DNA from: Roseibium sp. TrichSKD4
GTDB taxonomy: Bacteria > Pseudomonadota > Alphaproteobacteria > Rhizobiales > Stappiaceae
Length of the DNA stretch: 64,000 nt
NCBI RefSeq assembly: GCF_000148725.1
Contig: NZ_GL476301.1
Span: 3,394 to 67,393, forward strand
Direction: 5' to 3'
Both the position numbers and the translations under genes were made by a program. The notes under the pieces were generated by a model. That model was not told where the DNA came from and ran no database searches. It saw only the letters and a list, made by a program, of their open reading frames with translations. Numbering within the stretch: position 1 is the first letter of the stretch; the number at the start of each line of letters is the position of its first letter. This document shows positions 1 to 64,000 of this stretch, piece after piece.

Positions 1-753
1 GCTTCGATCTAAGTGGGTTTGGTGCATGCGGGGTCAGCTACTTTACTGCAACTTTTGAGAGATGAAAAAAAATATACTATTATTTGGTGCTTACATGGGT
101 ATAATTACTGTATCAAGTATATAATACGCCTTTCTTGTAATGCATACTTTAGTAAAAATAGTTTTATTTATGAATGGCTTAAAAAGTATTTTTTGTATCT
201 AAAAAATTGTTTAATCTTTATTTTCTCATTACACGTTCTGCTTTTGGCTTTTCTATAATGGTCCTATGAGTTTCTTTCCCCGGCGAAGTTTTTGTGGTTT
301 TTATGAATCGCGAACAGGTAATCAAATAGATTGCTGAAATTACGCACCTTTTTCCGATCATTTCGGAGGGGGAGGAGATGGGGAGCGAAAAGATGATGTT
401 TGGATGAACACCGCTGATTGAGAATTCTTAAACCATGTGTAGTAAAATGCTATCCTAAGCGGTTGTTCTGCTATCATTGGTTTTCTTAGCTGATGTATAC
501 ACGTGGTTGAGGGGTTTCGTGGCCGGTACTGTTTGCAGTGCGAAAACAGTGCGCCGTAGCCTCGGTCGTCATTCCAATGTTTGAGTGTTCAAACCAGACA
601 GAATGGCTCAAAATAAGCGTTTGTGTTTACAATTCGCCGCCTTCATCAGGTTGTCGTGGGTTTGCAGGAGGAAGGCAAGCCGTTGGTGAATGGGAGCAAT
701 TGGAATGGCATGCACGCGTGTGAGAATACAACCTGGGAAGAGTTGGCATTAAA
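1..753. other. Gene-poor, AT-rich leader region
   Basis: I see no convincing gene here. The first 65 bases could be the tail of a gene entering from the left: one frame stays open from base 3 to a TGA at 63-65 and gives about 20 residues (FDLSGFGACGV...FER), too short to identify. Bases about 60-260 are strikingly AT-rich, with long A and T runs, unlike the rest of the window. Small frames at 13-258 and 538-723 have no good ribosome binding site and no recognisable protein character. Two inverted repeats at 528-550 and 579-594 are listed separately. Confidence 0.5.
528..594. promoter_or_regulatory. Two inverted repeats upstream of the GntR gene
   Basis: ACTGTTT (528-534) and AAACAGT (544-550) form a 7-bp dyad with a 9-base spacer. 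GTTTGA (579-584) and TCAAAC (589-594) form a perfect 6-bp dyad with a 4-base spacer. The second has the size of a typical GntR-family operator and lies about 160 bases before the GntR start, so autoregulation is possible. The assignment is inferred from position and symmetry only. Confidence 0.3.
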
Positions 754-1425
754 ATGCCTCAAAAAATAAAACTTAAGCGTGTAAATTACGCATATGATCG
801 CTTGAAGGCTGATATTCTTGCCAGCGTTATGGCGCCGGGGTACCAAGCGCCTGAGCCAGAGATCGCGGACCTTTTAGGGATGAGCCGAACACCCGTGCGT
901 GAAGCGCTCATCCGGCTCCAGACGGAAGGAATGCTAGACCTCGTGCCTCGACGGGGGGCCCTGGTCAAAGGCTTGTCATCCGCTGATGTGCGGGAGATTC
1001 ACGAAGTTTTGGCAGGGCTTGAGAGTGAGCTTTGCATAAACTTGGCCATGCGTGGTTTTTCTCTTGCGGAAATTGATGCCTGTAATGAGCTTATGGCAGA
1101 AATGTCACAGGCTGAAGAAGCTGCTGACTTTACGCGGTGGCTGGAGAAAGATCTGGAGCTTCGCACGAAGCTGTTTGAGCTCCATGGTAACGGACGTCTA
1201 GAGCGTACCTCACGCTTGATGCTTGATCAGCTATATCGAGGTCGTCTGGCCTTGCTGAACGAAGTCGGGAAAGTTGATGTTTCACACGAAGAACTCAAAA
1301 CCGTGTTGGCGGCGGTTTACGCTGGTGACGGTTTACGGGCAGGCCAATTGGCAGCTTCCTACCGAAAGCAAGCTTGTGATGTTTTGATTGAAAGGCTCGA
1401 AGAAGCCGATCTTCTGTATGTTTAG
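754..1425 (+). CDS. GntR-family transcriptional regulator (FCD subfamily)
   Basis: A 223-residue regulator. The N-terminal winged helix (about residues 8-75) contains the recognition-helix stretch MSRTPVREALIRL typical of GntR proteins. The rest (about 80-215) looks like an all-helical FCD ligand-binding domain, and total length fits the family. FCD regulators usually sense small organic acids or sugar acids and repress a neighbouring catabolic operon. Here the gene stands alone, convergent with aglR about 40 bases away, so its target is not evident; it could act on genes to the left of the window or on itself through the dyads at 528-594. The ATG is preceded by only a weak GGAAGAG. Confidence 0.85.
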   Translation: MPQKIKLKRVNYAYDRLKADILASVMAPGYQAPEPEIADLLGMSRTPVREALIRLQTEGMLDLVPRRGALVKGLSSADVREIHEVLAGLESELCINLAMRGFSLAEIDACNELMAEMSQAEEAADFTRWLEKDLELRTKLFELHGNGRLERTSRLMLDQLYRGRLALLNEVGKVDVSHEELKTVLAAVYAGDGLRAGQLAASYRKQACDVLIERLEEADLLYV

Positions 1426-1467
1426 AATTGCCTGAGTGGTTATCGAGTTGTCATCTCGGCAGACAAT

Positions 1468-2505
1468 CTAGCCACGGTTCTGTAGGGCGGGGCCGGTTGA
1501 TTGCCCCAAGATCAGGTCAGCTTCCATCATATGTGTGACATGGCGATCATTGCTTTCTTGGTCAATGATGTCCGTAATCAAAATTTCCGCTGCCCGTTGC
1601 CCGGCTTCTCCAACGGAAGAGCGAATGCAGGTAAAATGAGGAGATTCGCCGCTATTGGGCAGGAATGAGATGACGTCGTCATGGGTGATGATGGAGACGT
1701 CATTGCCAACTTGCAATCCATTCGACTTTACAGCCGTTTCTGCCCCAATGGCCAAGGTGATGGATGACGTTAAAAACGCTGTTGGTGGATTGGAGCTTCT
1801 TAGAAGGTTCAAAGCGAACTCGGTTCCGAGTGGTTCTGTCATCTCGCTGCTGTGCATCAGCGTGGGATCTATCTCACAGCCTGCCTTTGTTAACGCGTTG
1901 ATATAGCCCTCTTTTCGTCGGATTGCGAACTCCATCTCTTCATTGCCGTTCAGAAAGCCTATGCGCCTGTGCCCAAGGTCAAGCAGGAACTGCGTTGCGC
2001 GTTCAAAGGCTCTGCGATTGTTGATGTCGACCCAGGATGTTTCGGCTTCTGCGCCAGTTATGCGGCCGTGCATCAAAAAGGGGATATTTAACTTCTTGAG
2101 CAGTTTGTGCCGCGTTTCCTGTCGGCGAGGAGCATGAACGATGATGCCGTCAACTTTCTTTCGGTTTGCGATTTCCCGATAGATTGCCTCTTCATCATCA
2201 TTGGCGACAACGCTAATCATCATGTCGTAGCCATATTGGGCGTAGGTCAGTCCTGCGCCTGCGATGAACTCCATGAAAATCGGATTGAGCATCTCATTGG
2301 GTGATCGTGGCAGGACATGGCCGATAGACATCGTTTTGCCGGTCGCCAGGCGTTGGGCTTGTTGATTGGGGGCGTAGCCAAGATCCCGGGCCATATCGAC
2401 CACACGTTGTCTGGTTTTTGCGCTGACTTCCGGATATCCGTTAAGGGCGCGACTCACCGTCGTTTGCGATAGGTTCAGCCGGTTTGAAAGTTCCTTCAAA
2501 TTCAT
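1468..2505 (-). CDS. aglR: LacI-family repressor of the alpha-glucoside operon
   Basis: A 345-residue LacI/GalR regulator. The N-terminal helix-turn-helix has the classic SQTTVSRALNGYPEVS pattern (about residues 13-28) and is followed by a periplasmic-binding-protein-like sensor domain. I place the start at the ATG at 2505, which follows GAGGGCAGCAGG; a TTG seven codons upstream is open but poorly placed. The gene is divergent from aglEFGK. Two dyads with the central CG expected of LacI-family operators lie in the shared 240-bp region, one overlapping the aglE promoter. By analogy with the rhizobial agl locus it should repress the transporter until an alpha-glucoside inducer binds. Confidence 0.87.
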   Translation of the reverse strand: MNLKELSNRLNLSQTTVSRALNGYPEVSAKTRQRVVDMARDLGYAPNQQAQRLATGKTMSIGHVLPRSPNEMLNPIFMEFIAGAGLTYAQYGYDMMISVVANDDEEAIYREIANRKKVDGIIVHAPRRQETRHKLLKKLNIPFLMHGRITGAEAETSWVDINNRRAFERATQFLLDLGHRRIGFLNGNEEMEFAIRRKEGYINALTKAGCEIDPTLMHSSEMTEPLGTEFALNLLRSSNPPTAFLTSSITLAIGAETAVKSNGLQVGNDVSIITHDDVISFLPNSGESPHFTCIRSSVGEAGQRAAEILITDIIDQESNDRHVTHMMEADLILGQSTGPALQNRG

Positions 2506-2522
2506 CCTGCTGCCCTCATTTT

Positions 2523-2536
2523 TCAAAACGCTTTGA
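2523..2536. promoter_or_regulatory. LacI-type operator O1 (aglR proximal)
   Basis: TCAAA-ACGC-TTTGA is a 5-bp dyad around a central CG, the form expected for LacI-family sites. It lies just upstream of the aglR start, where binding would block aglR expression. It matches the O2 site at 2636-2647 in the pattern CAAA-N-CG-N-TTTG; the two are 112 bp apart. Confidence 0.6.
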
Positions 2537-2621
2537 GAATTGCTGGGCAGTCAGTGAGCCGCCAATACCTCAGAATAACTCTCGATATTTCAGTTTGGCA
2601 AGTTTCCCGGTTAAGAGTCTC

Positions 2622-2650
2622 TTGACGTAGCGATCCAAAGCGGTTTGAAT
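2622..2650 (+). promoter_or_regulatory. aglE promoter with LacI-type operator O2
   Basis: TTGACG (2622-2627) and TTGAAT (2645-2650) are separated by 17 bases and form a plausible sigma-70 promoter for aglE. The dyad CAAA-GCGG-TTTG (2636-2647) sits between the -35 and -10 boxes, the classic place for steric repression by AglR. The -10 box is only a 4/6 match. Confidence 0.55.
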
Positions 2651-2745
2651 AAAGTATCGAAGGGGAGTTCACTCCCTTGGCATGTGCTGCTTGATCGGCT
2701 GGCCAAGGGTGTGCGACAGTCTCTTTACAATCTGGGAGGATTGAC

Positions 2746-4116
2746 ATGAAACATCTTCATATGACTGGTGTCGCGGGCCTTGCTCTGGCCGTGGCATTTG
2801 GAACTGCGGTGTCCGCATCTGCGGCAGATTTGATTTTTAAGCCAGGCGAAGGCGCATTCAGCTGGGATAGCTACCAGGAATGGGCGGCGAAGGCTCCGGA
2901 CCTGAAAGGGCAGACTGTCACGATCGCTGGCCCTTGGCTTCAGCCGGAAGACGGGTATTTCCGCAGCGCTCTTGCCTACTTCACCGAAGCGACAGGTGCA
3001 GAGGTCATCTACACAGGATCTGATTCTTTTGAACAGCAGATCGTCATTGATGCCGAAGCTGGTGCTGCTCCAAACATTGCCGTGTTCCCTCAGCCCGGCT
3101 TGGCTTCCGATATGGCTGCGCGTGGCTTGTTGACGCCGTTGCCTTCTGATCTGGGTCCGTGGGTGGCAAACAACTATGGAGCCGGTCAAAGCTGGGTGGA
3201 TCTTGGAACCTATGCTGACAAGGATGGTCAAGATCAGCTCTACGGCTTCTTCTACAACGTCAATGTCAAAAGCCTCGTCTGGTACTCGCCGGAAAACTTC
3301 GAGGATGCTGGCTACGAAGTTCCAGCGTCCATGGGAGAGCTGAAAGCGTTGACCGAGCAGATTGTTGCTGACGGTGAAACGCCTTGGTGTATTGGTCTTG
3401 GATCAGGCGCGGCCACGGGCTGGCCGGCGACTGACTGGGTTGAAGATCTCATGCTGCGTACACAGCCAGCTGATGTCTATGACCAGTGGGTCTCCAACGA
3501 AATGCCTTTTGACGACCCGCGTGTGATTGGCGCAATTGAAGAGTTTGGCTGGTTTGCTCGTGATGATGCCAAAGTGGCAGGTGGTGCGAGCGCCGTTGCA
3601 TCCACAGACTTCCGCGATAGCCCGAAAGGTCTCTTTTCTTCGCCGCCTCAGTGCTACATGCACCGTCAAGCTTCCTTTGTACCGGCCTTCTTCCCTGAAG
3701 ATGTCGAGTTTGGTGCAGATGTAGATTTCTTCTACTTCCCGTCCTACGCTGAGAAGGACCTTGGTAATCCGGTTCTGGGTGGTGGCACATTGATGGCGAT
3801 CACCAAGGCGTCGGATGCAACCAATGAACTCATGGAGTTCTTCACACTGCCGATCGCCCACGAAGTGATGATGGCGCAAACGGGTTTCCTGACGCCGCAC
3901 AAGGGTGTCAATCTCGAAGCTTACATGAACGACACTCTGCGCGGGCAGGGTGAGATTCTGGTGAACGCCACCACATTCCGCTTCGACGGCTCAGACCTTA
4001 TGCCAGGTGGCGTTGGTGCAGGCACATTCTGGACCGGTATGGTGGACTACACTGGTGGCAAGGACGCTACCGCGGTTGCTGGTGAAATCCAGAAGAGCTG
4101 GGACGCTCTAAAGTAA
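2746..4116 (+). CDS. aglE: Alpha-glucoside ABC transporter, periplasmic binding protein
   Basis: A 456-residue family-1 extracellular solute-binding protein. A signal peptide ends near SASA-ADL (about residue 27). The mature protein begins with a long lead and then GQTVTIAGPWLQPEDGYF, a pattern I associate with AglE of alpha-glucoside (sucrose, maltose, trehalose) transporters. The start is supported by a strong GGGAGGA six bases upstream. It is first in the operon with aglF, aglG and aglK, and a GC-rich hairpin lies directly behind it, which should keep it expressed above the membrane components. No aglA-type alpha-glucosidase follows, so any hydrolysis gene must lie elsewhere. Confidence 0.88.
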   Translation: MKHLHMTGVAGLALAVAFGTAVSASAADLIFKPGEGAFSWDSYQEWAAKAPDLKGQTVTIAGPWLQPEDGYFRSALAYFTEATGAEVIYTGSDSFEQQIVIDAEAGAAPNIAVFPQPGLASDMAARGLLTPLPSDLGPWVANNYGAGQSWVDLGTYADKDGQDQLYGFFYNVNVKSLVWYSPENFEDAGYEVPASMGELKALTEQIVADGETPWCIGLGSGAATGWPATDWVEDLMLRTQPADVYDQWVSNEMPFDDPRVIGAIEEFGWFARDDAKVAGGASAVASTDFRDSPKGLFSSPPQCYMHRQASFVPAFFPEDVEFGADVDFFYFPSYAEKDLGNPVLGGGTLMAITKASDATNELMEFFTLPIAHEVMMAQTGFLTPHKGVNLEAYMNDTLRGQGEILVNATTFRFDGSDLMPGGVGAGTFWTGMVDYTGGKDATAVAGEIQKSWDALK

Positions 4117-4127
4117 GAGCCCAGATA

Positions 4128-4156
4128 GTGGTCGGCGTTGGCGCCAACCACCTTTT
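4128..4156 (+). terminator. Intercistronic hairpin after aglE
   Basis: GTGGT (4128-4132) pairs with ACCAC (4147-4151), and GGCG (4134-4137) with CGCC (4142-4145) around a TTGG loop. TTTT follows at 4153-4156. It lies inside the operon 12 bases after the aglE stop, so it is likely a partial terminator or mRNA-stabilising end rather than the operon end. Confidence 0.65.
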
Positions 4157-4258
4157 CCTGAAGTGAACGATTTTATCTTGAATCCCTGTTCCCGCCATTT
4201 GTTCGAGAGCTGACGGCAGCGCTGTTCGGCAATTACATCAAGAAGGGGAGGACGGGTC

Positions 4259-5500
4259 ATGTTAGCGGACAATCCGGCACTCATGGGGCTATTGACCATC
4301 GTCATCGGCGTTGGTGCATGCCTTGGTTACTTCTATTTTTCAAATGTCATCCTCGACACGTTCATCTTTCCCGCCAAAGGAAAGAACGCGGGCAAAAACA
4401 TCAATCGGGCTAATATGGTTCGCCCATGGTTGTTCTTGTTCCCAGCCCTGTTCGGATTGACCCTGTATCTGGTTTACCCGGTGTTTGAGACACTGCGGCT
4501 CTCCTTGACGGACCGGTCTCAGGACGGAGCATTCGTGGGGCTGGCAAACTACAGTCAAATGATGAGCGAGGCGAAATTCTGGGAAGCAGTTCGCAACAAT
4601 CTGCTCTGGCTGATTGTTGTTCCTGCGGCTTCTACGGCCTTTGGTCTCTTGGTTGCCCAGCTTACGGATCGCATCAAGTGGGGCAATATTGCCAAGTCCT
4701 TGATCTTCATGCCAATGGCTATTTCCTTTGTTGGCGCATCAGTGATTTTCAAATTGATCTACGACACACGTCCGGTAGATCAGGCACAGATTGGGGTTTT
4801 AAACGCAGTCTGGCTGCAATTCGACGGTGGAGGTGGTTCGTTCATTTTCCTCAAGTTGCTGCCGACAGTGTTGCTCTTGGCCTTTATGGCTGCGGTTGCC
4901 TATGTGATCTGGAGTTCCATTCAGGCCGTTACATCCAGTCGGGCAGACCGCTCTTTTTGGACCTTGTTCTTACGGCTTGTGGTCGTGATTGGCGGGCTTT
5001 GGCTTCTGTGGGTTTCTGTCGGTGGATTGACGGGTATCTGGGGTGTTGAATTGCCCTATGGCAAGCCCCAAACTTGGCTCACTTTGACCGGTTGGAACAA
5101 CTTCTTCCTGATGGTTGTCTTGATCTGGATTCAAACCGGTTTTGCCATGGTGATCCTGTCTGCGGCCTTGCGAGGTATTCCTGAGGAAACGGTCGAGGCC
5201 GCGATTATCGATGGGGCCAACCCGTTTCAGGTCTTCTTCAAGATCAAGGTGCCGCAAATCATGGGGACCATTGTTGTGGTCTGGACCACGATCACTCTCA
5301 CCGTTTTGAAGGTCTTCGACATCGTGTTTGCGATGACCAATGGTCAGTGGGAGACGCAAGTACTTGCCAACTACATGTATGACAAACTGTTTCGGGCAAA
5401 TGACTGGGGTGTGGGATCGGCTAGTGCGATTATCATCATGCTCATGGTTACGCCGATCCTTGTTTGGAACGTCTACAATGCCCGCAAGGAGATGCGCTGA
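4259..5500 (+). CDS. aglF: Alpha-glucoside ABC transporter, permease 1
   Basis: A 413-residue inner-membrane permease of the MalF type. The EAA cytoplasmic loop that contacts the ATPase is clear (AIIDGANPFQVFFKIKVPQI), as is the lead-in RGIPEETVEAA. Before it, a stretch around residues 190-270 adds about two hydrophobic segments that I do not remember from the rhizobial AglF, making the protein somewhat long. Start ATG follows GGGGAGGACGGGTC. It overlaps the aglG start by one base (TGATG), a sign of translational coupling. With AglG it forms the translocation pore. Confidence 0.87.
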   Translation: MLADNPALMGLLTIVIGVGACLGYFYFSNVILDTFIFPAKGKNAGKNINRANMVRPWLFLFPALFGLTLYLVYPVFETLRLSLTDRSQDGAFVGLANYSQMMSEAKFWEAVRNNLLWLIVVPAASTAFGLLVAQLTDRIKWGNIAKSLIFMPMAISFVGASVIFKLIYDTRPVDQAQIGVLNAVWLQFDGGGGSFIFLKLLPTVLLLAFMAAVAYVIWSSIQAVTSSRADRSFWTLFLRLVVVIGGLWLLWVSVGGLTGIWGVELPYGKPQTWLTLTGWNNFFLMVVLIWIQTGFAMVILSAALRGIPEETVEAAIIDGANPFQVFFKIKVPQIMGTIVVVWTTITLTVLKVFDIVFAMTNGQWETQVLANYMYDKLFRANDWGVGSASAIIIMLMVTPILVWNVYNARKEMR

Positions 5501-6648
5501 TGGATCGGATTGCAGGACAAAAGTCTGGCCTGACCTGGGCCGTTCACATCTCCGTTGTTGCTCTGGTAGCGCTCTGGCTATTCCCCACAGTGGGGTTGTT
5601 CGTGTCATCGTTCAGAACGGCGGACCAGATTTCCTCGTCAGGTTGGTGGGGTGCTCTTTTTGCTTCGGAACAAAATGAAGTTTATCGGGCCCTTGATCCG
5701 GATGACCATAGAGTTGCCGATGGTGACATGTATGTCGTCAAAGGAAACATCTTTGACGGAACGCCGCGCGCCATTCGCGCGTGGGGTGTGTCGTCTCGGG
5801 ATATCTCTGCTTTCCAGCCTGGAGACACAGCCGAGATGAAGGGCGGTGAAACCCTGACACTCGAAGCTGATGGCAGCTATGTCTGGCGGGGGAATGACAA
5901 GCAGATCTCCGGTCGTGGTCAGCGCATATTCGTAACCTCGGAAGTACCTCCAGACTTCACGCTTTCCAATTATGAAACGATCCTCTTTTCTGGAAGCGGT
6001 CAGGACAACATGGCGCGGGCTTTCTTCAACACGCTTACCGTAACCATTCCCGCCACCATCATCCCAATCGTTATCGCTGCTTTCGCGGCCTATGCATTGG
6101 CCTGGATGGAATTTCCCGGACGGGCGCTGTTGATTGCCTTTGTCGTGGCGCTCTTGGTGGTTCCCCTGCAATTGGCACTCATTCCGTTGCTGCGGCTGCA
6201 TTTGGGGATCGGTATTGGCAAAGGGTATCTGGGGGTTTGGTTGGCTCATACAGCCTTTGGAATGCCGCTCGCCGTCTATCTCCTACGCAATTACATGGTG
6301 GGTCTGCCGCGCGACATTATCGAAAATGCCAAAGTGGATGGCGCAACGGACTTTCAGATCTTTACGAAGATCATCCTGCCGTTGAGTTTCCCGGCTCTGG
6401 CCTCCTTTGCGATCTTCCAGTTCCTTTGGACCTGGAATGACCTTCTTGTCGCGAAAGTGTTTCTGATCGATGCGACCGGGTCAACAACCGTCATGACAAA
6501 CCAGATTGTCGAGTTGCTCGGCACACGGGGTGGAAATTGGGAGATTTTGGCAACAGCTGCCTTTGTCTCGATCGCCTTGCCGCTGGTCGTCTTTTTCACC
6601 CTTCAACGTTATCTGGTGCGTGGTCTGTTGGCCGGGTCCGTCAAATAA
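5500..6648 (+). CDS. aglG: Alpha-glucoside ABC transporter, permease 2
   Basis: A permease of 382 residues. The start is the ATG that overlaps the aglF stop, with AAGGAGA upstream; an in-frame TTG at 5464 inside aglF is less likely. After the first membrane segment comes a soluble stretch of about 100 residues (roughly 45-145, including GETLTLEADGSYVWRG) that should face the periplasm. As I recall it, such an insert is a family trait of AglG and not an oddity. The EAA loop reads AKVDGATDFQIFTKIILPL. The end, QRYLVRGLLAGSVK, is typical of MalG-like permeases. Confidence 0.88.
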   Translation: MDRIAGQKSGLTWAVHISVVALVALWLFPTVGLFVSSFRTADQISSSGWWGALFASEQNEVYRALDPDDHRVADGDMYVVKGNIFDGTPRAIRAWGVSSRDISAFQPGDTAEMKGGETLTLEADGSYVWRGNDKQISGRGQRIFVTSEVPPDFTLSNYETILFSGSGQDNMARAFFNTLTVTIPATIIPIVIAAFAAYALAWMEFPGRALLIAFVVALLVVPLQLALIPLLRLHLGIGIGKGYLGVWLAHTAFGMPLAVYLLRNYMVGLPRDIIENAKVDGATDFQIFTKIILPLSFPALASFAIFQFLWTWNDLLVAKVFLIDATGSTTVMTNQIVELLGTRGGNWEILATAAFVSIALPLVVFFTLQRYLVRGLLAGSVK

Positions 6649-6681
6649 CATGACCTTGTTTTCTTGTAAGGAGCAGCCGGT

Positions 6682-7773
6682 ATGACCTCTTTGTCTTTGA
6701 AGGATGTCAGCAAGTCCTACGGCTCAGTGGAAGTTCTTCGCAACATTGATCTGGAAATCCAGGAAGGTGAGCTGATTGTTTTTGTCGGCCCATCCGGGTG
6801 TGGCAAGTCCACCTTGTTGCGGATGATTGCTGGTCTGGAAACCATCACCGGCGGAACGCTGGATATTGACGGTCAGGTCGTGAATGACGTCTCTTCGGCG
6901 CAGCGCGGCATTGCCATGGTGTTTCAGTCCTACGCGCTTTATCCGCATATGACTGTCTATGATAATATGGCCTTTGCTCTGAAGTTGGCGGGCAAGTCGG
7001 CAGCCGAAATCGACAAGGCCGTGCGTTCGGCAGCTGAAACATTGCAGCTTGCGCACTTGCTGGATCGTCTGCCAAAGGCTCTGTCCGGCGGTCAGCGTCA
7101 GCGGGTTGCCATTGGCCGCTCTATTGTGCGCGATCCGAAGGTGTTCCTTTTCGACGAGCCGCTTTCCAATCTGGATGCAGCGCTCCGTGTAGCAACTCGG
7201 ATCGAGATTGCCCAGCTCAAGGAAAGCATGCCCCAAAGCACCATGATCTACGTCACGCATGATCAGGTGGAAGCCATGACATTGGCGAGCCGGATTGTGG
7301 TTTTGCACGGCGGAAACATTGAGCAGGTCGGTGCCCCGCTTGAGCTTTATGAGCGTCCCGCCAATACATTCGTTGCTCAGTTCATAGGCTCACCTGCCAT
7401 GAATATGGTGGATGCGACTGTAACTGAAACGGGCGAGCAAACGTCTGTGCGGATGCCGGATGGGGGACACGCGACGGTTCCAATTGCATCCAAGGACAGC
7501 GATCTCAACAAGCCGGTCAAATTGGGGGTTCGCCCGGAAGATCTTAGCATCACTGACAGCGATGACTATCTCGTGTCGGCGAAGCTTTCGATTGTCGAGG
7601 CCCTTGGAGAAACAACCGTTCTCTATTTCGATCCGCGCGAAGGGGATGACGCGTTTATTGCCAAGCTGCCTGGGATTCACAAGGCAGAAAAAGGTCGGGA
7701 ACTGCGCCTTGTTGCGCCTGCCGATAAGCTGCATTTGTTTGACGAGAACGGCGTTTCGTTCCTGTATCGGTAA
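6682..7773 (+). CDS. aglK: Alpha-glucoside ABC transporter, ATPase
   Basis: A 363-residue ATPase of the MalK/UgpC type. Walker A GPSGCGKS, signature LSGGQRQR, Walker B FLFDEPLSNLD and the H-loop YVTHDQVEAMT are all intact. A C-terminal OB-like regulatory domain follows from about residue 240. The start has AAGGAG upstream. It is the last gene of the agl operon and is followed by a terminator-like hairpin. Such ATPases are sometimes shared between sugar importers, so it might also serve permeases elsewhere. Confidence 0.9.
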   Translation: MTSLSLKDVSKSYGSVEVLRNIDLEIQEGELIVFVGPSGCGKSTLLRMIAGLETITGGTLDIDGQVVNDVSSAQRGIAMVFQSYALYPHMTVYDNMAFALKLAGKSAAEIDKAVRSAAETLQLAHLLDRLPKALSGGQRQRVAIGRSIVRDPKVFLFDEPLSNLDAALRVATRIEIAQLKESMPQSTMIYVTHDQVEAMTLASRIVVLHGGNIEQVGAPLELYERPANTFVAQFIGSPAMNMVDATVTETGEQTSVRMPDGGHATVPIASKDSDLNKPVKLGVRPEDLSITDSDDYLVSAKLSIVEALGETTVLYFDPREGDDAFIAKLPGIHKAEKGRELRLVAPADKLHLFDENGVSFLYR

Positions 7774-7798
7774 TTTGGCCTGGATAACATGGATGGAC

Positions 7799-7824
7799 GG
7801 GGGGCTGTTGCAGCTCGCCCTTTT
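7799..7824 (+). terminator. Probable terminator of the agl operon
   Basis: GCTG (7804-7807) and CAGC (7811-7814) close on a TTG loop. The stem extends outward through G-U and G-C pairs with one mismatch to 7799/7819, and TTTT follows at 7821-7824. It is placed right after aglK. Confidence 0.5.
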
Positions 7825-7948
7825 AGTTGAGCGCCGCGGCGTTTTCTTTGTGTTCATGTGTGCGGAACACCAGACTTCAGTGGTCAGTATATTTGTACTA
7901 CCTGATCTGTTGAATTGGTGATTCCGCTAGCACGTATTGTCATACCAT

Positions 7949-7982
7949 GTTCATATGAGCGTTCAAAAACGTTCATATGAAC
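7949..7982. promoter_or_regulatory. Tandem operator repeats before the DeoR-family gene
   Basis: GTTCATATGAGC (7949-7960) and the perfect 12-bp palindrome GTTCATATGAAC (7971-7982) start 22 bp apart, two helical turns, so both face the same side of the DNA. A further GTTCA half site lies between them at 7961. They lie about 115 bp before the DeoR-family start and are the best candidate sites for that regulator. The rest of 7825-8095 shows nothing else clear. Confidence 0.55.
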
Positions 7983-8095
7983 ATACTAGAAAACTCTGTA
8001 TGAGTTGGCTGCAAGGCAATTCGTCGACCGGCGCCGTGAAAACAAACGTTAGGCGACGGGATTAGTGCAGCCGACCCCATAAGGTTGGATGCGCA

Positions 8096-8884
8096 ATGCT
8101 TGGTCAGATCGACATTTCAAAACGGCAAGCAGAGATTGCTGATCTTGTTCAGAAAAACGGATTTGCTTCCGTTGATGAACTGGCGGAACGATTTGACGTA
8201 ACGACACAGACTATTCGCCGCGATGTCAATGGTCTTTGTGAGTTCGGTATATTGCGCCGCACCCATGGTGGTGTCGAGCCGCCTGCGACGACGACCAATA
8301 TTCATTACAGCACCCGCCAGATTCTCAGTTTGAATGAAAAACGGACCATCGCTGACCTCGTCGCGCATGATGTCCAAAATGGCCAATCACTGGCGTTCTC
8401 TATAGGTACGACGCCAGAGATTGTGATGCAGGCGCTTTCCAACCATGAAAGCCTTTCCATTTTTACCAACAATCTGAACGTCGCTTTCACGGCGTCGGGC
8501 AATCCAAGTTTTCAAGTCACAATTGCAGGTGGCCGTTTACGACACGGAGACCGTGATGTTTTGGGCGGTGTGGCTCAGGAGTTTTTTGCCCGTTACAAGT
8601 TCGACATCGGCATCTTCGGCGTTGCCGGTGTGGATGAGGATGGCACTTTGCTCGATTTCCACGAGGATGAAGTAGCTGCTCGCCAGGCAATCCTTGCCAA
8701 TTGCCGTCAGTCCTTCCTTGTTCTTGATCATACGAAATTTGGTCGTCCTGCCCATGTTCGCGGGGGGCATATCACAGATGTTTCCGCGGTGTATTCTGAA
8801 AAAACGTTACCGGCAGACATTGCGGATCTGATTGTTCCGTCTCGGACGCGGATGGTGACGCCGAATGGCGAGGTGAAGATATGA
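8096..8884 (+). CDS. DeoR-family regulator (GlpR-like)
   Basis: A 262-residue DeoR regulator. The N-terminal helix-turn-helix includes the family signature FDVTTQTIRRDVNGLCE (about residues 33-49) and is followed by RRTHGGVE. The C-terminal DeoRC sugar-phosphate sensor has the GIFGVAGVDEDGTL and VLDHTKFGR motifs seen in GlpR. It starts a translationally coupled operon with the following ATPase (ATGA overlap at 8881) and stands ahead of a UgpBAE-like transporter and the glycerol transporter. A role as repressor responding to glycerol-3-phosphate or another phospho-sugar is therefore likely, but the inducer is inferred. Confidence 0.85.
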   Translation: MLGQIDISKRQAEIADLVQKNGFASVDELAERFDVTTQTIRRDVNGLCEFGILRRTHGGVEPPATTTNIHYSTRQILSLNEKRTIADLVAHDVQNGQSLAFSIGTTPEIVMQALSNHESLSIFTNNLNVAFTASGNPSFQVTIAGGRLRHGDRDVLGGVAQEFFARYKFDIGIFGVAGVDEDGTLLDFHEDEVAARQAILANCRQSFLVLDHTKFGRPAHVRGGHITDVSAVYSEKTLPADIADLIVPSRTRMVTPNGEVKI

Positions 8885-9954
8885 CCGATCAACTATCGGT
8901 GCCGCTCGCTGGAAAAGCCATCCAACTCACCGCTGTGTCCAAAATATGGGGTGATACAAGGGCGGTCGATCAAATTTCTGTCGAGGTGCCAGAAGGCTCT
9001 TTTACAGCTCTACTTGGTCCGTCAGGATGCGGTAAATCGACTACCTTGCGCATGATTGCAGGCCTTGAAACGGTCAATGGGGGCTCGATTGAAATCGATG
9101 GTCGAAATGTGACGACCAAACCCTCGGCGCAACGAGACCTGTCGATGGTTTTTCAGTCCTACGCCCTATTTCCGCATTTGAGTGTTGCCGAAAACATACT
9201 CTTTGGTTTGAAGGTTCGACGGGTTGCAAGGGTCGAGCGTCTGGAAAGACTGAAGCGTGTTACCGGCCTTCTCGGTTTGGCAGAATTGCTTGACCGAAAA
9301 CCGTCTCAACTGTCAGGCGGGCAGCAACAGCGTGTGGCGCTTGGACGGGCTATCATCGGCGAAAAGCCTGTTTGCTTGATGGACGAGCCGCTTTCCAATC
9401 TTGATGCAAAATTGCGCCACGAAATGCGCCTTGAAATCCGAGCGCTTCAGCAAAAGCTCGGTTTTACAATGGTTTATGTAACGCATGATCAGGTCGAGGC
9501 CATCACAATGGCCGATCAGGTCGTTTTGATGAACGGTGGCAAAATTGAGCAGGCTGCAGCACCGCGGGAACTTTATGAGCGACCTGCGTCTCCATTTGCT
9601 GCTCGGTTTATTGGAACACCGCCGATGAACCTGTTCTCGGCACATGCTTTTGGAGCATTGGGGCAGGCGGAGACGTTGCAATTGGGCTTGCGGCCAGAAA
9701 ATGCCTTTCTGGACGACAAGGGCTCAATCCTCCTTGATGTCAGGGCCGTGGAATATCTGGGAGCTGATGTTCTCGTTGACGGCGTGTTGGGAGACGCTGC
9801 TTTTCAGGTTCGTCTGCCTTCAACCAACAGCACTCGCCCGGGCGAAACCATCCGCCTTGGGTTCAATCTCGAAAATTTACACGTTTTTGACCGGACGTCC
9901 GGCAAACGCCGAGATGATCTGACACACGAAATTGGAGTGCATTTGCATTCCTGA
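8881..9954 (+). CDS. ABC transporter ATPase, UgpC/MalK type
   Basis: A 357-residue ATPase with Walker A GPSGCGKS, signature LSGGQQQR, Walker B LMDEPLSNLD and H-loop VYVTHDQVEAIT, plus a C-terminal regulatory domain. It overlaps the DeoR gene by four bases (ATGA), so the regulator and transporter are one transcript. It energises the permeases at 11369-13074 with the binding protein at 10023. A small 5-bp hairpin (CCGCC/GGCGG, 9982-9995) lies between it and the binding-protein gene. Substrate is unproven; glycerol-3-phosphate or a related glycerol compound is favoured by context. Confidence 0.87.
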   Translation: MTDQLSVPLAGKAIQLTAVSKIWGDTRAVDQISVEVPEGSFTALLGPSGCGKSTTLRMIAGLETVNGGSIEIDGRNVTTKPSAQRDLSMVFQSYALFPHLSVAENILFGLKVRRVARVERLERLKRVTGLLGLAELLDRKPSQLSGGQQQRVALGRAIIGEKPVCLMDEPLSNLDAKLRHEMRLEIRALQQKLGFTMVYVTHDQVEAITMADQVVLMNGGKIEQAAAPRELYERPASPFAARFIGTPPMNLFSAHAFGALGQAETLQLGLRPENAFLDDKGSILLDVRAVEYLGADVLVDGVLGDAAFQVRLPSTNSTRPGETIRLGFNLENLHVFDRTSGKRRDDLTHEIGVHLHS

Positions 9955-10022
9955 TCACCTGTGCTGGCCAGCTCAGACCACCCGCCAACCGGCGGAGACT
10001 TTAACAAGGGAAGTCTATCGTT

Positions 10023-11306
10023 ATGTTGAAATCCACATTGTTGAAGGCTGTTGCTGCCACAGCCCTCTCGTTTAGCACATGGGCATCTGCCCATGCTGTA
10101 GATCTCCAGTTCTATTTCCCGGTTGCTGTTGGTGGCAAGGCGGCCGACACAATCCAGGAACTCACCGCTGACTATGTTGCGGCCAATCCAGAGGTGAACA
10201 TTGATGCTGTTTATGCTGGCTCCTATCAGGACACTGTAGCAAAGGCGATCACTGCTTCTCGTGGCGGTAACCCACCACAGCTATCCGTGATCCTTTCCGT
10301 CGACATGTACACACTCATCGACGAAGATCTGATTATCCCGTTTGATGACTATCTGACATCAGATGAAGACAAGGCTTGGGTTGAAGGTTTCTACCCGGCA
10401 TTCATGGAAAACAGCCAAACCGGAGGCAAGACCTACGGTATCCCGTTCCAGCGCTCCACGCCTGTGCTTTACTGGAACAAGGAAGCTTTCAAAGAGGCAG
10501 GACTTGATCCCGATGTAGCCCCAGCCAATTGGGACGAGATGGTCGAGTTCGGTAAAATGCTTACCAAAAAGGATGCGGATGGCAAGGTTAGCCAGTGGGG
10601 TGTGCGCATTCCTTCTTCGGGTTTCCCGTATTGGCTGTTTCAGGGGCTTACCACTCAGAACGATGTAATTCTCGCTAACTCCGAGGGTAACAAAACAAAC
10701 TTCGATGACCCTAAGGTCGTTGAAGCGCTTCAGTTCCTTGTCGACCTTAGCCAGAAACACGAAGTAATGGCTCCTGGCATCATCGAGTGGGGAGCGACAC
10801 CAAAAGCCTTCTTCGAAGGTCAGACTGCGATGATGTGGACATCCACTGGCAATCTCACAAACGTGCGGAACAACGCACCGTTTGAATTTGGTGTTGCCAT
10901 GCTGCCTGCAAACAAACGACGTGGTGCGCCAACAGGTGGCGGTAATTTCTACCTGTTCAAAGGGGCATCTGAGGAACAGACCCAAGCTGCTGTTGATTTC
11001 GTTCAGTGGATTACGGCTCCAGAACAGGCCGCAAAGTGGAGCATTGCGACTGGCTATGTTGCTCCACGCCCAGCCACTTGGGACACGGAAACAATGAAAG
11101 CCTATACGGCTGATTTTGCTCCAGCTCTTGTTGCTCGCGACCAGCTTGAGTTCGCAGTTGCCGAACTGTCCACCTACCAGAACCAGCGTGTGACAGGTGT
11201 CTTCAATGACGCGCTGGCAGCTGCAATCACTGGCCAGAAAACGCCTGAAGAAGCGCTCAAGGAAGCACAGGCGCAAGCTGACGCCGTCCTTGAAGAATAT
11301 CGCTAA
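10023..11306 (+). CDS. ABC transporter solute-binding protein, UgpB-like
   Basis: A 427-residue periplasmic binding protein. The signal peptide ends near AHA-VDL (about residue 25). STPVLYWNKEAFKEAGLDP is close to the corresponding part of E. coli UgpB, and AFFEGQTAMMWTSTGNL also fits that branch. Start ATG follows AAGGGAAG. It is separated from the permeases by a 9-bp perfect hairpin. UgpB proteins bind glycerol-3-phosphate or glycerophosphodiesters; other members of this branch bind different polyols or sugars, so the ligand remains an inference. Confidence 0.78.
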   Translation: MLKSTLLKAVAATALSFSTWASAHAVDLQFYFPVAVGGKAADTIQELTADYVAANPEVNIDAVYAGSYQDTVAKAITASRGGNPPQLSVILSVDMYTLIDEDLIIPFDDYLTSDEDKAWVEGFYPAFMENSQTGGKTYGIPFQRSTPVLYWNKEAFKEAGLDPDVAPANWDEMVEFGKMLTKKDADGKVSQWGVRIPSSGFPYWLFQGLTTQNDVILANSEGNKTNFDDPKVVEALQFLVDLSQKHEVMAPGIIEWGATPKAFFEGQTAMMWTSTGNLTNVRNNAPFEFGVAMLPANKRRGAPTGGGNFYLFKGASEEQTQAAVDFVQWITAPEQAAKWSIATGYVAPRPATWDTETMKAYTADFAPALVARDQLEFAVAELSTYQNQRVTGVFNDALAAAITGQKTPEEALKEAQAQADAVLEEYR

Positions 11307-11315
11307 GACTGTTTA

Positions 11316-11339
11316 CGGGCGGCGTTTGGTCGCCGCCCG
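11316..11339 (+). terminator. Intercistronic hairpin after the UgpB-like gene
   Basis: CGGGCGGCG (11316-11324) pairs perfectly with CGCCGCCCG (11331-11339) around a TTTGGT loop, ten bases after the stop. There is only a broken T run after it (CTTCTTTCT), so it probably attenuates or protects the upstream message. Confidence 0.7.
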
Positions 11340-11368
11340 CTTCTTTCTAAAAACACACGGATCGTGCC

Positions 11369-12256
11369 ATGCGTTCACTGAAGATAAAACGGGACTGGGT
11401 CCACGGCTGGTTGTTGCTGCTGCCGGCCATGGTATTTCTGTTTGCCTTCACGCATATCCCAGCGATCATGACGTTTATCAATAGTTTTTACTCCACCCCA
11501 CGGGGACGCCGGTCAGCCAAATTTATCGGGCTCGACAACTATGAGCGCATGATGAGCGATCCGGTGTTCTGGAAGGTGCTTTGGAATAACCTCTGGTTTG
11601 CAATTGGCACTATCCCCGTATCCATTGCGCTGGCCATTGTCATGGCTCTTTGGGTCAACGAAAGGCTTGCAGGCCGTGGGTTTGTACGGATGGCGTATTT
11701 CACTCCAACGGTGTTGCCACTGATTGCGGTCGCAAACATTTGGTTGTTTTTCTATACACCTGGCTTTGGATTGTTTGACCAGATTACGGGGTCTTTGTTT
11801 GGATGGTCTGCCTCAAATTATCTTGGTGATCCGGCAACTGCTTTGAATGCAATCATCATTGTGACGGTCTGGAAAGAGGCGGGCTTTTTCATGATTTTCT
11901 ATCTGGCAGCTCTTCAGGCAATCCCCGTGTCACTTAAGGAAGCTGCTCAGATAGAAGGGGCAGGGCGCTGGACGATTTTCTGGCGCATTACGTTTCCGCT
12001 CCTTATGCCAACAACCTTGTTCGTTTGCATAAACGCTGTGATCAATTCGTTTCGCCTCGTCGATCATATTTTTATTCTCACCGATGGTGGCCCGGACAAT
12101 GCGTCGGCCTTGCTGCTGTTTTATATTTTCGAGGTCGCTTTCCGGTTTTGGGAGACCGCGTATGGCGCAACTTTGACTGTGGCTCTCTTAGCTTTGCTTT
12201 CGCTTTTGGCGATCGGGCAGTTTTTCCTCTTTGACCGCAAGGTGCATTACAAATGA
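11369..12256 (+). CDS. ABC transporter permease, UgpA-like
   Basis: A 295-residue MalF-type permease with six predicted membrane segments. The EAA loop reads AAQIEGAGRWTIFWRITFPL after LQAIPVSLKE. The first segments and FIGLDNYERMM match the UgpA branch. It overlaps the next permease by four bases (ATGA at 12253). It pairs with that protein to form the membrane channel for the solute brought by the 10023 binding protein. The start ATG at 11369 has only a weak ribosome site, which fits reduced expression behind the hairpin. Confidence 0.85.
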   Translation: MRSLKIKRDWVHGWLLLLPAMVFLFAFTHIPAIMTFINSFYSTPRGRRSAKFIGLDNYERMMSDPVFWKVLWNNLWFAIGTIPVSIALAIVMALWVNERLAGRGFVRMAYFTPTVLPLIAVANIWLFFYTPGFGLFDQITGSLFGWSASNYLGDPATALNAIIIVTVWKEAGFFMIFYLAALQAIPVSLKEAAQIEGAGRWTIFWRITFPLLMPTTLFVCINAVINSFRLVDHIFILTDGGPDNASALLLFYIFEVAFRFWETAYGATLTVALLALLSLLAIGQFFLFDRKVHYK

Positions 12257-13074
12257 CGCGGGCCTCCGACCTCTTCGATCGCGGATTGAACACTGCCGCC
12301 GCGTGGGTGCTGGCTCTGCTGTGGATTCTGCCGCTCGCCTATGCCATTTGGACGGCCATTCATCCAGCTGCTTACGAGGCGCGCTTTGTACTGACAGCGC
12401 CTCTTACGCTTGAGAATTTTGCAAAGGCTTGGGAAGCAGCACCGTTTGCCCGTTATTTTCTCAATACGTTCATCTTGGTCACGTTCATTCTCGCCTGTCA
12501 GTTTTTTCTCTGTACACTCGCGGCATATGCCTTTGCGCGCTTTGAGTTTCCAGGGCGTGGCTTTCTGTTCGCGCTCGTTCTCCTTCAGCTTCTCGTGATG
12601 CCGGATATCCTGATTGTCGAGAACTACAAGACCATGCGTTTGTTGGATCTTGTTGATACGATTCCTGCCATTGCCCTGCCGTATGTGGCTTCTGGTTTCG
12701 GGATTTTCTTATTGCGCCAAACCTTCATGACCATTCCGCGAGAGCTGGACGAGGCGGCGCGGATTGAGGGGGCTTCCTTTCTGGGTGTCTTGTGGCGGGT
12801 GTATATCCCGCTCGCGAAACCGACCTATCTGGCCTATGGTCTGGTTTCCGTGAGCCACCACTGGAACAATTTTCTCTGGCCTCTCATTGTCACCAATTCG
12901 GTTGAAACACGGCCAGTGACAGTCGGGTTGAGCATATTTTCGGCTATTGATAGTGGAGTGGAATGGTCGGTAATTAATGCGGCTACTCTCATGACGTCAG
13001 GGCCACTGCTCATTGCGTTTCTTTTATTCCAGCGCCAATTTGTCCAGAGCTTCATGAGAGCCGGAATTAAGTAA
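12253..13074 (+). CDS. ABC transporter permease, UgpE-like
   Basis: A 273-residue MalG-type permease. EAARIEGASFLGVLWRVYIPL is the ATPase-coupling EAA loop, and the N-terminal half carries the expected membrane segments. It is the last gene of the DeoR-UgpCBAE-like operon and ends about 350 bases before glpV. No strong terminator is visible behind it, so some read-through toward glpV cannot be excluded. Confidence 0.85.
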   Translation: MTRASDLFDRGLNTAAAWVLALLWILPLAYAIWTAIHPAAYEARFVLTAPLTLENFAKAWEAAPFARYFLNTFILVTFILACQFFLCTLAAYAFARFEFPGRGFLFALVLLQLLVMPDILIVENYKTMRLLDLVDTIPAIALPYVASGFGIFLLRQTFMTIPRELDEAARIEGASFLGVLWRVYIPLAKPTYLAYGLVSVSHHWNNFLWPLIVTNSVETRPVTVGLSIFSAIDSGVEWSVINAATLMTSGPLLIAFLLFQRQFVQSFMRAGIK

Positions 13075-13426
13075 CACCGGTGGTCAATCGGATTTCTTTC
13101 CGTTAGTCTTCCATCCCATAAGTTACATGAGCATATTAGCCTTTCGTTTAGGCGCGGTTCCGTGCGTCTGGAGACGTGGAATCGCGTCTAGACCGTTGAC
13201 CAATTGGTAAAATAACCCGGGTATTGGTGCCGAATTTTATAAGAGCGAGAATTCCGTAGGGTAATTTATCTATCTGTTTTGATTAATTAATTTATATGGT
13301 TTTCGTCGTTGATATTTTCGGAATTTGAAATAATGATGATTGAACATTGTAATTTCTGTTGACCTTCATTTTGTTTCGTCTGATATGCGTTTCGCTTGCG
13401 TACCTGCGATATATCGGGAGGATATA
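13075..13426. other. Intergenic region before glpV with palindromes
   Basis: No gene is seen. Two perfect palindromes stand close together: ACCAATTGGT (13199-13208) and ACCCGGGT (13215-13222), and a further ATTGGT follows, so an ACCAAT/ATTGGT pair brackets the second. The stretch from about 13250 to 13370 is AT-rich. This is the likely promoter and operator region of the glpVSTPQU operon; I cannot place -35 and -10 boxes with confidence. Confidence 0.4.
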
Positions 13427-15163
13427 ATGAAGCACAGGTTTCTAGGCGCCGTCGCTGCAGCGGCGCTTTTGGCAACGTCCAGCGGCGCTTTCGCCGATAT
13501 GGATGCCGCCAAAAAGTGGATCGATCAGGAATTCCAGCCATCAACCCTGTCCAAGGATGAACAGCTTCAAGAGATGGAGTGGTTCATCAAGGCGGCCGAA
13601 CCGTTCAACGGCATGGAGATCAACGTCCTGTCGGAAACGATCCCGACCCACGAGTATGAATCCAAGACCCTGACCAAGGCTTTTGAGGAAATTACCGGGA
13701 TAAAGGTGAACCATCAGCTTCTTGGTGAAGGGGAGGTTGTGCAGGCTGTTCAGACGCAGATGCAAACTAACCGGAACCTTTATGATGCGTATGTTAACGA
13801 TTCCGATCTGATCGGTACGCACTCACGCCTGCAATTGGCCGTGAACCTCTCCGACTTCATGGGTGGTGCAGGTAAAGACGTCACAAACCCGGCGCTTGAT
13901 CTGGAAGATTTCATTGGTCGGTCTTTCACTACTGGCCCGGATGGCGATCTGTATCAGTTGCCAGATCAGCAATTCGCCAACCTATACTGGTTCCGTAAGG
14001 ATTGGTTCGACCGCCCGGATCTGCAAGAGCAGTTCAAGGCGAAATACGGCTATGACCTCGGTGTTCCGGTCAACTGGTCTGCATATGAAGACATTGCCGA
14101 GTTCTTCACAAATGATGTGAAGGAAATCGACGGCGTTCGTGTCTATGGCCACATGGACTACGGCAAGCGCGCACCTGACCTTGGTTGGCGTATGACCGAT
14201 GCGTGGCTCTCCATGGCGGGTGCTGGTTCCAAGGGTCTACCGAATGGCCGCCCGATTGACGAGTGGGGCATTCGCATGGACGAGGGTTCTTGTAATCCGG
14301 TCGGTGCATCCGTCACGCGCGGTGGTGCCACCAACGGTCCAGCCGCTGTTTACGCGATCCGTAAATGGGACGAATGGCTGCGCCAATATGCGCCTCCAGG
14401 TGCTGCAGACTATGACTTCTATCAGTCGCTTCCAGCCCTGAGCCAGGGCAACGTTGCTCAGCAGATTTTCTGGTACACGGCGTTTACCGCTTCCATGGTC
14501 GCGTCTCAGGCTGACGGCAACAACACGGTTGATGCTGAAGGAAAGCCGTTGTGGCGGATGGCGCCGTCACCAAAGGGGCCATACTGGGAAGAAGGGCAAA
14601 AGCTCGGCTATCAGGATGCAGGCTCTTGGACCATTTTGAGGTCCACGCCTGAAGATCGGGCGAAGGCTGCTTGGCTCTATGCTCAGTTCGTTGTCTCCAA
14701 GACTGTTGACGTGAAGAAGAGCCACGTGGGTTTGACCTTCATTCGGGACAGCACCGTGCGTCACCAGAGCTTCACGGATCGCGCTGGCGATCTTGGCGGA
14801 CTTGTGGAGTTCTACCGCTCTCCGGACCGCGTGATGTGGACTCCGACGGGCGTCAACGTGCCGGATTATCCGAAACTTGCTCAGTTGTGGTGGCAGCAAA
14901 TCGGTGACGTCAACTCGGGTGCGTTTACTCCGCAAGAAGCGATGGACCGTCTGGCCTCCGAAATGGATCAGGTGATGTCGCGCATGGAGCGGGCGGACAA
15001 GGCAAACAACACCTATGGTGGCTGTGGTCCGCGGTTGAACGAGCCGAAGGATGCTGCTGAATGGCTCGGCAAAGGTGGTGCCAAGGCGAAACTCGACAAC
15101 GAGAAGCCTCAGGGCGTGACGGTCAAATACGAAGACCTGGTTGCTCGTTGGTCCGCTAACTAA
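13427..15163 (+). CDS. glpV: Glycerol ABC transporter, periplasmic binding protein
   Basis: A 578-residue binding protein, much longer than ordinary sugar-binding proteins, as is typical for GlpV of the rhizobial glycerol importer. The ATG at 13427 follows CGGGAGG; an in-frame TTG at 13340 is not needed. The signal peptide ends near AFA-DMD (about residue 23). Landmarks include DEGSCNPVGASVTRGGATN and YGGCGPRLNEPKDA. It leads the operon glpVSTPQU, and a 13-bp hairpin separates it from glpS. It should deliver glycerol to GlpP/GlpQ. Confidence 0.85.
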   Translation: MKHRFLGAVAAAALLATSSGAFADMDAAKKWIDQEFQPSTLSKDEQLQEMEWFIKAAEPFNGMEINVLSETIPTHEYESKTLTKAFEEITGIKVNHQLLGEGEVVQAVQTQMQTNRNLYDAYVNDSDLIGTHSRLQLAVNLSDFMGGAGKDVTNPALDLEDFIGRSFTTGPDGDLYQLPDQQFANLYWFRKDWFDRPDLQEQFKAKYGYDLGVPVNWSAYEDIAEFFTNDVKEIDGVRVYGHMDYGKRAPDLGWRMTDAWLSMAGAGSKGLPNGRPIDEWGIRMDEGSCNPVGASVTRGGATNGPAAVYAIRKWDEWLRQYAPPGAADYDFYQSLPALSQGNVAQQIFWYTAFTASMVASQADGNNTVDAEGKPLWRMAPSPKGPYWEEGQKLGYQDAGSWTILRSTPEDRAKAAWLYAQFVVSKTVDVKKSHVGLTFIRDSTVRHQSFTDRAGDLGGLVEFYRSPDRVMWTPTGVNVPDYPKLAQLWWQQIGDVNSGAFTPQEAMDRLASEMDQVMSRMERADKANNTYGGCGPRLNEPKDAAEWLGKGGAKAKLDNEKPQGVTVKYEDLVARWSAN

Positions 15164-15182
15164 CTTCCTGAAAACTCCCAGA

Positions 15183-15211
15183 CCCTCGGGGTGCAACATG
15201 CACTCCGGGGG
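15183..15211 (+). terminator. Strong intercistronic hairpin between glpV and glpS
   Basis: Bases 15183-15195 pair with 15199-15211 along all 13 positions (two G-U pairs) around an ACA loop. There is only a short T run (15215-15217). It lies 20 bases after the glpV stop and is probably an mRNA-stabilising or partly terminating element that sets a high binding-protein to membrane-protein ratio. Confidence 0.7.
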
Positions 15212-15276
15212 ACCCTTTGAAGACCCTGGTCAACTGCTTTACCGGCTGGCCGGACCGTCTAACTAGTGGCTGTCAG

Positions 15277-16344
15277 ATGACACTTGAATTGATCAATGTA
15301 TCCAAACGGGTAGGCGTGGAGCAGCACATCTATCCAACGGATTTGAAGCTGGAGCCCGGCGGGATCAATATCCTACTCGGAACGACACTTTCCGGCAAAA
15401 CCACCCTTATGCAGATGATGGCTGGGCTTGACCCGCTCACAACAGGCTCTTTGCAGTTCAACGGGCAGGATGTGACAAAGACGCCGGTGCAAAAGCGCAA
15501 TGTGTCGATGGTCTATCAGCAGTTCATCAACTATCCGAATTTCAACGTCTTCGAGAACATCGCCTCCCCGCTGAGGGTTGCAGGCGTTGCAGAAGACGAA
15601 ATCAAACGCCGAGTTGGCGAAATGGCTGAGCTGATGAAGCTTTCGCCCATGCTCAACCGGCGTCCAACTGAGCTTTCCGGTGGCCAACAACAGCGCACGG
15701 CGATGGCGCGCGCGCTCGTCAAGGATGCGGATCTCGTTTTGTTGGACGAACCTCTGGCGAACCTTGATTTTAAACTTCGTGAGGAGTTGCGCGATGAGCT
15801 GCCGCGCCTTTTCGCCGATCGAAACTGTGTGGTTGTTTATGCAACCACGGAACCCGTTGAGGCACTCCTGTTTGGTGGTCATACAGCAACGCTTCACGAG
15901 GGGTGTGTGACGCAGTTTGGCCCGACCGGTGAGGTTTATCGAAATCCCAAAGACCTAATCAGCGCTGAGGTCTTTTCAGAGCCGCCGATCAATCATGCCA
16001 ATGTGATCAAGGCCGGCCAAACCATAACGCTGGAAAATGGCGTGAGCTGGACTGCTGAAGGCATCGCCACAGGGCTTGCGGATGGTGCGTATATCTTGGG
16101 GCTACGGCCGCACCACGTGATGCCTCAGCAATCTGGAAAACAGCCTGTTGAGGTGTCCGGTGAAGTACTGGTCACAGAGCTCAGCGGGTCGGAAAGCGTC
16201 ATCCATTTCACCGTTGGAGACCGTACCTGGGTCTCCCAATCTCACGGTATTCATCCGGTTGAAGTCGGGGCGCATGAAACGCTCCATGCAGATGTGTCGG
16301 AGGCATTTTACTTCGATGGGTCCGGCAACCGGATCACAGGTTAG
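15277..16344 (+). CDS. glpS: Glycerol ABC transporter, ATPase 1
   Basis: An ATPase of 355 residues counted from the ATG at 15277 (an earlier TTG at 15217 lies just behind the hairpin). Walker A is present as GTTLSGKT (35-42), the signature LSGGQQQR (133-140) is intact and Walker B is VLLDEPLANLD. The H-loop histidine is missing: where related ATPases have YVTHDQ, this has YATTEP, giving Thr191. It is paired with GlpT, whose signature is degenerate, so the heterodimer should have one normal and one degenerate ATP site. It matches GlpS of the rhizobial glycerol importer. Confidence 0.85.
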   Translation: MTLELINVSKRVGVEQHIYPTDLKLEPGGINILLGTTLSGKTTLMQMMAGLDPLTTGSLQFNGQDVTKTPVQKRNVSMVYQQFINYPNFNVFENIASPLRVAGVAEDEIKRRVGEMAELMKLSPMLNRRPTELSGGQQQRTAMARALVKDADLVLLDEPLANLDFKLREELRDELPRLFADRNCVVVYATTEPVEALLFGGHTATLHEGCVTQFGPTGEVYRNPKDLISAEVFSEPPINHANVIKAGQTITLENGVSWTAEGIATGLADGAYILGLRPHHVMPQQSGKQPVEVSGEVLVTELSGSESVIHFTVGDRTWVSQSHGIHPVEVGAHETLHADVSEAFYFDGSGNRITG

Positions 16345-16355
16345 GGAGGCGCAAA

Positions 16356-17431
16356 GTGGCTAAGATTACACTTCAGGGCCTGCGGCACAGCTACATGCCC
16401 AATCCGGCTGAGCCGTCAGACTATGCCCTCCAACAACTTGATGTTGATTGGGAAGACGGCGGTGCTTATGCGCTTCTGGGGCCATCCGGTTGCGGCAAGA
16501 CCACCCTCTTGAACATCATCTCCGGGCTTTTGACACCAAGCCATGGTCAAGTCCTGTTTGACGGCGAGGATGTTACCCAATTGCCGCCGGACCAGCGGCA
16601 TATTGCGCAGGTGTTCCAGTTCCCGGTCGTTTACGACACGATGACCGTTTACGACAACCTGGCGTTCCCTCTGCGCAATCGCGGTGTTCCCGAAGCCGAA
16701 GTTGATCCGCGCGTTCGCGAGATTGCGGAGATGATCGACCTGACTGATATGCTGGATAATCGGGCGTCTGGCCTGACTGCGGACGGAAAGCAGAAGATAT
16801 CCCTGGGCCGCGGATTGGTGCGCACTGATGTAAATGTCATCATGTTCGATGAACCGCTGACGGTGATTGATCCGCACTTGAAGTGGCAGCTGCGATCCAA
16901 GCTGAAAGAGCTGCACCAGCGCGTCAAAACAACCATGATTTACGTCACCCACGACCAGACCGAGGCGCTGACCTTTGCTGATAAGGTCGTGGTGATGAAG
17001 GACGGGCAAGTCGTTCAGATCGGAACGCCAGTCGAATTGTTCGAGCGCCCGCAACATACATTCGTCGGACACTTTATCGGCTCGCCGGGCATGAATGTGC
17101 TGCCGTGTGAAGTAAAGGGCGGCAAGGCGTTCTATCAAGATATCGAGATCGACAGTTGGAACGCAGGTGAAGCGTCTGACGCAGCTGGCTTGGAACTGGG
17201 TGTTCGTCCGGAGTTCGTCAGCTTGTCGGAGAGTGGTGTGCCGGTTGAGATCGCCAAGGTGTCCGATGCTGGCCGGTTCCAGATTGTTGATGCGCGCCGC
17301 TCGGATCAAAGCATCAAGCTGTTGGTGCCGGAAGGAACCCTTATCCCTGAAAAACATGCCCATTTGAGCTTTGCGGCGGATCATACGCAGGTCTATCGCG
17401 ACGGCTGGTTGGTACGCGGAGGGCAAAGCGT

Positions 17432-17435
<4 letters not shown>
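16356..17435 (+). CDS. glpT: Glycerol ABC transporter, ATPase 2
   Basis: A 359-residue ATPase starting with GTG behind GGGAGGCGCAAA. Walker A GPSGCGKT (42-49), Walker B VIMFDEPLTVID and the H-loop YVTHDQ (His199) are intact. The LSGGQ signature is replaced by LTADGKQK (140-147). This complements GlpS, which keeps LSGGQ but lacks the H-loop histidine. The name follows rhizobial glpSTPQUV and must not be confused with the E. coli glycerol-3-phosphate antiporter GlpT. The gene overlaps glpP by four bases. Confidence 0.85.
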
Positions 17436-18291
<856 letters not shown>

Positions 18292-18295
<4 letters not shown>

Positions 18296-19095
18296 TGAAA
18301 AACACAAGCCGCTTCGTTCCGGCCCTTTATATCCTGTTCTTGCTTTTGCCGATCTATTGGCTGGTGAACATGTCGTTCAAGACCACCAACGAGATCCTCG
18401 GGAGCTTCACGCTCTGGCCGCAGGAATTCACCTTTGAGAACTACATCACGATCTTTACTGATCCGACGTGGTACATGGGCTATGTCAATTCGCTGGCTTA
18501 TGTGTCGATCAACACGGCACTGTCTGTTGCCGTCGCTCTGCCTGCAGCCTATGCGTTCTCGCGCTATCGCTTCTTGGGTGACAAGCATCTGTTCTTCTGG
18601 CTTTTGACCAATCGGATGGCGCCGCCTGCGGTCTTCGCGTTGCCGTTCTTTCAGCTCTATTCTGCTGTTGGTTTGTTCGACACCTATTGGGCTGTCGCGT
18701 TGGCGCACACGCTGTTCAACATTCCGCTCGCGGTCTGGATTTTGGAAGGTTTCATGTCCGGTGTGCCGAAAGAACTGGATGAGACGGCCTATGTGGACGG
18801 GTATTCCTTCCCGCGTTTCTTCATCAAGATCTTCATCCCGACCATTGCTGCTGGCATTGGTGTCGCTGCGTTCTTTTGCTTCATGTTCTCCTGGGTAGAG
18901 CTGCTGCTTGCAAAGACATTGACGGCTGTTGATGCCAAGCCAATTGCAGCAACCATGACACGCACAGCAAGTACATCCGGTTATGAGTTGGGACTTCTGG
19001 CGGCAGCCGGAACGCTAACGATCATTCCAGGTGCTTTCGTGATCTATTTCGTTCGCAACTACATAGCCCGGGGCTTCGCCCTTGGCCGGGTTTAG
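18292..19095 (+). CDS. glpQ: Glycerol ABC transporter, permease 2
   Basis: A 267-residue MalG-type permease. The coupling loop reads DETAYVDGYSFPRFFIKIFIP, a clear EAA motif. ATGATG at the start allows initiation at 18292 or 18295; both overlap the glpP stop. The name is that of the rhizobial transporter component, not the glycerophosphodiester phosphodiesterase. It is followed 10 bases later by glpU. Confidence 0.86.
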
Positions 19096-19105
19096 GGAGC
19101 GCGCC

Positions 19106-19429
19106 ATGCAAGAAGTTGTCCTATTCAGCGCAGAATGGTGGCAGGAGCCCTTAGGTTCTTGGATGGCGTGGACGCGCGCGACGATTGCCTTCTTCCTGTT
19201 CATCGTGACCGCGATTGCCACGATGGGGGTATGGGAATACTTCTCACCGGGTGGCGGACCACGCCACGGCATACTGGGTCTGGATACCACACGCGGAGAC
19301 CGGCTTTTTATCTCTCTTCTCGGTAGCGCCTTTATCTTTCTGGCGTGGCTGGGTCTGATGGGAACACCGCTCTGGGCACCGCTTGGAATTGCGATCCTCT
19401 ATATGATCGCCGTATTCAGGTGGGCCTGA
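19106..19429 (+). CDS. glpU: Small membrane component of the glycerol transporter
   Basis: A 107-residue protein with two or three hydrophobic segments (about 20-42, 67-86 and 88-106) and a tryptophan-rich N-terminus. It fits GlpU, the small DUF2160-type membrane protein found in rhizobial glycerol ABC operons, whose role is not established. The ATG at 19106 follows AGGGAG; a TTG at 19082 overlapping glpQ is less likely. It closes the operon just before a strong terminator. Confidence 0.8.
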   Translation: MQEVVLFSAEWWQEPLGSWMAWTRATIAFFLFIVTAIATMGVWEYFSPGGGPRHGILGLDTTRGDRLFISLLGSAFIFLAWLGLMGTPLWAPLGIAILYMIAVFRWA

Positions 19430-19442
19430 CCCATCATCGGTG

Positions 19443-19468
19443 AAAGGCGGCTCTGAGCCGCCTTTTTT
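19443..19468 (+). terminator. Rho-independent terminator of the glp operon
   Basis: AAAGGCGGCT (19443-19452) pairs perfectly with AGCCGCCTTT (19456-19465) around CTG, and T runs on to 19468. It has classic terminator form and sits 14 bases after glpU. Confidence 0.92.
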
Positions 19469-19529
19469 GTTTCATCTCAGTATCTTGTACTTTGAGTTCA
19501 CTTTGTCATGTTAGCCCTTGGTACGAAAT

Positions 19530-19564
19530 ATTTGCACTGGATTTAAATCGATTAAAATGCAAAT
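19530..19564. promoter_or_regulatory. Inverted repeats before the sugar kinase gene
   Basis: ATTTGCA (19530-19536) and TGCAAAT (19558-19564) are 7-bp inverted arms that bracket the palindrome GATTTAAATC (19540-19549). The arrangement lies about 45 bp before the kinase start. It may be a repressor site and AT-rich promoter; no regulator for it is identified here. Confidence 0.35.
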
Positions 19565-19606
19565 TTGACCGCTGGTATTTTTCCAGGTTGGAGAGGGAGT
19601 GGTCTA

Positions 19607-20503
19607 TTGGCATCCAGATTCGTTGCAGTTGGTGAGGCCATGGTGGAAATGTCACCAACTGCCGAGGGCACTTATCGCATGGGTTTTGCTGGCGATACGT
19701 TGAACACGGCTTGGTATGCTCGAAAGTTTCTCCCGAAAGACTGGAGCGTCTCTTATTGCACTGCTGTTGGCGAAGATCGGGTGTCAGACAAGATGGTGGA
19801 GTTCCTTGGCAGCTCTGGTCTAGACACTCATTTCGTTGAGCGGCGGACCGACAGTACCGTTGGTCTCTATATGATCCAGCTTGAAAATGGCGAGCGCAGT
19901 TTTGCTTATTGGCGCTCCGACAGCGCGGCGCGCAGGCTGGCTGCTAACTCTGATCGTTTGGCAAAGGCGTTTGAGGGTGCCGGACTTGTTTATCTGAGCG
20001 GTATTACTTTGGCGATTTTGCCGGAGGGAGATCGGCGACAACTGCAGTCTGCGCTGCAGACGGCACGCTCGAAAGGCGTTCGTGTGGCCTTTGACCCCAA
20101 TTTGCGCCCACGCCTTTGGGCGGACCGAGACACGATGTGCAGGACCGTTATGGCCTTTGCGTCTTGTTGTGACTTTCTGATGCCCTCCTTCGAGGATGAA
20201 GAGGCCTATTTCGAAGATGCATCGCCCTCAGCATCAGTAGAGCGCTATCATGCAGCCGGCGCAGAGCGCGTTATTGTAAAGAATGGCCCGGAAGATGTTG
20301 TTTGCGCAGGGCCTGAGGGTGTGATGGCTTACACCCCGGACCCGGTGCTGGACGTTGTGGATACGACTGCTGCAGGTGACAGCTTTAATGCGGCGTTCTT
20401 AAGCAGTTACTTGATCGATAGTGATCTGGATAAGGCTGTAGCCGCTGGCGCGAAACTGGCAGCAAAAGTGATTGGAAAACGCGGTGCGTTGGTCGATCTG
20501 TAG
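19607..20503 (+). CDS. kdgK: PfkB-family sugar kinase, likely 2-dehydro-3-deoxygluconate kinase
   Basis: A PfkB/ribokinase-family kinase of 298 residues. I choose the TTG at 19607 because GAGAGGGAG precedes it at the right distance and the conserved protein starts there (SRFVAVGEAMVEM). The catalytic anion-hole signature is DTTAAGDSFNAAF near the C-terminus, and AGDTLNTAWYARK near the N-terminus is the sugar-binding glycine-rich part typical of KDG kinases. It would phosphorylate 2-dehydro-3-deoxygluconate in the Entner-Doudoroff type routes. It is monocistronic and convergent with the HxlR gene. Other ketose or sugar-acid substrates are possible. Confidence 0.75.
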   Translation: MASRFVAVGEAMVEMSPTAEGTYRMGFAGDTLNTAWYARKFLPKDWSVSYCTAVGEDRVSDKMVEFLGSSGLDTHFVERRTDSTVGLYMIQLENGERSFAYWRSDSAARRLAANSDRLAKAFEGAGLVYLSGITLAILPEGDRRQLQSALQTARSKGVRVAFDPNLRPRLWADRDTMCRTVMAFASCCDFLMPSFEDEEAYFEDASPSASVERYHAAGAERVIVKNGPEDVVCAGPEGVMAYTPDPVLDVVDTTAAGDSFNAAFLSSYLIDSDLDKAVAAGAKLAAKVIGKRGALVDL

Positions 20504-20568
20504 AGTGAATTTGATTGAAAAGTTAGGCTTTTGCTGGAGTTGCCTGCTTCTTCACGCGCCCGCCCCTA

Positions 20569-20952
20569 TCAGGGTGCTGATGGCAGGTTTTCCGACCAGC
20601 ACCGCAAGGCATCCAGAAATCCAACTGCCGTGCTTCCAAACTCCGTGATTTGATACTCAACAGAAATCGGCGACGTATCAAGTACGGTTCTGGAGACCAA
20701 ACCTTGCGCTTCGAGCTGTTTCAGGCGCTCGGTAATAATTTTTTTGCTTGCACCTGGGATCAATCGAGCCAGTTCGTTGAAACGCACAGGCTCGTCTTTG
20801 AGATGCCACAGGATGGACCCGGTCCACTTTCCGCCTAAAATCCGCATTCCACGTTCAATCGGGCACGGTGCATCGCATGCCAATGCGGCTGCTATTTGAT
20901 AGTTTTTGTCCATTTTTAAACGGGTTGTCACAACGCGGCCTGTCAATCTCAT
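20569..20952 (-). CDS. HxlR-family transcriptional regulator
   Basis: A winged-helix regulator of about 127 residues. CPIERGMRILGGKWTGSILW and FNELARLIPGASKKIITERL are the hallmarks of the HxlR family. Two cysteines close together in ACDAPCPIE are placed where redox-sensing HxlR members carry their sensor cysteine. The ATG at 20952 has GAAGGTG upstream; a later ATG at 20913 is also possible. It is divergent from the MdaB-like gene and a TTACT/AGTAA dyad lies between them. It probably represses the quinone reductase, GST and thiol oxidoreductase set until electrophiles or oxidants modify it. Confidence 0.85.
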   Translation of the reverse strand: MRLTGRVVTTRLKMDKNYQIAAALACDAPCPIERGMRILGGKWTGSILWHLKDEPVRFNELARLIPGASKKIITERLKQLEAQGLVSRTVLDTSPISVEYQITEFGSTAVGFLDALRCWSENLPSAP

Positions 20953-20991
20953 TGGCACCTTCGAGGCGAATTCAACTCAATAGAATATAGG

Positions 20992-21004
20992 TTACTAAAA
21001 GTAA
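20992..21004. promoter_or_regulatory. Candidate HxlR operator
   Basis: TTACT (20992-20996) and AGTAA (21000-21004) form a perfect dyad with a 3-base spacer, in the divergent region between the HxlR and MdaB-like genes. Known HxlR-type sites such as those of YodB and HypR also contain ACT...AGT arms. Assignment rests on form and place. Confidence 0.5.
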
Positions 21005-21099
21005 ACTGGTTGCAATTTTATACCTAATTCCTCATGTCAGGTTTCGAAGCGTTTTTGACTTCGTTGCACACACCCAAAACGAACCGAGCCTGAACCACC

Positions 21100-21684
21100 A
21101 TGCCGAATATTCTGATTATCAATGGTCACCAACCCTATCCGTTTTCCGAAGGACGTCTGAATCGGTCCTACGTTGATCGTGCGAAATCCTTCTTTGAAGT
21201 GCGCGGAGACCGTGTTCGAGTCACCGAGGTCGCAAAAGGATATGACATTGAAGCCGAAGTGGAAAACCACCAGTGGGCAGATGTTGTCTTCGTGCAATTC
21301 CCGGTGAACTGGATGGGCACGCCATGGTCCTTGAAGAAGTACCAAGATGAGGTCTTTACGGCGGGAATGGATGGTCGCTTATGTCAAGGAGATGGCCGAA
21401 CTGCGGAAAATCCAAAGACCAACTACGGAACTGGTGGAGCTCTTGAGGGCACCAAATACATGCTCTCAGTCACTTTCAATGCGCCGAAAAAAGCCTTTGA
21501 CGACGAGGCTGAGTGGTTTTTCCGCGGTGCTTCCGTGGACGACCTGTTGTTCCCATTTCACCAGAACATGCGTTTTTTTGGCGTAGATCAGTTGCCGACT
21601 TTTGCGGCTTTCGACGTCATGAAAAACCCGGAAATCGAGGCGGACTTTGAGCGCTTTGATACCCATCTGCAGCAAGCGCTTTGA
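21100..21684 (+). CDS. mdaB: MdaB-like NAD(P)H quinone oxidoreductase
   Basis: A 194-residue flavodoxin-fold protein. It opens with ILIINGHQPYPFSEGRLN, the nucleotide and FAD phosphate loop of MdaB, and has WADVVFVQFPVNWMGTPWSLKKY in the middle, typical of this two-electron quinone reductase. Such enzymes reduce quinones to hydroquinones without radical intermediates and protect the cell from quinone stress. It is followed 11 bases later by a GST gene and then a FrnE-like gene on the same strand. The divergent HxlR regulator is its probable repressor. Confidence 0.83.
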   Translation: MPNILIINGHQPYPFSEGRLNRSYVDRAKSFFEVRGDRVRVTEVAKGYDIEAEVENHQWADVVFVQFPVNWMGTPWSLKKYQDEVFTAGMDGRLCQGDGRTAENPKTNYGTGGALEGTKYMLSVTFNAPKKAFDDEAEWFFRGASVDDLLFPFHQNMRFFGVDQLPTFAAFDVMKNPEIEADFERFDTHLQQAL

Positions 21685-21695
21685 TTGGAACCGTT

Positions 21696-22421
21696 ATGAC
21701 CAAGCAAGACATTCACCTTTATACCGCCGCAACCATGAACGGTTACAAGCCGGTCCTCTTTTTGGAAGAGGCGAATGTGCCTTATGAGCTTACGTTCATT
21801 GATTTTTCCAAGAAGGAGCAAAAGGCACCGGAGTATGTGAAGCTCAATCCAAATGGCCGCATCCCGACCATTGTTGATCGCAGCAACGACGATTTTGCAG
21901 TCTTCGAAAGCGGTGCCATCCTTTGGTACCTTGCGGAAAAATACGGGAAGTTTTTGCCGGAAGACCCAAAGGAAAAGTCGGAAACTCTCCAGTGGCTCAT
22001 GTTTCAAATGGGTGGCGTCGGGCCCATGATGGGGCAGGCAATGTATTTTCAGCGCATTGCTGCGCCGAACGGCCATGATGAGCCATTTTCAATCAAACGG
22101 TATGTGGATGAGACACGCCGTCTTTTGGAAGTGCTCAACACGCGCCTTTCCGGGCGGGAGTGGTTGGCGGCTGACCAATACACTATTGCTGACATGGCAA
22201 CCTTCCCCTGGGCACGTGCCTATCCTTGGGCGAAGATTGACATTGACGAACTGGAGCACCTGCAGGCCTGGTTTGAGCGGATTGATGCAAGGCCTGCGGT
22301 GCAAAAAGCTCTGACAATTCCGAAGGCGCAACCGGTGTTTTGGGGGCTGGCGGACGAGAGCGAATTCCTGAAGGAAAACGCTGCGCGATTTGCCAGCGAC
22401 GTCAAACATTCCAAAAATTGA
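21696..22421 (+). CDS. Glutathione S-transferase, YfcG/disulfide-bond oxidoreductase type
   Basis: A 241-residue GST. The thioredoxin-like N-terminal half has TAATMNGYKPVLFLEEANV and the glutathione-contacting FESGAILWYLAEK. The C-terminal half contains WLMFQMGGVGPMMGQ, closely resembling E. coli YfcG/YghU, which act as glutathione-dependent disulfide reductases rather than classic conjugating GSTs. Start ATG at 21696 (an earlier TTG overlaps the mdaB end). It belongs to the mdaB-GST-FrnE run, which suggests a thiol and quinone stress function. Confidence 0.83.
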   Translation: MTKQDIHLYTAATMNGYKPVLFLEEANVPYELTFIDFSKKEQKAPEYVKLNPNGRIPTIVDRSNDDFAVFESGAILWYLAEKYGKFLPEDPKEKSETLQWLMFQMGGVGPMMGQAMYFQRIAAPNGHDEPFSIKRYVDETRRLLEVLNTRLSGREWLAADQYTIADMATFPWARAYPWAKIDIDELEHLQAWFERIDARPAVQKALTIPKAQPVFWGLADESEFLKENAARFASDVKHSKN

Positions 22422-22519
22422 GTGGACAGGGTGGTTTTCCAAAAATGAAGCGTCTACCAGATGCCTTCTTGTTGCGTAGGATCACCCGCACTGCCAAATA
22501 CCAAAAAAGCAAGGATGTC

Positions 22520-23206
22520 ATGACCGAGACCGTCACTGAAGACGCCAGCGATTATCTGGAGATTGACATCGTTTCAGATGTCGTCTGCCCGTGGTGCATC
22601 ATCGCCTTCAAGCAGCTTGAAAAGGCTTTGCATGAAACAAAAACTCCGGCGGTGCTGAAATGGCACCCGTTTGAGCTAAATCCGCAAATGGCGGAAGAAG
22701 GGGAGAACCTGCGGGAGCATCTGGCGGCTAAATATGGCACAACGCCCGAACAATCCGTTCAAGCGCGGGAAAAGCTGACAGCCCTTGGTGCCGAATTGGG
22801 CTTTGAGTTCAACTACGCAGACGACATGCGGATGGTGAACACGTTCCGTGCCCACCAACTGTTGCATTGGGCCGTTCCTCAAGGCAAAGAACACCCGCTG
22901 AAAATGGCTTTGTTTGAAGCCTTTTTCGGGCGTCGGGAAAATCTTAATGACCCTGAGGTTTTGGCATCCATCGCGCAGAGCGTTGGATTGGACCGGGATG
23001 CGGCGTTGGAGGTGTTGAAGGATCAACGCTTTGCAGAAGACGTGCGGGAGGCTGAAGCTTTCTGGACTTCAAATGGCATTCAGGGTGTCCCGGCGATTGT
23101 CTTTGATCGTAGGCACTTGATTACCGGCGCGCAGGGCGTGGAGACCTATGTTAGCATCCTGCGTCAGTTGAACGGCGAAGAAGCGGCCCCTCAGCCGGTC
23201 AGCTGA
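22520..23206 (+). CDS. DsbA-family thiol oxidoreductase, FrnE-like
   Basis: A 228-residue cytoplasmic DsbA-fold protein (no signal peptide). The redox-active motif CPWC occurs in DVVCPWCIIAFKQL (about residues 22-25) and the cis-proline region reads GIQGVPAIVFDRRHLITGAQ. I start it at the ATG at 22520 behind AAGGA; the longer open frame upstream has no protein character. FrnE-like proteins are linked to oxidative-stress tolerance. The gene ends three bases from the converging beta-galactosidase gene, with no terminator between them. Confidence 0.83.
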   Translation: MTETVTEDASDYLEIDIVSDVVCPWCIIAFKQLEKALHETKTPAVLKWHPFELNPQMAEEGENLREHLAAKYGTTPEQSVQAREKLTALGAELGFEFNYADDMRMVNTFRAHQLLHWAVPQGKEHPLKMALFEAFFGRRENLNDPEVLASIAQSVGLDRDAALEVLKDQRFAEDVREAEAFWTSNGIQGVPAIVFDRRHLITGAQGVETYVSILRQLNGEEAAPQPVS

Positions 23207-23209
23207 GAC

Positions 23210-25123
23210 TTAAAAGGTGTCCGCTAGGGCTTGTTGGAAGACACCTGCGGGTTCCAGCGGGCCTATCGGTGTTTGGACGCGTTCGGCTGAATAGTTGAAC
23301 CAAAAGCGGGTTGTTTCTGTTTCGCGAATTCGAACCCCGTCCGGGAGGGTGTGGATCTCGAGCCCTGCTTCAAGAGCAAGTCTGGACACAAAACGGTCCA
23401 GACCCACGTCATCAAGCAGTGCGCCGAGATAGATCAAATTCTCAGATTGCAGGGCAACGGGCCTTTGATCGCTCAGGCGAAGCAGACACTCGGCAGCGCC
23501 TTCTAATTCTTCGAAATACCCGAGGACTGCACCGCCCCCTTCCAAGGGCAGAGACATGTCAGGCCTGAGACTTTCAACGCGAGACACCGTCACATCTAGC
23601 TCGAGAATGCCGGGCGGGAGAGGAACAGAGATCTCAAAATCTTTCCCTCGCGCACCTGTGCGCGGTCCCAGAACGATAGTTGCGGAGGTGTCTACAAAGG
23701 CGCGTTTCAAGCTCTCTGGCAGATGTAGCAGGCCGGGCGCGAAGACGAGCTGGCGACCTGAGAAGTCGCGGGTTGTCGCAGGCAGAATATCGATATTCAG
23801 GCCAAGTTTGCGCAAGGCGCGATAGGTGTTGAATACGATCTCGAAATAGCTCAGCCCCTGCCCATGGGGCTGGACGGTCCAGGAAAAGTCTGCGTCATAG
23901 TCAAAGATCAACGCAACATCTGCTTTCGGAATGGAAACGTCATGTGCGGCTTCCAACTCATCGCGGACTTGTCTTACCTCTTCCAGCGCAGGAGCGTCTG
24001 CGTTGTCAGGCCGGAGCAGACCAGCATGCATTTGCTCTTGTGCAAAGGGGGCTTGTCGCCAGCGGAAATAGCTGACCACTTCAGCGCCATGGGCGAACGC
24101 TTCCCAAGTCCACAAACGCACCATTCCGGGTAAGGGTATTGGATTGAATGGTGCCCAGTTCACCGGCCCCGGCTGTTGCTCCATGACCCACCAGCGGCCC
24201 TTTCCAACAGCGCGATAAAGGTCGTGGTGAAAGGCTTGAAAGTCCGGGTCGCCTTGGCGGGCATAAGCTCTTTGCTGGTCCGAAGTAGCTCCGACGCGGT
24301 CTTCCAGAAATCCCATGGGATAGGAGTCCCAAGTGGCGATGTCGAGGTCTTCACCGACCTTGAAATGGTCGAAATCGGTGATCCGACCCATGAAGTTGTG
24401 GCTGACTGGTGCTGACGAATGAGCCCTGATGATATCCACCTGCCGCTTGTTGAAACGGGCAACTTGATCAGAGGTGAAGCGGCGGAAAGCAAGGGAGTGC
24501 GCGGGGTTTGGTTCTGTGACCGTTAGGTTCGGCAAATCGATTTCGTCGAACGCGGCATAGTCCATGGACCAGAACACATTGCCCCAAGCGGCATTCAGCG
24601 CCTCAATCGTGCCGTAGCGGTTTTTCAACCAGATCCGGAACGCATCGCGAGCGGCATTTGAGTAGGAGAGCGTTGTGTCATGGCAGCCATATTCGTTGTC
24701 GGCTTGCCAAGCTGCAACATGAGCGTTTTGGCCGTAGCGCTCGGCCAGAAGGTGGACCATCCGATCACACTCTTCTGCGTAGCCTTCATGGGAAAAACAA
24801 TAGTGTCGGCGGGAGCCGAACTTGCGTGGTTGTCCGTTCATGTCGACAGCCAGCATGTCCGGGTATTTGGTAATCATCCAACGGGGCGGTGTTGCGGTTG
24901 GCGTGCCCAAAACGACTTTCAGTCCGGCCTCACCGAGAACACTAATAGCGCGATCAAGCCAATCAAAGCGAAGGTTGCCGGGTTTTGGCTCGAGACGTGA
25001 CCACGCAAACTCACCAATTCGCACCCATGTCAGCCCTGCATCCACCATCCGCCGCGCGTCGGCTTCCCACATTTCTTCGGGCCAGTGTTCCGGATAATAG
25101 CAGGTGCCAAGCGTGCGCTTCAT
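23210..25123 (-). CDS. GH42 beta-galactosidase
   Basis: A 637-residue glycoside hydrolase of family 42. It opens with the typical GTCYYPEHWPEEMWEADARR. The acid/base is Glu144 in QADNEYG and the nucleophile Glu315 in VMEQQPGPVNW; the trimerisation and C-terminal domains follow to a normal length. There is no signal peptide, so it acts in the cytoplasm on imported beta-galactosides. Start ATG follows AAAGGA. It is the last gene of the galactoside operon, about 120 bases after dgoA, and should feed galactose to the SDR-DgoK-DgoA route. Confidence 0.9.
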   Translation of the reverse strand: MKRTLGTCYYPEHWPEEMWEADARRMVDAGLTWVRIGEFAWSRLEPKPGNLRFDWLDRAISVLGEAGLKVVLGTPTATPPRWMITKYPDMLAVDMNGQPRKFGSRRHYCFSHEGYAEECDRMVHLLAERYGQNAHVAAWQADNEYGCHDTTLSYSNAARDAFRIWLKNRYGTIEALNAAWGNVFWSMDYAAFDEIDLPNLTVTEPNPAHSLAFRRFTSDQVARFNKRQVDIIRAHSSAPVSHNFMGRITDFDHFKVGEDLDIATWDSYPMGFLEDRVGATSDQQRAYARQGDPDFQAFHHDLYRAVGKGRWWVMEQQPGPVNWAPFNPIPLPGMVRLWTWEAFAHGAEVVSYFRWRQAPFAQEQMHAGLLRPDNADAPALEEVRQVRDELEAAHDVSIPKADVALIFDYDADFSWTVQPHGQGLSYFEIVFNTYRALRKLGLNIDILPATTRDFSGRQLVFAPGLLHLPESLKRAFVDTSATIVLGPRTGARGKDFEISVPLPPGILELDVTVSRVESLRPDMSLPLEGGGAVLGYFEELEGAAECLLRLSDQRPVALQSENLIYLGALLDDVGLDRFVSRLALEAGLEIHTLPDGVRIRETETTRFWFNYSAERVQTPIGPLEPAGVFQQALADTF

Positions 25124-25246
25124 GAGGTGTCCTTTAAAGGAGAACGCGGTTTTCCAATTGTTCCGAGTTGCAGTCTATCGCTGACGGCGCTTCTCCAAGG
25201 GTGCAGGTTCGAGCATCAAAGAGGGTTGGGGCCGCACTTTAGGTGC

Positions 25247-25858
25247 TTATCCGTTCATGACTGCATCGTAAGCTGCAACGATTTTGGATGCGCGTGCGGC
25301 AACCTCGCTAACCGTGTATCCCGGTTTATAAAGTGCAGACCCGATGCCGAAGCCTGAGACGCCTGCTTTCGCCCAGTCTGCGAAGTTCTCCGGTCCGGCA
25401 CCGCCGACAGCGTAAGTTTGTGTGCCGGTTGGAAGAACTGCGCGTACTGCTTTTAGCCCCTCCGGTCCGATGAGGTTTCCGGGAAAGAACTTCAGTCCAT
25501 CAGCGCCTGCACGCAGAGAGCTGAAACACTCTGTCGGGGTCATGACACCTGGATAGGAGGCCATGCCTTCGGCCTTCGTGGCAGCTATGACTTCTGGATT
25601 GCAGTCCGGAGAGACCACCAAAGTCCCACCGGCGCTTTTGACGGCTTTGACGTTTTCAAGCGTGAGAACAGTGCCTGCACCAATTCGAGCACGGCTTTCT
25701 AAGGCGTCTGCCATGGCTTTGATGCTGACGAGCGGTTCTGGCGAGTTCAGCGGAACTTCAATCGTCGTAATGCCAGCATCAAGCAGCGCTTCGCCAATCG
25801 GCACAGCCTCATGCGGCTGTATGCCTCTCAAAATCGCGATAATTTTACGCTCGATCAT
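25247..25858 (-). CDS. dgoA: 2-Dehydro-3-deoxy-6-phosphogalactonate aldolase
   Basis: A 203-residue class I aldolase of the KDPG/KDPGal type. AILRGIQPHEA near the start and GADGLKFFPGNLIGP, containing the Schiff-base lysine, place it with DgoA. It cleaves KDPGal to pyruvate and glyceraldehyde-3-phosphate, the last step of the De Ley-Doudoroff galactose pathway. It overlaps dgoK by four bases (ATGA) and so is translationally coupled to it. Confidence 0.9.
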   Translation of the reverse strand: MIERKIIAILRGIQPHEAVPIGEALLDAGITTIEVPLNSPEPLVSIKAMADALESRARIGAGTVLTLENVKAVKSAGGTLVVSPDCNPEVIAATKAEGMASYPGVMTPTECFSSLRAGADGLKFFPGNLIGPEGLKAVRAVLPTGTQTYAVGGAGPENFADWAKAGVSGFGIGSALYKPGYTVSEVAARASKIVAAYDAVMNG

Positions 25859-26766
25859 GTGCGTTCCTGCAATTGCTTCCGGGCGATCTGCAGACCCCGG
25901 AGTGTTGTTGTGCTGGCATCGATCAAACGGCTTTCGCGGCCAAGAACCTGAAGGGCATCCCGGTAAGCTGTCGCGATTTTATCGGCGCCAAGAATGGCAA
26001 CTTCTCCGGTGAGGCCTTGGGTTAAAACGGCTGCGACTTCACTTCCAATGAGAAGCCCTGACAAACGCCCGCGAGCTTCACTTGCCGTTTGTCCAGCAAC
26101 AAGTCCGGCTGCGCGAATTCCAAAAAGGCCAGCGGTCAATTCTATAGGATGAGCGGAGGCTTCTCTGACAGCCTCTGAAAAGGCTTCCGGACTTCCGTCA
26201 TTGCTCTCAACCGAATATCGCAATACGGACTGGTTGCTCAAAAGCGCAAACAGCTCTCCGGTCATGAAAGTGCGAAACGCGGTGATCGTGCCGTCTTGAA
26301 GACTCGCCCATTTGGTATGTGTGCCGGGTAGACAGAGCATTCCGCTGAACTGTGGTTCCTCGGCAAGAAATCCTGCGATTTGGGTTTCTTCACCGCGCAT
26401 CACGTCGGGAGGTGACAGCTGTTTTACACCGGGCAGAATATAGGCTTCAAGCCGACTGTCGTTTGTGCGCACTTTGGTTGAATTGGAAATGCCAGGCGGT
26501 GGGCAAGGTGTTTCCAGATATGGCGCTTCCGCCCATCCTTGCCGCGCACCAGCCATGCCGCAAATGATAACCGGGGTCGATATTTCTTCAGGCAGATGAG
26601 CGCCGATGAGGTCAAGCAGGGCTGCTTCAAAATCGGCTTGTGCGAGTTGGCCCATGCCTTTGTCAGAGGTTTTGTGGTCCAGAACTGTGTTGTCAGCATC
26701 CAGCAGCCAAGCGCGCAGGCTTGACGTGCCCCAATCAACCGCAACCCAGTCCACTTTATTATTCAT
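25855..26766 (-). CDS. dgoK: 2-Dehydro-3-deoxygalactonokinase
   Basis: A 303-residue kinase. It starts at the ATG at 26766, which overlaps the SDR stop; the longer upstream frame is an overlap artefact. VAVDWGTSSLRAWLLD is the N-terminal ATPase phosphate motif, CLPGTHTKWASLQDG and GELFALLSNQS are characteristic of DgoK. It phosphorylates 2-dehydro-3-deoxygalactonate to KDPGal, the substrate for DgoA directly downstream. Confidence 0.9.
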   Translation of the reverse strand: MNNKVDWVAVDWGTSSLRAWLLDADNTVLDHKTSDKGMGQLAQADFEAALLDLIGAHLPEEISTPVIICGMAGARQGWAEAPYLETPCPPPGISNSTKVRTNDSRLEAYILPGVKQLSPPDVMRGEETQIAGFLAEEPQFSGMLCLPGTHTKWASLQDGTITAFRTFMTGELFALLSNQSVLRYSVESNDGSPEAFSEAVREASAHPIELTAGLFGIRAAGLVAGQTASEARGRLSGLLIGSEVAAVLTQGLTGEVAILGADKIATAYRDALQVLGRESRLIDASTTTLRGLQIARKQLQERT

Positions 26767-27527
26767 CCAGTCACCACCACTCCGCCGTCGACCACAAGGG
26801 CCTGTCCTGTCATCATGCGGCTGGTGTTCGAGGCGAGAAACAGCACCGGACCAGCCATGTCCTCTGGCTGGATTTCCTCCTTCAGACACTGGCGGTCAAT
26901 ATGCGTGGCCAGACTTTCCGGCGTCACCCACATATCCTTTTGTTTCTGGGTCAGAACCCAACCGGGCGCGAGGGCGTTTACGCGAATTTTGTCCGGTCCG
27001 AATTCACGCGCAAGGCTGCGGGTGAGGCCATTGATCCCGGAGTTTGCGGTCGTATAGGCAGGATAGCCAGCATTGCCCATCATGTAGGAAATGGACGAGA
27101 AGTTGATGATCGAGCCTCCGCCACTTGTCCGCATGCCGGACACCACGTGCTGGCATGCGAAGAAGTAGGGCTTCAGGTTGATGGATTGCGACCGATCCCA
27201 AAACTCCTCTGTGACTTCTTCGGTCCGGTGGCGTTTGTCATTGGCTGCATTGTTGACCAAAACGGTCACTGGGCCGTGGGCTTTTGCTGCTTGATCGATG
27301 GCCGATTTCAGCGCCGGAATATCGGAGATGTCACAGGGAAGAAAGAGGGGTCGTGCGCCATGTTCTTTCCCCATTTCATCACAAAACTCTGAGGCATCTG
27401 ACCGTTGAACAAAGGCCACTTTTGCACCTTGCGCCAGAAAGGCGCTTGTCAGCGCAGCGCCGATGCCCGAACCTCCGCCCGTAATGAAAACGGAGGCGTC
27501 TTTCAGATCGGGGTAGTGTGCTGTCAT
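26763..27527 (-). CDS. SDR sugar 1-dehydrogenase, probable galactose dehydrogenase, catalytic Lys replaced
   Basis: A 254-residue short-chain dehydrogenase. The nucleotide motif TGGGSGIG (about 16-23) and LVNNA are normal, and the protein resembles the D-xylose and D-galactose 1-dehydrogenases of alphaproteobacteria (for example Caulobacter XylB). In this operon the natural reaction is D-galactose to galactonolactone. Odd point: Ser145 and Tyr158 are present, but the YxxxK lysine is Asn162 (YTTAN, codon AAC). That lysine is nearly universal in active SDRs. ATGA overlaps at both ends link it to GH36 and dgoK. Confidence 0.82.
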   Translation of the reverse strand: MTAHYPDLKDASVFITGGGSGIGAALTSAFLAQGAKVAFVQRSDASEFCDEMGKEHGARPLFLPCDISDIPALKSAIDQAAKAHGPVTVLVNNAANDKRHRTEEVTEEFWDRSQSINLKPYFFACQHVVSGMRTSGGGSIINFSSISYMMGNAGYPAYTTANSGINGLTRSLAREFGPDKIRVNALAPGWVLTQKQKDMWVTPESLATHIDRQCLKEEIQPEDMAGPVLFLASNTSRMMTGQALVVDGGVVVTG

Positions 27528-29611
27528 TGGCTTGGTCTTTCGATCCGGTGCCCCTCAAGAACCCAGATGGTTCCGGGGAATTGCCATGGAAGAGTGAGCC
27601 CACGGGCCATCAAAACTTGCCCTGAGGCCGTAATAGGCCCTGCTTTCAAAGCAGGTTGTCCGCGAGATAGATTGGATATGTCTGAGCGGTTGGTCAGCTC
27701 AATGTGATAAGTGGTATCTGGCTTCAGTCCGGTAAGCCGCAAGGGCAAAGGAAGCGCCTGCCGGGATGTTTCTGTCTGAGCGGAAAAGATGACAAAACCG
27801 GATTGGTCCTCGGACCTATGTAGTTCAGCCGTTATAGCAGGGTCGTCGGCGTCGAGGCGCAGAATATCGGCATTCATCAGCCAGTCCCGATTTGCTTTCC
27901 ACCAAGTGGTAACGGTCTGCAGTGATGCAGCTTCAGCCTCGTCCAATTCACGCGGGTCCATTTCAAATCCCATGTGGCGCTGGGCAGCTGTCCACGCGCG
28001 CAGGCCTATCGAAAGAACCCGTCCGGACGTGTGGCAGGTGCGCGGGCCGACGTGGCTGCCGGTGACGCAGGCTGGTAAAAAAAGAGCTGCATCATGCTGA
28101 ATGCGCTGACGCTCCAGAGCATCATTGCTGTCGGACAACCAGACACGCTGTGTTCGCTCCAAAATGCCTAAATCGATCCGACCTCCACCAGAGGAACAGC
28201 TCTCAATTTCGACATTTGGAAAGGCGGTTCTCAGCTGGTCAATCAGTTGATACGTTCCAGCTGCCTGTGCCGCATCGACAACGGGCAAAACGCGATTGTG
28301 GTCCCATTTGATGTAAGATATTGCGTTGTTGGACAGAAGGTCCGAAATACGCTCATAAAGGTATGCGCGCACTTCCTTTTGCGACATGTCCAGAACAAGC
28401 TGCTGGCGGCCACGGATTTGATCGGTTTCCCCAAGAATCCAGTCCGGATGTGTGCGGAAAAGGTTACTGTCTTCGTTGACCATTTCGGGTTCAAACCAGA
28501 GACCAAATTCCATGCTCAGGCTTTGAATATGGTCGATGAGCGGTTTTAACCCGTCCGGATATTTGCGTTCATCGATCCACCACTCGCCAAGGCCGGAGGT
28601 GTCATCATCGCGCCTGCCGAACCAGCCGTCATCGAGCACAAATCGTTCCGCTCCTAATGCGGCGGCTTGTGATGCAATTTCTTTTAGCTCATCAAGGTCA
28701 TGGTCGAAATAGACCGCTTCCCAACAGTTGTAATGCACAGGCCTGGTTTTACGCGCAAATCGCGTTTTCTGTCTCAGGTGTTTTTGGAAGCGAATGGCGG
28801 CTCCATTCAAGCCTTTATCGGAATAGGTTGCGTAGAGCGGCGCTGTTTGAAAGTGCGTTCCGGATGGGTAGCTCGCTCTGGCATGACCGAACTGAATCTG
28901 CCGCCGACTGTCCGCGAGTTCCTCAGCCACCATTTTGTGCCCGCCAGACCAGCCATAGTGAAAGGCAAATACCTCACCGGTCGTGTTTTTCGCGCCGGGT
29001 GTGGTGACCAAGAGGCCGGGAAAATGAGCATGGTCTGTCCGCCCGGTCCGATTGTCTCGCATCCGTGCGCCGGGGGTGAATTCGGTTTCGTGTGCTTGAA
29101 GCTCCGAACACCAATGGCCGGAAAACTCGATCAAGCGATTTGTTCGGGTTGGCACTGGAAAGACGGGTGCTGCCAGCCAGTCGAGGTGGATAGGGTTGTT
29201 GCTTTCAAGACTGGTTTCAGCCTTGATCAGGGATGTGACCGGATCCAGCGAGATATGGAAAGCGAGGCGTAAGTCATGTGTTTGGTCTTCATAGATCAGC
29301 GCAAGCGCTTCATCTGTCTGCTGGTCGCTCTTGAAAATAAAGCTCGGGCGAAGATTTTGGCCAACTTGGGTTCGCCCAACCAGTCCGACATGTCCGGGAA
29401 AGGTCCGGTTGGCTTCAGGGCAGAGGGAAAGCGGTGGATTTTCATCCAGCATGCCGCCGGTCACGTCAAAGACCGCCAGTTCTGCCAAGCTTTCGAGAGG
29501 TTCTTCGGTGGGAAGTGCCGGGCCCCAATAGACAATTTCCGGCAACCGTCCGGCCGTTGCACTTAAAACCAGACTTTGCCTGCCATCTTTCAGATGCCAG
29601 GTTTTGATCAT
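27524..29611 (-). CDS. GH36 alpha-galactosidase
   Basis: A 695-residue family 36 enzyme. The nucleophile is Asp437 in YIKWDHNR; the acid/base lies in the SDSNDALERQ motif (Asp494 or Asp497); SCSSGGGRIDLG just before it is the family fingerprint. The N-terminal beta-supersandwich domain and C-terminal beta domain are both present. No signal peptide, so it works on imported alpha-galactosides such as melibiose, raffinose or galactosylglycerol. It overlaps the upstream permease and the downstream SDR by four bases each. Confidence 0.92.
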   Translation of the reverse strand: MIKTWHLKDGRQSLVLSATAGRLPEIVYWGPALPTEEPLESLAELAVFDVTGGMLDENPPLSLCPEANRTFPGHVGLVGRTQVGQNLRPSFIFKSDQQTDEALALIYEDQTHDLRLAFHISLDPVTSLIKAETSLESNNPIHLDWLAAPVFPVPTRTNRLIEFSGHWCSELQAHETEFTPGARMRDNRTGRTDHAHFPGLLVTTPGAKNTTGEVFAFHYGWSGGHKMVAEELADSRRQIQFGHARASYPSGTHFQTAPLYATYSDKGLNGAAIRFQKHLRQKTRFARKTRPVHYNCWEAVYFDHDLDELKEIASQAAALGAERFVLDDGWFGRRDDDTSGLGEWWIDERKYPDGLKPLIDHIQSLSMEFGLWFEPEMVNEDSNLFRTHPDWILGETDQIRGRQQLVLDMSQKEVRAYLYERISDLLSNNAISYIKWDHNRVLPVVDAAQAAGTYQLIDQLRTAFPNVEIESCSSGGGRIDLGILERTQRVWLSDSNDALERQRIQHDAALFLPACVTGSHVGPRTCHTSGRVLSIGLRAWTAAQRHMGFEMDPRELDEAEAASLQTVTTWWKANRDWLMNADILRLDADDPAITAELHRSEDQSGFVIFSAQTETSRQALPLPLRLTGLKPDTTYHIELTNRSDISNLSRGQPALKAGPITASGQVLMARGLTLPWQFPGTIWVLEGHRIERPSQ

Positions 29612-30456
29612 TTTACGGCCCCTAGCGTCAGTCCGGCAATGAAGTGTTTTTGCATCAGGAAAAACATGGCAACGGGGGGAAGCGCGGCGACTATCGAGCC
29701 CGCGCTCATTAGGTGATACGCGGCGCGGTACTGTGCATTAAAAGACGTGATACCAGCTGTGACAGGTTGGCTTTCAACGCCTTGGGTAAGCACAACAGCC
29801 CAGAAATAGTCGTTCCAGATAAAGGTGAATATGAGCACCGAAAGGGCGGCAATCGCCGGTTTCATGAGCGGCAGGACGATATACCAGAAGATCCGCCACT
29901 CTGAGACACCTTCCACCCGGGCTGCTTCAATCAACTCAAAGGGCAGTGCACGTATGAAATTCCGCATGAACAAGGTGCAAAAGCCGGTTTGAAAGGCAAT
30001 GTGGAAGAGCACCAGACCGGGAATTGTGTTGTACAAACCCATGTTTAGTGTCAGTTCGCGCACTGGAACCATCAGGATCTGGAAGGGTACGAAGTTTCCG
30101 GCAACAAACATGAAGAAAATCCAGATATTCGAGCGGAATTTGTAGATGCCGAGGGCAAAGCCGGTCATCGTTGACAGGGCAACCGCGCCAAGAACTGTCG
30201 GGACTGTGATGAACACGGAGTTCAGCAAGTATCGCGGCATGTCAGAGGCGGTGAACACCAAAGCGTAGTTGGTGAAGCCTTCAAACGAAGAAGGCAGGCC
30301 CCAGTAGTTTGCGTTTGTGAAATCCGCTGCCGGTTTGACGGAAAAGACAGCAACGCCGATCAATGGCAGAAGCCAGAGGATCAAGGCGAAGGGCAGCAAG
30401 GCCTGATAGGAGATTTGCCAAGTGCGCGACGTGCGTTCAATAGGTGTCGGGAACAT
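29608..30456 (-). CDS. Galactoside ABC transporter permease, LacG/MalG type
   Basis: A 282-residue permease with six membrane segments. AARVEGVSEWRIFWYIVLPL is the EAA coupling loop, and the C-terminus HFIAGLTLGAVK is typical for MalG-like proteins. It starts three bases after the LacF-like stop and overlaps the GH36 gene by four bases. By context it imports the alpha- and beta-galactosides hydrolysed by the enzymes of the same operon. It resembles LacG of rhizobial lactose transporters. Confidence 0.86.
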   Translation of the reverse strand: MFPTPIERTSRTWQISYQALLPFALILWLLPLIGVAVFSVKPAADFTNANYWGLPSSFEGFTNYALVFTASDMPRYLLNSVFITVPTVLGAVALSTMTGFALGIYKFRSNIWIFFMFVAGNFVPFQILMVPVRELTLNMGLYNTIPGLVLFHIAFQTGFCTLFMRNFIRALPFELIEAARVEGVSEWRIFWYIVLPLMKPAIAALSVLIFTFIWNDYFWAVVLTQGVESQPVTAGITSFNAQYRAAYHLMSAGSIVAALPPVAMFFLMQKHFIAGLTLGAVK

Positions 30457-30459
30457 GGG

Positions 30460-31380
30460 TTAGCGCGCCTTCTCTTCACGATACATGGACCAGAGGAAGT
30501 AGGCGATAAACATCAGCATGATGAGAAAGAGGACAACGGCAATGGCTGCGCCATAGCCCATGCGGAAACCATATTCCGAAAGCGCCACTTCGAACATGTA
30601 AAAGCTGAGAACCCGGCTGGCACCGAATGGACCGCCATTGGTCATGATCGATATAAGGTCGAAGGACCGCAGGGCGCCAATGATGGTGACGACGAATGCA
30701 ATGAATGTCGCTGGGCGAAGCTGAGGCAGGATAATGTACCAGAGCATTTTTCCCCCTTTCGCGCCATCAAGTCGGCCGGCTTCAATCTGCTCCGGATCAA
30801 CGGCATTCAGGCCGGTGAGGTACAAGATCATGCAATAAGCTGTTTGCGGCCAAAGACCGGCGATGATGATGCCTGTGGTGACATAGTTTTCGTCGCCCAA
30901 CACATTGATCGGCCCCAGCCCGAACTGAGCAAGGACGATGTTCAAAAGGCCAAAGGTTGGATCATAGAACCAGGTGAAAACCAGCCCGACCACGACTTGT
31001 GAAATGACAAACGGAAAGAAGAAGAGGGATTTATAAAGCCTGATGCCTGTAACCGTTTGATTGAGAAACAGTGCGATAAACAGCCCTGCCGGGATCGCGA
31101 GCAAATAGAGAACCAGCCAGATCAGGTTGTTCTTCAAGGACGTGTAAAAGGCATCGTCCCAATAGAGCTCTTCGTAATTGTAAAGCCCGACATATTCGCG
31201 TGTGCCCAATCCGTCCCATTCGTAAAAGGAAATGTTGAAGGACTGGAAAATTGGAAAAATCACATAAACCAGAAAGAACAAAACGCCGGGAGCCAAAAAG
31301 AGCCAAGGCGCGAGTTTCTGCTGGTTCTTGTGCCACCAGCTTTCAGCTTTGGTGTCATGTGAGGTCGATATGTCGGCCAT
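30460..31380 (-). CDS. Galactoside ABC transporter permease, LacF/MalF type
   Basis: A 306-residue permease. I use the ATG at 31380, which has GGAGACGGCC upstream; a start eight codons earlier is possible. WLFLAPGVLFFLVYVIFPIF forms the first membrane segment, and EAGRLDGAKGGKMLWYIILPQ the EAA loop. It pairs with the LacG-like protein. A 10-bp perfect hairpin lies between this gene and the binding-protein gene upstream. Confidence 0.86.
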   Translation of the reverse strand: MADISTSHDTKAESWWHKNQQKLAPWLFLAPGVLFFLVYVIFPIFQSFNISFYEWDGLGTREYVGLYNYEELYWDDAFYTSLKNNLIWLVLYLLAIPAGLFIALFLNQTVTGIRLYKSLFFFPFVISQVVVGLVFTWFYDPTFGLLNIVLAQFGLGPINVLGDENYVTTGIIIAGLWPQTAYCMILYLTGLNAVDPEQIEAGRLDGAKGGKMLWYIILPQLRPATFIAFVVTIIGALRSFDLISIMTNGGPFGASRVLSFYMFEVALSEYGFRMGYGAAIAVVLFLIMLMFIAYFLWSMYREEKAR

Positions 31381-31463
31381 GGCCGTCTCCGCCAATCTGC
31401 GCAAGTCGGAAAAGTTAGGCTGCTAAAAAAGGTTTTGAGCCGGAGTAAGTGAAGGAACGGTGA

Positions 31464-31489
31464 GAGTGGAGCGCCATAACGCTCCACTC
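31464..31489 (-). terminator. Intercistronic hairpin after the galactoside binding-protein gene
   Basis: GAGTGGAGCG (31464-31473) pairs perfectly with CGCTCCACTC (31480-31489). In the transcribed (minus) direction it follows the binding-protein stop by 17 bases. No T run comes after it, so mRNA protection is more likely than termination. Confidence 0.68.
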
Positions 31490-31506
31490 AAATTGGTTGA
31501 CCGTCC

Positions 31507-32766
31507 TTACTTGTAGATACGGCCGCGTGCGCGTTCCAGACGCTTCAGGATTTTGTCCAAATTGTCTGGCTTGACCATGAACTCTTGCAGGCCTTCCATG
31601 GCGACCTTAGCCATTTCAGCTGGTGCGTCACGGTCAAAGAACTGTGCGACCCCGCCTGGAGAGTTGGTGGACAGCATGGCGAAGCCTTCTTCAAGGAACT
31701 TGTCCTTGTCGACGGAAGACTTGGCATTGACCGGCAGCTGACCAAGGTTCTTGCCATCGTTGATCCAGGTCTGAACATCAGCAGACACAACATAACGCAG
31801 GAACTCGCGGGCTGCTTCCTTGTTGGAGGCATTTGCCGGAATGTGGAATGTGTCCGTCGGCGCATCTTCAGCCAACTCTACATTTGGATTGATGGCCGGA
31901 AACTGGTAGAAGTCCAGTTGGTCGTCGGAAAGGCCAGCTTCACGAAGCGGGGCAACGGCGAAATTCCCCATCAAGTAGGCTGCAGCGTCGCCCTTGACCA
32001 TAAAGGGCAGAGCTTCCTGCCAGCTATAGGCTGTGTGGTTGTCGATGAACGCACCCATGTCAATCAAGTCACGCCAGTTTGCAAAAGTTGCCCGAACTTC
32101 GTCGCTCTCCCAAGATGCCTGTCCAGTCAGGAGTTGCATGTGGAAGTCAAAGCCATTGGTGCGCATGTTCAGGTAGTCGAACCAACCACCAGCGGTCCAA
32201 AGATATTTGGTGCCGATTGTATAGCACTTCTTGCCTGCATCGATGATTTTCTGGCAGTTGGCTTTTTCTTCTTCAAAGGTCTTTGGCTCTGAAAGACCCA
32301 GATCGGCGAAGATGTCTTTGCGGTAATAAACGCCCCACTGATAGTAGGTGTAGGGAACACCCCATTGTTTGCCGTCAATCGTGAGTGCACCTTTGGTCGA
32401 GGCAAGGTTTTCGGCGATCTCAGGCTCTGCCCAAAGATCGGATACATCTTCAAACAATCCTGCCTCAACATATGGCCGCATCCGGTTCGCAGCATACCAA
32501 GTGGCGACATCTGGCGTGTCGGCGGTCAGGAAGTTGCGGATCTGGGTCTTGTATGCTTCCCGGTCAATGATTGTCGTCTTGATGTTCAAATCAGGATGCA
32601 GCTCCTGAAAGTCACCAATCATCTTTTCCATCGTCGCCCGTGGTGCGGGGTTGGATGTGTCTAGGAAAATGGTCAGATCCCCATTCAGGCCTTCGGCCAA
32701 AACAGATCCTGACATCAGTGCTGATAGTCCAATGGCAGCTGCCGTCGTCTTCAACATGGAACGCAT
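31507..32766 (-). CDS. Galactoside ABC transporter, periplasmic binding protein
   Basis: A 419-residue family-1 solute-binding protein with a signal peptide ending near VLA-EGL (about residue 24). The start has GGGAGGATACT before ATG. DTPDVATWYAANRMRPYVEAG and the C-terminal RARGRIYK fit the LacE/RafE-like group. It is the first gene of a minus-strand operon with two permeases, GH36, SDR, dgoK, dgoA and GH42, which defines its ligands as galactosides, although whether alpha, beta or both cannot be read from sequence. It is divergent from an IclR regulator. Confidence 0.85.
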   Translation of the reverse strand: MRSMLKTTAAAIGLSALMSGSVLAEGLNGDLTIFLDTSNPAPRATMEKMIGDFQELHPDLNIKTTIIDREAYKTQIRNFLTADTPDVATWYAANRMRPYVEAGLFEDVSDLWAEPEIAENLASTKGALTIDGKQWGVPYTYYQWGVYYRKDIFADLGLSEPKTFEEEKANCQKIIDAGKKCYTIGTKYLWTAGGWFDYLNMRTNGFDFHMQLLTGQASWESDEVRATFANWRDLIDMGAFIDNHTAYSWQEALPFMVKGDAAAYLMGNFAVAPLREAGLSDDQLDFYQFPAINPNVELAEDAPTDTFHIPANASNKEAAREFLRYVVSADVQTWINDGKNLGQLPVNAKSSVDKDKFLEEGFAMLSTNSPGGVAQFFDRDAPAEMAKVAMEGLQEFMVKPDNLDKILKRLERARGRIYK

Positions 32767-32794
32767 AGTATCCTCCCTGTGGTTCCATTATGTG

Positions 32795-32805
32795 AAACTT
32801 AGTTT
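32795..32805. promoter_or_regulatory. Weak candidate IclR operator
   Basis: AAAC-TTA-GTTT is a short dyad in the 118-bp divergent region between the galactoside binding-protein gene and the IclR gene; the flanks (TG...TG) add partial symmetry. IclR-family sites often have a TGAAA...TTTCA-like form, so it is a reasonable but weak candidate. Confidence 0.3.
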
Positions 32806-32884
32806 TGTATATTGATACTCTGCGTTCGTCACGTTAGGTTGTCAAGAACTTCCGCTGAGACAGAGCGGAGCATGGGAGGAGAGA

Positions 32885-33664
32885 ATGGAGCACTGGGTTG
32901 CTGGCGATGGAACCGTCGGCAAGGCCTTTGCAGTGTTGGATCGGGTTGCTTCATTTGGGCGGCCTGTTCGGTTTGGCGAGTTGCTTGATGGCAGCCCGTT
33001 CCCGAAAGCGACGCTTTATCGGTTGGTCCAAACGCTCACCGGCGAAGGGGCGCTTCATTATGACGAGGAACGCCAAACCTACAGCGTTGGCTTGAGGCTT
33101 GTTGGTCTGGCGCACTCGGCCTGGGCGCAGAGTTCCCTTGCGCCGATTGCTCGGCCAGCCGTTGATGCGCTTTCTCTTGAATGTGGTGAAACCGTTCACC
33201 TGGCCCAACTGGATGGTGGGCAAGTGCTCTATGTCGACAAGCGGAACGCGCTCAAGCCGATTGAGATGTATTCCCAAGCTGGCAAGGTGGGGCCGGCCTA
33301 TTGCACTGGTGTCGGCAAGGCGATGTTGGCTTTTCTTCCTGATGAGCAGATGGTCAGTGTGGTTGAGAAGCAGGCCTTTTACCGCTTTACCTCAACCACT
33401 CTTGCAAATGCGAATGCGCTGAAGGCTGAACTCACAGTCATAAGATCTGATGGGGTTGCCTACGACCGCGAAGAACATGAGCCGGGCATCATTTGTATAG
33501 CTGCCCCGGTCTTGTCCCGTCGGGGAATGCCGATTGGGGCCCTGTCTATTACAACATCCACGCAGCGCCACACTCTGGATGATCTCGAAATTTTCCGTCA
33601 ACCGCTATTGAGCGCGGCAACCACAATCGCCGATGCCGCTGAAGCATGGCAATTCCCCGCTTGA
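32885..33664 (+). CDS. IclR-family regulator of the galactoside genes
   Basis: A 259-residue IclR regulator. The winged helix is at about residues 10-70 (FPKATLYRLVQTLTGEGAL) and the GAF-like effector domain follows, with GECGETVHLAQLDGGQ-like and YCTGVGKAMLAFLP motifs common in the family. GGAGGAGAGA precedes the ATG. It is divergent from the galactoside operon and lies 16 bases ahead of the ATPase gene of the same transporter, so it probably controls both transcripts. The effector is presumably galactose, galactonate or a pathway intermediate. Confidence 0.87.
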   Translation: MEHWVAGDGTVGKAFAVLDRVASFGRPVRFGELLDGSPFPKATLYRLVQTLTGEGALHYDEERQTYSVGLRLVGLAHSAWAQSSLAPIARPAVDALSLECGETVHLAQLDGGQVLYVDKRNALKPIEMYSQAGKVGPAYCTGVGKAMLAFLPDEQMVSVVEKQAFYRFTSTTLANANALKAELTVIRSDGVAYDREEHEPGIICIAAPVLSRRGMPIGALSITTSTQRHTLDDLEIFRQPLLSAATTIADAAEAWQFPA

Positions 33665-33680
33665 ACAATCAGGAGCCAGC

Positions 33681-34742
33681 ATGTCCGGAGTGAAATTATC
33701 AAAGGCGATCAAGAAATACGGTGATGTTCAGGTCATCCATGGGGTCGATCTTGATATCGAAGATGGCGAGTTCTGCGTGTTTGTTGGTCCATCTGGATGC
33801 GGGAAATCAACCTTGCTTCGGATGATCGCCGGACTGGAAGAAACGTCAGGCGGGAAGATCGAGATCGGTGCTCGGGATGTCACCTCGATGGATCCAGCCA
33901 AGCGGGGTGTTGCCATGGTGTTTCAGACCTACGCGCTCTATCCGCACATGACGGTGGCAGAAAACATGGGTTTTGGCCTCAAAATGAACGGTCATCCCAA
34001 AAGTGAAATTCAGGCGAAGGTGCAAGAAGCCAGTCGAATCTTGAAGCTGGACGAGTATCTGAAGAGGAAGCCGAAAGCTCTTTCTGGTGGTCAAAGACAG
34101 CGAGTTGCCATTGGCAGGGCTATTGTTCGCGGGCCGGAAGTGTTCTTGTTTGACGAGCCTCTTTCAAACCTCGATGCAGAGCTCAGGGTGGACATGCGTG
34201 TTGAGATTGCCCGGCTTCACAAGGAGATTGGCGTGACCACGATTTATGTGACGCATGATCAGGTCGAGGCGATGACATTGGCCGACAAGATCGTGGTCTT
34301 GCGTGCGGGGCGGATCGAGCAGGTCGGTCCGCCGATGGAGCTTTACGCCAATCCGGCGAACAAGTTTGTGGCGGGGTTTATTGGCTCGCCAAGTATGAAT
34401 TTCATGGAAGCGCAAGTGAAAGATGGAGCCGTTGTGGTTCCAGCTTTGGCGAATGCGCGCATCGAGGCTGATGTTGCTCTGCCGGGCAATGGCGCAAAAG
34501 TGTTGGTGGGTGTCCGCCCACAGCACTTTGATCTGAAGCCGGGACAGTCTGGTGCGACCATTGATCTGTCAGAACAGCTCGGCAACGTGGCCTATGACTA
34601 TATTGTCTGTCCGTCGGGTGAGCGCATCATCGTTGAGACCAAGGGTGAAGATGCTTTGCCATCTGGCACGCCGGTCGATCTAACAGTCCAGCCGGATAAG
34701 GCCTTTTTCTTCGATGCCGATACAGAGCAGCGGCTGAAATAG
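33681..34742 (+). CDS. Galactoside ABC transporter ATPase, LacK/UgpC type
   Basis: A 353-residue MalK-type ATPase. The ATG at 33681 follows AGGAG; the frame extends upstream into iclR without need. Walker A GPSGCGKS, signature LSGGQRQR, Walker B FLFDEPLSNLD and YVTHDQVEAMT are intact, and a regulatory domain follows. It completes the divergent galactoside transporter, whose minus-strand operon lacks an ATPase, so the two divergent transcripts must be expressed together. Confidence 0.88.
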   Translation: MSGVKLSKAIKKYGDVQVIHGVDLDIEDGEFCVFVGPSGCGKSTLLRMIAGLEETSGGKIEIGARDVTSMDPAKRGVAMVFQTYALYPHMTVAENMGFGLKMNGHPKSEIQAKVQEASRILKLDEYLKRKPKALSGGQRQRVAIGRAIVRGPEVFLFDEPLSNLDAELRVDMRVEIARLHKEIGVTTIYVTHDQVEAMTLADKIVVLRAGRIEQVGPPMELYANPANKFVAGFIGSPSMNFMEAQVKDGAVVVPALANARIEADVALPGNGAKVLVGVRPQHFDLKPGQSGATIDLSEQLGNVAYDYIVCPSGERIIVETKGEDALPSGTPVDLTVQPDKAFFFDADTEQRLK

Positions 34743-35145
34743 CCGCTTTTGCTCAACTGTTTGTGTGATGCGGCGATATCGCGCACAAGCTGACTATCGG
34801 CATTGATACGGGCGGGAAACAGCGGCCTAGTGGCGCAAAATTCGAGGGTGTTATTGGGTCCGTCAATGAATTCAATTAGCTAACGCTGGTTTCCCGATGG
34901 TGCGTTTTGTGCGAAGAAAATCTCGGGGTTTGATCTGGATCTAAACTCACATATGAAATTTACTATACGTTTGGAAGCTCCTGCTTTAATTGGCTTCTAG
35001 AATTTGGTATGACCTACCTTAGAAAAGGTCTAAGGCAAGCAGGATGCGCATGCTGCCACGATGAGCTTGAGGGGCTTGCTCACCAGTGGTCGCCGACGAA
35101 ATCAGCCGGATTGAATTTCCGGGCGGAGAGGAAAAGGACGATCCG
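34743..35145. other. Intergenic region before hemA
   Basis: No gene is supported here; an open frame from 35009 is out of frame with hemA and has no protein character. AT content rises toward hemA. The one noteworthy element is an FNR-like box at 34930-34943, listed separately. GCCGC and GCGGC just after the ATPase stop could pair, but across a 25-base loop. Confidence 0.45.
34930..34943 (+). promoter_or_regulatory. FNR-like box upstream of hemA
   Basis: TTGAT-CTGG-ATCTA differs at one position from the FNR/FnrL consensus TTGAT-N4-ATCAA. In related alphaproteobacteria hemA is oxygen-regulated through FnrL. It lies about 200 bp before the hemA start, so a promoter just downstream could be controlled by it. 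Confidence 0.4.
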
Positions 35146-36363
35146 ATGGATCTTAATGCCTATTTTGAAGAGCGATTGTCTCAGCTTCATGAAAATGGCA
35201 ACTATCGGGTGTTTGCAGATCTGGAACGTCAGGCAGGGAACTTTCCCCGCGCGACGCGCTATCGTGAAGATGGCACGACTCAAGATGTGGCGGTCTGGTG
35301 TTCAAATGACTATCTGGGCATGGGGCAGCACGACAAAGTCGTTGGCGCGATGCAAAGTGTACTGGACAAGTGCGGCGCCGGAGCAGGCGGAACGCGCAAC
35401 ATTTCCGGAACCAATCATTACCATGTGCTTCTCGAGCAGGAACTTTCGGACCTGCACGCAAAGGAAGCTGCTCTGATCTTCACATCGGGTTATGTCTCGA
35501 ACTGGGCGGCACTTGGAACACTCGCATCGCAAGTGCCGGGCATAATCGTCTATTCCGATGCTCTTAATCACGCTTCCATGATTGAAGGAATTCGTCATGC
35601 TCGCTGTGAAAAGCGCATTTTCAAGCACAATGATGTGACCGATCTTGAGCGCTTGATGGCGGCTGATGATCCGGCTGCGCCGAAAATGGTTGCCTTTGAA
35701 AGCGTCTATTCCATGGACGGTGATATCGCGCCAATCAAGGAGATTTGCGACGTAGCTGATCGCTTCAATGCGATCACCTATCTGGACGAAGTTCACGCTG
35801 TCGGTATGTATGGTCCTCGTGGCGGTGGTGTCGCCGAGCGTGAAGGCCTTATGGATCGGGTGACGATCATTGAGGGAACACTGGGCAAGGCCTTTGGTGT
35901 TATGGGTGGATACATCACCGGCACCAAGAATATAGTCGACTTTGTTCGCTCTTTCGCAAGCGGGTTCATTTTCACAACAGCCCTGCCGCCAGCGCTGGCT
36001 GCTGGTGCTGCCGCCTCCATTCGGCATTTGAAAGAAAGCTCCGAAGAACGAGATGCGCATAAAGCTGCTGTTGCCCGTGTGCGTGCGGAACTCGATAGGC
36101 GTTCAATTCCACACATGGAAAACCCAAGTCACATCGTGCCTGTGATGGTGGGGGATGCCAAAAAGTGCAAATGGATCTCTGATATCCTGCTGGACACCTA
36201 TGGCATTTACGTCCAGCCGATCAACTATCCAACCGTTCCGGTGGGTGCAGAGCGATTGCGGTTTACGCCAACTCCGTTCCACACTGAGGACGATATTCGT
36301 AACCTTGCGGAAGCTTTATGTGATCTCTGGTCCCAGTGCGCGCTTGCAAGGGCAGTTGCCTAA
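35146..36363 (+). CDS. hemA: 5-Aminolevulinate synthase
   Basis: A 405-residue PLP enzyme that condenses glycine and succinyl-CoA to 5-aminolevulinate, the first step of tetrapyrrole synthesis in alphaproteobacteria. The PLP lysine is Lys248 in [30 protein letters not shown] and [16 protein letters not shown] are family fingerprints. The ATG at 35146 follows AAAAGGA. It is monocistronic, ends in a strong terminator, and may be under FNR control. Length is normal. Confidence 0.95.
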
Positions 36364-36391
36364 CCAGGCTGGTCTGCGATCCTGATTTTGT

Positions 36392-36422
36392 AAAAGGCGT
36401 TGATCGCGATCAGCGCCTTTTT
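36392..36422 (+). terminator. Rho-independent terminator after hemA
   Basis: AAAAGGCGTTGAT (36392-36404) pairs with ATCAGCGCCTTTT (36409-36421), one G-U pair, around CGCG. The T run ends at 36422. It is 29 bases after hemA and may also serve the converging GT61 gene, because the stem is flanked by A on the left. Confidence 0.9.
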
Positions 36423-36443
36423 GCATGATCAGGTTTGATGGTG

Positions 36444-37544
36444 TTAGCTGATCGCTGCGTCGGCAATGCGCTCTAGCCGTTCTTGTAGATCGTTGATGTC
36501 GACGATTGTGCTGGCAGTAAAAGCGCGGCCAATCGGGTCTTTGGTGAGTGCGGCTTCGTAGTGAAACCCGAGTGCTTTTGAGATCATGTAGTAATGGGGC
36601 GAGCCCATGCTGGGGCTGAACAGTTCGAGCAGATGGCCCTTTTGTTCTGCCCGATAAACAATATTGGTGAGCGCGGCGCCGTGTGCGCCAACGACAGCTG
36701 GCGCACCAAAAAACGTCTCGATTTGCTCTTTCAGTGACAAGGTTCCTGGGTCAAGGACCTTGAAACCGAATTTCTTTGCCAATTGAGACACTTCATCTTG
36801 GTTGCGGTAGACACGTCCGTTTGCTGCATTGCCTTGACGTAGGGCAAATACAGGGGCGCCTTGTTTAGGTGCTATCTTGTTCGTGAACTGTTTGGCGACC
36901 CATTCAATGGTGTGGCGCTGGTAATCAGCAGGGCACGGCACAAAGGCTTTGCCAACCTCGATAACTGCCTTGTTTCCCTGAACGATAACCTGCCTGTCCT
37001 CAAATACGCCAAGGTCCTGTGCCTGGCGAAAGAAAGGTGTTTCCGCTGCTTTTTGATTGATGAGCAGCGGTACCTCCTTATTCAGACCCGCGATCTCGAC
37101 GACGTAGAGCTTGCTCATAATCCGATTGATAAAATGGAAGTAATTGTCACCATGAAGATGGTGTAAAAGAATGGCGCTCGGGAGCTTTTGGGTGCTGCGT
37201 CCAAGATGATTGAAAAATCTCGGGTTTCTCTCCCGATCAGGTTTATCGCTGGTGCCCCAGATAACTTTGCCCTTGTTGAAGAGCAGGCCAAATTTTGGAT
37301 CTACAGTGCAAGGCGCGTTTGTTTCGTAAAGCGATTCTTGTTCCGGTTGGTCATTCCAGTTTTCCAGCCAAAGCCGCGCTTCGGTGGACATGTTTTCAGG
37401 AACCGGCAAGCTCTCTTTGTCGAATAGCTTGTGATAAATGCTTGTCAGGCAATCGTTAAACTGGGCAGACGGCCAGCACGTATCGATGGTGCCTTGAAAT
37501 GCCTTTCTTGCCTGATGATATCGAGCTCGGAGTGGATATGACAT
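36444..37544 (-). CDS. GT61 (DUF563) family glycosyltransferase
   Basis: A protein of about 366 residues with the GT61/DUF563 pattern. SAILLHHLHGDNYFHFINRI is the N-terminal family block, and PAVVGAHGAALTNIVY with LLELFSPSMGSPHYY the conserved C-terminal one. No signal peptide or membrane segment is evident. Such enzymes often build surface polysaccharides; the acceptor and sugar are unknown. I start it at the ATG at 37544, because the longer frame would run into idi. That leaves only 22 bp between two divergent start codons. The ribosome site (AAAG) is weak. Confidence 0.75.
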   Translation of the reverse strand: MSYPLRARYHQARKAFQGTIDTCWPSAQFNDCLTSIYHKLFDKESLPVPENMSTEARLWLENWNDQPEQESLYETNAPCTVDPKFGLLFNKGKVIWGTSDKPDRERNPRFFNHLGRSTQKLPSAILLHHLHGDNYFHFINRIMSKLYVVEIAGLNKEVPLLINQKAAETPFFRQAQDLGVFEDRQVIVQGNKAVIEVGKAFVPCPADYQRHTIEWVAKQFTNKIAPKQGAPVFALRQGNAANGRVYRNQDEVSQLAKKFGFKVLDPGTLSLKEQIETFFGAPAVVGAHGAALTNIVYRAEQKGHLLELFSPSMGSPHYYMISKALGFHYEAALTKDPIGRAFTASTIVDINDLQERLERIADAAIS

Positions 37545-37566
37545 CTTTATTGAAACGATCGGCTTT

Positions 37567-38103
37567 ATGAATACCAAAGTGCCCGAAGGCGTTATCACAA
37601 TTCCGGCAATTGCAGAAGATGGAACCTTGTATCCCGTCGAAAAACTCAAGGCTCACGTAGATGCCTTGTTTCATCTCGCTGTTTCTGTTTTCGTTTTTGA
37701 TGGGGACCATCTTCTTATCCAGCAACGGGCAGCGGACAAATATCATTGTGGCGGCCAGTGGGCGAATACCTGCTGCACGCATCCACATTGGGGCGAAAAC
37801 CTGCAGGATTGCGCTGAACGTAGATTGCAGGAAGAGCTTGGCTTTTCATTGCCGCTCACTGAAATGCGGGTGGAGGAATATTTTGCTGCCGTCGATGGCG
37901 GCCTTCATGAACATGAGCGTGTCACCCTGTATAGAGGGCAAGCTGACAAAGCGTTCTTGAAGGTGAGGCCAAATCAGGCCGAAGTTTCTCAAACACGATG
38001 GATTACTGCAGAAGAGCTAAAGCGGGAGATGGCTCACAGTCCCGAAGCGTTTACACCTTGGTTCCATATCTATTTGGATCGCTTCCCAACCTTGGTTCTG
38101 TGA
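37567..38103 (+). CDS. idi: Isopentenyl-diphosphate delta-isomerase, type I
   Basis: A 178-residue Nudix-fold isomerase. WANTCCTHPHWGE contains the catalytic cysteine and metal histidines, RRLQEELGF is the Nudix-derived helix with metal glutamates, and FTPWFHIYL closes the domain. It interconverts isopentenyl and dimethylallyl diphosphate for isoprenoid synthesis. In alphaproteobacteria idi often occurs with carotenoid or bacteriochlorophyll genes, but none is seen here. It starts 22 bp from the divergent GT61 gene. Confidence 0.93.
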   Translation: MNTKVPEGVITIPAIAEDGTLYPVEKLKAHVDALFHLAVSVFVFDGDHLLIQQRAADKYHCGGQWANTCCTHPHWGENLQDCAERRLQEELGFSLPLTEMRVEEYFAAVDGGLHEHERVTLYRGQADKAFLKVRPNQAEVSQTRWITAEELKREMAHSPEAFTPWFHIYLDRFPTLVL

Positions 38104-38371
38104 TGATGCTGTCAAATAACGGTAAGTGCCGTTGATGTTATCGAAAGTTTGCCGTTTCTTGTGTTCAGAGTCCCGTAGGGATATGTATAAGTTTCATTGT
38201 TCTTAGTTCTGATTCCGCAATGTCTCGACTGGCTTGTCCGGTGATCAGGGCTTCATTGGTTCGCGCTGAAAAACCCCTTAACTGATTGAAGAGTATGGAT
38301 ACCCATTGGGTTTTGGATGTGTGAATATGCCGGTTAGTTGATCCGAAGCACGCATTTTCTGGCATATTCTC
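38104..38371. other. Intergenic region between idi and the transposase
   Basis: No gene is seen. A small hairpin, AACGG/CCGTT (38118-38133), follows idi without a T run. CATTGGGTT occurs near 38315 and again near 39740 on the other side of the transposase, but it does not border matching inverted repeats. The left part of the insertion sequence probably begins within the last 30 or more bases. Confidence 0.4.
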
Positions 38372-39697
38372 ATGAGACCTTCAAAACGCAACAAACGGTG
38401 TGGCGATCTGTTCAAGGAACGCCTGGCCGCAATCATCGATATGAACCATTCGTTGGTGCGGCTGTCTGGTCTGATGCCTTGGGATGAATTTGATGCGGAG
38501 TTCGGCAGGCATTATCGCCCCTTGGGACGACCGGCCAAACCAACGCGTCTGATGGCCGGGCTGCACTTTCTCAAGCACATGTACGATCTTTCCGATGAAG
38601 AGACGGTTGAGCGTTGGGTTGAAAACCCCTACTGGCAGTCTTTCTGCGGTTTTGAGTTTTTCCAGCACCAATTCCCCATTGATCCCTCAACCATGACCCG
38701 CTGGCGCAAACGGATTGGTCCTGAGGGAATGGAAAAGCTTCTTTCTGCTACGGTAGGTGTTGCGATTGAGAGCGGGACGATCAAGAAGAGCAGCCTTGAG
38801 CGGGTCTTGGTTGATACGACCGTTCAACCCAAAGCCATTGCCCATCCCACCGATAGCCGTCTTTATCACAAGGCCTTGCAGCTTCTGGTGCGCCAGGCCA
38901 AGAGGGCCGGCATCATCTTGCGTCGCAGCCATACCAGAGTTGCCAAAAAGGCGGCCTTGATGGCGGGCCGTTATGCCCATGCCAAACAGTTCAAGCGGAT
39001 GCGCCGGGAACTCAAAAAGCTGAAGACCTATCTGGGCCGGGTCTATCGCGACATCTCCCGCAAGATCGCAGGCAACGAAGGTCTTGAGCACCGGTTCTCC
39101 CGTCTGCTGGGACTGGTGGAGCGGCTTCTGGCCCAGACCCCCAAGGACAAAAACAAGATTTATTCCATGCATGCGCCGGAAGTGGCCTGTATTGCCAAGG
39201 GCAAGGCGCGAACACCTTACGAGTTCGGGGCCAAGGTTGGCATTGCCACGACCAATCGGGAAGGATTGGTTCTTGCGGCGAGGGCTTTTGAGGGCAATCC
39301 CTATGATGGGCACACCTTGAATGACACCATCAGTCAGGCTGAGAAAGTCTGCGGCACCAAAGCTGAGCGTGTCTATGTGGACCGTGGCTATCGGGGGCAT
39401 GATTATGAGGGCGACGCCAAGGTCATGATCTCCGGCCAGAAGCGCGGGCTGACGGCACAGATGAAGCGTGAGCTGAAACGACGATCAGCGATCGAGGCCA
39501 CCATCGGCCACATGAAAACAGATGGACGACTTGACCGGAACTTCCTCAATGGCAAAAATGGCGATGCCATCAACGCCCTGCTGGCCGCAGCCGGTCATAA
39601 CCTGCGTCTGATCCTCAATGCACTGATCATTTTGCTGCTCTGGATCACAAACCCCATCCCCAAACCGGTCAAATCGAATATTTGCGTATTGCTTCGG
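38343..39697 (+). mobile_element. IS5-type insertion sequence, approximate extent
   Basis: The element is defined by the intact DDE transposase gene. Its ends are uncertain. The best inverted pair I can find is CCGAAGCA-CGCA at 38343-38354 and, reversed, CCGAAGCA-(3 bases)-CGCA at 39683-39697, an imperfect match with a 3-base gap. No convincing target-site duplication flanks these positions. It separates idi from the antiporter gene; neither neighbour is visibly broken. Confidence 0.5.
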
Positions 39698-39721
39698 CCA
39701 CGCGCAACATCAATGGCTTAG
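38372..39721 (+). CDS. IS5-family DDE transposase
   Basis: A 449-residue transposase with no stop or frameshift. An N-terminal IS5-type domain (LMAGLHFLKHMYDLSDEE, PSTMTRWRKRIG) precedes the DDE core: Asp148 in VLVDTTVQPKA, a second Asp in YVDRGYRGHD and Glu in RRSAIEATIGHMK. The middle is a basic, helical insertion. The last 15 or so residues (beyond PKPVKSN) run past the putative right end and may be host-encoded read-through. It is likely able to mobilise the element. Confidence 0.88.
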   Translation: MRPSKRNKRCGDLFKERLAAIIDMNHSLVRLSGLMPWDEFDAEFGRHYRPLGRPAKPTRLMAGLHFLKHMYDLSDEETVERWVENPYWQSFCGFEFFQHQFPIDPSTMTRWRKRIGPEGMEKLLSATVGVAIESGTIKKSSLERVLVDTTVQPKAIAHPTDSRLYHKALQLLVRQAKRAGIILRRSHTRVAKKAALMAGRYAHAKQFKRMRRELKKLKTYLGRVYRDISRKIAGNEGLEHRFSRLLGLVERLLAQTPKDKNKIYSMHAPEVACIAKGKARTPYEFGAKVGIATTNREGLVLAARAFEGNPYDGHTLNDTISQAEKVCGTKAERVYVDRGYRGHDYEGDAKVMISGQKRGLTAQMKRELKRRSAIEATIGHMKTDGRLDRNFLNGKNGDAINALLAAAGHNLRLILNALIILLLWITNPIPKPVKSNICVLLRPRATSMA

Positions 39722-39804
39722 ACGTTGTTCAGGGCGGACTCATTGGGTTGCGGTGGCAATCGCCTTATACTACGCGCTGCTGTAAGGGCAGCTCGGGAGC
39801 GGAA

Positions 39805-41064
39805 ATGGCTACTGGCTTGTTGTTGTTGGCGTTTTTTACGGTCAGTTATACGCTGATCGCCAAACGACTATCTGCCACCGTTATTACAGCCCCAATGGTT
39901 TTCCTGGGTTTTGGGGTGCTCATTTCCGTTAGCGGATTGATGCCCACGGATGATGCTGAGGGTCTGTTGCACATCGTTGCAGAACTGGCCCTCATCATTC
40001 TTCTATTTTTGGATGCTGCGCAAATCGACCTGAAGTCTCTTCGGACCAATTACATTTGGCCATTGAGAATGTTGCTCATCGGATTGCCGCTCTCTGTGCT
40101 GTTGGGCACCTTGGCATTTTGGCCCATTCTTGGGGGAGAGCTTCCATTGGTGGCGATTGCGCTTCTTGCGGCGATTTTGGCCCCCACTGATGCTGCACTT
40201 GGTCAGGCTGTTGTTACGAATGAGGCAGTTCCAGGTAGAGTGCGGCGCGGATTGATTGTTGAAAGCGGTCTCAATGACGGATTGGCTCTTCCGGTTATCT
40301 TGCTGTTCGCCAGTTTGAGTGCGAGCGCCATGCAGGAAGAGGGGGCAAACTGGTTGCTTTTCGGAGTAAGCCAGATTGTGCTTGGTCCCCTTGTTGGCGG
40401 AATTGTGGGCTGGATTGCCGGGCAGATGTTCCTTGCAGCTAAACGCCGCAAACTCACATCTCAACACATTGAGGGAATAGGTGCGATTGCACTGGCCTGT
40501 GCGTGCTACTTGCTGGCAGATCTTGTGGGTGGCAACGGCTTTATCTCTGCTTTTGTTGCCGGGCTCATGTTCGGAAATACGGTGAAGGGTCAGTGTCCGT
40601 TCATTTATGAGTTTACCGAAGAAGAAGGTCAGATGCTGACATGGAGTGCCTTCTTCTTAATCGGGTTGGCTCTTGTGCCACATGCTGTTCAGCACCTTGA
40701 CCTGACAACGCTTGGCCTCATCTGCATCAGCTTGTTTGTTGTGCGCCCCTTGGCGATCTGGATCTCGCTCATCGGCACGAAATCATTGCCGGAAACGCGA
40801 TTGTTCTTCGGCTGGTTTGGGCCTCGTGGTCTAGCAACCGCACTGTTTGCCTTGTTGATCGTTGAGCAGATCGACCCGGAACTCGGTGAGACAATCCTTA
40901 ACTTTGCAGTCAATGCGGTGTGGATCAGTGTCGTGCTTCACGGTGTGAGCGCCGTGCCGGGCGCCCATTGGTATGCGGCGCGGATTAACACCCGCTCCAA
41001 CCCAGCCGAATTGATTGATCTACCAGCTATGAAGCCGGACGAGCCTCAGGCTGTCTCTGAATAG
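39805..41064 (+). CDS. CPA1-type Na+/H+ (cation/proton) antiporter
   Basis: A 419-residue membrane protein with about 12 hydrophobic segments. LAPTDAALGQAVVTNEAVP and ESGLNDGLALPVILLF carry the membrane aspartates of CPA1 antiporters (TD and ND). The start is the ATG at 39805 behind CGGGAGCGG; the longer frame runs back into the IS element. It would exchange Na+ or K+ for protons at the inner membrane, useful in seawater. It lies 51 bp before the Rieske operon on the same strand and might share a transcript. Confidence 0.85.
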   Translation: MATGLLLLAFFTVSYTLIAKRLSATVITAPMVFLGFGVLISVSGLMPTDDAEGLLHIVAELALIILLFLDAAQIDLKSLRTNYIWPLRMLLIGLPLSVLLGTLAFWPILGGELPLVAIALLAAILAPTDAALGQAVVTNEAVPGRVRRGLIVESGLNDGLALPVILLFASLSASAMQEEGANWLLFGVSQIVLGPLVGGIVGWIAGQMFLAAKRRKLTSQHIEGIGAIALACACYLLADLVGGNGFISAFVAGLMFGNTVKGQCPFIYEFTEEEGQMLTWSAFFLIGLALVPHAVQHLDLTTLGLICISLFVVRPLAIWISLIGTKSLPETRLFFGWFGPRGLATALFALLIVEQIDPELGETILNFAVNAVWISVVLHGVSAVPGAHWYAARINTRSNPAELIDLPAMKPDEPQAVSE

Positions 41065-41115
41065 GCGCGCGTTAAAACACCTGGTCCCATGTGGCTCGGT
41101 ATGAGGGAGAAATAG

Positions 41116-42726
41116 ATGACGCCACAATCCTTAGCCAAACTAAGCTCATTGCATGATCGGAAACCGCAATATGCCTTGGTTGGCGAGGTTGATCTTGTCG
41201 TGGTCCGGTTTGATGAAGAGGTGTCGGTTTTTTACGGACGGTGCCTTCACCGCGGCGCATTGATGTCTGATGGATTTGTTAAAGACAACAACCTGATCTG
41301 CGGTGTGTACTACTGGGACTATCGGGTCGATACTGGCGTTTCAGAATACAACAACGCAGAGGTTCTGCCCAAATTTCAGTCATGGATTGAAGGTGATGAC
41401 GTTTTAGTTGATGCCGACGAGATTGCAGCGTGGGCAGAAGCAAATCCGCAACCCTTCGATCGTGACGCTTATCTTGGGCTTTATGCCGATACAAGCCATG
41501 GTACGGAAGAAGAGCCATACACTGGCTTGATCCAAAGGTATGCGCGCGAGGGATTGTCGAAAACAGGGCATCACGGTGTAGTCGATGCCATGGGGGTGCC
41601 GCGTGGCCAGTTACCGGACTGGGATGACATTCAGATTCTGACTGCGCAGCTTCATCGCATGCCGCTGCTGGATGACGAGGCTGTCGGGACCGAAATTGTC
41701 ATTGGCCCGAACGCCAAAAAACCTTTGAAACTGGCAATCCCGCTGATGGTTTCGGACATGAGCTACGGGGCCTTGTCGGAACCTGCAAAGCTCGCGCTCG
41801 CCCGTGGTGCAGAGCTTGCCGGAACCGGGATATGTTCGGGCGAAGGCGGTATGTTGCCTGAAGAGCAGGAAGCCAATTCCCGATATTTCTATGAACTTGC
41901 ATCCGGTCGCTTCGGATTTGAATGGGACAAGCTGGCGAAGGTTCAAGCCTTTCACTTTAAAGGTGGGCAGGGTGCGAAAACCGGAACTGGTGGGCATCTT
42001 CCCGGCAACAAGGTGAAAGGCAAGATTGCTCAAGTTCGTGGCTTGAACCAAGGCGAGGCTGCGATCTCGCCATCCCGTTTTCCTGATTGGGCTGACATTT
42101 CTCAAATCAGGGAATTTGCAGATGAAGTGCGCAGTCGAACTGGCGGCATTCCGGTCGGCTACAAGCTGTCCGCGCAGCATGTCGAAAAAGATATAGATGC
42201 GGCTCTGGAAGTGGGCGTTGACTATATCATTCTCGATGGTCGTGGTGGCGGTACGGGCGCTGCGCCGATTATCTTTCGAGATAACATATCTGTTCCGACC
42301 ATTCCGGCTTTGGCTCGCGCTCGGCGCCACCTGGATAGTTTGGGGCGGAAAGATGTGACCCTTGTGATTACCGGAGGTTTGCGTAAGCCCGCTGACTTCA
42401 TAAAGGCTCTGGCACTTGGCGCGGATGCTATCGCTCTTTCCAACTCCGCTATGCAGGCAATTGGCTGTCTTGCAATGCGCGCCTGCCATACGAACAACTG
42501 CCCGGTTGGAATTGCCAGCCAGAAACCGCATTTGGTCAACCGGTTGGTCGTTGAAAAGTCTGCCCGTCAACTAACAAACTTTTTTGAGGCATCTGTAGAA
42601 CTCATGCAGGTGATGGCTCGCGCCTGCGGACACCGTCACTTGTCTGACTTCAATTTGGACGATCTTACGACCTGGAAGAAGGACATTTCAGAGCTGTCTG
42701 GTGTCCCATTCGGCGGGTTGGCTTAA
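41116..42726 (+). CDS. Glutamate-synthase-like FMN/3Fe-4S protein with N-terminal Rieske-like domain
   Basis: A 536-residue fusion. Residues 1-105 resemble a Rieske [2Fe-2S] domain: Cys43-x-His45, then Cys62, but the fourth ligand expected at 65 is Tyr (CGVYYWDYR; TAC where CAC would give His). Residues about 150-530 are a GltB-type FMN barrel with SEGEGGM-like and GGQGAKTGTGGHLPG motifs and a 3Fe-4S triad Cys451-x5-Cys457-x4-Cys462. It lacks the glutaminase domain of true glutamate synthase. It heads the three-Rieske operon; the substrate is unknown. Start ATG follows GAGGGAGAAATAG. Confidence 0.82.
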   Translation: MTPQSLAKLSSLHDRKPQYALVGEVDLVVVRFDEEVSVFYGRCLHRGALMSDGFVKDNNLICGVYYWDYRVDTGVSEYNNAEVLPKFQSWIEGDDVLVDADEIAAWAEANPQPFDRDAYLGLYADTSHGTEEEPYTGLIQRYAREGLSKTGHHGVVDAMGVPRGQLPDWDDIQILTAQLHRMPLLDDEAVGTEIVIGPNAKKPLKLAIPLMVSDMSYGALSEPAKLALARGAELAGTGICSGEGGMLPEEQEANSRYFYELASGRFGFEWDKLAKVQAFHFKGGQGAKTGTGGHLPGNKVKGKIAQVRGLNQGEAAISPSRFPDWADISQIREFADEVRSRTGGIPVGYKLSAQHVEKDIDAALEVGVDYIILDGRGGGTGAAPIIFRDNISVPTIPALARARRHLDSLGRKDVTLVITGGLRKPADFIKALALGADAIALSNSAMQAIGCLAMRACHTNNCPVGIASQKPHLVNRLVVEKSARQLTNFFEASVELMQVMARACGHRHLSDFNLDDLTTWKKDISELSGVPFGGLA

Positions 42727-42746
42727 GGGCAGGTGGAGACATTTTC

Positions 42747-44723
42747 ATGACCACGCAGAATGTTGAATGGATCTCGGTTGGCCGGGTCGAGGATTTGCCG
42801 GAAGGGCGAGTGAAAACGGTTACGGCCCGCACGACCTCTATTTGCCTGTCACATTTTGACGGCCAATGGGCGGCGATGGACAACAAATGCCCTCACCAGG
42901 GCGGGCCTCTCGGGGAAGGGTCTATCGAAAAGGGGGAAGGCGGTAAGTGCTGGATCCGCTGTCCATGGCATGGGTGGGATTTTGACCCTCTCACAGGTGC
43001 GCCTCCCGGTGGCCATGAGGATACCGGCCAGACGCTCTATCCGGTTAAAGTTGAGGCGGGCGAGATCTTTATCGGTCTTGAACCTGAACCTGCCCGTGAG
43101 CGCACTGTGACTGATGTCATGGCCGAAACGATGGTCAACTGGGGTGTGAAGCGGGTGTTTGGAATGGTTGGTCATTCCAATCTCGGATTGGCGGAAGCTC
43201 TTCGGACGCAAACCATCAAAGGTACACTTGGCTATGTTGGCATTCGCCATGAAGGGGCTGCTTCTTTTGCGGCATCTGCCTACGGCAAATTAACCGGTAA
43301 ACCGGCTGCGTGCCTGGCAATTGCGGGGCCGGGGGCAACCAACCTTCTAACCGGCCTTTGGGATGCCAAGGTCGATCGGGCCCCCGTCCTTGCTCTGACG
43401 GGTCAGGTTCAGACCCAGGTTTTCGGGCCAGGGGCCTTCCAGGATATCGACTTGAAATCTGCGTTTCAGGCAGTGTCGAAGTTTTCTCAGCCTGTTCTGT
43501 CGTCTTCGGACCACGGGGAGCTGATGTCGCTGGCGCTCAAAAACGCGATTGTTCAACGGGACGTCGCCCACCTTATTTTTCCCGATGATGTGCAAACGGT
43601 TCCAAGCGAGGCAAAAGCCAAGGGTCCTGAAGGGCGCATGGGCGGGAATGTCGTCGTGCCCAATGCCAATGATGTTTCATCAGCTGCAAAAATGCTGAAC
43701 AGTGCCAAACGTCCGATCATTGTCCTTGGTTATGGTGCAATTGAAGCACGCGATAAGGTGATTGCGCTTGCCGAAAAGATCGGCGCACCTGTGCTGACGA
43801 CATTCAAGGGCAAGGGGCTGATTTCAGACACCCATCCAAATGCTGCGGGTGTGTTGGGCCGGTCGGGGACACCGATTGCCAGCTGGTTCATGAACGAATC
43901 CGATTTGATTCTGTCACTTGGGTCCTCCTTTGCCAATCACACCGGAATTGAACCCTCAAAGCCGATCATTCAGGTCGACTTTGAGCAAATGCAGCTTGGT
44001 AAGTTTCATCCGGTCACGCTGCCAGTCTGGGGTGAAATTGGGGCGTTTTGCGATGCGATTGCGCCAACAGTGTCGAGAGACCCGGACGCACCGGATCAGA
44101 TTACTGAACTGGTGGAGCGCTGGGAAATCTGGCGTAAGGAAAAAGAGGCTCGACTCGCCGAGGATCATGGCTCTGGTGTTCATTCTGCCTCTGTTTTCAA
44201 GGTCTTGACTGAACTCGCGCCAGAAGATGCGATTATCCCGGTGGATGTTGGCAACAACACCTACTCCTTCGGGCGCTATTTTGAGCCAAAGGGGCAGCGT
44301 ATCTTGATGTCCGGCTATCTCGGTTCCATCGGTTTCAGCTTTCCTGCTGCTCTCGGAGCATGGTGCGCGACACAGGACTTTGCAGATTACAAAGGCCGAA
44401 AAGTAATCTCCATTTCAGGCGATGGAGGCTTTGGGCAATATGCGATGGAGTTCAACACCGCGGTCAAATACGGGATGAACATCACGCATATCCTTTTAAA
44501 TAACAGCCAGCTTGGCAAGATCTCGAAAGAGCAAAAGGCAGGCGAGTGGCCAGTGTGGGAAACAAACCTTACCAACCCATCTTTCGCAGCTTTTGCCCGA
44601 CTATGCGGTGGACATGGCACACGTGTAACAGAGGCGGGGCAGCTGCATGATGCGATTGCAGAAGCCCTTGCCCATGACGGCCCGTCGCTGGTGGAGATCA
44701 TAACGGACCCCGAACTCGTTTAA
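42747..44723 (+). CDS. ThDP-dependent 2-oxoacid oxidase/decarboxylase-like enzyme with N-terminal Rieske domain
   Basis: A 658-residue fusion. Residues 1-112 are a complete Rieske ferredoxin-like domain (Cys48, His50, Cys72, His75). Residues 118-658 are a ThDP enzyme of the PoxB/acetolactate synthase family: activating Glu169 in IRHEGAASFAASAYG, GPGATNLLTGL, and the ThDP-Mg motif GDG (558-560) to NN (585-586). Glu169 separates it from glyoxylate carboligase, which has Val there. A likely reaction is oxidative decarboxylation of a 2-oxoacid with electrons passed to the attached cluster. This domain pairing is unfamiliar to me. It lies 20 bases after the GltB-like gene. Confidence 0.83.
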   Translation: MTTQNVEWISVGRVEDLPEGRVKTVTARTTSICLSHFDGQWAAMDNKCPHQGGPLGEGSIEKGEGGKCWIRCPWHGWDFDPLTGAPPGGHEDTGQTLYPVKVEAGEIFIGLEPEPARERTVTDVMAETMVNWGVKRVFGMVGHSNLGLAEALRTQTIKGTLGYVGIRHEGAASFAASAYGKLTGKPAACLAIAGPGATNLLTGLWDAKVDRAPVLALTGQVQTQVFGPGAFQDIDLKSAFQAVSKFSQPVLSSSDHGELMSLALKNAIVQRDVAHLIFPDDVQTVPSEAKAKGPEGRMGGNVVVPNANDVSSAAKMLNSAKRPIIVLGYGAIEARDKVIALAEKIGAPVLTTFKGKGLISDTHPNAAGVLGRSGTPIASWFMNESDLILSLGSSFANHTGIEPSKPIIQVDFEQMQLGKFHPVTLPVWGEIGAFCDAIAPTVSRDPDAPDQITELVERWEIWRKEKEARLAEDHGSGVHSASVFKVLTELAPEDAIIPVDVGNNTYSFGRYFEPKGQRILMSGYLGSIGFSFPAALGAWCATQDFADYKGRKVISISGDGGFGQYAMEFNTAVKYGMNITHILLNNSQLGKISKEQKAGEWPVWETNLTNPSFAAFARLCGGHGTRVTEAGQLHDAIAEALAHDGPSLVEIITDPELV

Positions 44724-44784
44724 GTCCAAGCGAGGCGGATGATATCAGTGCCGGTATTTCTGAGTGGTACGAAAAGGAAAGACA

Positions 44785-45018
44785 ATGACGACAGCCATGC
44801 TTTTGGTGATGTGGGTTCAGTATTACCTTTATGTCGGAGCAGGTGTTGCGCTTGTCTTTCTGCTTTTCGGAATGGACCGGATCGACGCGTCAGCTCATGG
44901 AAGCTATGCGTTCCGTCCGCTTTTGATCCCTGGAATTTGTCTGTTATGGCCGTTGGTTCTTTATCGCTGGTTGCAGCTGGAGCGCGCCCAAAGTTCAGAA
45001 GAGGGGAAAGCAAAATGA
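44785..45018 (+). CDS. Small two-helix membrane protein
   Basis: A 77-residue protein with two hydrophobic segments (about residues 4-29 and 44-60) separated by a polar GMDRIDASAHGSY stretch. The ATG at 44785 has AAAAGGAAAG upstream. Its stop overlaps the next start (ATGA), and it lies 61 bases after the ThDP gene. I do not recognise the family. Size and position suggest an accessory subunit or anchor for the membrane complex encoded downstream. Confidence 0.7.
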   Translation: MTTAMLLVMWVQYYLYVGAGVALVFLLFGMDRIDASAHGSYAFRPLLIPGICLLWPLVLYRWLQLERAQSSEEGKAK

Positions 45019-45176
45019 AGCGGCCTCATCGAACAGTTCACGCCCGTCTCTGGCTCGTTCTGGCATGGGCGCTTCCAGTTGTGTTTCTTGGGGTAATGGC
45101 CTTGAAACAGACCGCGCCCAATAATCGGCCAGCGGTACTTCTGGAAGCACCTTCAGACACTGGAGGGCAACAATGA
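45015..45176 (+). CDS. Very small single-helix membrane protein
   Basis: A 53-residue protein with a basic N-terminus (MKRPHRTVHAR), one membrane segment (LWLVLAWALPVVFLGVMAL) and a short polar tail. It is bounded by ATGA overlaps at 45015 and 45173, so it is almost certainly translated as part of the operon. The family is not recognised. Small single-span subunits of this kind are common in cytochrome complexes, which fits the cytochrome-like gene that follows. Confidence 0.7.
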   Translation: MKRPHRTVHARLWLVLAWALPVVFLGVMALKQTAPNNRPAVLLEAPSDTGGQQ

Positions 45177-46246
45177 GCGTTAAATACAATCCGGTGATCT
45201 GGAACCGGAACAAATATATCTATGATGCGTTTCTTTTGATTGCTGTTGCGCTCTACCTATACATTTATTTACGAGTTGCACCGGGTTTTCAGGATGTCAC
45301 GAGGCCTCTTGACGGCGCAATCTTGCGGATGCGCGCCTTTGGCAGCTGTGCGTTTTTGATGCTTACAGTGATCCTGTGCATTGGACCGCTGGCCCGGTTG
45401 GACCGACGTTTTTTGCCGCTTCTTTATAACCGCCGGCACTTTGGAGTGCTGACTGCTGCTATTGCTGCGGTTCATGCAAACTATGTCCTTGGTTGGTATT
45501 TCGCATTCAGCCCGACCAACTCTTACGAAGCCCTTTTGTCATCCAATACCAGCTATGGACAGGTTCTCGGGTTCCCGTTTGAAGCTCTTGGTATTTTTGC
45601 GCTTCTCGTTCTGTTTGTGCTGGCCGCAACCAGTCACGATTTTTGGCTGAGTTTTCTTGGTGCCCCCCTTTGGAAGGGGCTGCACATGATGATTTACGCT
45701 GCCTACGCAGCTGTTGTGCTTCATGTTGCACTTGGAGCTTTGCAAGGCCGAAGTGATCTGCTCATGACGTCCATGGTTGCCATGAGTGTGCTGGCTGTTT
45801 GCGGTCTCCATTTTGTCGCCGGACGACAGGAACTTGCTGCTGATCAAGATGAAGAAGAGCGGGCTTCCGATGTTGCTCCAGAGGCTGAGGGTTGGGTCGT
45901 GGTTGGCCCGTTGGAAGAGATTGCCAACAACCGGGCGAAGATCGTGTCCGTGCCCGGACATGACCGGGTGGCGGTTTGGCGATACAAGGGCAAGCTTTCT
46001 GCGCTGAGCAATGCTTGCCAACACCAGAATGGTCCGTTGGGGGAAGGGCGCATTATTGACGGTCTCGTGACCTGCCCATGGCATGGCTACCAGTACAGAC
46101 CTGAGGATGGATGTTCTCCTGCCCCGTTTACAGAACGAATTTCGACCTACCGGCTGAAACTTATTGAGGGTGTGATCTATCTTGATCCCAAGCCCTTTGC
46201 GCCGGGAACACCTGTTGAACCTGTCTTGATTGGAGATGCAGCATGA
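45173..46246 (+). CDS. Ferric-reductase-like membrane cytochrome fused to a Rieske domain
   Basis: A 357-residue membrane protein. Residues about 15-215 form six or so membrane segments like the ferric-reductase-like transmembrane (FRD/MsrQ) family; His101, His171 and His184 in the helices are candidate haem ligands. Residues about 240-345 are a Rieske domain with all four ligands: Cys282, His284, Cys301, His304 (ACQHQNGPLGEG and CPWHGYQY). The topology would put the cluster in the cytoplasm or periplasm depending on helix count. It is the obvious electron carrier to the quinone pool or another acceptor for the operon's soluble enzymes. Confidence 0.82.
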   Translation: MSVKYNPVIWNRNKYIYDAFLLIAVALYLYIYLRVAPGFQDVTRPLDGAILRMRAFGSCAFLMLTVILCIGPLARLDRRFLPLLYNRRHFGVLTAAIAAVHANYVLGWYFAFSPTNSYEALLSSNTSYGQVLGFPFEALGIFALLVLFVLAATSHDFWLSFLGAPLWKGLHMMIYAAYAAVVLHVALGALQGRSDLLMTSMVAMSVLAVCGLHFVAGRQELAADQDEEERASDVAPEAEGWVVVGPLEEIANNRAKIVSVPGHDRVAVWRYKGKLSALSNACQHQNGPLGEGRIIDGLVTCPWHGYQYRPEDGCSPAPFTERISTYRLKLIEGVIYLDPKPFAPGTPVEPVLIGDAA

Positions 46247-47007
46247 GCGAGTCCAAACACCGCCATGAGGCACCCATTTTTGTTGGCTACCTGAACTCCA
46301 TTCCCAAACCTCTGGCAACGTTCCTCCTTGTGTTTGCGGTTTGCTTTTCAGCAGGAATGGGCGTCGCAGCATTTGGTTTGTCCTCCGTGCAGCCAGACCC
46401 GGGAGATGGCGCTTTTCGTTGGGGAAACCGATTTGAACAAACCGGCTATCTGGAGATGCGCCCTTATCCTGTTTTCCGTGTCGCCGGGGAAAACGGCGAG
46501 CCGGATCGCACGTACATGGTGTCCGGGCAAGGCAAACGTGGTGTGTTTCGGCAAGCCGAGAAGTACAAGGGCCAAGCGGTTACGCTGCGGGGCGTTCCTC
46601 TTCGGCGCGGCGATCTGACAATGGTTCAGGTTGGCCGCGTTCGCCCGAGCGAGGACGGTGCAGTTGTGACGCCGTCGAACGAGGTGACATCACTGGGAAA
46701 GTGGCGCCTGACCGGTGAAATCTGTGATGGCAAATGCTACGCGGGGGCGATGCGCCCTGGGCGTGGTCTTGCGCACAAGGCATGTGCGGATTTTTGCCTG
46801 ACGGGCGGTGTTCCGCCGGTTTTTGTCAGTTCAGGAGATGTTTCCGGGCGCAACTTCTTTCTCCTGACGGACAAGGATGGCGAGCTGTTGGGTGAGGAGC
46901 TCAAGGACCTTCTGGCGCTCTATATTGAGGTGGAAGGCGAGGTTGAGCAGCTGGATGATCTCCTTGTTTTCAAGGCCGATCTTGATACTGCGAGGGTCAT
47001 TCGATGA
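46243..47007 (+). CDS. Membrane-anchored protein with two CxxxC motifs
   Basis: A 254-residue protein with a single N-terminal membrane anchor (about residues 23-46) and a beta-rich soluble part. Residues 158-195 carry Cys161-x3-Cys165 and Cys181-x3-Cys185 within GEICDGKCYAGAM and ACADFCLTGGVPPVF, a pattern I cannot assign to a named family but which looks like a metal or cluster site. Both ends overlap neighbours by ATGA. It probably is an exported subunit of the same redox complex. Confidence 0.72.
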   Translation: MSESKHRHEAPIFVGYLNSIPKPLATFLLVFAVCFSAGMGVAAFGLSSVQPDPGDGAFRWGNRFEQTGYLEMRPYPVFRVAGENGEPDRTYMVSGQGKRGVFRQAEKYKGQAVTLRGVPLRRGDLTMVQVGRVRPSEDGAVVTPSNEVTSLGKWRLTGEICDGKCYAGAMRPGRGLAHKACADFCLTGGVPPVFVSSGDVSGRNFFLLTDKDGELLGEELKDLLALYIEVEGEVEQLDDLLVFKADLDTARVIR

Positions 47008-47246
47008 GTGCTTCTCATGTCCGTTCCCCAAAAGGTTTGCTTGTAACCGTCGTCGTGACAGCGGTTCTGTTGGTTGCCAGCTATTACGTTTTTACAGGGG
47101 CGAATGATCTTGCTCGGGAATATGCTCGTGGCACTCTCTTGACCGATCTGCGCTTTGTGGTCGGCCTATTGGCGGTCTATCTCTTTCTCACGATAGCTGA
47201 TCGCATTGTTTCATTTGTTCAAGGCAAGTTTCAAAAGGAAGGTTGA
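47004..47246 (+). CDS. Small two-helix membrane protein
   Basis: An 80-residue protein with hydrophobic segments at about 10-29 and 45-68 and a positively charged C-terminus (KFQKEG). It starts in an ATGA overlap with the CxxxC protein and ends 86 bases before the glycerate kinase gene. Family not recognised. It appears to be the third tiny membrane subunit of the operon. Confidence 0.68.
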   Translation: MSASHVRSPKGLLVTVVVTAVLLVASYYVFTGANDLAREYARGTLLTDLRFVVGLLAVYLFLTIADRIVSFVQGKFQKEG

Positions 47247-47332
47247 TTCCGGTGAAGCTCGGCTTGACACATTGCCCGCCTTGTTGAAGCTTGCGGCCTT
47301 CCATGACCTCTGATTTTTAGGGGGAGGCTGCT

Positions 47333-48595
47333 TTGCTCGCCCAACCGACAGATTTCCTACGGTCCCTTTTTGATCGTGCAGTTGAAGTTGCCGATCCGAT
47401 GAAAAGTTTGGCGGGGGCTTTGCCGGAAAAACCTCAAGGCCGCGCCGTTGTTATTGGTGCTGGAAAGGCGTCTGCCCGGATGGCTGAAGCGCTGGAAGCG
47501 ACTTGGGGTCCGTGTGAAGGACTGGTGATCACGCGTTATGGCTATGGACGCCCTTGCCAAGGAATTGAAATTGTCGAGGCGGCCCATCCTGTTCCCGATG
47601 AAGCAGGTGTTCTTGCGACGCGCCGCATGCTGGATCTTGTTGCCGGGCTTGGAGCGGACGACACTGTGATTGCCTTGATTTCTGGTGGTGCATCTTCTCT
47701 TTTGATCTCTCCAGCTGGTGATATCACCCTTGCCGAGAAACAAGCGGTCAACAGCTCTCTTCTGGCCTCGGGCGCGCCGATCAGTCAGATGAATGTTGTG
47801 CGAAAGCACCTTAGCCGTGTGAAGGGGGGGCAGCTCGCCGCAGCCGCATACCCTGCGCGCATGCTGGCGCTGCTTATATCTGATATCCCCGGTGATGATC
47901 CGGCCATGATTGGCTCTGGCCCGACCGTTGGCGACAATTCCACCGTGCAGGATGCGCTGGATGTGATGTCCAAGTGGAACATTGAAACACCGGCTTCAGT
48001 CGCTGCGGCGCTTGAAGCTGGAAGCGGTGTATTGCCGCCTGACGACGACATGCTCTCAAGAGTGTCAAACGTCATTTTTGCAGCGCCGTCCCAATCGCTG
48101 GACGCAGCTGCTGAGGTGGCCCGCGCCGAAGGAGTTCAAGTTGAAATTTTGGGTGATGCACTGGAAGGGGAGGCCCGTGATGTGGCCATTGCCCATGCAG
48201 AGCTTGCCAAACAACGCCTTGGTGAGATGGCTGAGGGCGATGTACCTTTGGTGTTGCTGTCAGGCGGCGAACTGACGGTTACCCGAACGGGCAATGGTGT
48301 CGGCGGGCCAAATGCTGAATATGCACTTGCTCTCGCAATCGCGCTGGAAGGAGCGCTGGGGATTTATGCCATTGCCTGCGACACAGATGGTGTTGACGGG
48401 GCTGCGGAAGTTGCCGGTGCCGTGATCGATCCGGACACTTTGAATAAGGCGAAAGATGTTGGGCTCGAGCCGGAAACCGCGCTCGTGTCAAATGACGCTC
48501 ACACGTTCTTTGAAAAGGTCGGATCGCAAGTGGTTCCCGGCCCGACCCTGACGAACGTCAATGATTTCCGCGCCATTCTGGTTCGCAAGTACTAG
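47333..48595 (+). CDS. Glycerate 2-kinase (MOFRL family, GckA/TtuD type)
   Basis: A 420-residue kinase. ALISGGASSLL, VRKHLSRVKGGQLA and the C-terminal MOFRL block LVLLSGGELTVTRTG with GGPNAEYALALA identify it. The family phosphorylates D-glycerate to 2-phosphoglycerate (hydroxypyruvate reductase is an old misnaming). It starts with TTG behind a strong GGGGGAGG. It follows the Rieske operon on the same strand, and its stop lies 10 bases from the converging TRAP gene. The pairing suggests that the operon handles a C2-C3 acid such as hydroxypyruvate, tartronate semialdehyde or glycerate. Confidence 0.88.
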   Translation: MLAQPTDFLRSLFDRAVEVADPMKSLAGALPEKPQGRAVVIGAGKASARMAEALEATWGPCEGLVITRYGYGRPCQGIEIVEAAHPVPDEAGVLATRRMLDLVAGLGADDTVIALISGGASSLLISPAGDITLAEKQAVNSSLLASGAPISQMNVVRKHLSRVKGGQLAAAAYPARMLALLISDIPGDDPAMIGSGPTVGDNSTVQDALDVMSKWNIETPASVAAALEAGSGVLPPDDDMLSRVSNVIFAAPSQSLDAAAEVARAEGVQVEILGDALEGEARDVAIAHAELAKQRLGEMAEGDVPLVLLSGGELTVTRTGNGVGGPNAEYALALAIALEGALGIYAIACDTDGVDGAAEVAGAVIDPDTLNKAKDVGLEPETALVSNDAHTFFEKVGSQVVPGPTLTNVNDFRAILVRKY

Positions 48596-48605
48596 GGTCC
48601 TGGCC

Positions 48606-49922
48606 CTATTGACCCATCAAGTTAGGCAGCAATGTTGTGATCCAGGGGATAGCGACAAGCAATGCAAGGCGAACAATGTCCGCAATCCAGAACGGTGTTA
48701 CGCCCTTGAAGATTGTCGCTGTTGAGACGTCAGGCATGACACCGCGCAGAACGAACACATTCAGTCCAACTGGCGGTGTGATCAAGCTGATCTCGGTGAC
48801 CACCACGACCACGATGCCGAACCAGATTAACACCATCTCCGGTGGAACGCCGGGGAAAATGAGTTCGGAAATCATCGGGTAGAAGACCGGGACGGTCAGC
48901 AAGATCATGGACAGGCTTTCCAGGATACAGCCCAAGACCAGATAAACCGCGATCACAAACATCAACACCATGAAGGGTGAAAACCCTGCCTGACGGACCC
49001 AGTCTGTCAGAATGGTTGGCAAGTCGGCGATGTTGATGAAGTTCGAGAACATCAGTGCGCCGATCAACACCGAGAAGATCATTGCGGTGGTTCTCACACT
49101 CTGGGTGAGGATCTCCAGCAAGCTTTGCCAGGTGAGTTTGCCGCGTATCAGCGTGAACAAGAAGGCTCCGCTGGCTCCAATTCCTGCCGCTTCCGTTGGT
49201 GTGAAGATGCCGCCGTAAATGCCGCCCATTACCAGCAGGAACAAGAGCAAAACCCCCCAGACACCGCGAAGGGCAATCAATCGCTCGCTCCATGAGAGAC
49301 GTTCGCCGGGAGGACCAGCTTCCGGGTTCAGCCAAGTGGTTGCGCGTACAGCTGCGAGATAAAGCACAATGCCCAAAATACCGGGAAGAACACCGGCCAT
49401 GAACAGCATGCCGATATTCTGCTCGGTCATGATGCCGTAGAGAACGAGAATAACGCTTGGCGGGATGAGAATGCCCAGCGTTCCACCTGCTGCAATTGAT
49501 CCTGCTGCAAGGCTGTCGGAATAGCCGAATTTGCGCATGGAGGGCATGGAAACCCGTGCCATTGTTGCAGCGGTTGCAAGGCTGGAGCCGCAGACCGCGC
49601 TGAAACCGCCACAGGCAACAACGGTAGCCATGGCGAGGCCGCCACGACGATGACCGAGAAAAGCGTTCGCAGCCGAATAGAGCTCGTGGGACAGGCCGGC
49701 CTTGGTCACAAAGTTGCCCATCAAAATGAACAAAGGCACGACAGAGAGTGTGTAGGCGAGCCCTGTCTCATAGGTCACAGAGGCAATCATTGCCATGGCA
49801 GCATGCCAGTTCACCATGTAGGCAAAGCCACAGGTTCCAACCAGCCCCATGGCAAAGGCAATCGGGACGCGCAACAGGATCAGCGCAAGCAATATGGCAA
49901 AGCCAATTATGGATTCCAGCAC
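48606..49922 (-). CDS. TRAP transporter large permease (DctM), system 1
   Basis: A 438-residue DctM-type membrane protein with about 12 segments. GGFSAVCGSSLATAATMARVSMP and AGGTLGILIPPSVILVLYG are the family's strongest motifs. It is the last gene of a minus-strand dctP-dctQ-dctM operon and converges on the glycerate kinase gene with a gap of 10 bases; only a short dyad (AGGG/CCCT) lies there. Together with DctQ and DctP it imports an organic acid by Na+ or proton symport. Confidence 0.9.
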   Translation of the reverse strand: MLESIIGFAILLALILLRVPIAFAMGLVGTCGFAYMVNWHAAMAMIASVTYETGLAYTLSVVPLFILMGNFVTKAGLSHELYSAANAFLGHRRGGLAMATVVACGGFSAVCGSSLATAATMARVSMPSMRKFGYSDSLAAGSIAAGGTLGILIPPSVILVLYGIMTEQNIGMLFMAGVLPGILGIVLYLAAVRATTWLNPEAGPPGERLSWSERLIALRGVWGVLLLFLLVMGGIYGGIFTPTEAAGIGASGAFLFTLIRGKLTWQSLLEILTQSVRTTAMIFSVLIGALMFSNFINIADLPTILTDWVRQAGFSPFMVLMFVIAVYLVLGCILESLSMILLTVPVFYPMISELIFPGVPPEMVLIWFGIVVVVVTEISLITPPVGLNVFVLRGVMPDVSTATIFKGVTPFWIADIVRLALLVAIPWITTLLPNLMGQ

Positions 49923-49946
49923 GTTGAAACCTCGAAGACGCGGGGG

Positions 49947-50450
49947 CTAGAGAGCGGATGAGTGGGTTTTGCGACCGGCAAAAGCACACGCTGCCAAATA
50001 GACCAGTGACATGGCACTGATCGCGGTGGATAGGCTCATGATGATCGTGACCGGAGCAACCGGTAGCAGGAGCACTGCGGTTTGATCACCATAGTCCAAC
50101 TGTTCCATGGCCTTTAGCCACAGGCGATAGCTCAGGAAGCACAACATCACCGCACATAGGAGATGGATCAAGCCGTCGCGAAACTGCCGCAAGGGTTTAG
50201 GCAAAGCGAAATCCATTAGATCGACCGAAACATGTTCACCAGCCGCTGTGACCAGCGGGAGGCCTGCAAAGATGAGCGTCGCCATCATGAGCTCGGTTAT
50301 CTCAAAAGCGCCCGGCAGTGGGGCGTTAAAGATGTACCGGCCCCAGACATCAATGAAGGTGAGGCCCATCATCGCGAACAACAGGGTGGCTGCGGCGATT
50401 TGAAGAATTTGGGACGCCTTGCGGGCGCCCCAGTTGCTTTGGATTGACAC
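49947..50450 (-). CDS. TRAP transporter small permease (DctQ), system 1
   Basis: A 167-residue protein with four membrane segments. FIDVWGRYIFNAPLPGAFEITELMM-like sequence (conserved W-G-R-Y and E-x-T/S near the second helix) is the DctQ signature. It lies between dctP (14 bases) and dctM (24 bases) and binds DctM to form the membrane part of the transporter. Confidence 0.87.
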   Translation of the reverse strand: MSIQSNWGARKASQILQIAAATLLFAMMGLTFIDVWGRYIFNAPLPGAFEITELMMATLIFAGLPLVTAAGEHVSVDLMDFALPKPLRQFRDGLIHLLCAVMLCFLSYRLWLKAMEQLDYGDQTAVLLLPVAPVTIIMSLSTAISAMSLVYLAACAFAGRKTHSSAL

Positions 50451-50464
50451 GCTGGGTCTCTGGA

Positions 50465-51499
50465 TCAGTTGGAGCCGGACGCGTTGGCGATTTCAGCGCG
50501 CAAGTCGTTCATCACCGCTGCACCATCAAGGCCTTTTTCCTTGACTGCATCGACCCAAGCAGCCTCAACGGCGCTGGTTCTTTCCTTGATCTCCGCCACC
50601 AATTCATCAGAAGCGTTGATCAGAGCAATTCCGCTTTCTTCCATTGCTGTATGTCCCACGCCGTCTGCATCATCCCAGCCCTTGCCGGCAATGCGGGAGA
50701 AGTTTTCACCGGACACGCTCATGATTGCGGCCTGGTCTTCGGCAGAGAGCTTGTCAAAGGTCCGCGGGTTCATCACGAGAAAGAAGCTGGTGTTATAGAG
50801 ACCGCCCGGGATAAGTGTCCCGTGTTTTACCAGCCCTGTCAGCTTGAATGACTTGATGGATTCTTGCGGGAAGAAGACACCGTCCGCAACACCGGCAGAC
50901 ATCAATTCATAGGACTGCGGGGCGGGTTTCAAAAGGGCTGTTGCGCCAATGGACTTGGCCACATCATTGACCACACCACCGCCAACGCGGATTTTCAGAC
51001 CTTCCAGATCGGCCAGTTTTTCTATTGGACGGGAGGAGTTGAAGATATGGCCTGGACCGTGGGTGAACAGGCTGAGAAGTTTGACGCCGCGATGTTCGTT
51101 GAACTGCGCGAAGTGCTTTTCGTGGATGCGCCAGTAAGCCACCGAAGTTGCCGTTGCGCTGTCACCGAGGAACGGCATTTCGACAGCTTTGGTCATCACG
51201 AAACGACCGGGCTGATACCCGTGAACGCCATAGGAGACATCTGCCAAACCGTCTTTTGCGATGTCGAAATGTGCCGGCGGTTTGCCGAGTGGTTTCGGCA
51301 GGATCTTGATTTTGACATTACCGCCCGTTGCCTTCTCGACTTCTTGTGTCCACGGCACAATCATGTCGGCAACAATGGGATGTGAAGGCGGCAACCAGGA
51401 CGACAGGTTCAATGTTGTTTCAGCAGAGGCCGCGCCGCCCCAAAGGGTTGTTGCAGCAACAAATGCGCCAAGGCTGGCGGACATAAACTTCTTGATCAC
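50465..51499 (-). CDS. TRAP transporter solute-binding protein (DctP), system 1
   Basis: A 344-residue DctP protein. I start it at a GTG at 51499 behind GGGAGGAAAGACC, with a signal peptide ending near ASA-ETT; the longer frame upstream lacks protein character. LPPSHPIVADMIVPWTQEVE and GLKIRVGGGVVNDVAKSIGA match DctP, the latter holding the arginine that clamps the substrate carboxylate. The gene has its own promoter with a TetR-type dyad at 51645-51672. Unlike the other complete binding-protein genes in the window, no hairpin follows it. Confidence 0.86.
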   Translation of the reverse strand: MIKKFMSASLGAFVAATTLWGGAASAETTLNLSSWLPPSHPIVADMIVPWTQEVEKATGGNVKIKILPKPLGKPPAHFDIAKDGLADVSYGVHGYQPGRFVMTKAVEMPFLGDSATATSVAYWRIHEKHFAQFNEHRGVKLLSLFTHGPGHIFNSSRPIEKLADLEGLKIRVGGGVVNDVAKSIGATALLKPAPQSYELMSAGVADGVFFPQESIKSFKLTGLVKHGTLIPGGLYNTSFFLVMNPRTFDKLSAEDQAAIMSVSGENFSRIAGKGWDDADGVGHTAMEESGIALINASDELVAEIKERTSAVEAAWVDAVKEKGLDGAAVMNDLRAEIANASGSN

Positions 51500-51644
51500 G
51501 GTCTTTCCTCCCAGCCGTTTCCATCCTCCTGCAAACGGCATGTCCTCTTGTTTGTACCGAGCAGCTGCTCCGTGTCTTTTGACTGTCCAGACCAGAACTC
51601 CTCGCTTCCAGTCTAGTCGCATCCTTAATTCGGTACATGAAAAA

Positions 51645-51672
51645 TCTATACATAGACCGACTGGTCAGTCAA
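51645..51672 (-). promoter_or_regulatory. Promoter of dctP system 1 with overlapping dyad
   Basis: On the minus strand TTGACT (51672-51667) and TATAGA (51650-51645) are 16 bases apart. The spacer and -35 box contain the dyad GACTG-GT-CAGTC (51659-51670, plus-strand reading), overlapping a second dyad, GACC-GACT-GGTC (51655-51666). ACC-N4-GGT dyads of this kind are common TetR-family sites. No TetR gene is in the window. Confidence 0.55.
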
Positions 51673-51684
51673 TATATCTAAGCG

Positions 51685-53220
51685 TCAAACGAATGACTGA
51701 TCTCGTGTTGTCTCAAGAAGCTGCCTGACAGCAAATTTCTGTACCTTTCCCATGGCGTTGGAAGGCAATTGGTCCAGTATGACGACATCTTTTGGATGCT
51801 TGAAACGGGCAAGCCGATCGTCAAAATGTTTGAGGATGTCGGTTTTTGTCACCGTGTATCCCGGCAGGAGCGATACGACCGCAACCGGGACTTGCACCCA
51901 ACGCTTATCATCGCGGCCAACAACAGTTGCCTGCGCAAGTCCGGAGATTTCATTCAAAACAAGCTCAAGTTCTGCCGGATAGATGTTCTCACCACCTGAA
52001 ATAATGACGTCTTTCTTTCTGTCATTGATATAAAAGAAGCCGTTGGCATCTCGATAGCCAACGTCACCAGTGTAAAACCAACCTTCCCTCAGACTGCGTT
52101 TGCTCTCCGTTTCGTTGTTCCAGTAGCCGCGCATGAGGTTTGGCCCCTTGATCAGGATTTCGCCGGACTGGTTGTCCGCAATATCCGTTCCGTGATCATC
52201 CACCACACGCGCTTCACAGTGGAGGGCAGGCTTTCCGGTCGAGCCTAGTTGGCTGACGGCGTCCTCGGACTTCAGATAGATCGCAATCGGGCAGGTCTCT
52301 GTTGAGCCGTAGACTTGCAGAACCGGGACTTTTCTGTCGTGGAAGGCCTGTACTAGCCCTGTTGGAACGACCGAGGAGCCGGTGGAAACGGACTTCAGAC
52401 TGGAGAGGTCCGCCGCTGACCAATCTGGATGTGAAATCAGGGCTTGCAAGGTGGCCGGGACCAAAACCGTCAGGGTTGGGCGAGCATCCTCGATTGCCTT
52501 AAGGGTATCTGACGGATTGAACTTGCGGTGCAGTTCAACAGTTGCTCCGCAGTAAAGGGCCGGTGTGGTCTGGATGTTTAATCCGCCGACATGAAACATG
52601 GGCAAGACAGTCAGAACCGTGTCCTTCGCCGTCATGTCGTGCATGTGCAGGCTGTTGAGGGCATTCCACTGGATTGCCTTTTGTGTCAGCACAGCCCCTT
52701 TGGGATGCCCTGTTGTTCCAGACGTATAAACCAGCAGAACCGGAGCATCATCTGCTCCGTGCGCGGGGGCAGGTGCCTTCGGTAGACCCGTCTGGCTTGA
52801 GGACAGGCTGAGCCAGTCGTCTGCCGAAAAATCAGCGGCAAGAAATTGGCAATCCGGCAGGCTTTCTTTCAAGCCTTCAGCGTGCTCTTTGAAGTGGGCT
52901 TCGCATACACAAAGGCGCGGGCTTGCATCTTGAAGGATGTAAAGGTGCTCTGGTGCGGCGAGCCGCCAGTTGAGCGGCAGAAAGAGCGCTCTCAACCGTG
53001 CGCAGGCGAAAAACAGGATCAGAAAGTCCGGGCTGTTGTGGCCAAGGAACGCAACCCGCTCCCCCTCTTTGATCTGATGCCGGTGTTTGAGAATTGCTGC
53101 GCAAGTCTTTATCCGGTTCGACAACTCGGCATAGGACATTGCCGAGCCTTCAAAGGCGAGGGCGGTCTTTTGAGGGGTAAAGCTCGCGTGTTTTTCGATC
53201 CAGCTTGCGAGGTCGTTCAT
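51685..53220 (-). CDS. Acyl-CoA synthetase (AMP-forming), class I ANL
   Basis: A 511-residue ANL ligase. The ATP loop is YTSGTTGHPKG, the A5 motif YGSTETCP, and the C-terminal hinge region GRKKDVIISGGENIYP-like (here NDRKKDVIISGGENIYPAE) with catalytic lysine near the end in AMGKVQKF. It activates a carboxylic acid to its CoA thioester. It overlaps the acyl-CoA-dehydrogenase-like gene by four bases. In this cluster the substrate may be a ring-cleavage product or an aromatic/short-chain acid; I cannot name it. Confidence 0.88.
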   Translation of the reverse strand: MNDLASWIEKHASFTPQKTALAFEGSAMSYAELSNRIKTCAAILKHRHQIKEGERVAFLGHNSPDFLILFFACARLRALFLPLNWRLAAPEHLYILQDASPRLCVCEAHFKEHAEGLKESLPDCQFLAADFSADDWLSLSSSQTGLPKAPAPAHGADDAPVLLVYTSGTTGHPKGAVLTQKAIQWNALNSLHMHDMTAKDTVLTVLPMFHVGGLNIQTTPALYCGATVELHRKFNPSDTLKAIEDARPTLTVLVPATLQALISHPDWSAADLSSLKSVSTGSSVVPTGLVQAFHDRKVPVLQVYGSTETCPIAIYLKSEDAVSQLGSTGKPALHCEARVVDDHGTDIADNQSGEILIKGPNLMRGYWNNETESKRSLREGWFYTGDVGYRDANGFFYINDRKKDVIISGGENIYPAELELVLNEISGLAQATVVGRDDKRWVQVPVAVVSLLPGYTVTKTDILKHFDDRLARFKHPKDVVILDQLPSNAMGKVQKFAVRQLLETTRDQSFV

Positions 53221-54491
53221 TCGTCGCTTTCACCGCGTTCGTAGAGGGCCTCGCGGCCAATTCGGTCAAGACAGAGCTCTGCCGTCCAAGGAAGCATCAG
53301 CGAGCCGCATCGGCTGTCGCGATAAAGCCGCTCAAGCGGCAGTGACTTGAGCATGGATTGCCCCCCGCAGGTGCGGATTGCCAACTGGCATAACTCGTTT
53401 GCGTTTTCCATAACCGTGTATTGAGCTGCCCAGGCACGTAGCATCTGGTCTTTGGTTGGGTTAGGCCCCGCCTCGCTGATCACTTGGAACCACAGCGCCT
53501 TTGTTTGCTCCAGCATGATGCGCATATCAGCCACCGCATGCTGCTTGGTTGGATACATGCGCCGTTTGACCGGTGGAGTTCCGGGCACCTCGCCGCGCAG
53601 ATATTGCACGGTGAAATCATATGCAGCCTGGGCGATGCCCATATAAGTGGGCGATAGGGTGAGGAACATGTGCGGCCAAGTGGCGGCGGCCTCAAAGTAG
53701 ACCCCTTTGGGCATCAGGGCAGCATCGTCAGGAACAAAAACATCTTTGAAAACGAGATTGCGGGAGACGGTGCCTCGCATGCCAAGCGGGTCCCAGTCAC
53801 CGTAAACTTCGACACCTTCGGCGTTCGCAGGAACAGCCACATACATGGTGTCGCGGCGGCTCAGATTTTCCGTTTTTTCCGTGCAGAGCACGCCATAATA
53901 ATCGGCAGAACCAGACAGCGAAGCAAAGATCTTTTTTCCGTTGATCAACCATCCACCGTCTACGCGCGTTGCCAATGTGCCAAAAGGTTTGGTGCCTGCA
54001 GCTGCAGTTCCGCCTTCGGAAAAGGGCTGGGCATATATCGCACCCTCTTTCACGATGCGCTCATAATGAACCGCGCGGCGGTTCTCATGTTCCGAGCGTT
54101 GCGCCGGTTCCATGGAAAGATCATCGGCAAGCGCGCCGGTCCATAAACAGGAACAGACATGCATGTTCCATGTCAGGGATGTTGTTCCGCAAAATCGACC
54201 TATTTCAGCGGCCGTCAGCATGTAGGTCTTGTAGTCTGCCCCGGCGCCACCGTTTTCTTTGGGAACGCAAATGCCGAGAAGGCCATTGGCGTGCATGTCC
54301 CGATAGTTCTCCATCGGGAAGACCGCATCTCGGTCCCATTTGTGCGCGCGTGGGGCAAGTGTGTCTTGCCCGAATTGTCTCGCCAACGCTGTCAGTTCGG
54401 CTTGTTGATCGGTAAGCCGGAAGGCAGTCGGATCAAAAATTGGTTCAGGTGTTGCGGCAGGAGACGGAGCAGTGTGTTCAGCAAGAGACAT
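53217..54491 (-). CDS. Acyl-CoA-dehydrogenase-fold flavoprotein lacking the usual catalytic Glu
   Basis: A 424-residue ACAD-fold protein. I use the ATG at 54491 (AAAGGGTGA upstream), which overlaps the hydrolase gene by 14 bases. GLLGICVPKENGGAGADYKT, YAQPFSEGGTAAAG and GGWLINGKKIFASLSG are ACAD features. Where most ACADs have YEGT with the catalytic base, this has LPWTAELC, so that Glu is absent; the base could instead be on helix G as in isovaleryl-CoA dehydrogenase, or the protein could be a group-D flavin monooxygenase. It is coupled to the CoA ligase downstream. Confidence 0.82.
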   Translation of the reverse strand: MSLAEHTAPSPAATPEPIFDPTAFRLTDQQAELTALARQFGQDTLAPRAHKWDRDAVFPMENYRDMHANGLLGICVPKENGGAGADYKTYMLTAAEIGRFCGTTSLTWNMHVCSCLWTGALADDLSMEPAQRSEHENRRAVHYERIVKEGAIYAQPFSEGGTAAAGTKPFGTLATRVDGGWLINGKKIFASLSGSADYYGVLCTEKTENLSRRDTMYVAVPANAEGVEVYGDWDPLGMRGTVSRNLVFKDVFVPDDAALMPKGVYFEAAATWPHMFLTLSPTYMGIAQAAYDFTVQYLRGEVPGTPPVKRRMYPTKQHAVADMRIMLEQTKALWFQVISEAGPNPTKDQMLRAWAAQYTVMENANELCQLAIRTCGGQSMLKSLPLERLYRDSRCGSLMLPWTAELCLDRIGREALYERGESDE

Positions 54492-55281
54492 GAGTGTCAC
54501 CCTTTTCATGGTCCGCGAGAAAGCCTGACAAGGCGGAGTTAAAAGTGTCCGGGGCCTCAAGATTGGCGAGATGGCCGAGGCCGTCCATGCAATGAAACTG
54601 TGCATTGGGGATTTTGGAGGCCATCCGCTCCATCATGGCAGCTGGTGCTTGTGTGTCCGCGCTCCCTGCCAAAAGCAATGTTGGTACTTGGATGTTCGGC
54701 AGATTGTCTTTGCGGTCAAATGTGACCAGGCATTCCATCATGGTGCGATAGGTGTCCGGAAGGACTGCGCTCATGCAGGCATGGGCAAGTTCCAGTCCCT
54801 TTTTGTTTGCTTCCGGTCCGGTCAGTTCAGGTACGAGCGTTGTTGCCACGTCCGCCATCGTTCGCCCGCTCTCCAGCGGTTTCATGCGCGCTGCAATGAA
54901 TGCGCGCTGAAACTCTCCGTCTGGTCGCCCAAAAGCCGGGCTTGTAGCGGACAGCGTGAGCGTCTTCAGTCTATTGGAATTGTTTGCAACAAATTCCTGC
55001 GCAATCATGCCCCCGATGGAATGGCCGACAAGATGGAAGGTGTCGATTTGCTGTTCGTCAACGAACCTCAGAAGCGCTGCCGAAAGGCAGGCAAAGTTGA
55101 CGCTTTTCAAAGGTGGAGAGGTTCCATAGCCGGGGAGGTCTAAGGCAATTGCCCGGTAATCTGCACCAAGCTCTGCCAGCTGAGGCGCCCAGCTGCGCGC
55201 ACCGCCACCAATTCCATGCAGGAAGATAACCGCTGGTCCTTGCCCGCTTTCGGTGAAGGATAAATGCCCGCGGTCGCTCAT
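54478..55281 (-). CDS. Alpha/beta hydrolase, NicD/PcaD-like
   Basis: A 267-residue alpha/beta hydrolase with the triad Ser88 (GHSIGG), Asp219 (AGSADTQAP) and His247 (GLGHLANLEAP), and the oxyanion motif LHGIGGGARSW. It overlaps the NicX-like gene by four bases. In nicotinate degradation the N-formylmaleamate made by NicX is deformylated by NicD, also an alpha/beta hydrolase, so a similar role on this operon's ring-cleavage product is the simplest reading. Other ester or amide substrates are possible. Confidence 0.8.
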   Translation of the reverse strand: MSDRGHLSFTESGQGPAVIFLHGIGGGARSWAPQLAELGADYRAIALDLPGYGTSPPLKSVNFACLSAALLRFVDEQQIDTFHLVGHSIGGMIAQEFVANNSNRLKTLTLSATSPAFGRPDGEFQRAFIAARMKPLESGRTMADVATTLVPELTGPEANKKGLELAHACMSAVLPDTYRTMMECLVTFDRKDNLPNIQVPTLLLAGSADTQAPAAMMERMASKIPNAQFHCMDGLGHLANLEAPDTFNSALSGFLADHEKGDTHVSC

Positions 55282-56324
55282 GCGAGCTCTCCAAGGAGCT
55301 TTCCGCCTTCGATGACATTGGTGCCATCAAGCGCAATGGTGCAATGGCCAACCGGCAGGTCAAAGTGGCCGAGCGTGTAGCGCTTGGCGAATTCATTGGC
55401 TCCGGTTGAATAGAGAAAATTGCCCGGATATGCGCGAAGCTCAGTCCCGTTGGTGTCCCGTTCATCATACATCGTCAGCGCTTCGTAGCGCGCTGCCGGG
55501 TTCATGCCCCAGCCTACATGTGAGGTGGCGTAGGCTGCCGGGTCATTCCACGCGGCAAAGTATCTTTTGATCAGCTCCGCATCTGTGCCTTTGCCTGTAA
55601 TGTCGACAACGAAGTCGTTTTCGATGGTCAAAGTCACGGGGTATTGCAGGTATCGTTTGAAGGTCAGGTTGATATCGCCAGCATCCAAAACAAGGCGGCC
55701 GTTGACCGTTCCGGCACCTGGAAAACTCACAACAACACCGCCCGGCCAGTGAGCAACCGTACCGGGACGATCACAGTAGCCCCAGACACCTGCGGTTGGT
55801 GCGTTGGTCAAGTCTACCTCTAGGTCTGTCCCAGCTTCCGAGTGAACCGTCATCGTGGACGCCGCACGGAGCATTTTGACTGCTGCCTTAACCTTCGGCG
55901 TGAGTGCCGGGTCTGGTAGCAACCGTTCAAGCGCCTCGGGGTGTTCATTACTAACCATGAACAGCCGGGCACCATCGGAAATGATCTCAGGCAGTTCGGG
56001 CGCGTGCAGCATGCCTTCAACGGTCAGATCCACAACCATCGAACTTGCCTTGAGAGCAGAAATGGCGGACTTGTGACCGCGCATAGCGTCGCTGGCACCG
56101 GTAGAGCGGACTGGAACGGCTACACTTTGAGGAGGCGTTGGCAAAATCACGTGAAAAGGTTTTGCGCCGAGCCGGAGTAAAGCCAGTTCTGTAAGATGAA
56201 CATTCAGCTGGCGGGACTGGGTTTCAGACAGAATTGCAACTTCTTCGCCGCGTTGCACCTTGCAAAACGACAGCGCTTTTTCGAACACGTCGATCCATTT
56301 CGCTTCTATGCGATCTGCCAGCAT
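55278..56324 (-). CDS. NicX-like ring-cleaving dioxygenase (2,5-dihydroxypyridine dioxygenase family)
   Basis: A 348-residue protein of the NicX/M29-like fold. The three Fe(II) ligands of Pseudomonas NicX (His265, His318, Asp320) correspond to His269 (SHVGWG), His320 and Asp322 (GHFDLP) here. Also shared are GYCDRPGTVAHWPGG and the RAYPGNFLYSTG stretch. The ATG at 56324 follows GGGGGAGGCATA, giving a length equal to NicX. NicX opens 2,5-dihydroxypyridine to N-formylmaleamate. It is divergent from a MarR gene, as nicotinate operons are. The substrate here may differ because nicC, nicE and nicF analogues are missing. Confidence 0.82.
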   Translation of the reverse strand: MLADRIEAKWIDVFEKALSFCKVQRGEEVAILSETQSRQLNVHLTELALLRLGAKPFHVILPTPPQSVAVPVRSTGASDAMRGHKSAISALKASSMVVDLTVEGMLHAPELPEIISDGARLFMVSNEHPEALERLLPDPALTPKVKAAVKMLRAASTMTVHSEAGTDLEVDLTNAPTAGVWGYCDRPGTVAHWPGGVVVSFPGAGTVNGRLVLDAGDINLTFKRYLQYPVTLTIENDFVVDITGKGTDAELIKRYFAAWNDPAAYATSHVGWGMNPAARYEALTMYDERDTNGTELRAYPGNFLYSTGANEFAKRYTLGHFDLPVGHCTIALDGTNVIEGGKLLGELA

Positions 56325-56369
56325 TATGCCTCCCCCGGCAACCGAAGTACTGGGTGTCAGTATTTCGAT

Positions 56370-56400
56370 TGATTGTAACAATCATTCATGTGTTACGTAA
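56370..56400. promoter_or_regulatory. Candidate MarR operator(s)
   Basis: TGATTG-TAA-CAATCA (56370-56384) is a perfect 6-bp dyad, the size MarR dimers bind. The 8-bp palindrome TTACGTAA follows at 56393-56400. Both lie in the 150-bp region between the NicX-like and MarR genes, so one regulator could control both directions. Confidence 0.5.
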
Positions 56401-56476
56401 TCATGGAAATTAAATTATATCAATAGGAATATAAAATCTGTAATCTGCCAAATGTTGTAGGCTTCGGTGTGGGGGA

Positions 56477-56953
56477 ATGATGGCCAGAAAAGGAACTGAT
56501 GAAAGGCCAGAAAACGAGGGTGAAACTTCTTTTGTTTCCAATTACCTGTCCGCGCTTTTGGCTCAAGCCAGCTATTTGTTCAGTTCGCAATTCCACACTC
56601 ATTTAAAGAGGTTTGGCATTTCGGTGCCGACATGGCGTGTTCTGGCCATTCTGTCTGATGGGCAAGGTAAGCCGATTGGAGAGATTGCCAGAATTGGGCT
56701 TTATAACCAGCCAACGACCAGCAAGATTATTGATCGTTTGACGGCCGAAGGACTGGTTCAGCGACGGCAGGACGAGGCGGACAAGCGGAAGATGCTTGTC
56801 TTTATCACGTCAAAAGGTCAGGAGTTGGTTCGAACACTCATGGATGATGCGATTGAGCATGAAAAGCGCAGCCTTGAGGGCTATTCGCCGGAGGAAGTAG
56901 CGCTTCTGAAAAATGTCTTGCGCACGCTTATCAGTCGGCTGGAAAAGGCTTGA
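56477..56953 (+). CDS. MarR-family regulator
   Basis: A 158-residue MarR protein. ISVPTWRVLAILSDGQGKPIG and NQPTTSKIIDRLTAEGLVQR form the winged helix, with DEADKRKMLVFITSKG as the wing. It is divergent from the NicX-like operon; in Pseudomonas the nic ring-cleavage operon is controlled by NicR, also of the MarR family. It probably represses the operon until a pathway compound binds. It converges on the ICL-family lyase gene. Confidence 0.88.
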   Translation: MMARKGTDERPENEGETSFVSNYLSALLAQASYLFSSQFHTHLKRFGISVPTWRVLAILSDGQGKPIGEIARIGLYNQPTTSKIIDRLTAEGLVQRRQDEADKRKMLVFITSKGQELVRTLMDDAIEHEKRSLEGYSPEEVALLKNVLRTLISRLEKA

Positions 56954-56958
56954 GTGTT

Positions 56959-57831
56959 TCAGTCACGACGGGACGTGTCATATTTGGCCGAGGCCTCATA
57001 GTAATCGAAGAAGCCAATCCTCTCGCGCAGTTCCTTGAAATCCATGAGTTGATCGGAGCGGTCAGTGTCGCTCTTGAGCGCTTGAAGGGTTGCCATCATC
57101 GCTTTCATGGCGCTTGCCATGAGTGTCAGAGGATAGGCTGCGATGGCATAACCGAGGTCTTCTAACTCCTTGTGGGAGAGGTCCGGGGTTTCTCCACCTT
57201 CCACGATGTTTGCCATCTTAGGTCCCGGCAATTCCTTGCAGATGGTCTCCATCTCTTCAACGGATTTGGGGGCTTCAACAAACAGGATGTCTGCGCCGAG
57301 CTCTTTGAATTTGGCCGCGCGGTCGATGGCTTCGCTCAAGCCGTGTTCATGACGTGCATCGGTGCGTGCAAGTATGAGAATGTCGGCACCTGCTTGCTTG
57401 GCATCGTTCGCAGCGCGGATGCGGTCGAAGGCCTCTTCGCGAGACACCACGGCTTTTCCAGGCGTGTGTCCGCAACGCTTTGGAGCGACCTGATCTTCGA
57501 TCATGGCCGCCGCCGTGCCCGCCTTCGCGAAACCTGAAACGGTACGACGGACATTCATCGCGTTGCCATAGCCGGTATCACCATCTGCAATGAGGGGAAT
57601 GGAAATCGCATCGGTTATGTTGCGCGCTTGATCCAGAACTTCTGAATAGGACATCAACCCAAGATCCGGCTGGCCAATCCGTGATGCAGATGTGGCAAAG
57701 CCGGACATGAAGGTGAGCGGAAAATCCGCCTGTTCGATCAGTTTTGCCGACAGCGCATCAAAGCAGCAGGGCATCACTAAAAGATCTTGGTTTGCCAACA
57801 GCGTGCGAAGGGTGGCAGCGGGGCTTGGCAT
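56959..57831 (-). CDS. Isocitrate lyase/PEP mutase family lyase
   Basis: A 290-residue TIM-barrel lyase. The active-site loop has KRCGH (in EDQVAPKRCGHTPGK), the form used by 2-methylisocitrate and 2,3-dimethylmalate lyases; IADGDTGYGN supplies the Mg2+-binding aspartates. Such enzymes split C-C bonds in branched or hydroxylated dicarboxylates. It is the last gene of the TRAP system 2 operon (nine bases after dctM). Dimethylmalate lyase acts in a fermentative nicotinate pathway, an interesting parallel to the nearby NicX-like gene, but the substrate is not provable here. Confidence 0.85.
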   Translation of the reverse strand: MPSPAATLRTLLANQDLLVMPCCFDALSAKLIEQADFPLTFMSGFATSASRIGQPDLGLMSYSEVLDQARNITDAISIPLIADGDTGYGNAMNVRRTVSGFAKAGTAAAMIEDQVAPKRCGHTPGKAVVSREEAFDRIRAANDAKQAGADILILARTDARHEHGLSEAIDRAAKFKELGADILFVEAPKSVEEMETICKELPGPKMANIVEGGETPDLSHKELEDLGYAIAAYPLTLMASAMKAMMATLQALKSDTDRSDQLMDFKELRERIGFFDYYEASAKYDTSRRD

Positions 57832-57840
57832 AGGGATGTC

Positions 57841-59115
57841 CTAGAGTTTGAAGGGAATGTAGAGCGCAAGGTCGGTCCAAAGATAGAGGATGACAACCGA
57901 TGCCAGCATCAACAAGAGGAAGGGCATCACACCCTTAGAGATTTCAGTCAGCCTCGCCCTTGCCACCGACTGTATGACGTAAAGGTTCAGCCCGACGGGC
58001 GGTGTGATGAGTGCACACTCCACCATGATAACCATATAAACACCGAACCAGATCGGGTCGAAGCCGAGGGCCATGGCCGCTGGCAGCAAGACGGGTGTCA
58101 TGATCAAGACCATGGAAAGGGCTTCAAACACCAGTCCCATGATCAAGAGAACGACCGAAACCACAAGGATGAAGACCAAAGGTGTGTCGATGTTCTGGCC
58201 AATGAACATGGAGATGTCTTGTGGGATCCGGTAGAGCGTAATGGCTTTGCCGAAGACCTTTGCGCCCGCGACAATCAGCAGAATCGCAACGGTCGTCACC
58301 ATGGATTCAAAAGCGGCTTCCTTGAAGGCCTTCCACGTGAGCGTGCGCAAGTAGAGCGTGGTGATTCCGAGCGCAGCTGCAAAGCCAATGGCTGCAGCTT
58401 CCGTCGGCGTTGCAATCCCGGTGTAGATCACGCCGATAACAATTGCTGCCAATGCCATGGAAGGTAGGGCGCGCAAACTTGCTGCCAGACGCTCACTTGC
58501 AGATGATGCCGGTTCTGGTGTGTAGCCACCAAACCAGCGCGCGTAGATCATTGAAAACACGATGAAGAAGGCAACGAGCAAGAGCCCGGGGCCAATGCCT
58601 GCCAAAAACAGGGCGATGACTGATTGTTCGGTCACAAACCCATAAACAATCATTGGGATGGAGGGCGGGATAAGGATGCCGAGTGTTCCCCCTGCTGCCA
58701 GCAGTCCATAGACAAATTTACGCTCATAACCGCGATTGATCATTTCCGGGATTGCGACTGTGCCAATCGTTGCAGCGGTTGCGACAGACGAACCGGAAAT
58801 GGCCGCAAAAATGGCACAAGACAGAATCGTTGCGACTGCAAGGCCGCCGGGCCAGTGCCCCACCCATGCGTGAACGGCAGCAAAAAGGTCTTTGCCGACA
58901 CCTGCTTTTAACAGGATGTTGGACATCAACAGGAACAACGGGACCGCAAGCAGAATAAAGCCGTCGAGCGTGTCGAGAATGGCTTGCGGGGCCATGAGCG
59001 GAGAGAACCCACCCAAGATGAGGAGCATCAACCCAAGGCCGCCAAGTGTGAAGGCGACGGGGACACGGAGTAAAAGCAGCGTGAAGAGAACGCCTAGGAT
59101 GGCAATTGTTGTCAC
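57841..59115 (-). CDS. TRAP transporter large permease (DctM), system 2
   Basis: A 424-residue DctM. The start is a GTG at 59115 that overlaps the dctQ stop (GTGA) and has GGAGGGATGCATCC upstream; the longer frame into dctQ is an artefact. Key motifs are AAISGSSVATAATIGTVAIP and AAGGTLGILIPPSIPMIVYG. It lies between dctQ and the lyase gene, so the imported acid is probably the lyase's substrate or a precursor. Confidence 0.9.
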   Translation of the reverse strand: MTTIAILGVLFTLLLLRVPVAFTLGGLGLMLLILGGFSPLMAPQAILDTLDGFILLAVPLFLLMSNILLKAGVGKDLFAAVHAWVGHWPGGLAVATILSCAIFAAISGSSVATAATIGTVAIPEMINRGYERKFVYGLLAAGGTLGILIPPSIPMIVYGFVTEQSVIALFLAGIGPGLLLVAFFIVFSMIYARWFGGYTPEPASSASERLAASLRALPSMALAAIVIGVIYTGIATPTEAAAIGFAAALGITTLYLRTLTWKAFKEAAFESMVTTVAILLIVAGAKVFGKAITLYRIPQDISMFIGQNIDTPLVFILVVSVVLLIMGLVFEALSMVLIMTPVLLPAAMALGFDPIWFGVYMVIMVECALITPPVGLNLYVIQSVARARLTEISKGVMPFLLLMLASVVILYLWTDLALYIPFKL

Positions 59116-59612
59116 GGATGCATCCCTCCACTGGGTGTATCCATCTGACCGGAAACGGCTTTTCCAAGCTCTATGACGGCCTGCGCCAACAAAAGGGCAA
59201 AGCCAACAGGAATTGCGAGCTCGGACACCCATGTTGGCAGGTCGAGCATGGACCCTGTCGTGCGGCCGCGTTCAAAAGAATCCCAAAATATGCCCCACCC
59301 CTTCCAGGTTACAACTGCGCTGAAAAAGGCGACGAAGCCCATGGCGATAATCTGAGCTATCCGCTTGCCTGTGGGTGACAGAGAATCTGTCAGCACATCA
59401 ACAGCCACATGGCGGTTGGCCTTCATGATCCAGGACATGCTGATCATCGCTCCCCAAATCAAGCACAGCTGCGAAAGTTCAGCGGCCCAAATGGTCGGAG
59501 CCGTAAAAAGGTATCGCGCCAGAACTTCATAGGTGAGCATGCAGCCGGCAGCGACAAACATTATCGCGGCCACCCAGGCGAACAAGGTGATGGTGCGGGC
59601 GTATAAAGCCAT
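59112..59612 (-). CDS. TRAP transporter small permease (DctQ), system 2
   Basis: A 166-residue protein with four membrane segments and the DctQ motif (YEVLARYLFTAPTIWAAELSQ). It is separated from dctP by 112 bases containing two hairpins and overlaps dctM by four bases. It forms the membrane unit with DctM. Confidence 0.86.
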   Translation of the reverse strand: MALYARTITLFAWVAAIMFVAAGCMLTYEVLARYLFTAPTIWAAELSQLCLIWGAMISMSWIMKANRHVAVDVLTDSLSPTGKRIAQIIAMGFVAFFSAVVTWKGWGIFWDSFERGRTTGSMLDLPTWVSELAIPVGFALLLAQAVIELGKAVSGQMDTPSGGMHP

Positions 59613-59647
59613 GGATGAGGTGCATCCTTAGTCTGTCAGAAAACGTG

Positions 59648-59668
59648 CCCCGCACTTAGGGTGCGGGG
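59648..59668 (-). terminator. Hairpin before dctQ system 2
   Basis: CCCCGCAC (59648-59655) pairs perfectly with GTGCGGGG (59661-59668). Read on the minus strand, TTTT follows four bases beyond the stem. It looks like a partial terminator between dctP and dctQ. Confidence 0.65.
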
Positions 59669-59682
59669 ACTGAGGGCGTTAT

Positions 59683-59714
59683 GTCCCTCTCGTTTGAAAC
59701 CAAGCGGGAGGGGC
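59683..59714 (-). terminator. Hairpin directly after dctP system 2
   Basis: Bases 59683-59692 pair with 59705-59714 along ten positions (two G-U pairs) around a 12-base loop, about ten bases after the dctP stop. With the second hairpin at 59648-59668 it forms a double stem-loop that should stabilise or attenuate the transcript. Confidence 0.55.
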
Positions 59715-59724
59715 AAAACGTTTC

Positions 59725-60717
59725 TTACAGCTTTTCGGCAGCGTCCAGGATTTGTGCTCCCAGATCTCCGGCCTTTTCGCGATAGGTGTCATAAACCGGC
59801 TGGCTAACAGCCTTCCAAGCACTGATTTCTTCTGCCGTTGGACGGTAGATGGTCATGCCGTTTTCTTCAGCCGCTGCATAGGCAGCAGTCTCGATTTCGG
59901 ACATCCGATTACGCACATCCGCTTCTGCTTTGGCCGCAGCTGCGGAGATCAGCTTGCGGTGTTCTTCCGGCAGACCATTCCAGAAGTCCGTGTTTACGAC
60001 CACGATGAATTCAATGTCTGCATGGTTGGTCACCGTGATGGTGTCCATGACCTCCCACAGCTTGCGGGATTTAACACCGGACACGCCGGTCATGCCGATG
60101 TCAACCGTGCCACGCTGATAGGCAAGATACTGCTCGGACCCGGAAATCAGGGTTGGCGCGCCGCCAGCAGCGGTCACGAAGTCACCGAGTGTTTTTCCGA
60201 ACACCCGGGCTTTTTTGCCCTTCATGTCTTCCGGGGTTTTGATCGGTCCACCTTTGGAGAGCATGATGGCTCCGCCATAGGCCTGCCACCAGAGTACGGT
60301 TGAGCCTGTGTCCTTGATGGCTTCGTCAATCGGGCCACGAACTGGAGACCCTTGGGCAACAGCAGCACGAACCTTGTCTTCAGTGTCGAACAGGAACGGC
60401 TGATAAAAAATATCAACAGCCGGAATATCGCCTACATAGCGGGTCAGCGATGCAACACCCATTTCGATGGAACCAGAACCCACAGCAGATGGCACCTGCT
60501 TGTCTTTATAAAGCTGGGCTGAATCGTAGATCTCCACGGCGATATCGCCGTTGGAGGTCTTTTCAACCTCTTCCTTGAAAAGGGAGAGATTCTGACCAAG
60601 GTGGCTGGTGAGGGGAAGTTGGAGCGAAATGCGAAGCGTGGTGTCTGCTGCAAAGGATGTCGCGGTCGACAGGCCAAAAGCAACGGCTGCTCCAAGAACC
60701 CATTTTAAGGTTTTCAT
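59725..60717 (-). CDS. TRAP transporter solute-binding protein (DctP), system 2
   Basis: A 330-residue DctP protein with a signal peptide ending near SFA-ADT (about residue 24). LQLPLTSHLGQNLSLFKEEVE, DMKGKKARVFGKTLGDFVTA (with the carboxylate-clamping arginine) and GTVDIGMTGVSGVKSRKLWEV are family features. It is first in the dctPQM-lyase operon. The ligand is an organic acid, possibly the branched dicarboxylate handled by the adjacent lyase. Confidence 0.88.
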   Translation of the reverse strand: MKTLKWVLGAAVAFGLSTATSFAADTTLRISLQLPLTSHLGQNLSLFKEEVEKTSNGDIAVEIYDSAQLYKDKQVPSAVGSGSIEMGVASLTRYVGDIPAVDIFYQPFLFDTEDKVRAAVAQGSPVRGPIDEAIKDTGSTVLWWQAYGGAIMLSKGGPIKTPEDMKGKKARVFGKTLGDFVTAAGGAPTLISGSEQYLAYQRGTVDIGMTGVSGVKSRKLWEVMDTITVTNHADIEFIVVVNTDFWNGLPEEHRKLISAAAAKAEADVRNRMSEIETAAYAAAEENGMTIYRPTAEEISAWKAVSQPVYDTYREKAGDLGAQILDAAEKL

Positions 60718-60808
60718 ATTGTCCTCCCAATGATGTTTTGAAACTTTTTTATTTTATTGCCGCCAAGCGGAGACTTTAAGCGGATCTGGTCTTTGCAGGA
60801 ATGTAGAC

Positions 60809-61102
60809 TTAGATCCCGTCGAGCATCACAATTTCGACTTCTCCGGCTCCATCGGTTCGGCGGAATTTCGCGGCTGACTGATAAGCCTCGGAGTTGAAGC
60901 AAGCGATCCCTTGCTCCATCGTTGGAAACTCAATGATCACGAAGCGCTGAAAATGATCCGTGCCTTCCATGATCTTGAAATCACCGCCACGGGCGAGCAC
61001 TTTTCCGCCGTGATTTTTAAGGATTGCGGGCACTTGTTCCGCGTATTTCTTGTATTCATCGGGCGTGTTGACCCGTGCACGGGCCATCCAATAGGCGGGC
61101 AT
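60809..61102 (-). CDS. DUF1330 family protein
   Basis: A 97-residue ferredoxin-like-fold protein. The ATG at 61102 follows GGGAGGAAAA, and MPAYWMARARVNTPDEYKKYAEQ is the standard DUF1330 opening; FVIIEFPTMEQGIACFNSEAY is the conserved second half. Function of the family is not established; members often accompany catabolic genes. It lies about 90 bases before dctP system 2 on the same strand and probably belongs to that transcript. Confidence 0.85.
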   Translation of the reverse strand: MPAYWMARARVNTPDEYKKYAEQVPAILKNHGGKVLARGGDFKIMEGTDHFQRFVIIEFPTMEQGIACFNSEAYQSAAKFRRTDGAGEVEIVMLDGI

Positions 61103-61237
61103 TTTTCCTCCCAGTCCGCGCTGAAGGCGCGGGTTGTATGCTTCACCAAGTGCACTAAATTTGGCCAATTGGTAAAATTGTGCAAGCTCTGTTTTGTTAC
61201 AATCGTTACTTTTTAAAGGTAGCGCAAAGGGGCAGGA

Positions 61238-61786
61238 TCAATTGAAAAGGCTCACTTTGGCCAAAAGCTCTGCCGTGTTGTGAGCGGATAAGAGTTTCAA
61301 AAGTCGTGCTCGCACATCCTCCACAGTTCGGGGGGAAAGCCCGAGTTCTCTGGCAATTTCCTTGCTGGTCAATCCGCGGCGCAGTCCGGCCAAAACGTCT
61401 TTCTGACGGGGTGTCAGGGTGACGTTGCCCGGTAGGTCGAAAACCTGCGCAAATGACATGACCACCCTCTTGAGAGGCTCATCAGCAACAAGAGAGCGCG
61501 CGCGAAAACGGCACCAGATATGTGTGCCATCCTTTCTCTGCAGTAATCGTTGATCTGTGTATTGGCCGGTTTCACGGATCACTTCCAAACCGATGTCACG
61601 AACCCGTTCAAATTCCTCATCGGAGGCATAAAAAATTCGGAAAGACTGCCCAATCAGGTCTTCCCTTGGATACCCGCTCAAAGCCGCAAAACGCGCGTTG
61701 CAGGTTTGAATGTGTCTGTTTTCTGCCAACACGATCCCGATCGGGGCTTCTTCAAAGGAAAGTCTTACCGCTTCGTCTGGTGCCAT
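61238..61786 (-). CDS. PAS-LuxR transcriptional regulator
   Basis: A 182-residue regulator. Residues about 8-120 form a PAS domain (APIGIVLAENRHIQTCNARF, RKDGTHIWCRFRAR), and 123-175 a LuxR-type helix-turn-helix (LTPRQKDVLAGLRRGLTSKE, LGLSPRTVEDVRARLLKLL). There is no receiver domain, so it senses a ligand or redox state directly. It is divergent from the M20 gene and leads toward the DUF1330-TRAP genes. A perfect dyad at 61806-61823 in the divergent region is its likely site. Confidence 0.85.
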   Translation of the reverse strand: MAPDEAVRLSFEEAPIGIVLAENRHIQTCNARFAALSGYPREDLIGQSFRIFYASDEEFERVRDIGLEVIRETGQYTDQRLLQRKDGTHIWCRFRARSLVADEPLKRVVMSFAQVFDLPGNVTLTPRQKDVLAGLRRGLTSKEIARELGLSPRTVEDVRARLLKLLSAHNTAELLAKVSLFN

Positions 61787-61805
61787 GATCTCGATCCCGT
61801 ATTCC

Positions 61806-61823
61806 TACGGTATTGATACCGTA
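61806..61823. promoter_or_regulatory. Candidate LuxR-type operator
   Basis: TACGGTA-TTGA-TACCGTA is a perfect 7-bp dyad with a 4-base spacer, in the 84-bp region between the PAS-LuxR and M20 genes. Size and symmetry fit a LuxR-family dimer site. It would control the M20-ABC genes and the regulator itself. Confidence 0.6.
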
Positions 61824-61870
61824 ATTCGCCTTGTTGGAAACTGCCTCGTTGACAGGGATGGGATCGGGCC

Positions 61871-63181
61871 ATGGATGCCGGACTAAATATCGCGGACCGC
61901 ATTTCGAACGAGCTTGTAGACAGGCGAGAGGATCTCATCCGTCTGACGCAGGATCTGATCCGCATCCCGACACTCAATCCCCCCGGGTCTCACTATCGCG
62001 ATATCTGCGTGTATTTGAACCAGCGACTAAGCAAATCCGGGTTCCAGATTGAGCTGGTTCGGGCGGAAGGAGCGCCCGGAGATAGTGAGCAGTTTCCGCG
62101 TTGGAATATCATCGCGCGAAGGGAGGGCAAATCTTCTGGCGACTGCGTCCATTTCAATTCCCACATAGATGTTGTGGAGGCGGGTGAGGGCTGGACAGAA
62201 GACCCGTTTGGCGGGGCCTTGAAGGACGGCAAGATATTCGGGCGTGGGGCATGTGATATGAAAGGCGGCCTGGCGGCCTCCATCCTGGCTGCGGAGGTTT
62301 TTATTGATCTGGTGCCGGATTTCGCCGGTTCCATCGAAATATCCGGTACGGCGGATGAAGAATCTGGCGGTTACGGCGGCGTCGCTTACCTTGCTGGAAA
62401 AGGTTACTTCGCCCCTGAGCGGGTACAGCATGTCATTATTCCAGAGCCCTTGCACAAGGATCGAATTTGCCTTGGCCACCGCGGTGGCTGGTGGGCCGAA
62501 ATCGAAACGAAGGGTGAAATCGCCCACGGGTCCATGCCGTTCTTGGGCGATTGTGCGGTTCGTCATATGGGGGCTGTTCTGGATGCATTTGAAAGCGACC
62601 TTTACCCGGCTTTGTCGGCCCGCCATACCGCCATGCCCGTGGTGCCAGAGGGCGCGCGGGTTTCGACCATGAATATCAATTCCATTCACGGTGGACAGGA
62701 AGAACTCCCTGCCGATACCACGGCTTTGCCGTCGCACTGTGTGCCGGACAGCTGCCGGATTGTGATTGACCGGCGGTACCTGATTGAGGAAACGCATGAA
62801 GAGGTAAAGGCCGAAGTGGAGCACCTTTTGGACGACCTCAAAGAAAAACGTCCAAAATTCGAGTATTCCATGCGTGAGCTTAATCACGTTGCTCCTTCCA
62901 TGACCGATAAATCAGCCCCTGTTGTTGCTACGGTTGCAGACGCAATCCAGTCGGTGATGGGTAAAGTTCCGGATTATGTCGCGTCGCCCGGAAGTTATGA
63001 CCAAAAACACATTGACCGTATCGGGAAGTTGAAAAACTGTATTGCATATGGACCCGGGCTACTGGAACTTGCACACAAGCCTGATGAATATGTCGAAGTT
63101 GACGATATGATTGACAGTGCAAAGGTCATGGCGCTCAGCCTGTTGAAGCTGCTTGGCCCGGACAAGGGAGGGAAGGAATGA
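61871..63181 (+). CDS. M20 family amidohydrolase (ArgE/DapE/CPG2-like)
   Basis: A 436-residue zinc-dependent peptidase or deacylase. FNSHIDVVEAGEGW gives the first metal histidine and aspartate, FGRGACDMKGG the bridging aspartate, and ADEESGGYGG the catalytic base and metal glutamates. GSMPFLGDCAVRHMG belongs to the dimerisation lid. It cleaves an amide bond of an N-acyl amino acid or similar compound. Its stop overlaps the ABC binding-protein start (ATGA), so the two form an import-and-hydrolyse unit. The substrate is unknown. Confidence 0.87.
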   Translation: MDAGLNIADRISNELVDRREDLIRLTQDLIRIPTLNPPGSHYRDICVYLNQRLSKSGFQIELVRAEGAPGDSEQFPRWNIIARREGKSSGDCVHFNSHIDVVEAGEGWTEDPFGGALKDGKIFGRGACDMKGGLAASILAAEVFIDLVPDFAGSIEISGTADEESGGYGGVAYLAGKGYFAPERVQHVIIPEPLHKDRICLGHRGGWWAEIETKGEIAHGSMPFLGDCAVRHMGAVLDAFESDLYPALSARHTAMPVVPEGARVSTMNINSIHGGQEELPADTTALPSHCVPDSCRIVIDRRYLIEETHEEVKAEVEHLLDDLKEKRPKFEYSMRELNHVAPSMTDKSAPVVATVADAIQSVMGKVPDYVASPGSYDQKHIDRIGKLKNCIAYGPGLLELAHKPDEYVEVDDMIDSAKVMALSLLKLLGPDKGGKE

Positions 63182-64000
63182 AACGGTTTTTAACAGTTGT
63201 CAGCGCGTTGGCTTTGTCACTGCCGGTATCAGCTTGGGCAAACGACACGCTTACCATTGGAATTCAGTTGGAGCCTCCGCATCTTGATCCAACCAGCGCG
63301 GCTGCGGGCGCAATTGATGACGTCACTTACGCCAATATTTTTGAAGGTCTAACCCGTTTTACTGAAGATGGTTCGGTTATTCCAAGTCTCGCCGAAAGCT
63401 GGGATATTTCAAAAGACGGTTTGACCTATACCTTCAAGCTTCACGACGGCGTCAAGTTCCATGATGGAACCACGATGGATGCAGAAGACGTCAAATTCTC
63501 GCTGGATCGGGCGAGGGGTGAAGATTCCACCAATGCGCAAAAAGGGCTGTTTGCCGGTATTGCAGAGGTCAATGTGCTCGACCCTCGGACGGTTGAAGTG
63601 AAGCTGTCGGAAACCGACGGGAACTTCCTCTTCAACATGGCTTGGGGCGATGCGGCAATTGTTGCGCCCGAAAGCATTGAAAACATCAAGATCAAGCCGG
63701 TCGGCACAGGTGCGTTCAAGTTCGACAAATGGGTTCAGGGTGATCGGGTTGAGTTGGTTCGCAACGAAGACTATTGGGGGCAACCAGCTGATCTGAGATC
63801 TGCGACCTTCAAGTTCATTTCCGATCCGACAGCTGCCTTCTCGGCCATGATGGCCGGTGATCTGGATGCGTTTTCAGCCTTTCCTGCGCCTGAAAACCTG
63901 ATCCAGTTTGAAGCTGATGATCGGTTCAAGGTGGTGATCGGCTCAACGGAAGGCGAGACAATCCTTTCCACCAACAATAAGCTTCCGCCCTTTGATAACG
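63178..64000 (+). CDS. ABC transporter binding protein, DppA/OppA family (cut by window end)
   Basis: The first 274 residues of a family-5 extracellular solute-binding protein; the gene runs off the right edge. A signal peptide ends near AWA-NDT (about residue 21). LEPPHLDPTSAAAG, FHDGTTMDAEDVKFSLDRA and VGTGAFKFDKW are standard for dipeptide and oligopeptide binding proteins. AAGGGAGGGAAGGA precedes the ATG. With the M20 enzyme it suggests uptake of a small peptide or N-acyl compound. Confidence 0.88.
   Translation, partial: MKRFLTVVSALALSLPVSAWANDTLTIGIQLEPPHLDPTSAAAGAIDDVTYANIFEGLTRFTEDGSVIPSLAESWDISKDGLTYTFKLHDGVKFHDGTTMDAEDVKFSLDRARGEDSTNAQKGLFAGIAEVNVLDPRTVEVKLSETDGNFLFNMAWGDAAIVAPESIENIKIKPVGTGAFKFDKWVQGDRVELVRNEDYWGQPADLRSATFKFISDPTAAFSAMMAGDLDAFSAFPAPENLIQFEADDRFKVVIGSTEGETILSTNNKLPPFDN

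Follow-up and report, generated by a model that had tools for sequence, protein, structure and literature searches.

Three unrelated proteins with Rieske or Rieske-like domains encoded in one locus of Roseibium sp. TrichSKD4: a candidate membrane electron port

PoxB of Escherichia coli has a membrane-binding C-terminal tail. In the methionine sulfoxide reductase MsrPQ, electrons are described as passing from a cytoplasmic flavin reductase to the membrane protein MsrQ (YedZ) and from there to a periplasmic partner, and the motif quoted in the same article for NOX consists of two His-X12/14-His pairs for two hemes (PMC5676040). Type 5 CDGSH proteins, in turn, are described as type 6 tandem CDGSH proteins fused to the FMN domain of glutamate synthase (Lin et al. 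2011, PMC3174974); the word 'Rieske' is absent from the text of that paper. We analysed a window of 64,000 nucleotides from Roseibium sp. TrichSKD4 in which proteins comparable to all of these are encoded side by side.

Gene order and extent of the locus

The gene set is made of two modules, both on the plus strand. Module A comprises a cation/proton antiporter, the Rieske-GltB protein P1 (41116..42726), often a DUF5996 protein, and the Rieske-ThDP protein P2 (42747..44723). Module B comprises small membrane proteins, P5 (45173..46246), a putative heme-b protein with a C-terminal Rieske domain, and the membrane-anchored P6 (46243..47007). A Pfam search placed Rieske domains (PF00355) in P1, P2 and P5 over a span of about 5.13 kb, which bears out the sequence-only reading of three unrelated Rieske or Rieske-like proteins within 5.2 kb. 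That reading began the set too late, however, and omitted the antiporter gene (39805..41064; ATG at 39805 chosen, the longest frame beginning at 39682). Its product is of the CPA1 type and potassium/proton-like: it matches PF00999 (E 7e-39), and the best NCBIfam model, a potassium/proton antiporter, gave 129.6 bits, below the cut-off of 355. Of the 87 loci that contain P1 or P2, 28 also encode a relative no more than 2 kb from one of these genes.

The membrane proteins are indeed joined by overlaps, as had been read from the sequence: start and stop codons share four bases at P3/P4 (45015-45018), P4/P5 (45173-45176), P5/P6 (46243-46246) and P6/P7 (47004-47007). P3 (44785..45018), a small two-helix protein with a conserved FR...PG...WP motif, accompanied P5 in 74/80 loci, in the same orientation and at most 1.5 kb away. 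The single-helix P4 (45015..45176) was itself detected in 32 of these 80. In Nitrospirota, cyanobacteria, Verrucomicrobia and an acidobacterium its position is occupied by a protein of about 155-215 aa, which is longer than P4 and probably related to it. The two-helix P7 (47004..47246) is recognisable by sequence almost only in Roseibium-type loci (22/22, L001-L021 and L057, compare 1/58 elsewhere). A glycerate 2-kinase-like gene (DUF4147/MOFRL; 47333..48595, plus strand) does follow directly, 86 bases past P7, but it is a neighbour only: relatives were present in 4/80 P5 loci, only one of which had it in the orientation of P5 and at most 1.5 kb away, and we therefore leave it outside the conserved set.

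Domains and ligands of the encoded proteins

P1 joins an N-terminal Rieske-like domain (Pfam Rieske, E 7.4e-9) to a GltB-type FMN/3Fe-4S core (Glu_synthase, PF01645, E 2.6e-90). It shares with ferredoxin- and NADPH-dependent glutamate synthases the FMN core and the three 3Fe-4S cysteines (C451, C457 and C462, aligned with GltB and invariant in 46/46 relatives). It differs from them by the added Rieske domain, which occupies the N-terminus, by the lack of any Pfam match to a glutaminase domain at E 0.1, and by the stretch PSRFPDW where GltB has PPHHD. Of the Rieske ligands, the window copy keeps C43, H45 and C62, and the fourth position is Tyr65 (codon tac, 41308-41310). Since this residue is His in 46/46 relatives (40/40 in an earlier set), the window P1 has lost one ligand; the label 'Rieske-like' is apt for this copy, and 'Rieske' for its family. 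The P1 of Roseibium aggregatum (L004), for example, keeps its ligands.

P2 combines an N-terminal Rieske domain (E 8.5e-17) with a full-length ThDP enzyme of the pyruvate oxidase/acetolactate synthase superfamily, matched by three TPP_enzyme domains. Its four Rieske ligands (C48, H50, C72, H75) are all present, as the sequence-only reading had claimed for both the PoxB-like and the cytochrome protein, and are kept in 41/41 relatives. The solved relatives closest in sequence are PoxB and Corynebacterium glutamicum PQO, and PoxB is also the top match by predicted structure; the score for the PoxB NCBIfam equivalog was 321.2, below the cut-off of 792. Glu169, conserved in 41/41 relatives, aligns with the catalytic Glu, and Lys591 (41/41) stands at PoxB Phe465, by counting in the alignment. 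Besides having the extra Rieske domain, P2 differs from PoxB in lacking a counterpart of the C-terminal tail: the alignment stops at residue 528 in PoxB (572 residues) and at residue 654 in P2 (658 residues), and P2 ends about where the tail would start.

P5 resembles MsrQ and bacterial NOX/ferric reductases in its Ferric_reduct membrane domain (PF01794, E 1.8e-10, 41.4 bits against a gathering score of 28) and, in part, in its conserved His pairs. Its C-terminal Rieske domain (E 1.1e-15; ligands C282, H284, C301 and H304 all present and kept in 86/86 relatives) takes the place of the FAD/NAD(P)H domain of NOX and of the separate Fre that serves MsrQ. Only the Ferric_reduct and Rieske families were above cut-off, and the FAD and NADPH domains of NOX were not found in P5; the MsrQ NCBIfam equivalog gave 37.3 bits for a cut-off of 130, and Pfam and NCBIfam searches showed no MsrP-like gene among P1-P8. 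His 89, 101, 155, 171 and 184 were present in 86/86 relatives and His213 in 85/86. The pair H171-X12-H184 fits the X12/14 spacing, whereas H89-X11-H101 does not. Hydropathy gave five hydrophobic segments, and a sixth was placed by hand; P5 is probably a six-helix protein binding heme b. The C-terminal Rieske domain is predicted to face the cytoplasm, consistent with the hydrophobic segments and an Arg-rich loop (74-89).

P6 has one membrane helix and two small beta-rich domains, the first perhaps OB-like, which are predicted to be periplasmic; the second carries an invariant D-x-K-C ... M ... H-x2-C-x3-C pattern. The window P6 did not match the DUF5818 Pfam model, and 3/56 family members did (best E 5.5e-4). 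In 74/80 loci P6 shares the orientation of P5 and is at most 1.5 kb from it, and two Nitrospirota genomes encode the two proteins as one continuous reading frame. Five of the six loci without a detected P6 carry another gene after P5, for an N-terminal Rieske domain fused to an FMN-reductase-like domain (Rieske-FMN_red; 5/80 loci), which adjoins P5 in four of them and lies about 1.2 kb downstream in L068. Three unrelated cores, GltB-type FMN/3Fe-4S, ThDP and (in other genomes) FMN-reductase-like, are thus encoded with an N-terminal Rieske domain beside P5.

Distribution of the Rieske genes and of CDGSH-type cores

We looked for the genes in 240 alphaproteobacterial and 221 gammaproteobacterial genomes, centred on G001 and G432, respectively, both chosen for carrying P5. 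The samples include drafts, which may miss genes, and only the top candidates of a first look were scored, so that a few misses are possible. All three Rieske genes were present in 6/240 alphaproteobacteria (at most 0.65 expected per pair, kinship ignored), and in four of these six they were not adjacent. Six of the 12 alphaproteobacterial P2 genomes were without P5, and 7 of the 13 P5 genomes had neither P1 nor P2. In gammaproteobacteria P1 accompanied P2 in 4/4 genomes; P5, judged at E 1e-40, was not found in 9/10 genomes with a Rieske P1 nor in 3/4 with P2. Co-occurrence of the ThDP-Rieske and cytochrome-Rieske genes, a check suggested with the sequence-only reading, is therefore far above chance in alphaproteobacteria but fails in most of the gammaproteobacterial P2 genomes. 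Since P5 is missing from nine of the ten gammaproteobacterial Rieske-GltB genomes, it is not an obligatory partner of Rieske-GltB/Rieske-ThDP. At P5 loci outside the Roseibium type, the stretch fetched contained P1 in 16/58 and P2 in 4/58 (some locus comparisons took in 50 of these 58). Eleven loci not of the Roseibium type, including Nitrospirota and a haloarchaeal plasmid, have P1 and P2 no more than 3 kb apart.

Related GltB cores without a Rieske domain carry CDGSH clusters instead (7 of 29 fetched). Identity to P1 is 65-69% for these seven and about 63-69% for cores of this type across the searches. Pfam gave zf-CDGSH matches in the P1 relatives L118-L120 and none in P1. Like the type 5 proteins (CISD-GltB), P1 has an N-terminal [2Fe-2S] carrier ahead of the FMN core, with one Rieske domain where those have two CDGSH motifs. 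G491 (matched over 196-535 only) and G496 (44% identity) were excluded from the typing, G483, which has both types, from the genome comparison, and the GltB tree leaves out, as near-copies, most rows of the Roseibium type and six from Pseudovibrio. P2 was found in 10/16 genomes with only Rieske cores and 0/28 with only CDGSH-type cores. For P5 the figures were 7/16 and 0/28, a contrast that rests on class (6/7 versus 0/3 in alphaproteobacteria, 1/9 versus 0/25 in gammaproteobacteria, where the single P5 genome with a Rieske core is the chosen sample centre).

Possible electron routes

We give even chances to P5 being a membrane electron port at which Rieske-tagged soluble enzymes dock, with electrons moving towards the periplasm. 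P5 would work like MsrQ or a bacterial NOX, its Rieske [2Fe-2S] cluster replacing the cytoplasmic FAD/NAD(P)H part, and soluble enzymes bearing their own Rieske domain would dock to it. P2 would decarboxylate a 2-oxoacid oxidatively through ThDP and perhaps FAD; P1 would oxidise its substrate at FMN and pass the electrons through the 3Fe-4S cluster. Electrons would leave singly, from the enzyme to its own Rieske cluster and then to that of P5, and would cross the membrane over b hemes to P6, to a different periplasmic acceptor or to the quinone pool. P1, P2 and the antiporter, often with DUF5996, would form a cytoplasmic module needing another acceptor where P5 is absent. The Pfam architectures and conserved ligands, the unlinked alphaproteobacterial co-occurrence, the pairing of P1 with P2 in gammaproteobacteria and at loci of other types, the Rieske-versus-CDGSH contrast, Rieske-FMN_red after P5, the single P5-P6 ORF, the hydrophobic segments and Arg-rich loop of P5 and the missing PoxB-like tail of P2 argue for such a port. 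It is weakened by the frequent absence of P5 where P1 or P2 occurs, by the P5 genomes and loci that have neither or only one of them, by the dependence of the P5 contrast on class, by the kinship ignored in the counts, by the ligand lost from the window P1 and by the one X11 spacing. The earlier idea of fused clusters as tethered shuttles to the cytochrome and quinone pool is supported in part.

The P5-free gammaproteobacteria in which P1 and P2 occur together would also suit a rather unlikely arrangement in which P1 and P2 are a soluble redox pair and P5-P6 a separate system adjacent in some lineages; the ThDP enzyme would oxidise a 2-oxoacid, its Rieske domain would exchange electrons with that of the GltB-type FMN enzyme, which would spend them on a reduction, and the antiporter would balance protons/cations. 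The two genes are close together on two haloarchaeal plasmids (a search of plasmids gave no full-length P5 relative), and antiporter and DUF5996 genes recur beside P1 or P2 at loci without P5. Such a pair accounts poorly for the alphaproteobacterial co-occurrence of P5 with both, even unlinked, for a Rieske fusion beside P5 without P1 or P2, and for the 6/16 genomes with only Rieske cores in which P2 was not found. We consider it improbable that electrons flow inward, from quinol or a periplasmic donor through P5 and its Rieske domain to reductive reactions of P1 and P2, much as ferredoxin feeds glutamate synthase. The GltB core of ferredoxin-dependent glutamate synthases does serve a reduction, and a flavin could be reduced by Rieske ferredoxins of low potential. 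A quinol-fed Rieske cluster of high potential, however, would reduce FMN only poorly, the fusion to an FMN-reductase-like domain next to P5 resembles a donor, and the closest relatives of the ThDP core are oxidases. Independent recruitment of Rieske domains as sensors or stabilising parts, with co-occurrence from shared lifestyle and cluster transfer, seems very improbable: the domains are mutually distant (identity 22% for P1-P5, 17% for P1-P2 and 34% for P2-P5) and common descent could account for part of the co-occurrence, yet three different cores are involved, the genes co-occur while non-adjacent, and the association of P2 differs with the cluster domain on the GltB core.

Returning to P5 as a docking port, we propose tentatively, and with some doubt, an undescribed plug-and-socket network in which unrelated cytoplasmic enzymes (GltB-FMN, ThDP, FMN reductase) would bear an interchangeable Rieske 'plug' for the membrane 'socket' P5, and the CDGSH/Rieske swap would re-wire the GltB core to a different electron network. 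If this is true, Rieske-tagged enzymes would take the place of flavin/NAD(P)H as the supply of a NOX/MsrQ-like port, opening a new route from soluble oxidation to the membrane. One type of FMN core carrying either Rieske or CDGSH clusters would then be a natural experiment, in which one could test directly whether the type of cluster selects the electron partner. It would also give a handle on CDGSH-GltB proteins, DUF5996 and DUF5818. Altogether, the gene set hints at a modular wiring of soluble enzymes to the membrane.

Organization of the gene set in the window

Seven genes, P1 to P7 (41116-47246), follow an antiporter gene (39805-41064) on the same strand and precede a glycerate-kinase-like gene. 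Pfam domains bear out the sequence-only reading that this single set encodes three Rieske-bearing proteins: a Rieske domain is joined to a glutamate-synthase FMN core in P1, to three ThDP-enzyme domains in P2 and to a ferric-reductase membrane domain in P5. In the family search, the small membrane proteins P3, P4 and P7 and the membrane-anchored P6 gave no match above any family's cut-off. As that reading had stated, all four Rieske ligands are present in P2 and P5, and they are kept in 41/41 and 86/86 relatives, respectively. In P1, the site of the fourth ligand, which is His in 46/46 relatives, is Tyr65; its codon, tac (41308-41310), is one base away from a His codon, meaning that this is either a genuine change (a decaying copy or a polymorphism) or a sequence error. 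Roseibium sediminis holds the closest P1 core found (89%) and, among the matches listed, the closest P5 (81%), which makes the Stappiaceae the most likely source of the window.

By inspection, the region upstream contains a transposase-like ORF of 449 aa (38372-39721) immediately before the antiporter gene, and also genes resembling those for 5-aminolevulinate synthase (35086-36363) and isopentenyl-diphosphate isomerase (37567-38103).

Modules around P5, P1 and P2 in other genomes

A scan of genome contigs confirmed at least 546 P5 relatives (E 1e-3), and the best 80 were taken. According to record titles, many of which denote metagenome bins, alphaproteobacteria predominate among these 80; the rest include a few Nitrospirota, cyanobacteria and Verrucomicrobia, an acidobacterium, a betaproteobacterium and a gammaproteobacterium. 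P3 lies within 1.5 kb of P5 on the same strand in 74 of the 80 loci, as does P6. Of the 80 stretches, 38 contain P1 and 24 contain P2; once the Roseibium-type loci (L001-L021 and L057) are set aside, P1 remains in only 16 and P2 in only 4 of 58. P3-P4-P5-P6 is thus a conserved module (module B), to which P1 and P2 are added in some lineages. The glycerate-kinase gene, rightly reported to follow the set in the window, is present in only 4 of these best 80 loci.

P5 and P6 are fused as a single 603-aa ORF in two Nitrospirota genomes (L061, L067), which supports a physical association of the two proteins; P6 would then lie on the opposite side of the membrane from the P5 Rieske domain, provided that the latter is cytoplasmic. 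A Rieske profile run over every reading frame of the fetched loci gave 209 Rieske frames, 11 of which, by our score cut, were neither P1, P2 nor P5. Five of the 11 form one family, with an N-terminal Rieske domain and an FMN-reductase-like domain (PF03358), encoded downstream of P5 (L065:11102-12217, L074:1533-2633, L079:1950-3182, L080:2072-3292 and, after a gap of about 1.2 kb, L068:12268-13425). P6 went undetected in six of the best 80 loci: these five and L070, a short contig on which P5 is followed by a DUF5996-like gene. Among the remaining six of the 11 frames are two Rieske oxygenases (L124) and a P5 fragment (L051). A flavin-reductase-like protein that is Rieske-tagged and encoded next to P5 matches what would be expected of a protein donating electrons to P5; judging by the family name, it would use NAD(P)H.

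Other neighbours of P5 were also observed. By clustering, a CoA-transferase III gene is near P5 in 13 loci (L028, L029, L042-L045, L047, L050, L054, L074, L086, L087, L114), often accompanied by a ThDP gene that is acetolactate-synthase-like and lacks a Rieske domain; families were checked in L086, L114, L044 and L055. An SDR gene is upstream of P3 in many rhizobial loci, and a cluster of six loci has YHS-domain-like proteins, with Pfam scores above the cut-off for L116:5925-6389 and below it for L075:13710-14162.

Module A consists of the antiporter, P1 and P2 genes, often joined by a DUF5996 gene. P1 and P2 lie no more than 3 kb apart in 11 loci that are not of the Roseibium type, including Nitrospirota and a haloarchaeal plasmid (L027, L031, L061, L076, L083, L108, L121, L124, L130, L131, L132). 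Of the 87 loci with P1 or P2, some of which share one genome, 28 have an antiporter relative no more than 2 kb from either gene; nine of the 28 are outside the Roseibium type, with 41-67% identity to the window's antiporter. Eleven loci encode a DUF5996-like protein no more than 1 kb from P1, P2 or P5 (L110, confirmed by Pfam, and L111, L061, L130, L132, L135, L138, L098, L076, L065, L070). Among the best 40 of 211 plasmid matches to P2, five, from four haloarchaeal plasmids and a plasmid of Mycobacteroides, are Rieske-ThDP proteins (52-58% identity), and the remaining 35 start at residue 72 or later, with 31-35% identity. In ten genomes searched with P2, Rieske-ThDP proteins scored at least 869 bits (six genomes) and other ThDP enzymes at most 209, an equally clear separation.

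Co-occurrence of P1, P2 and P5

The sequence-only reading proposed that the Rieske clusters shuttle electrons to P5 and the quinone pool. Of 240 alphaproteobacterial genomes, 13 have P5, 12 have P2 and 7 have Rieske-type P1; six genomes share each pair, compared with 0.65 expected for P5/P2, 0.38 for P5/P1 and 0.35 for P2/P1 (p 5e-6, 5e-8 and 3e-8; kinship ignored, many drafts). Without the chosen centre genome, five remain per pair (0.55, 0.30 and 0.28 expected; p 5e-5, 7e-7 and 4e-7, kinship ignored). The three genes are side by side in G001 and G106, scattered across about 66 kb in G153 and G019, and on three separate contigs in G133 and G237; adjacency by itself is therefore insufficient to account for their co-occurrence. 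Among 50 genomes that hold P5 but are not of the Roseibium type, 17 have P1, 11 have P2 and nine have both.

Among 221 gammaproteobacterial genomes, Rieske-type P1 is found in ten and P2 in four, and all four P2 genomes hold Rieske-type P1 (0.18 expected, p 2e-6; kinship ignored, many drafts), or 3/3 without the centre genome (p 5e-5, kinship ignored). P5, on the other hand, is present in one of the 221, the chosen centre itself. These gammaproteobacterial counts speak against P5 as a general partner of P1 and P2; this is the main weakness of the electron-shuttle model.

Rieske and CDGSH domains on GltB cores

In three alphaproteobacterial and 26 gammaproteobacterial sampled genomes, the match of a GltB core to P1 starts only at residue 124-130. 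The seven cores fetched from these 29 all carry a CDGSH motif at the N-terminus, and the three scanned by Pfam each have two zf-CDGSH stretches. According to PMC3174974, CDGSH with a GltB core, as seen here, is the known architecture of type 5 CDGSH proteins. In an unrooted tree of 47 GltB cores, the CDGSH type appears as one change (support 99/95).

Genomes with only Rieske-type cores hold P2 in 10/16 cases and P5 in 7/16, compared with 0/28 for both in genomes with only CDGSH-type cores, the type being assigned solely by match limits in 21 of the 28 (Fisher p 3e-6 for P2 and 3e-4 for P5; kinship ignored). The P2 contrast holds in both classes (6/7 versus 0/3 in alphaproteobacteria, 4/9 versus 0/25 in gammaproteobacteria). 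The P5 contrast rests on alphaproteobacteria (6/7 versus 0/3), because eight of the nine Rieske-only gammaproteobacteria are without P5.

In the open-access literature, judged by title and abstract start, we found no work on the gene set or on fusions of a Rieske domain to a ThDP or GltB core, nor any paper naming DUF5818 or DUF5996. Every part is within a known superfamily; the combination of parts and the interchangeable cluster domain appear to be new.
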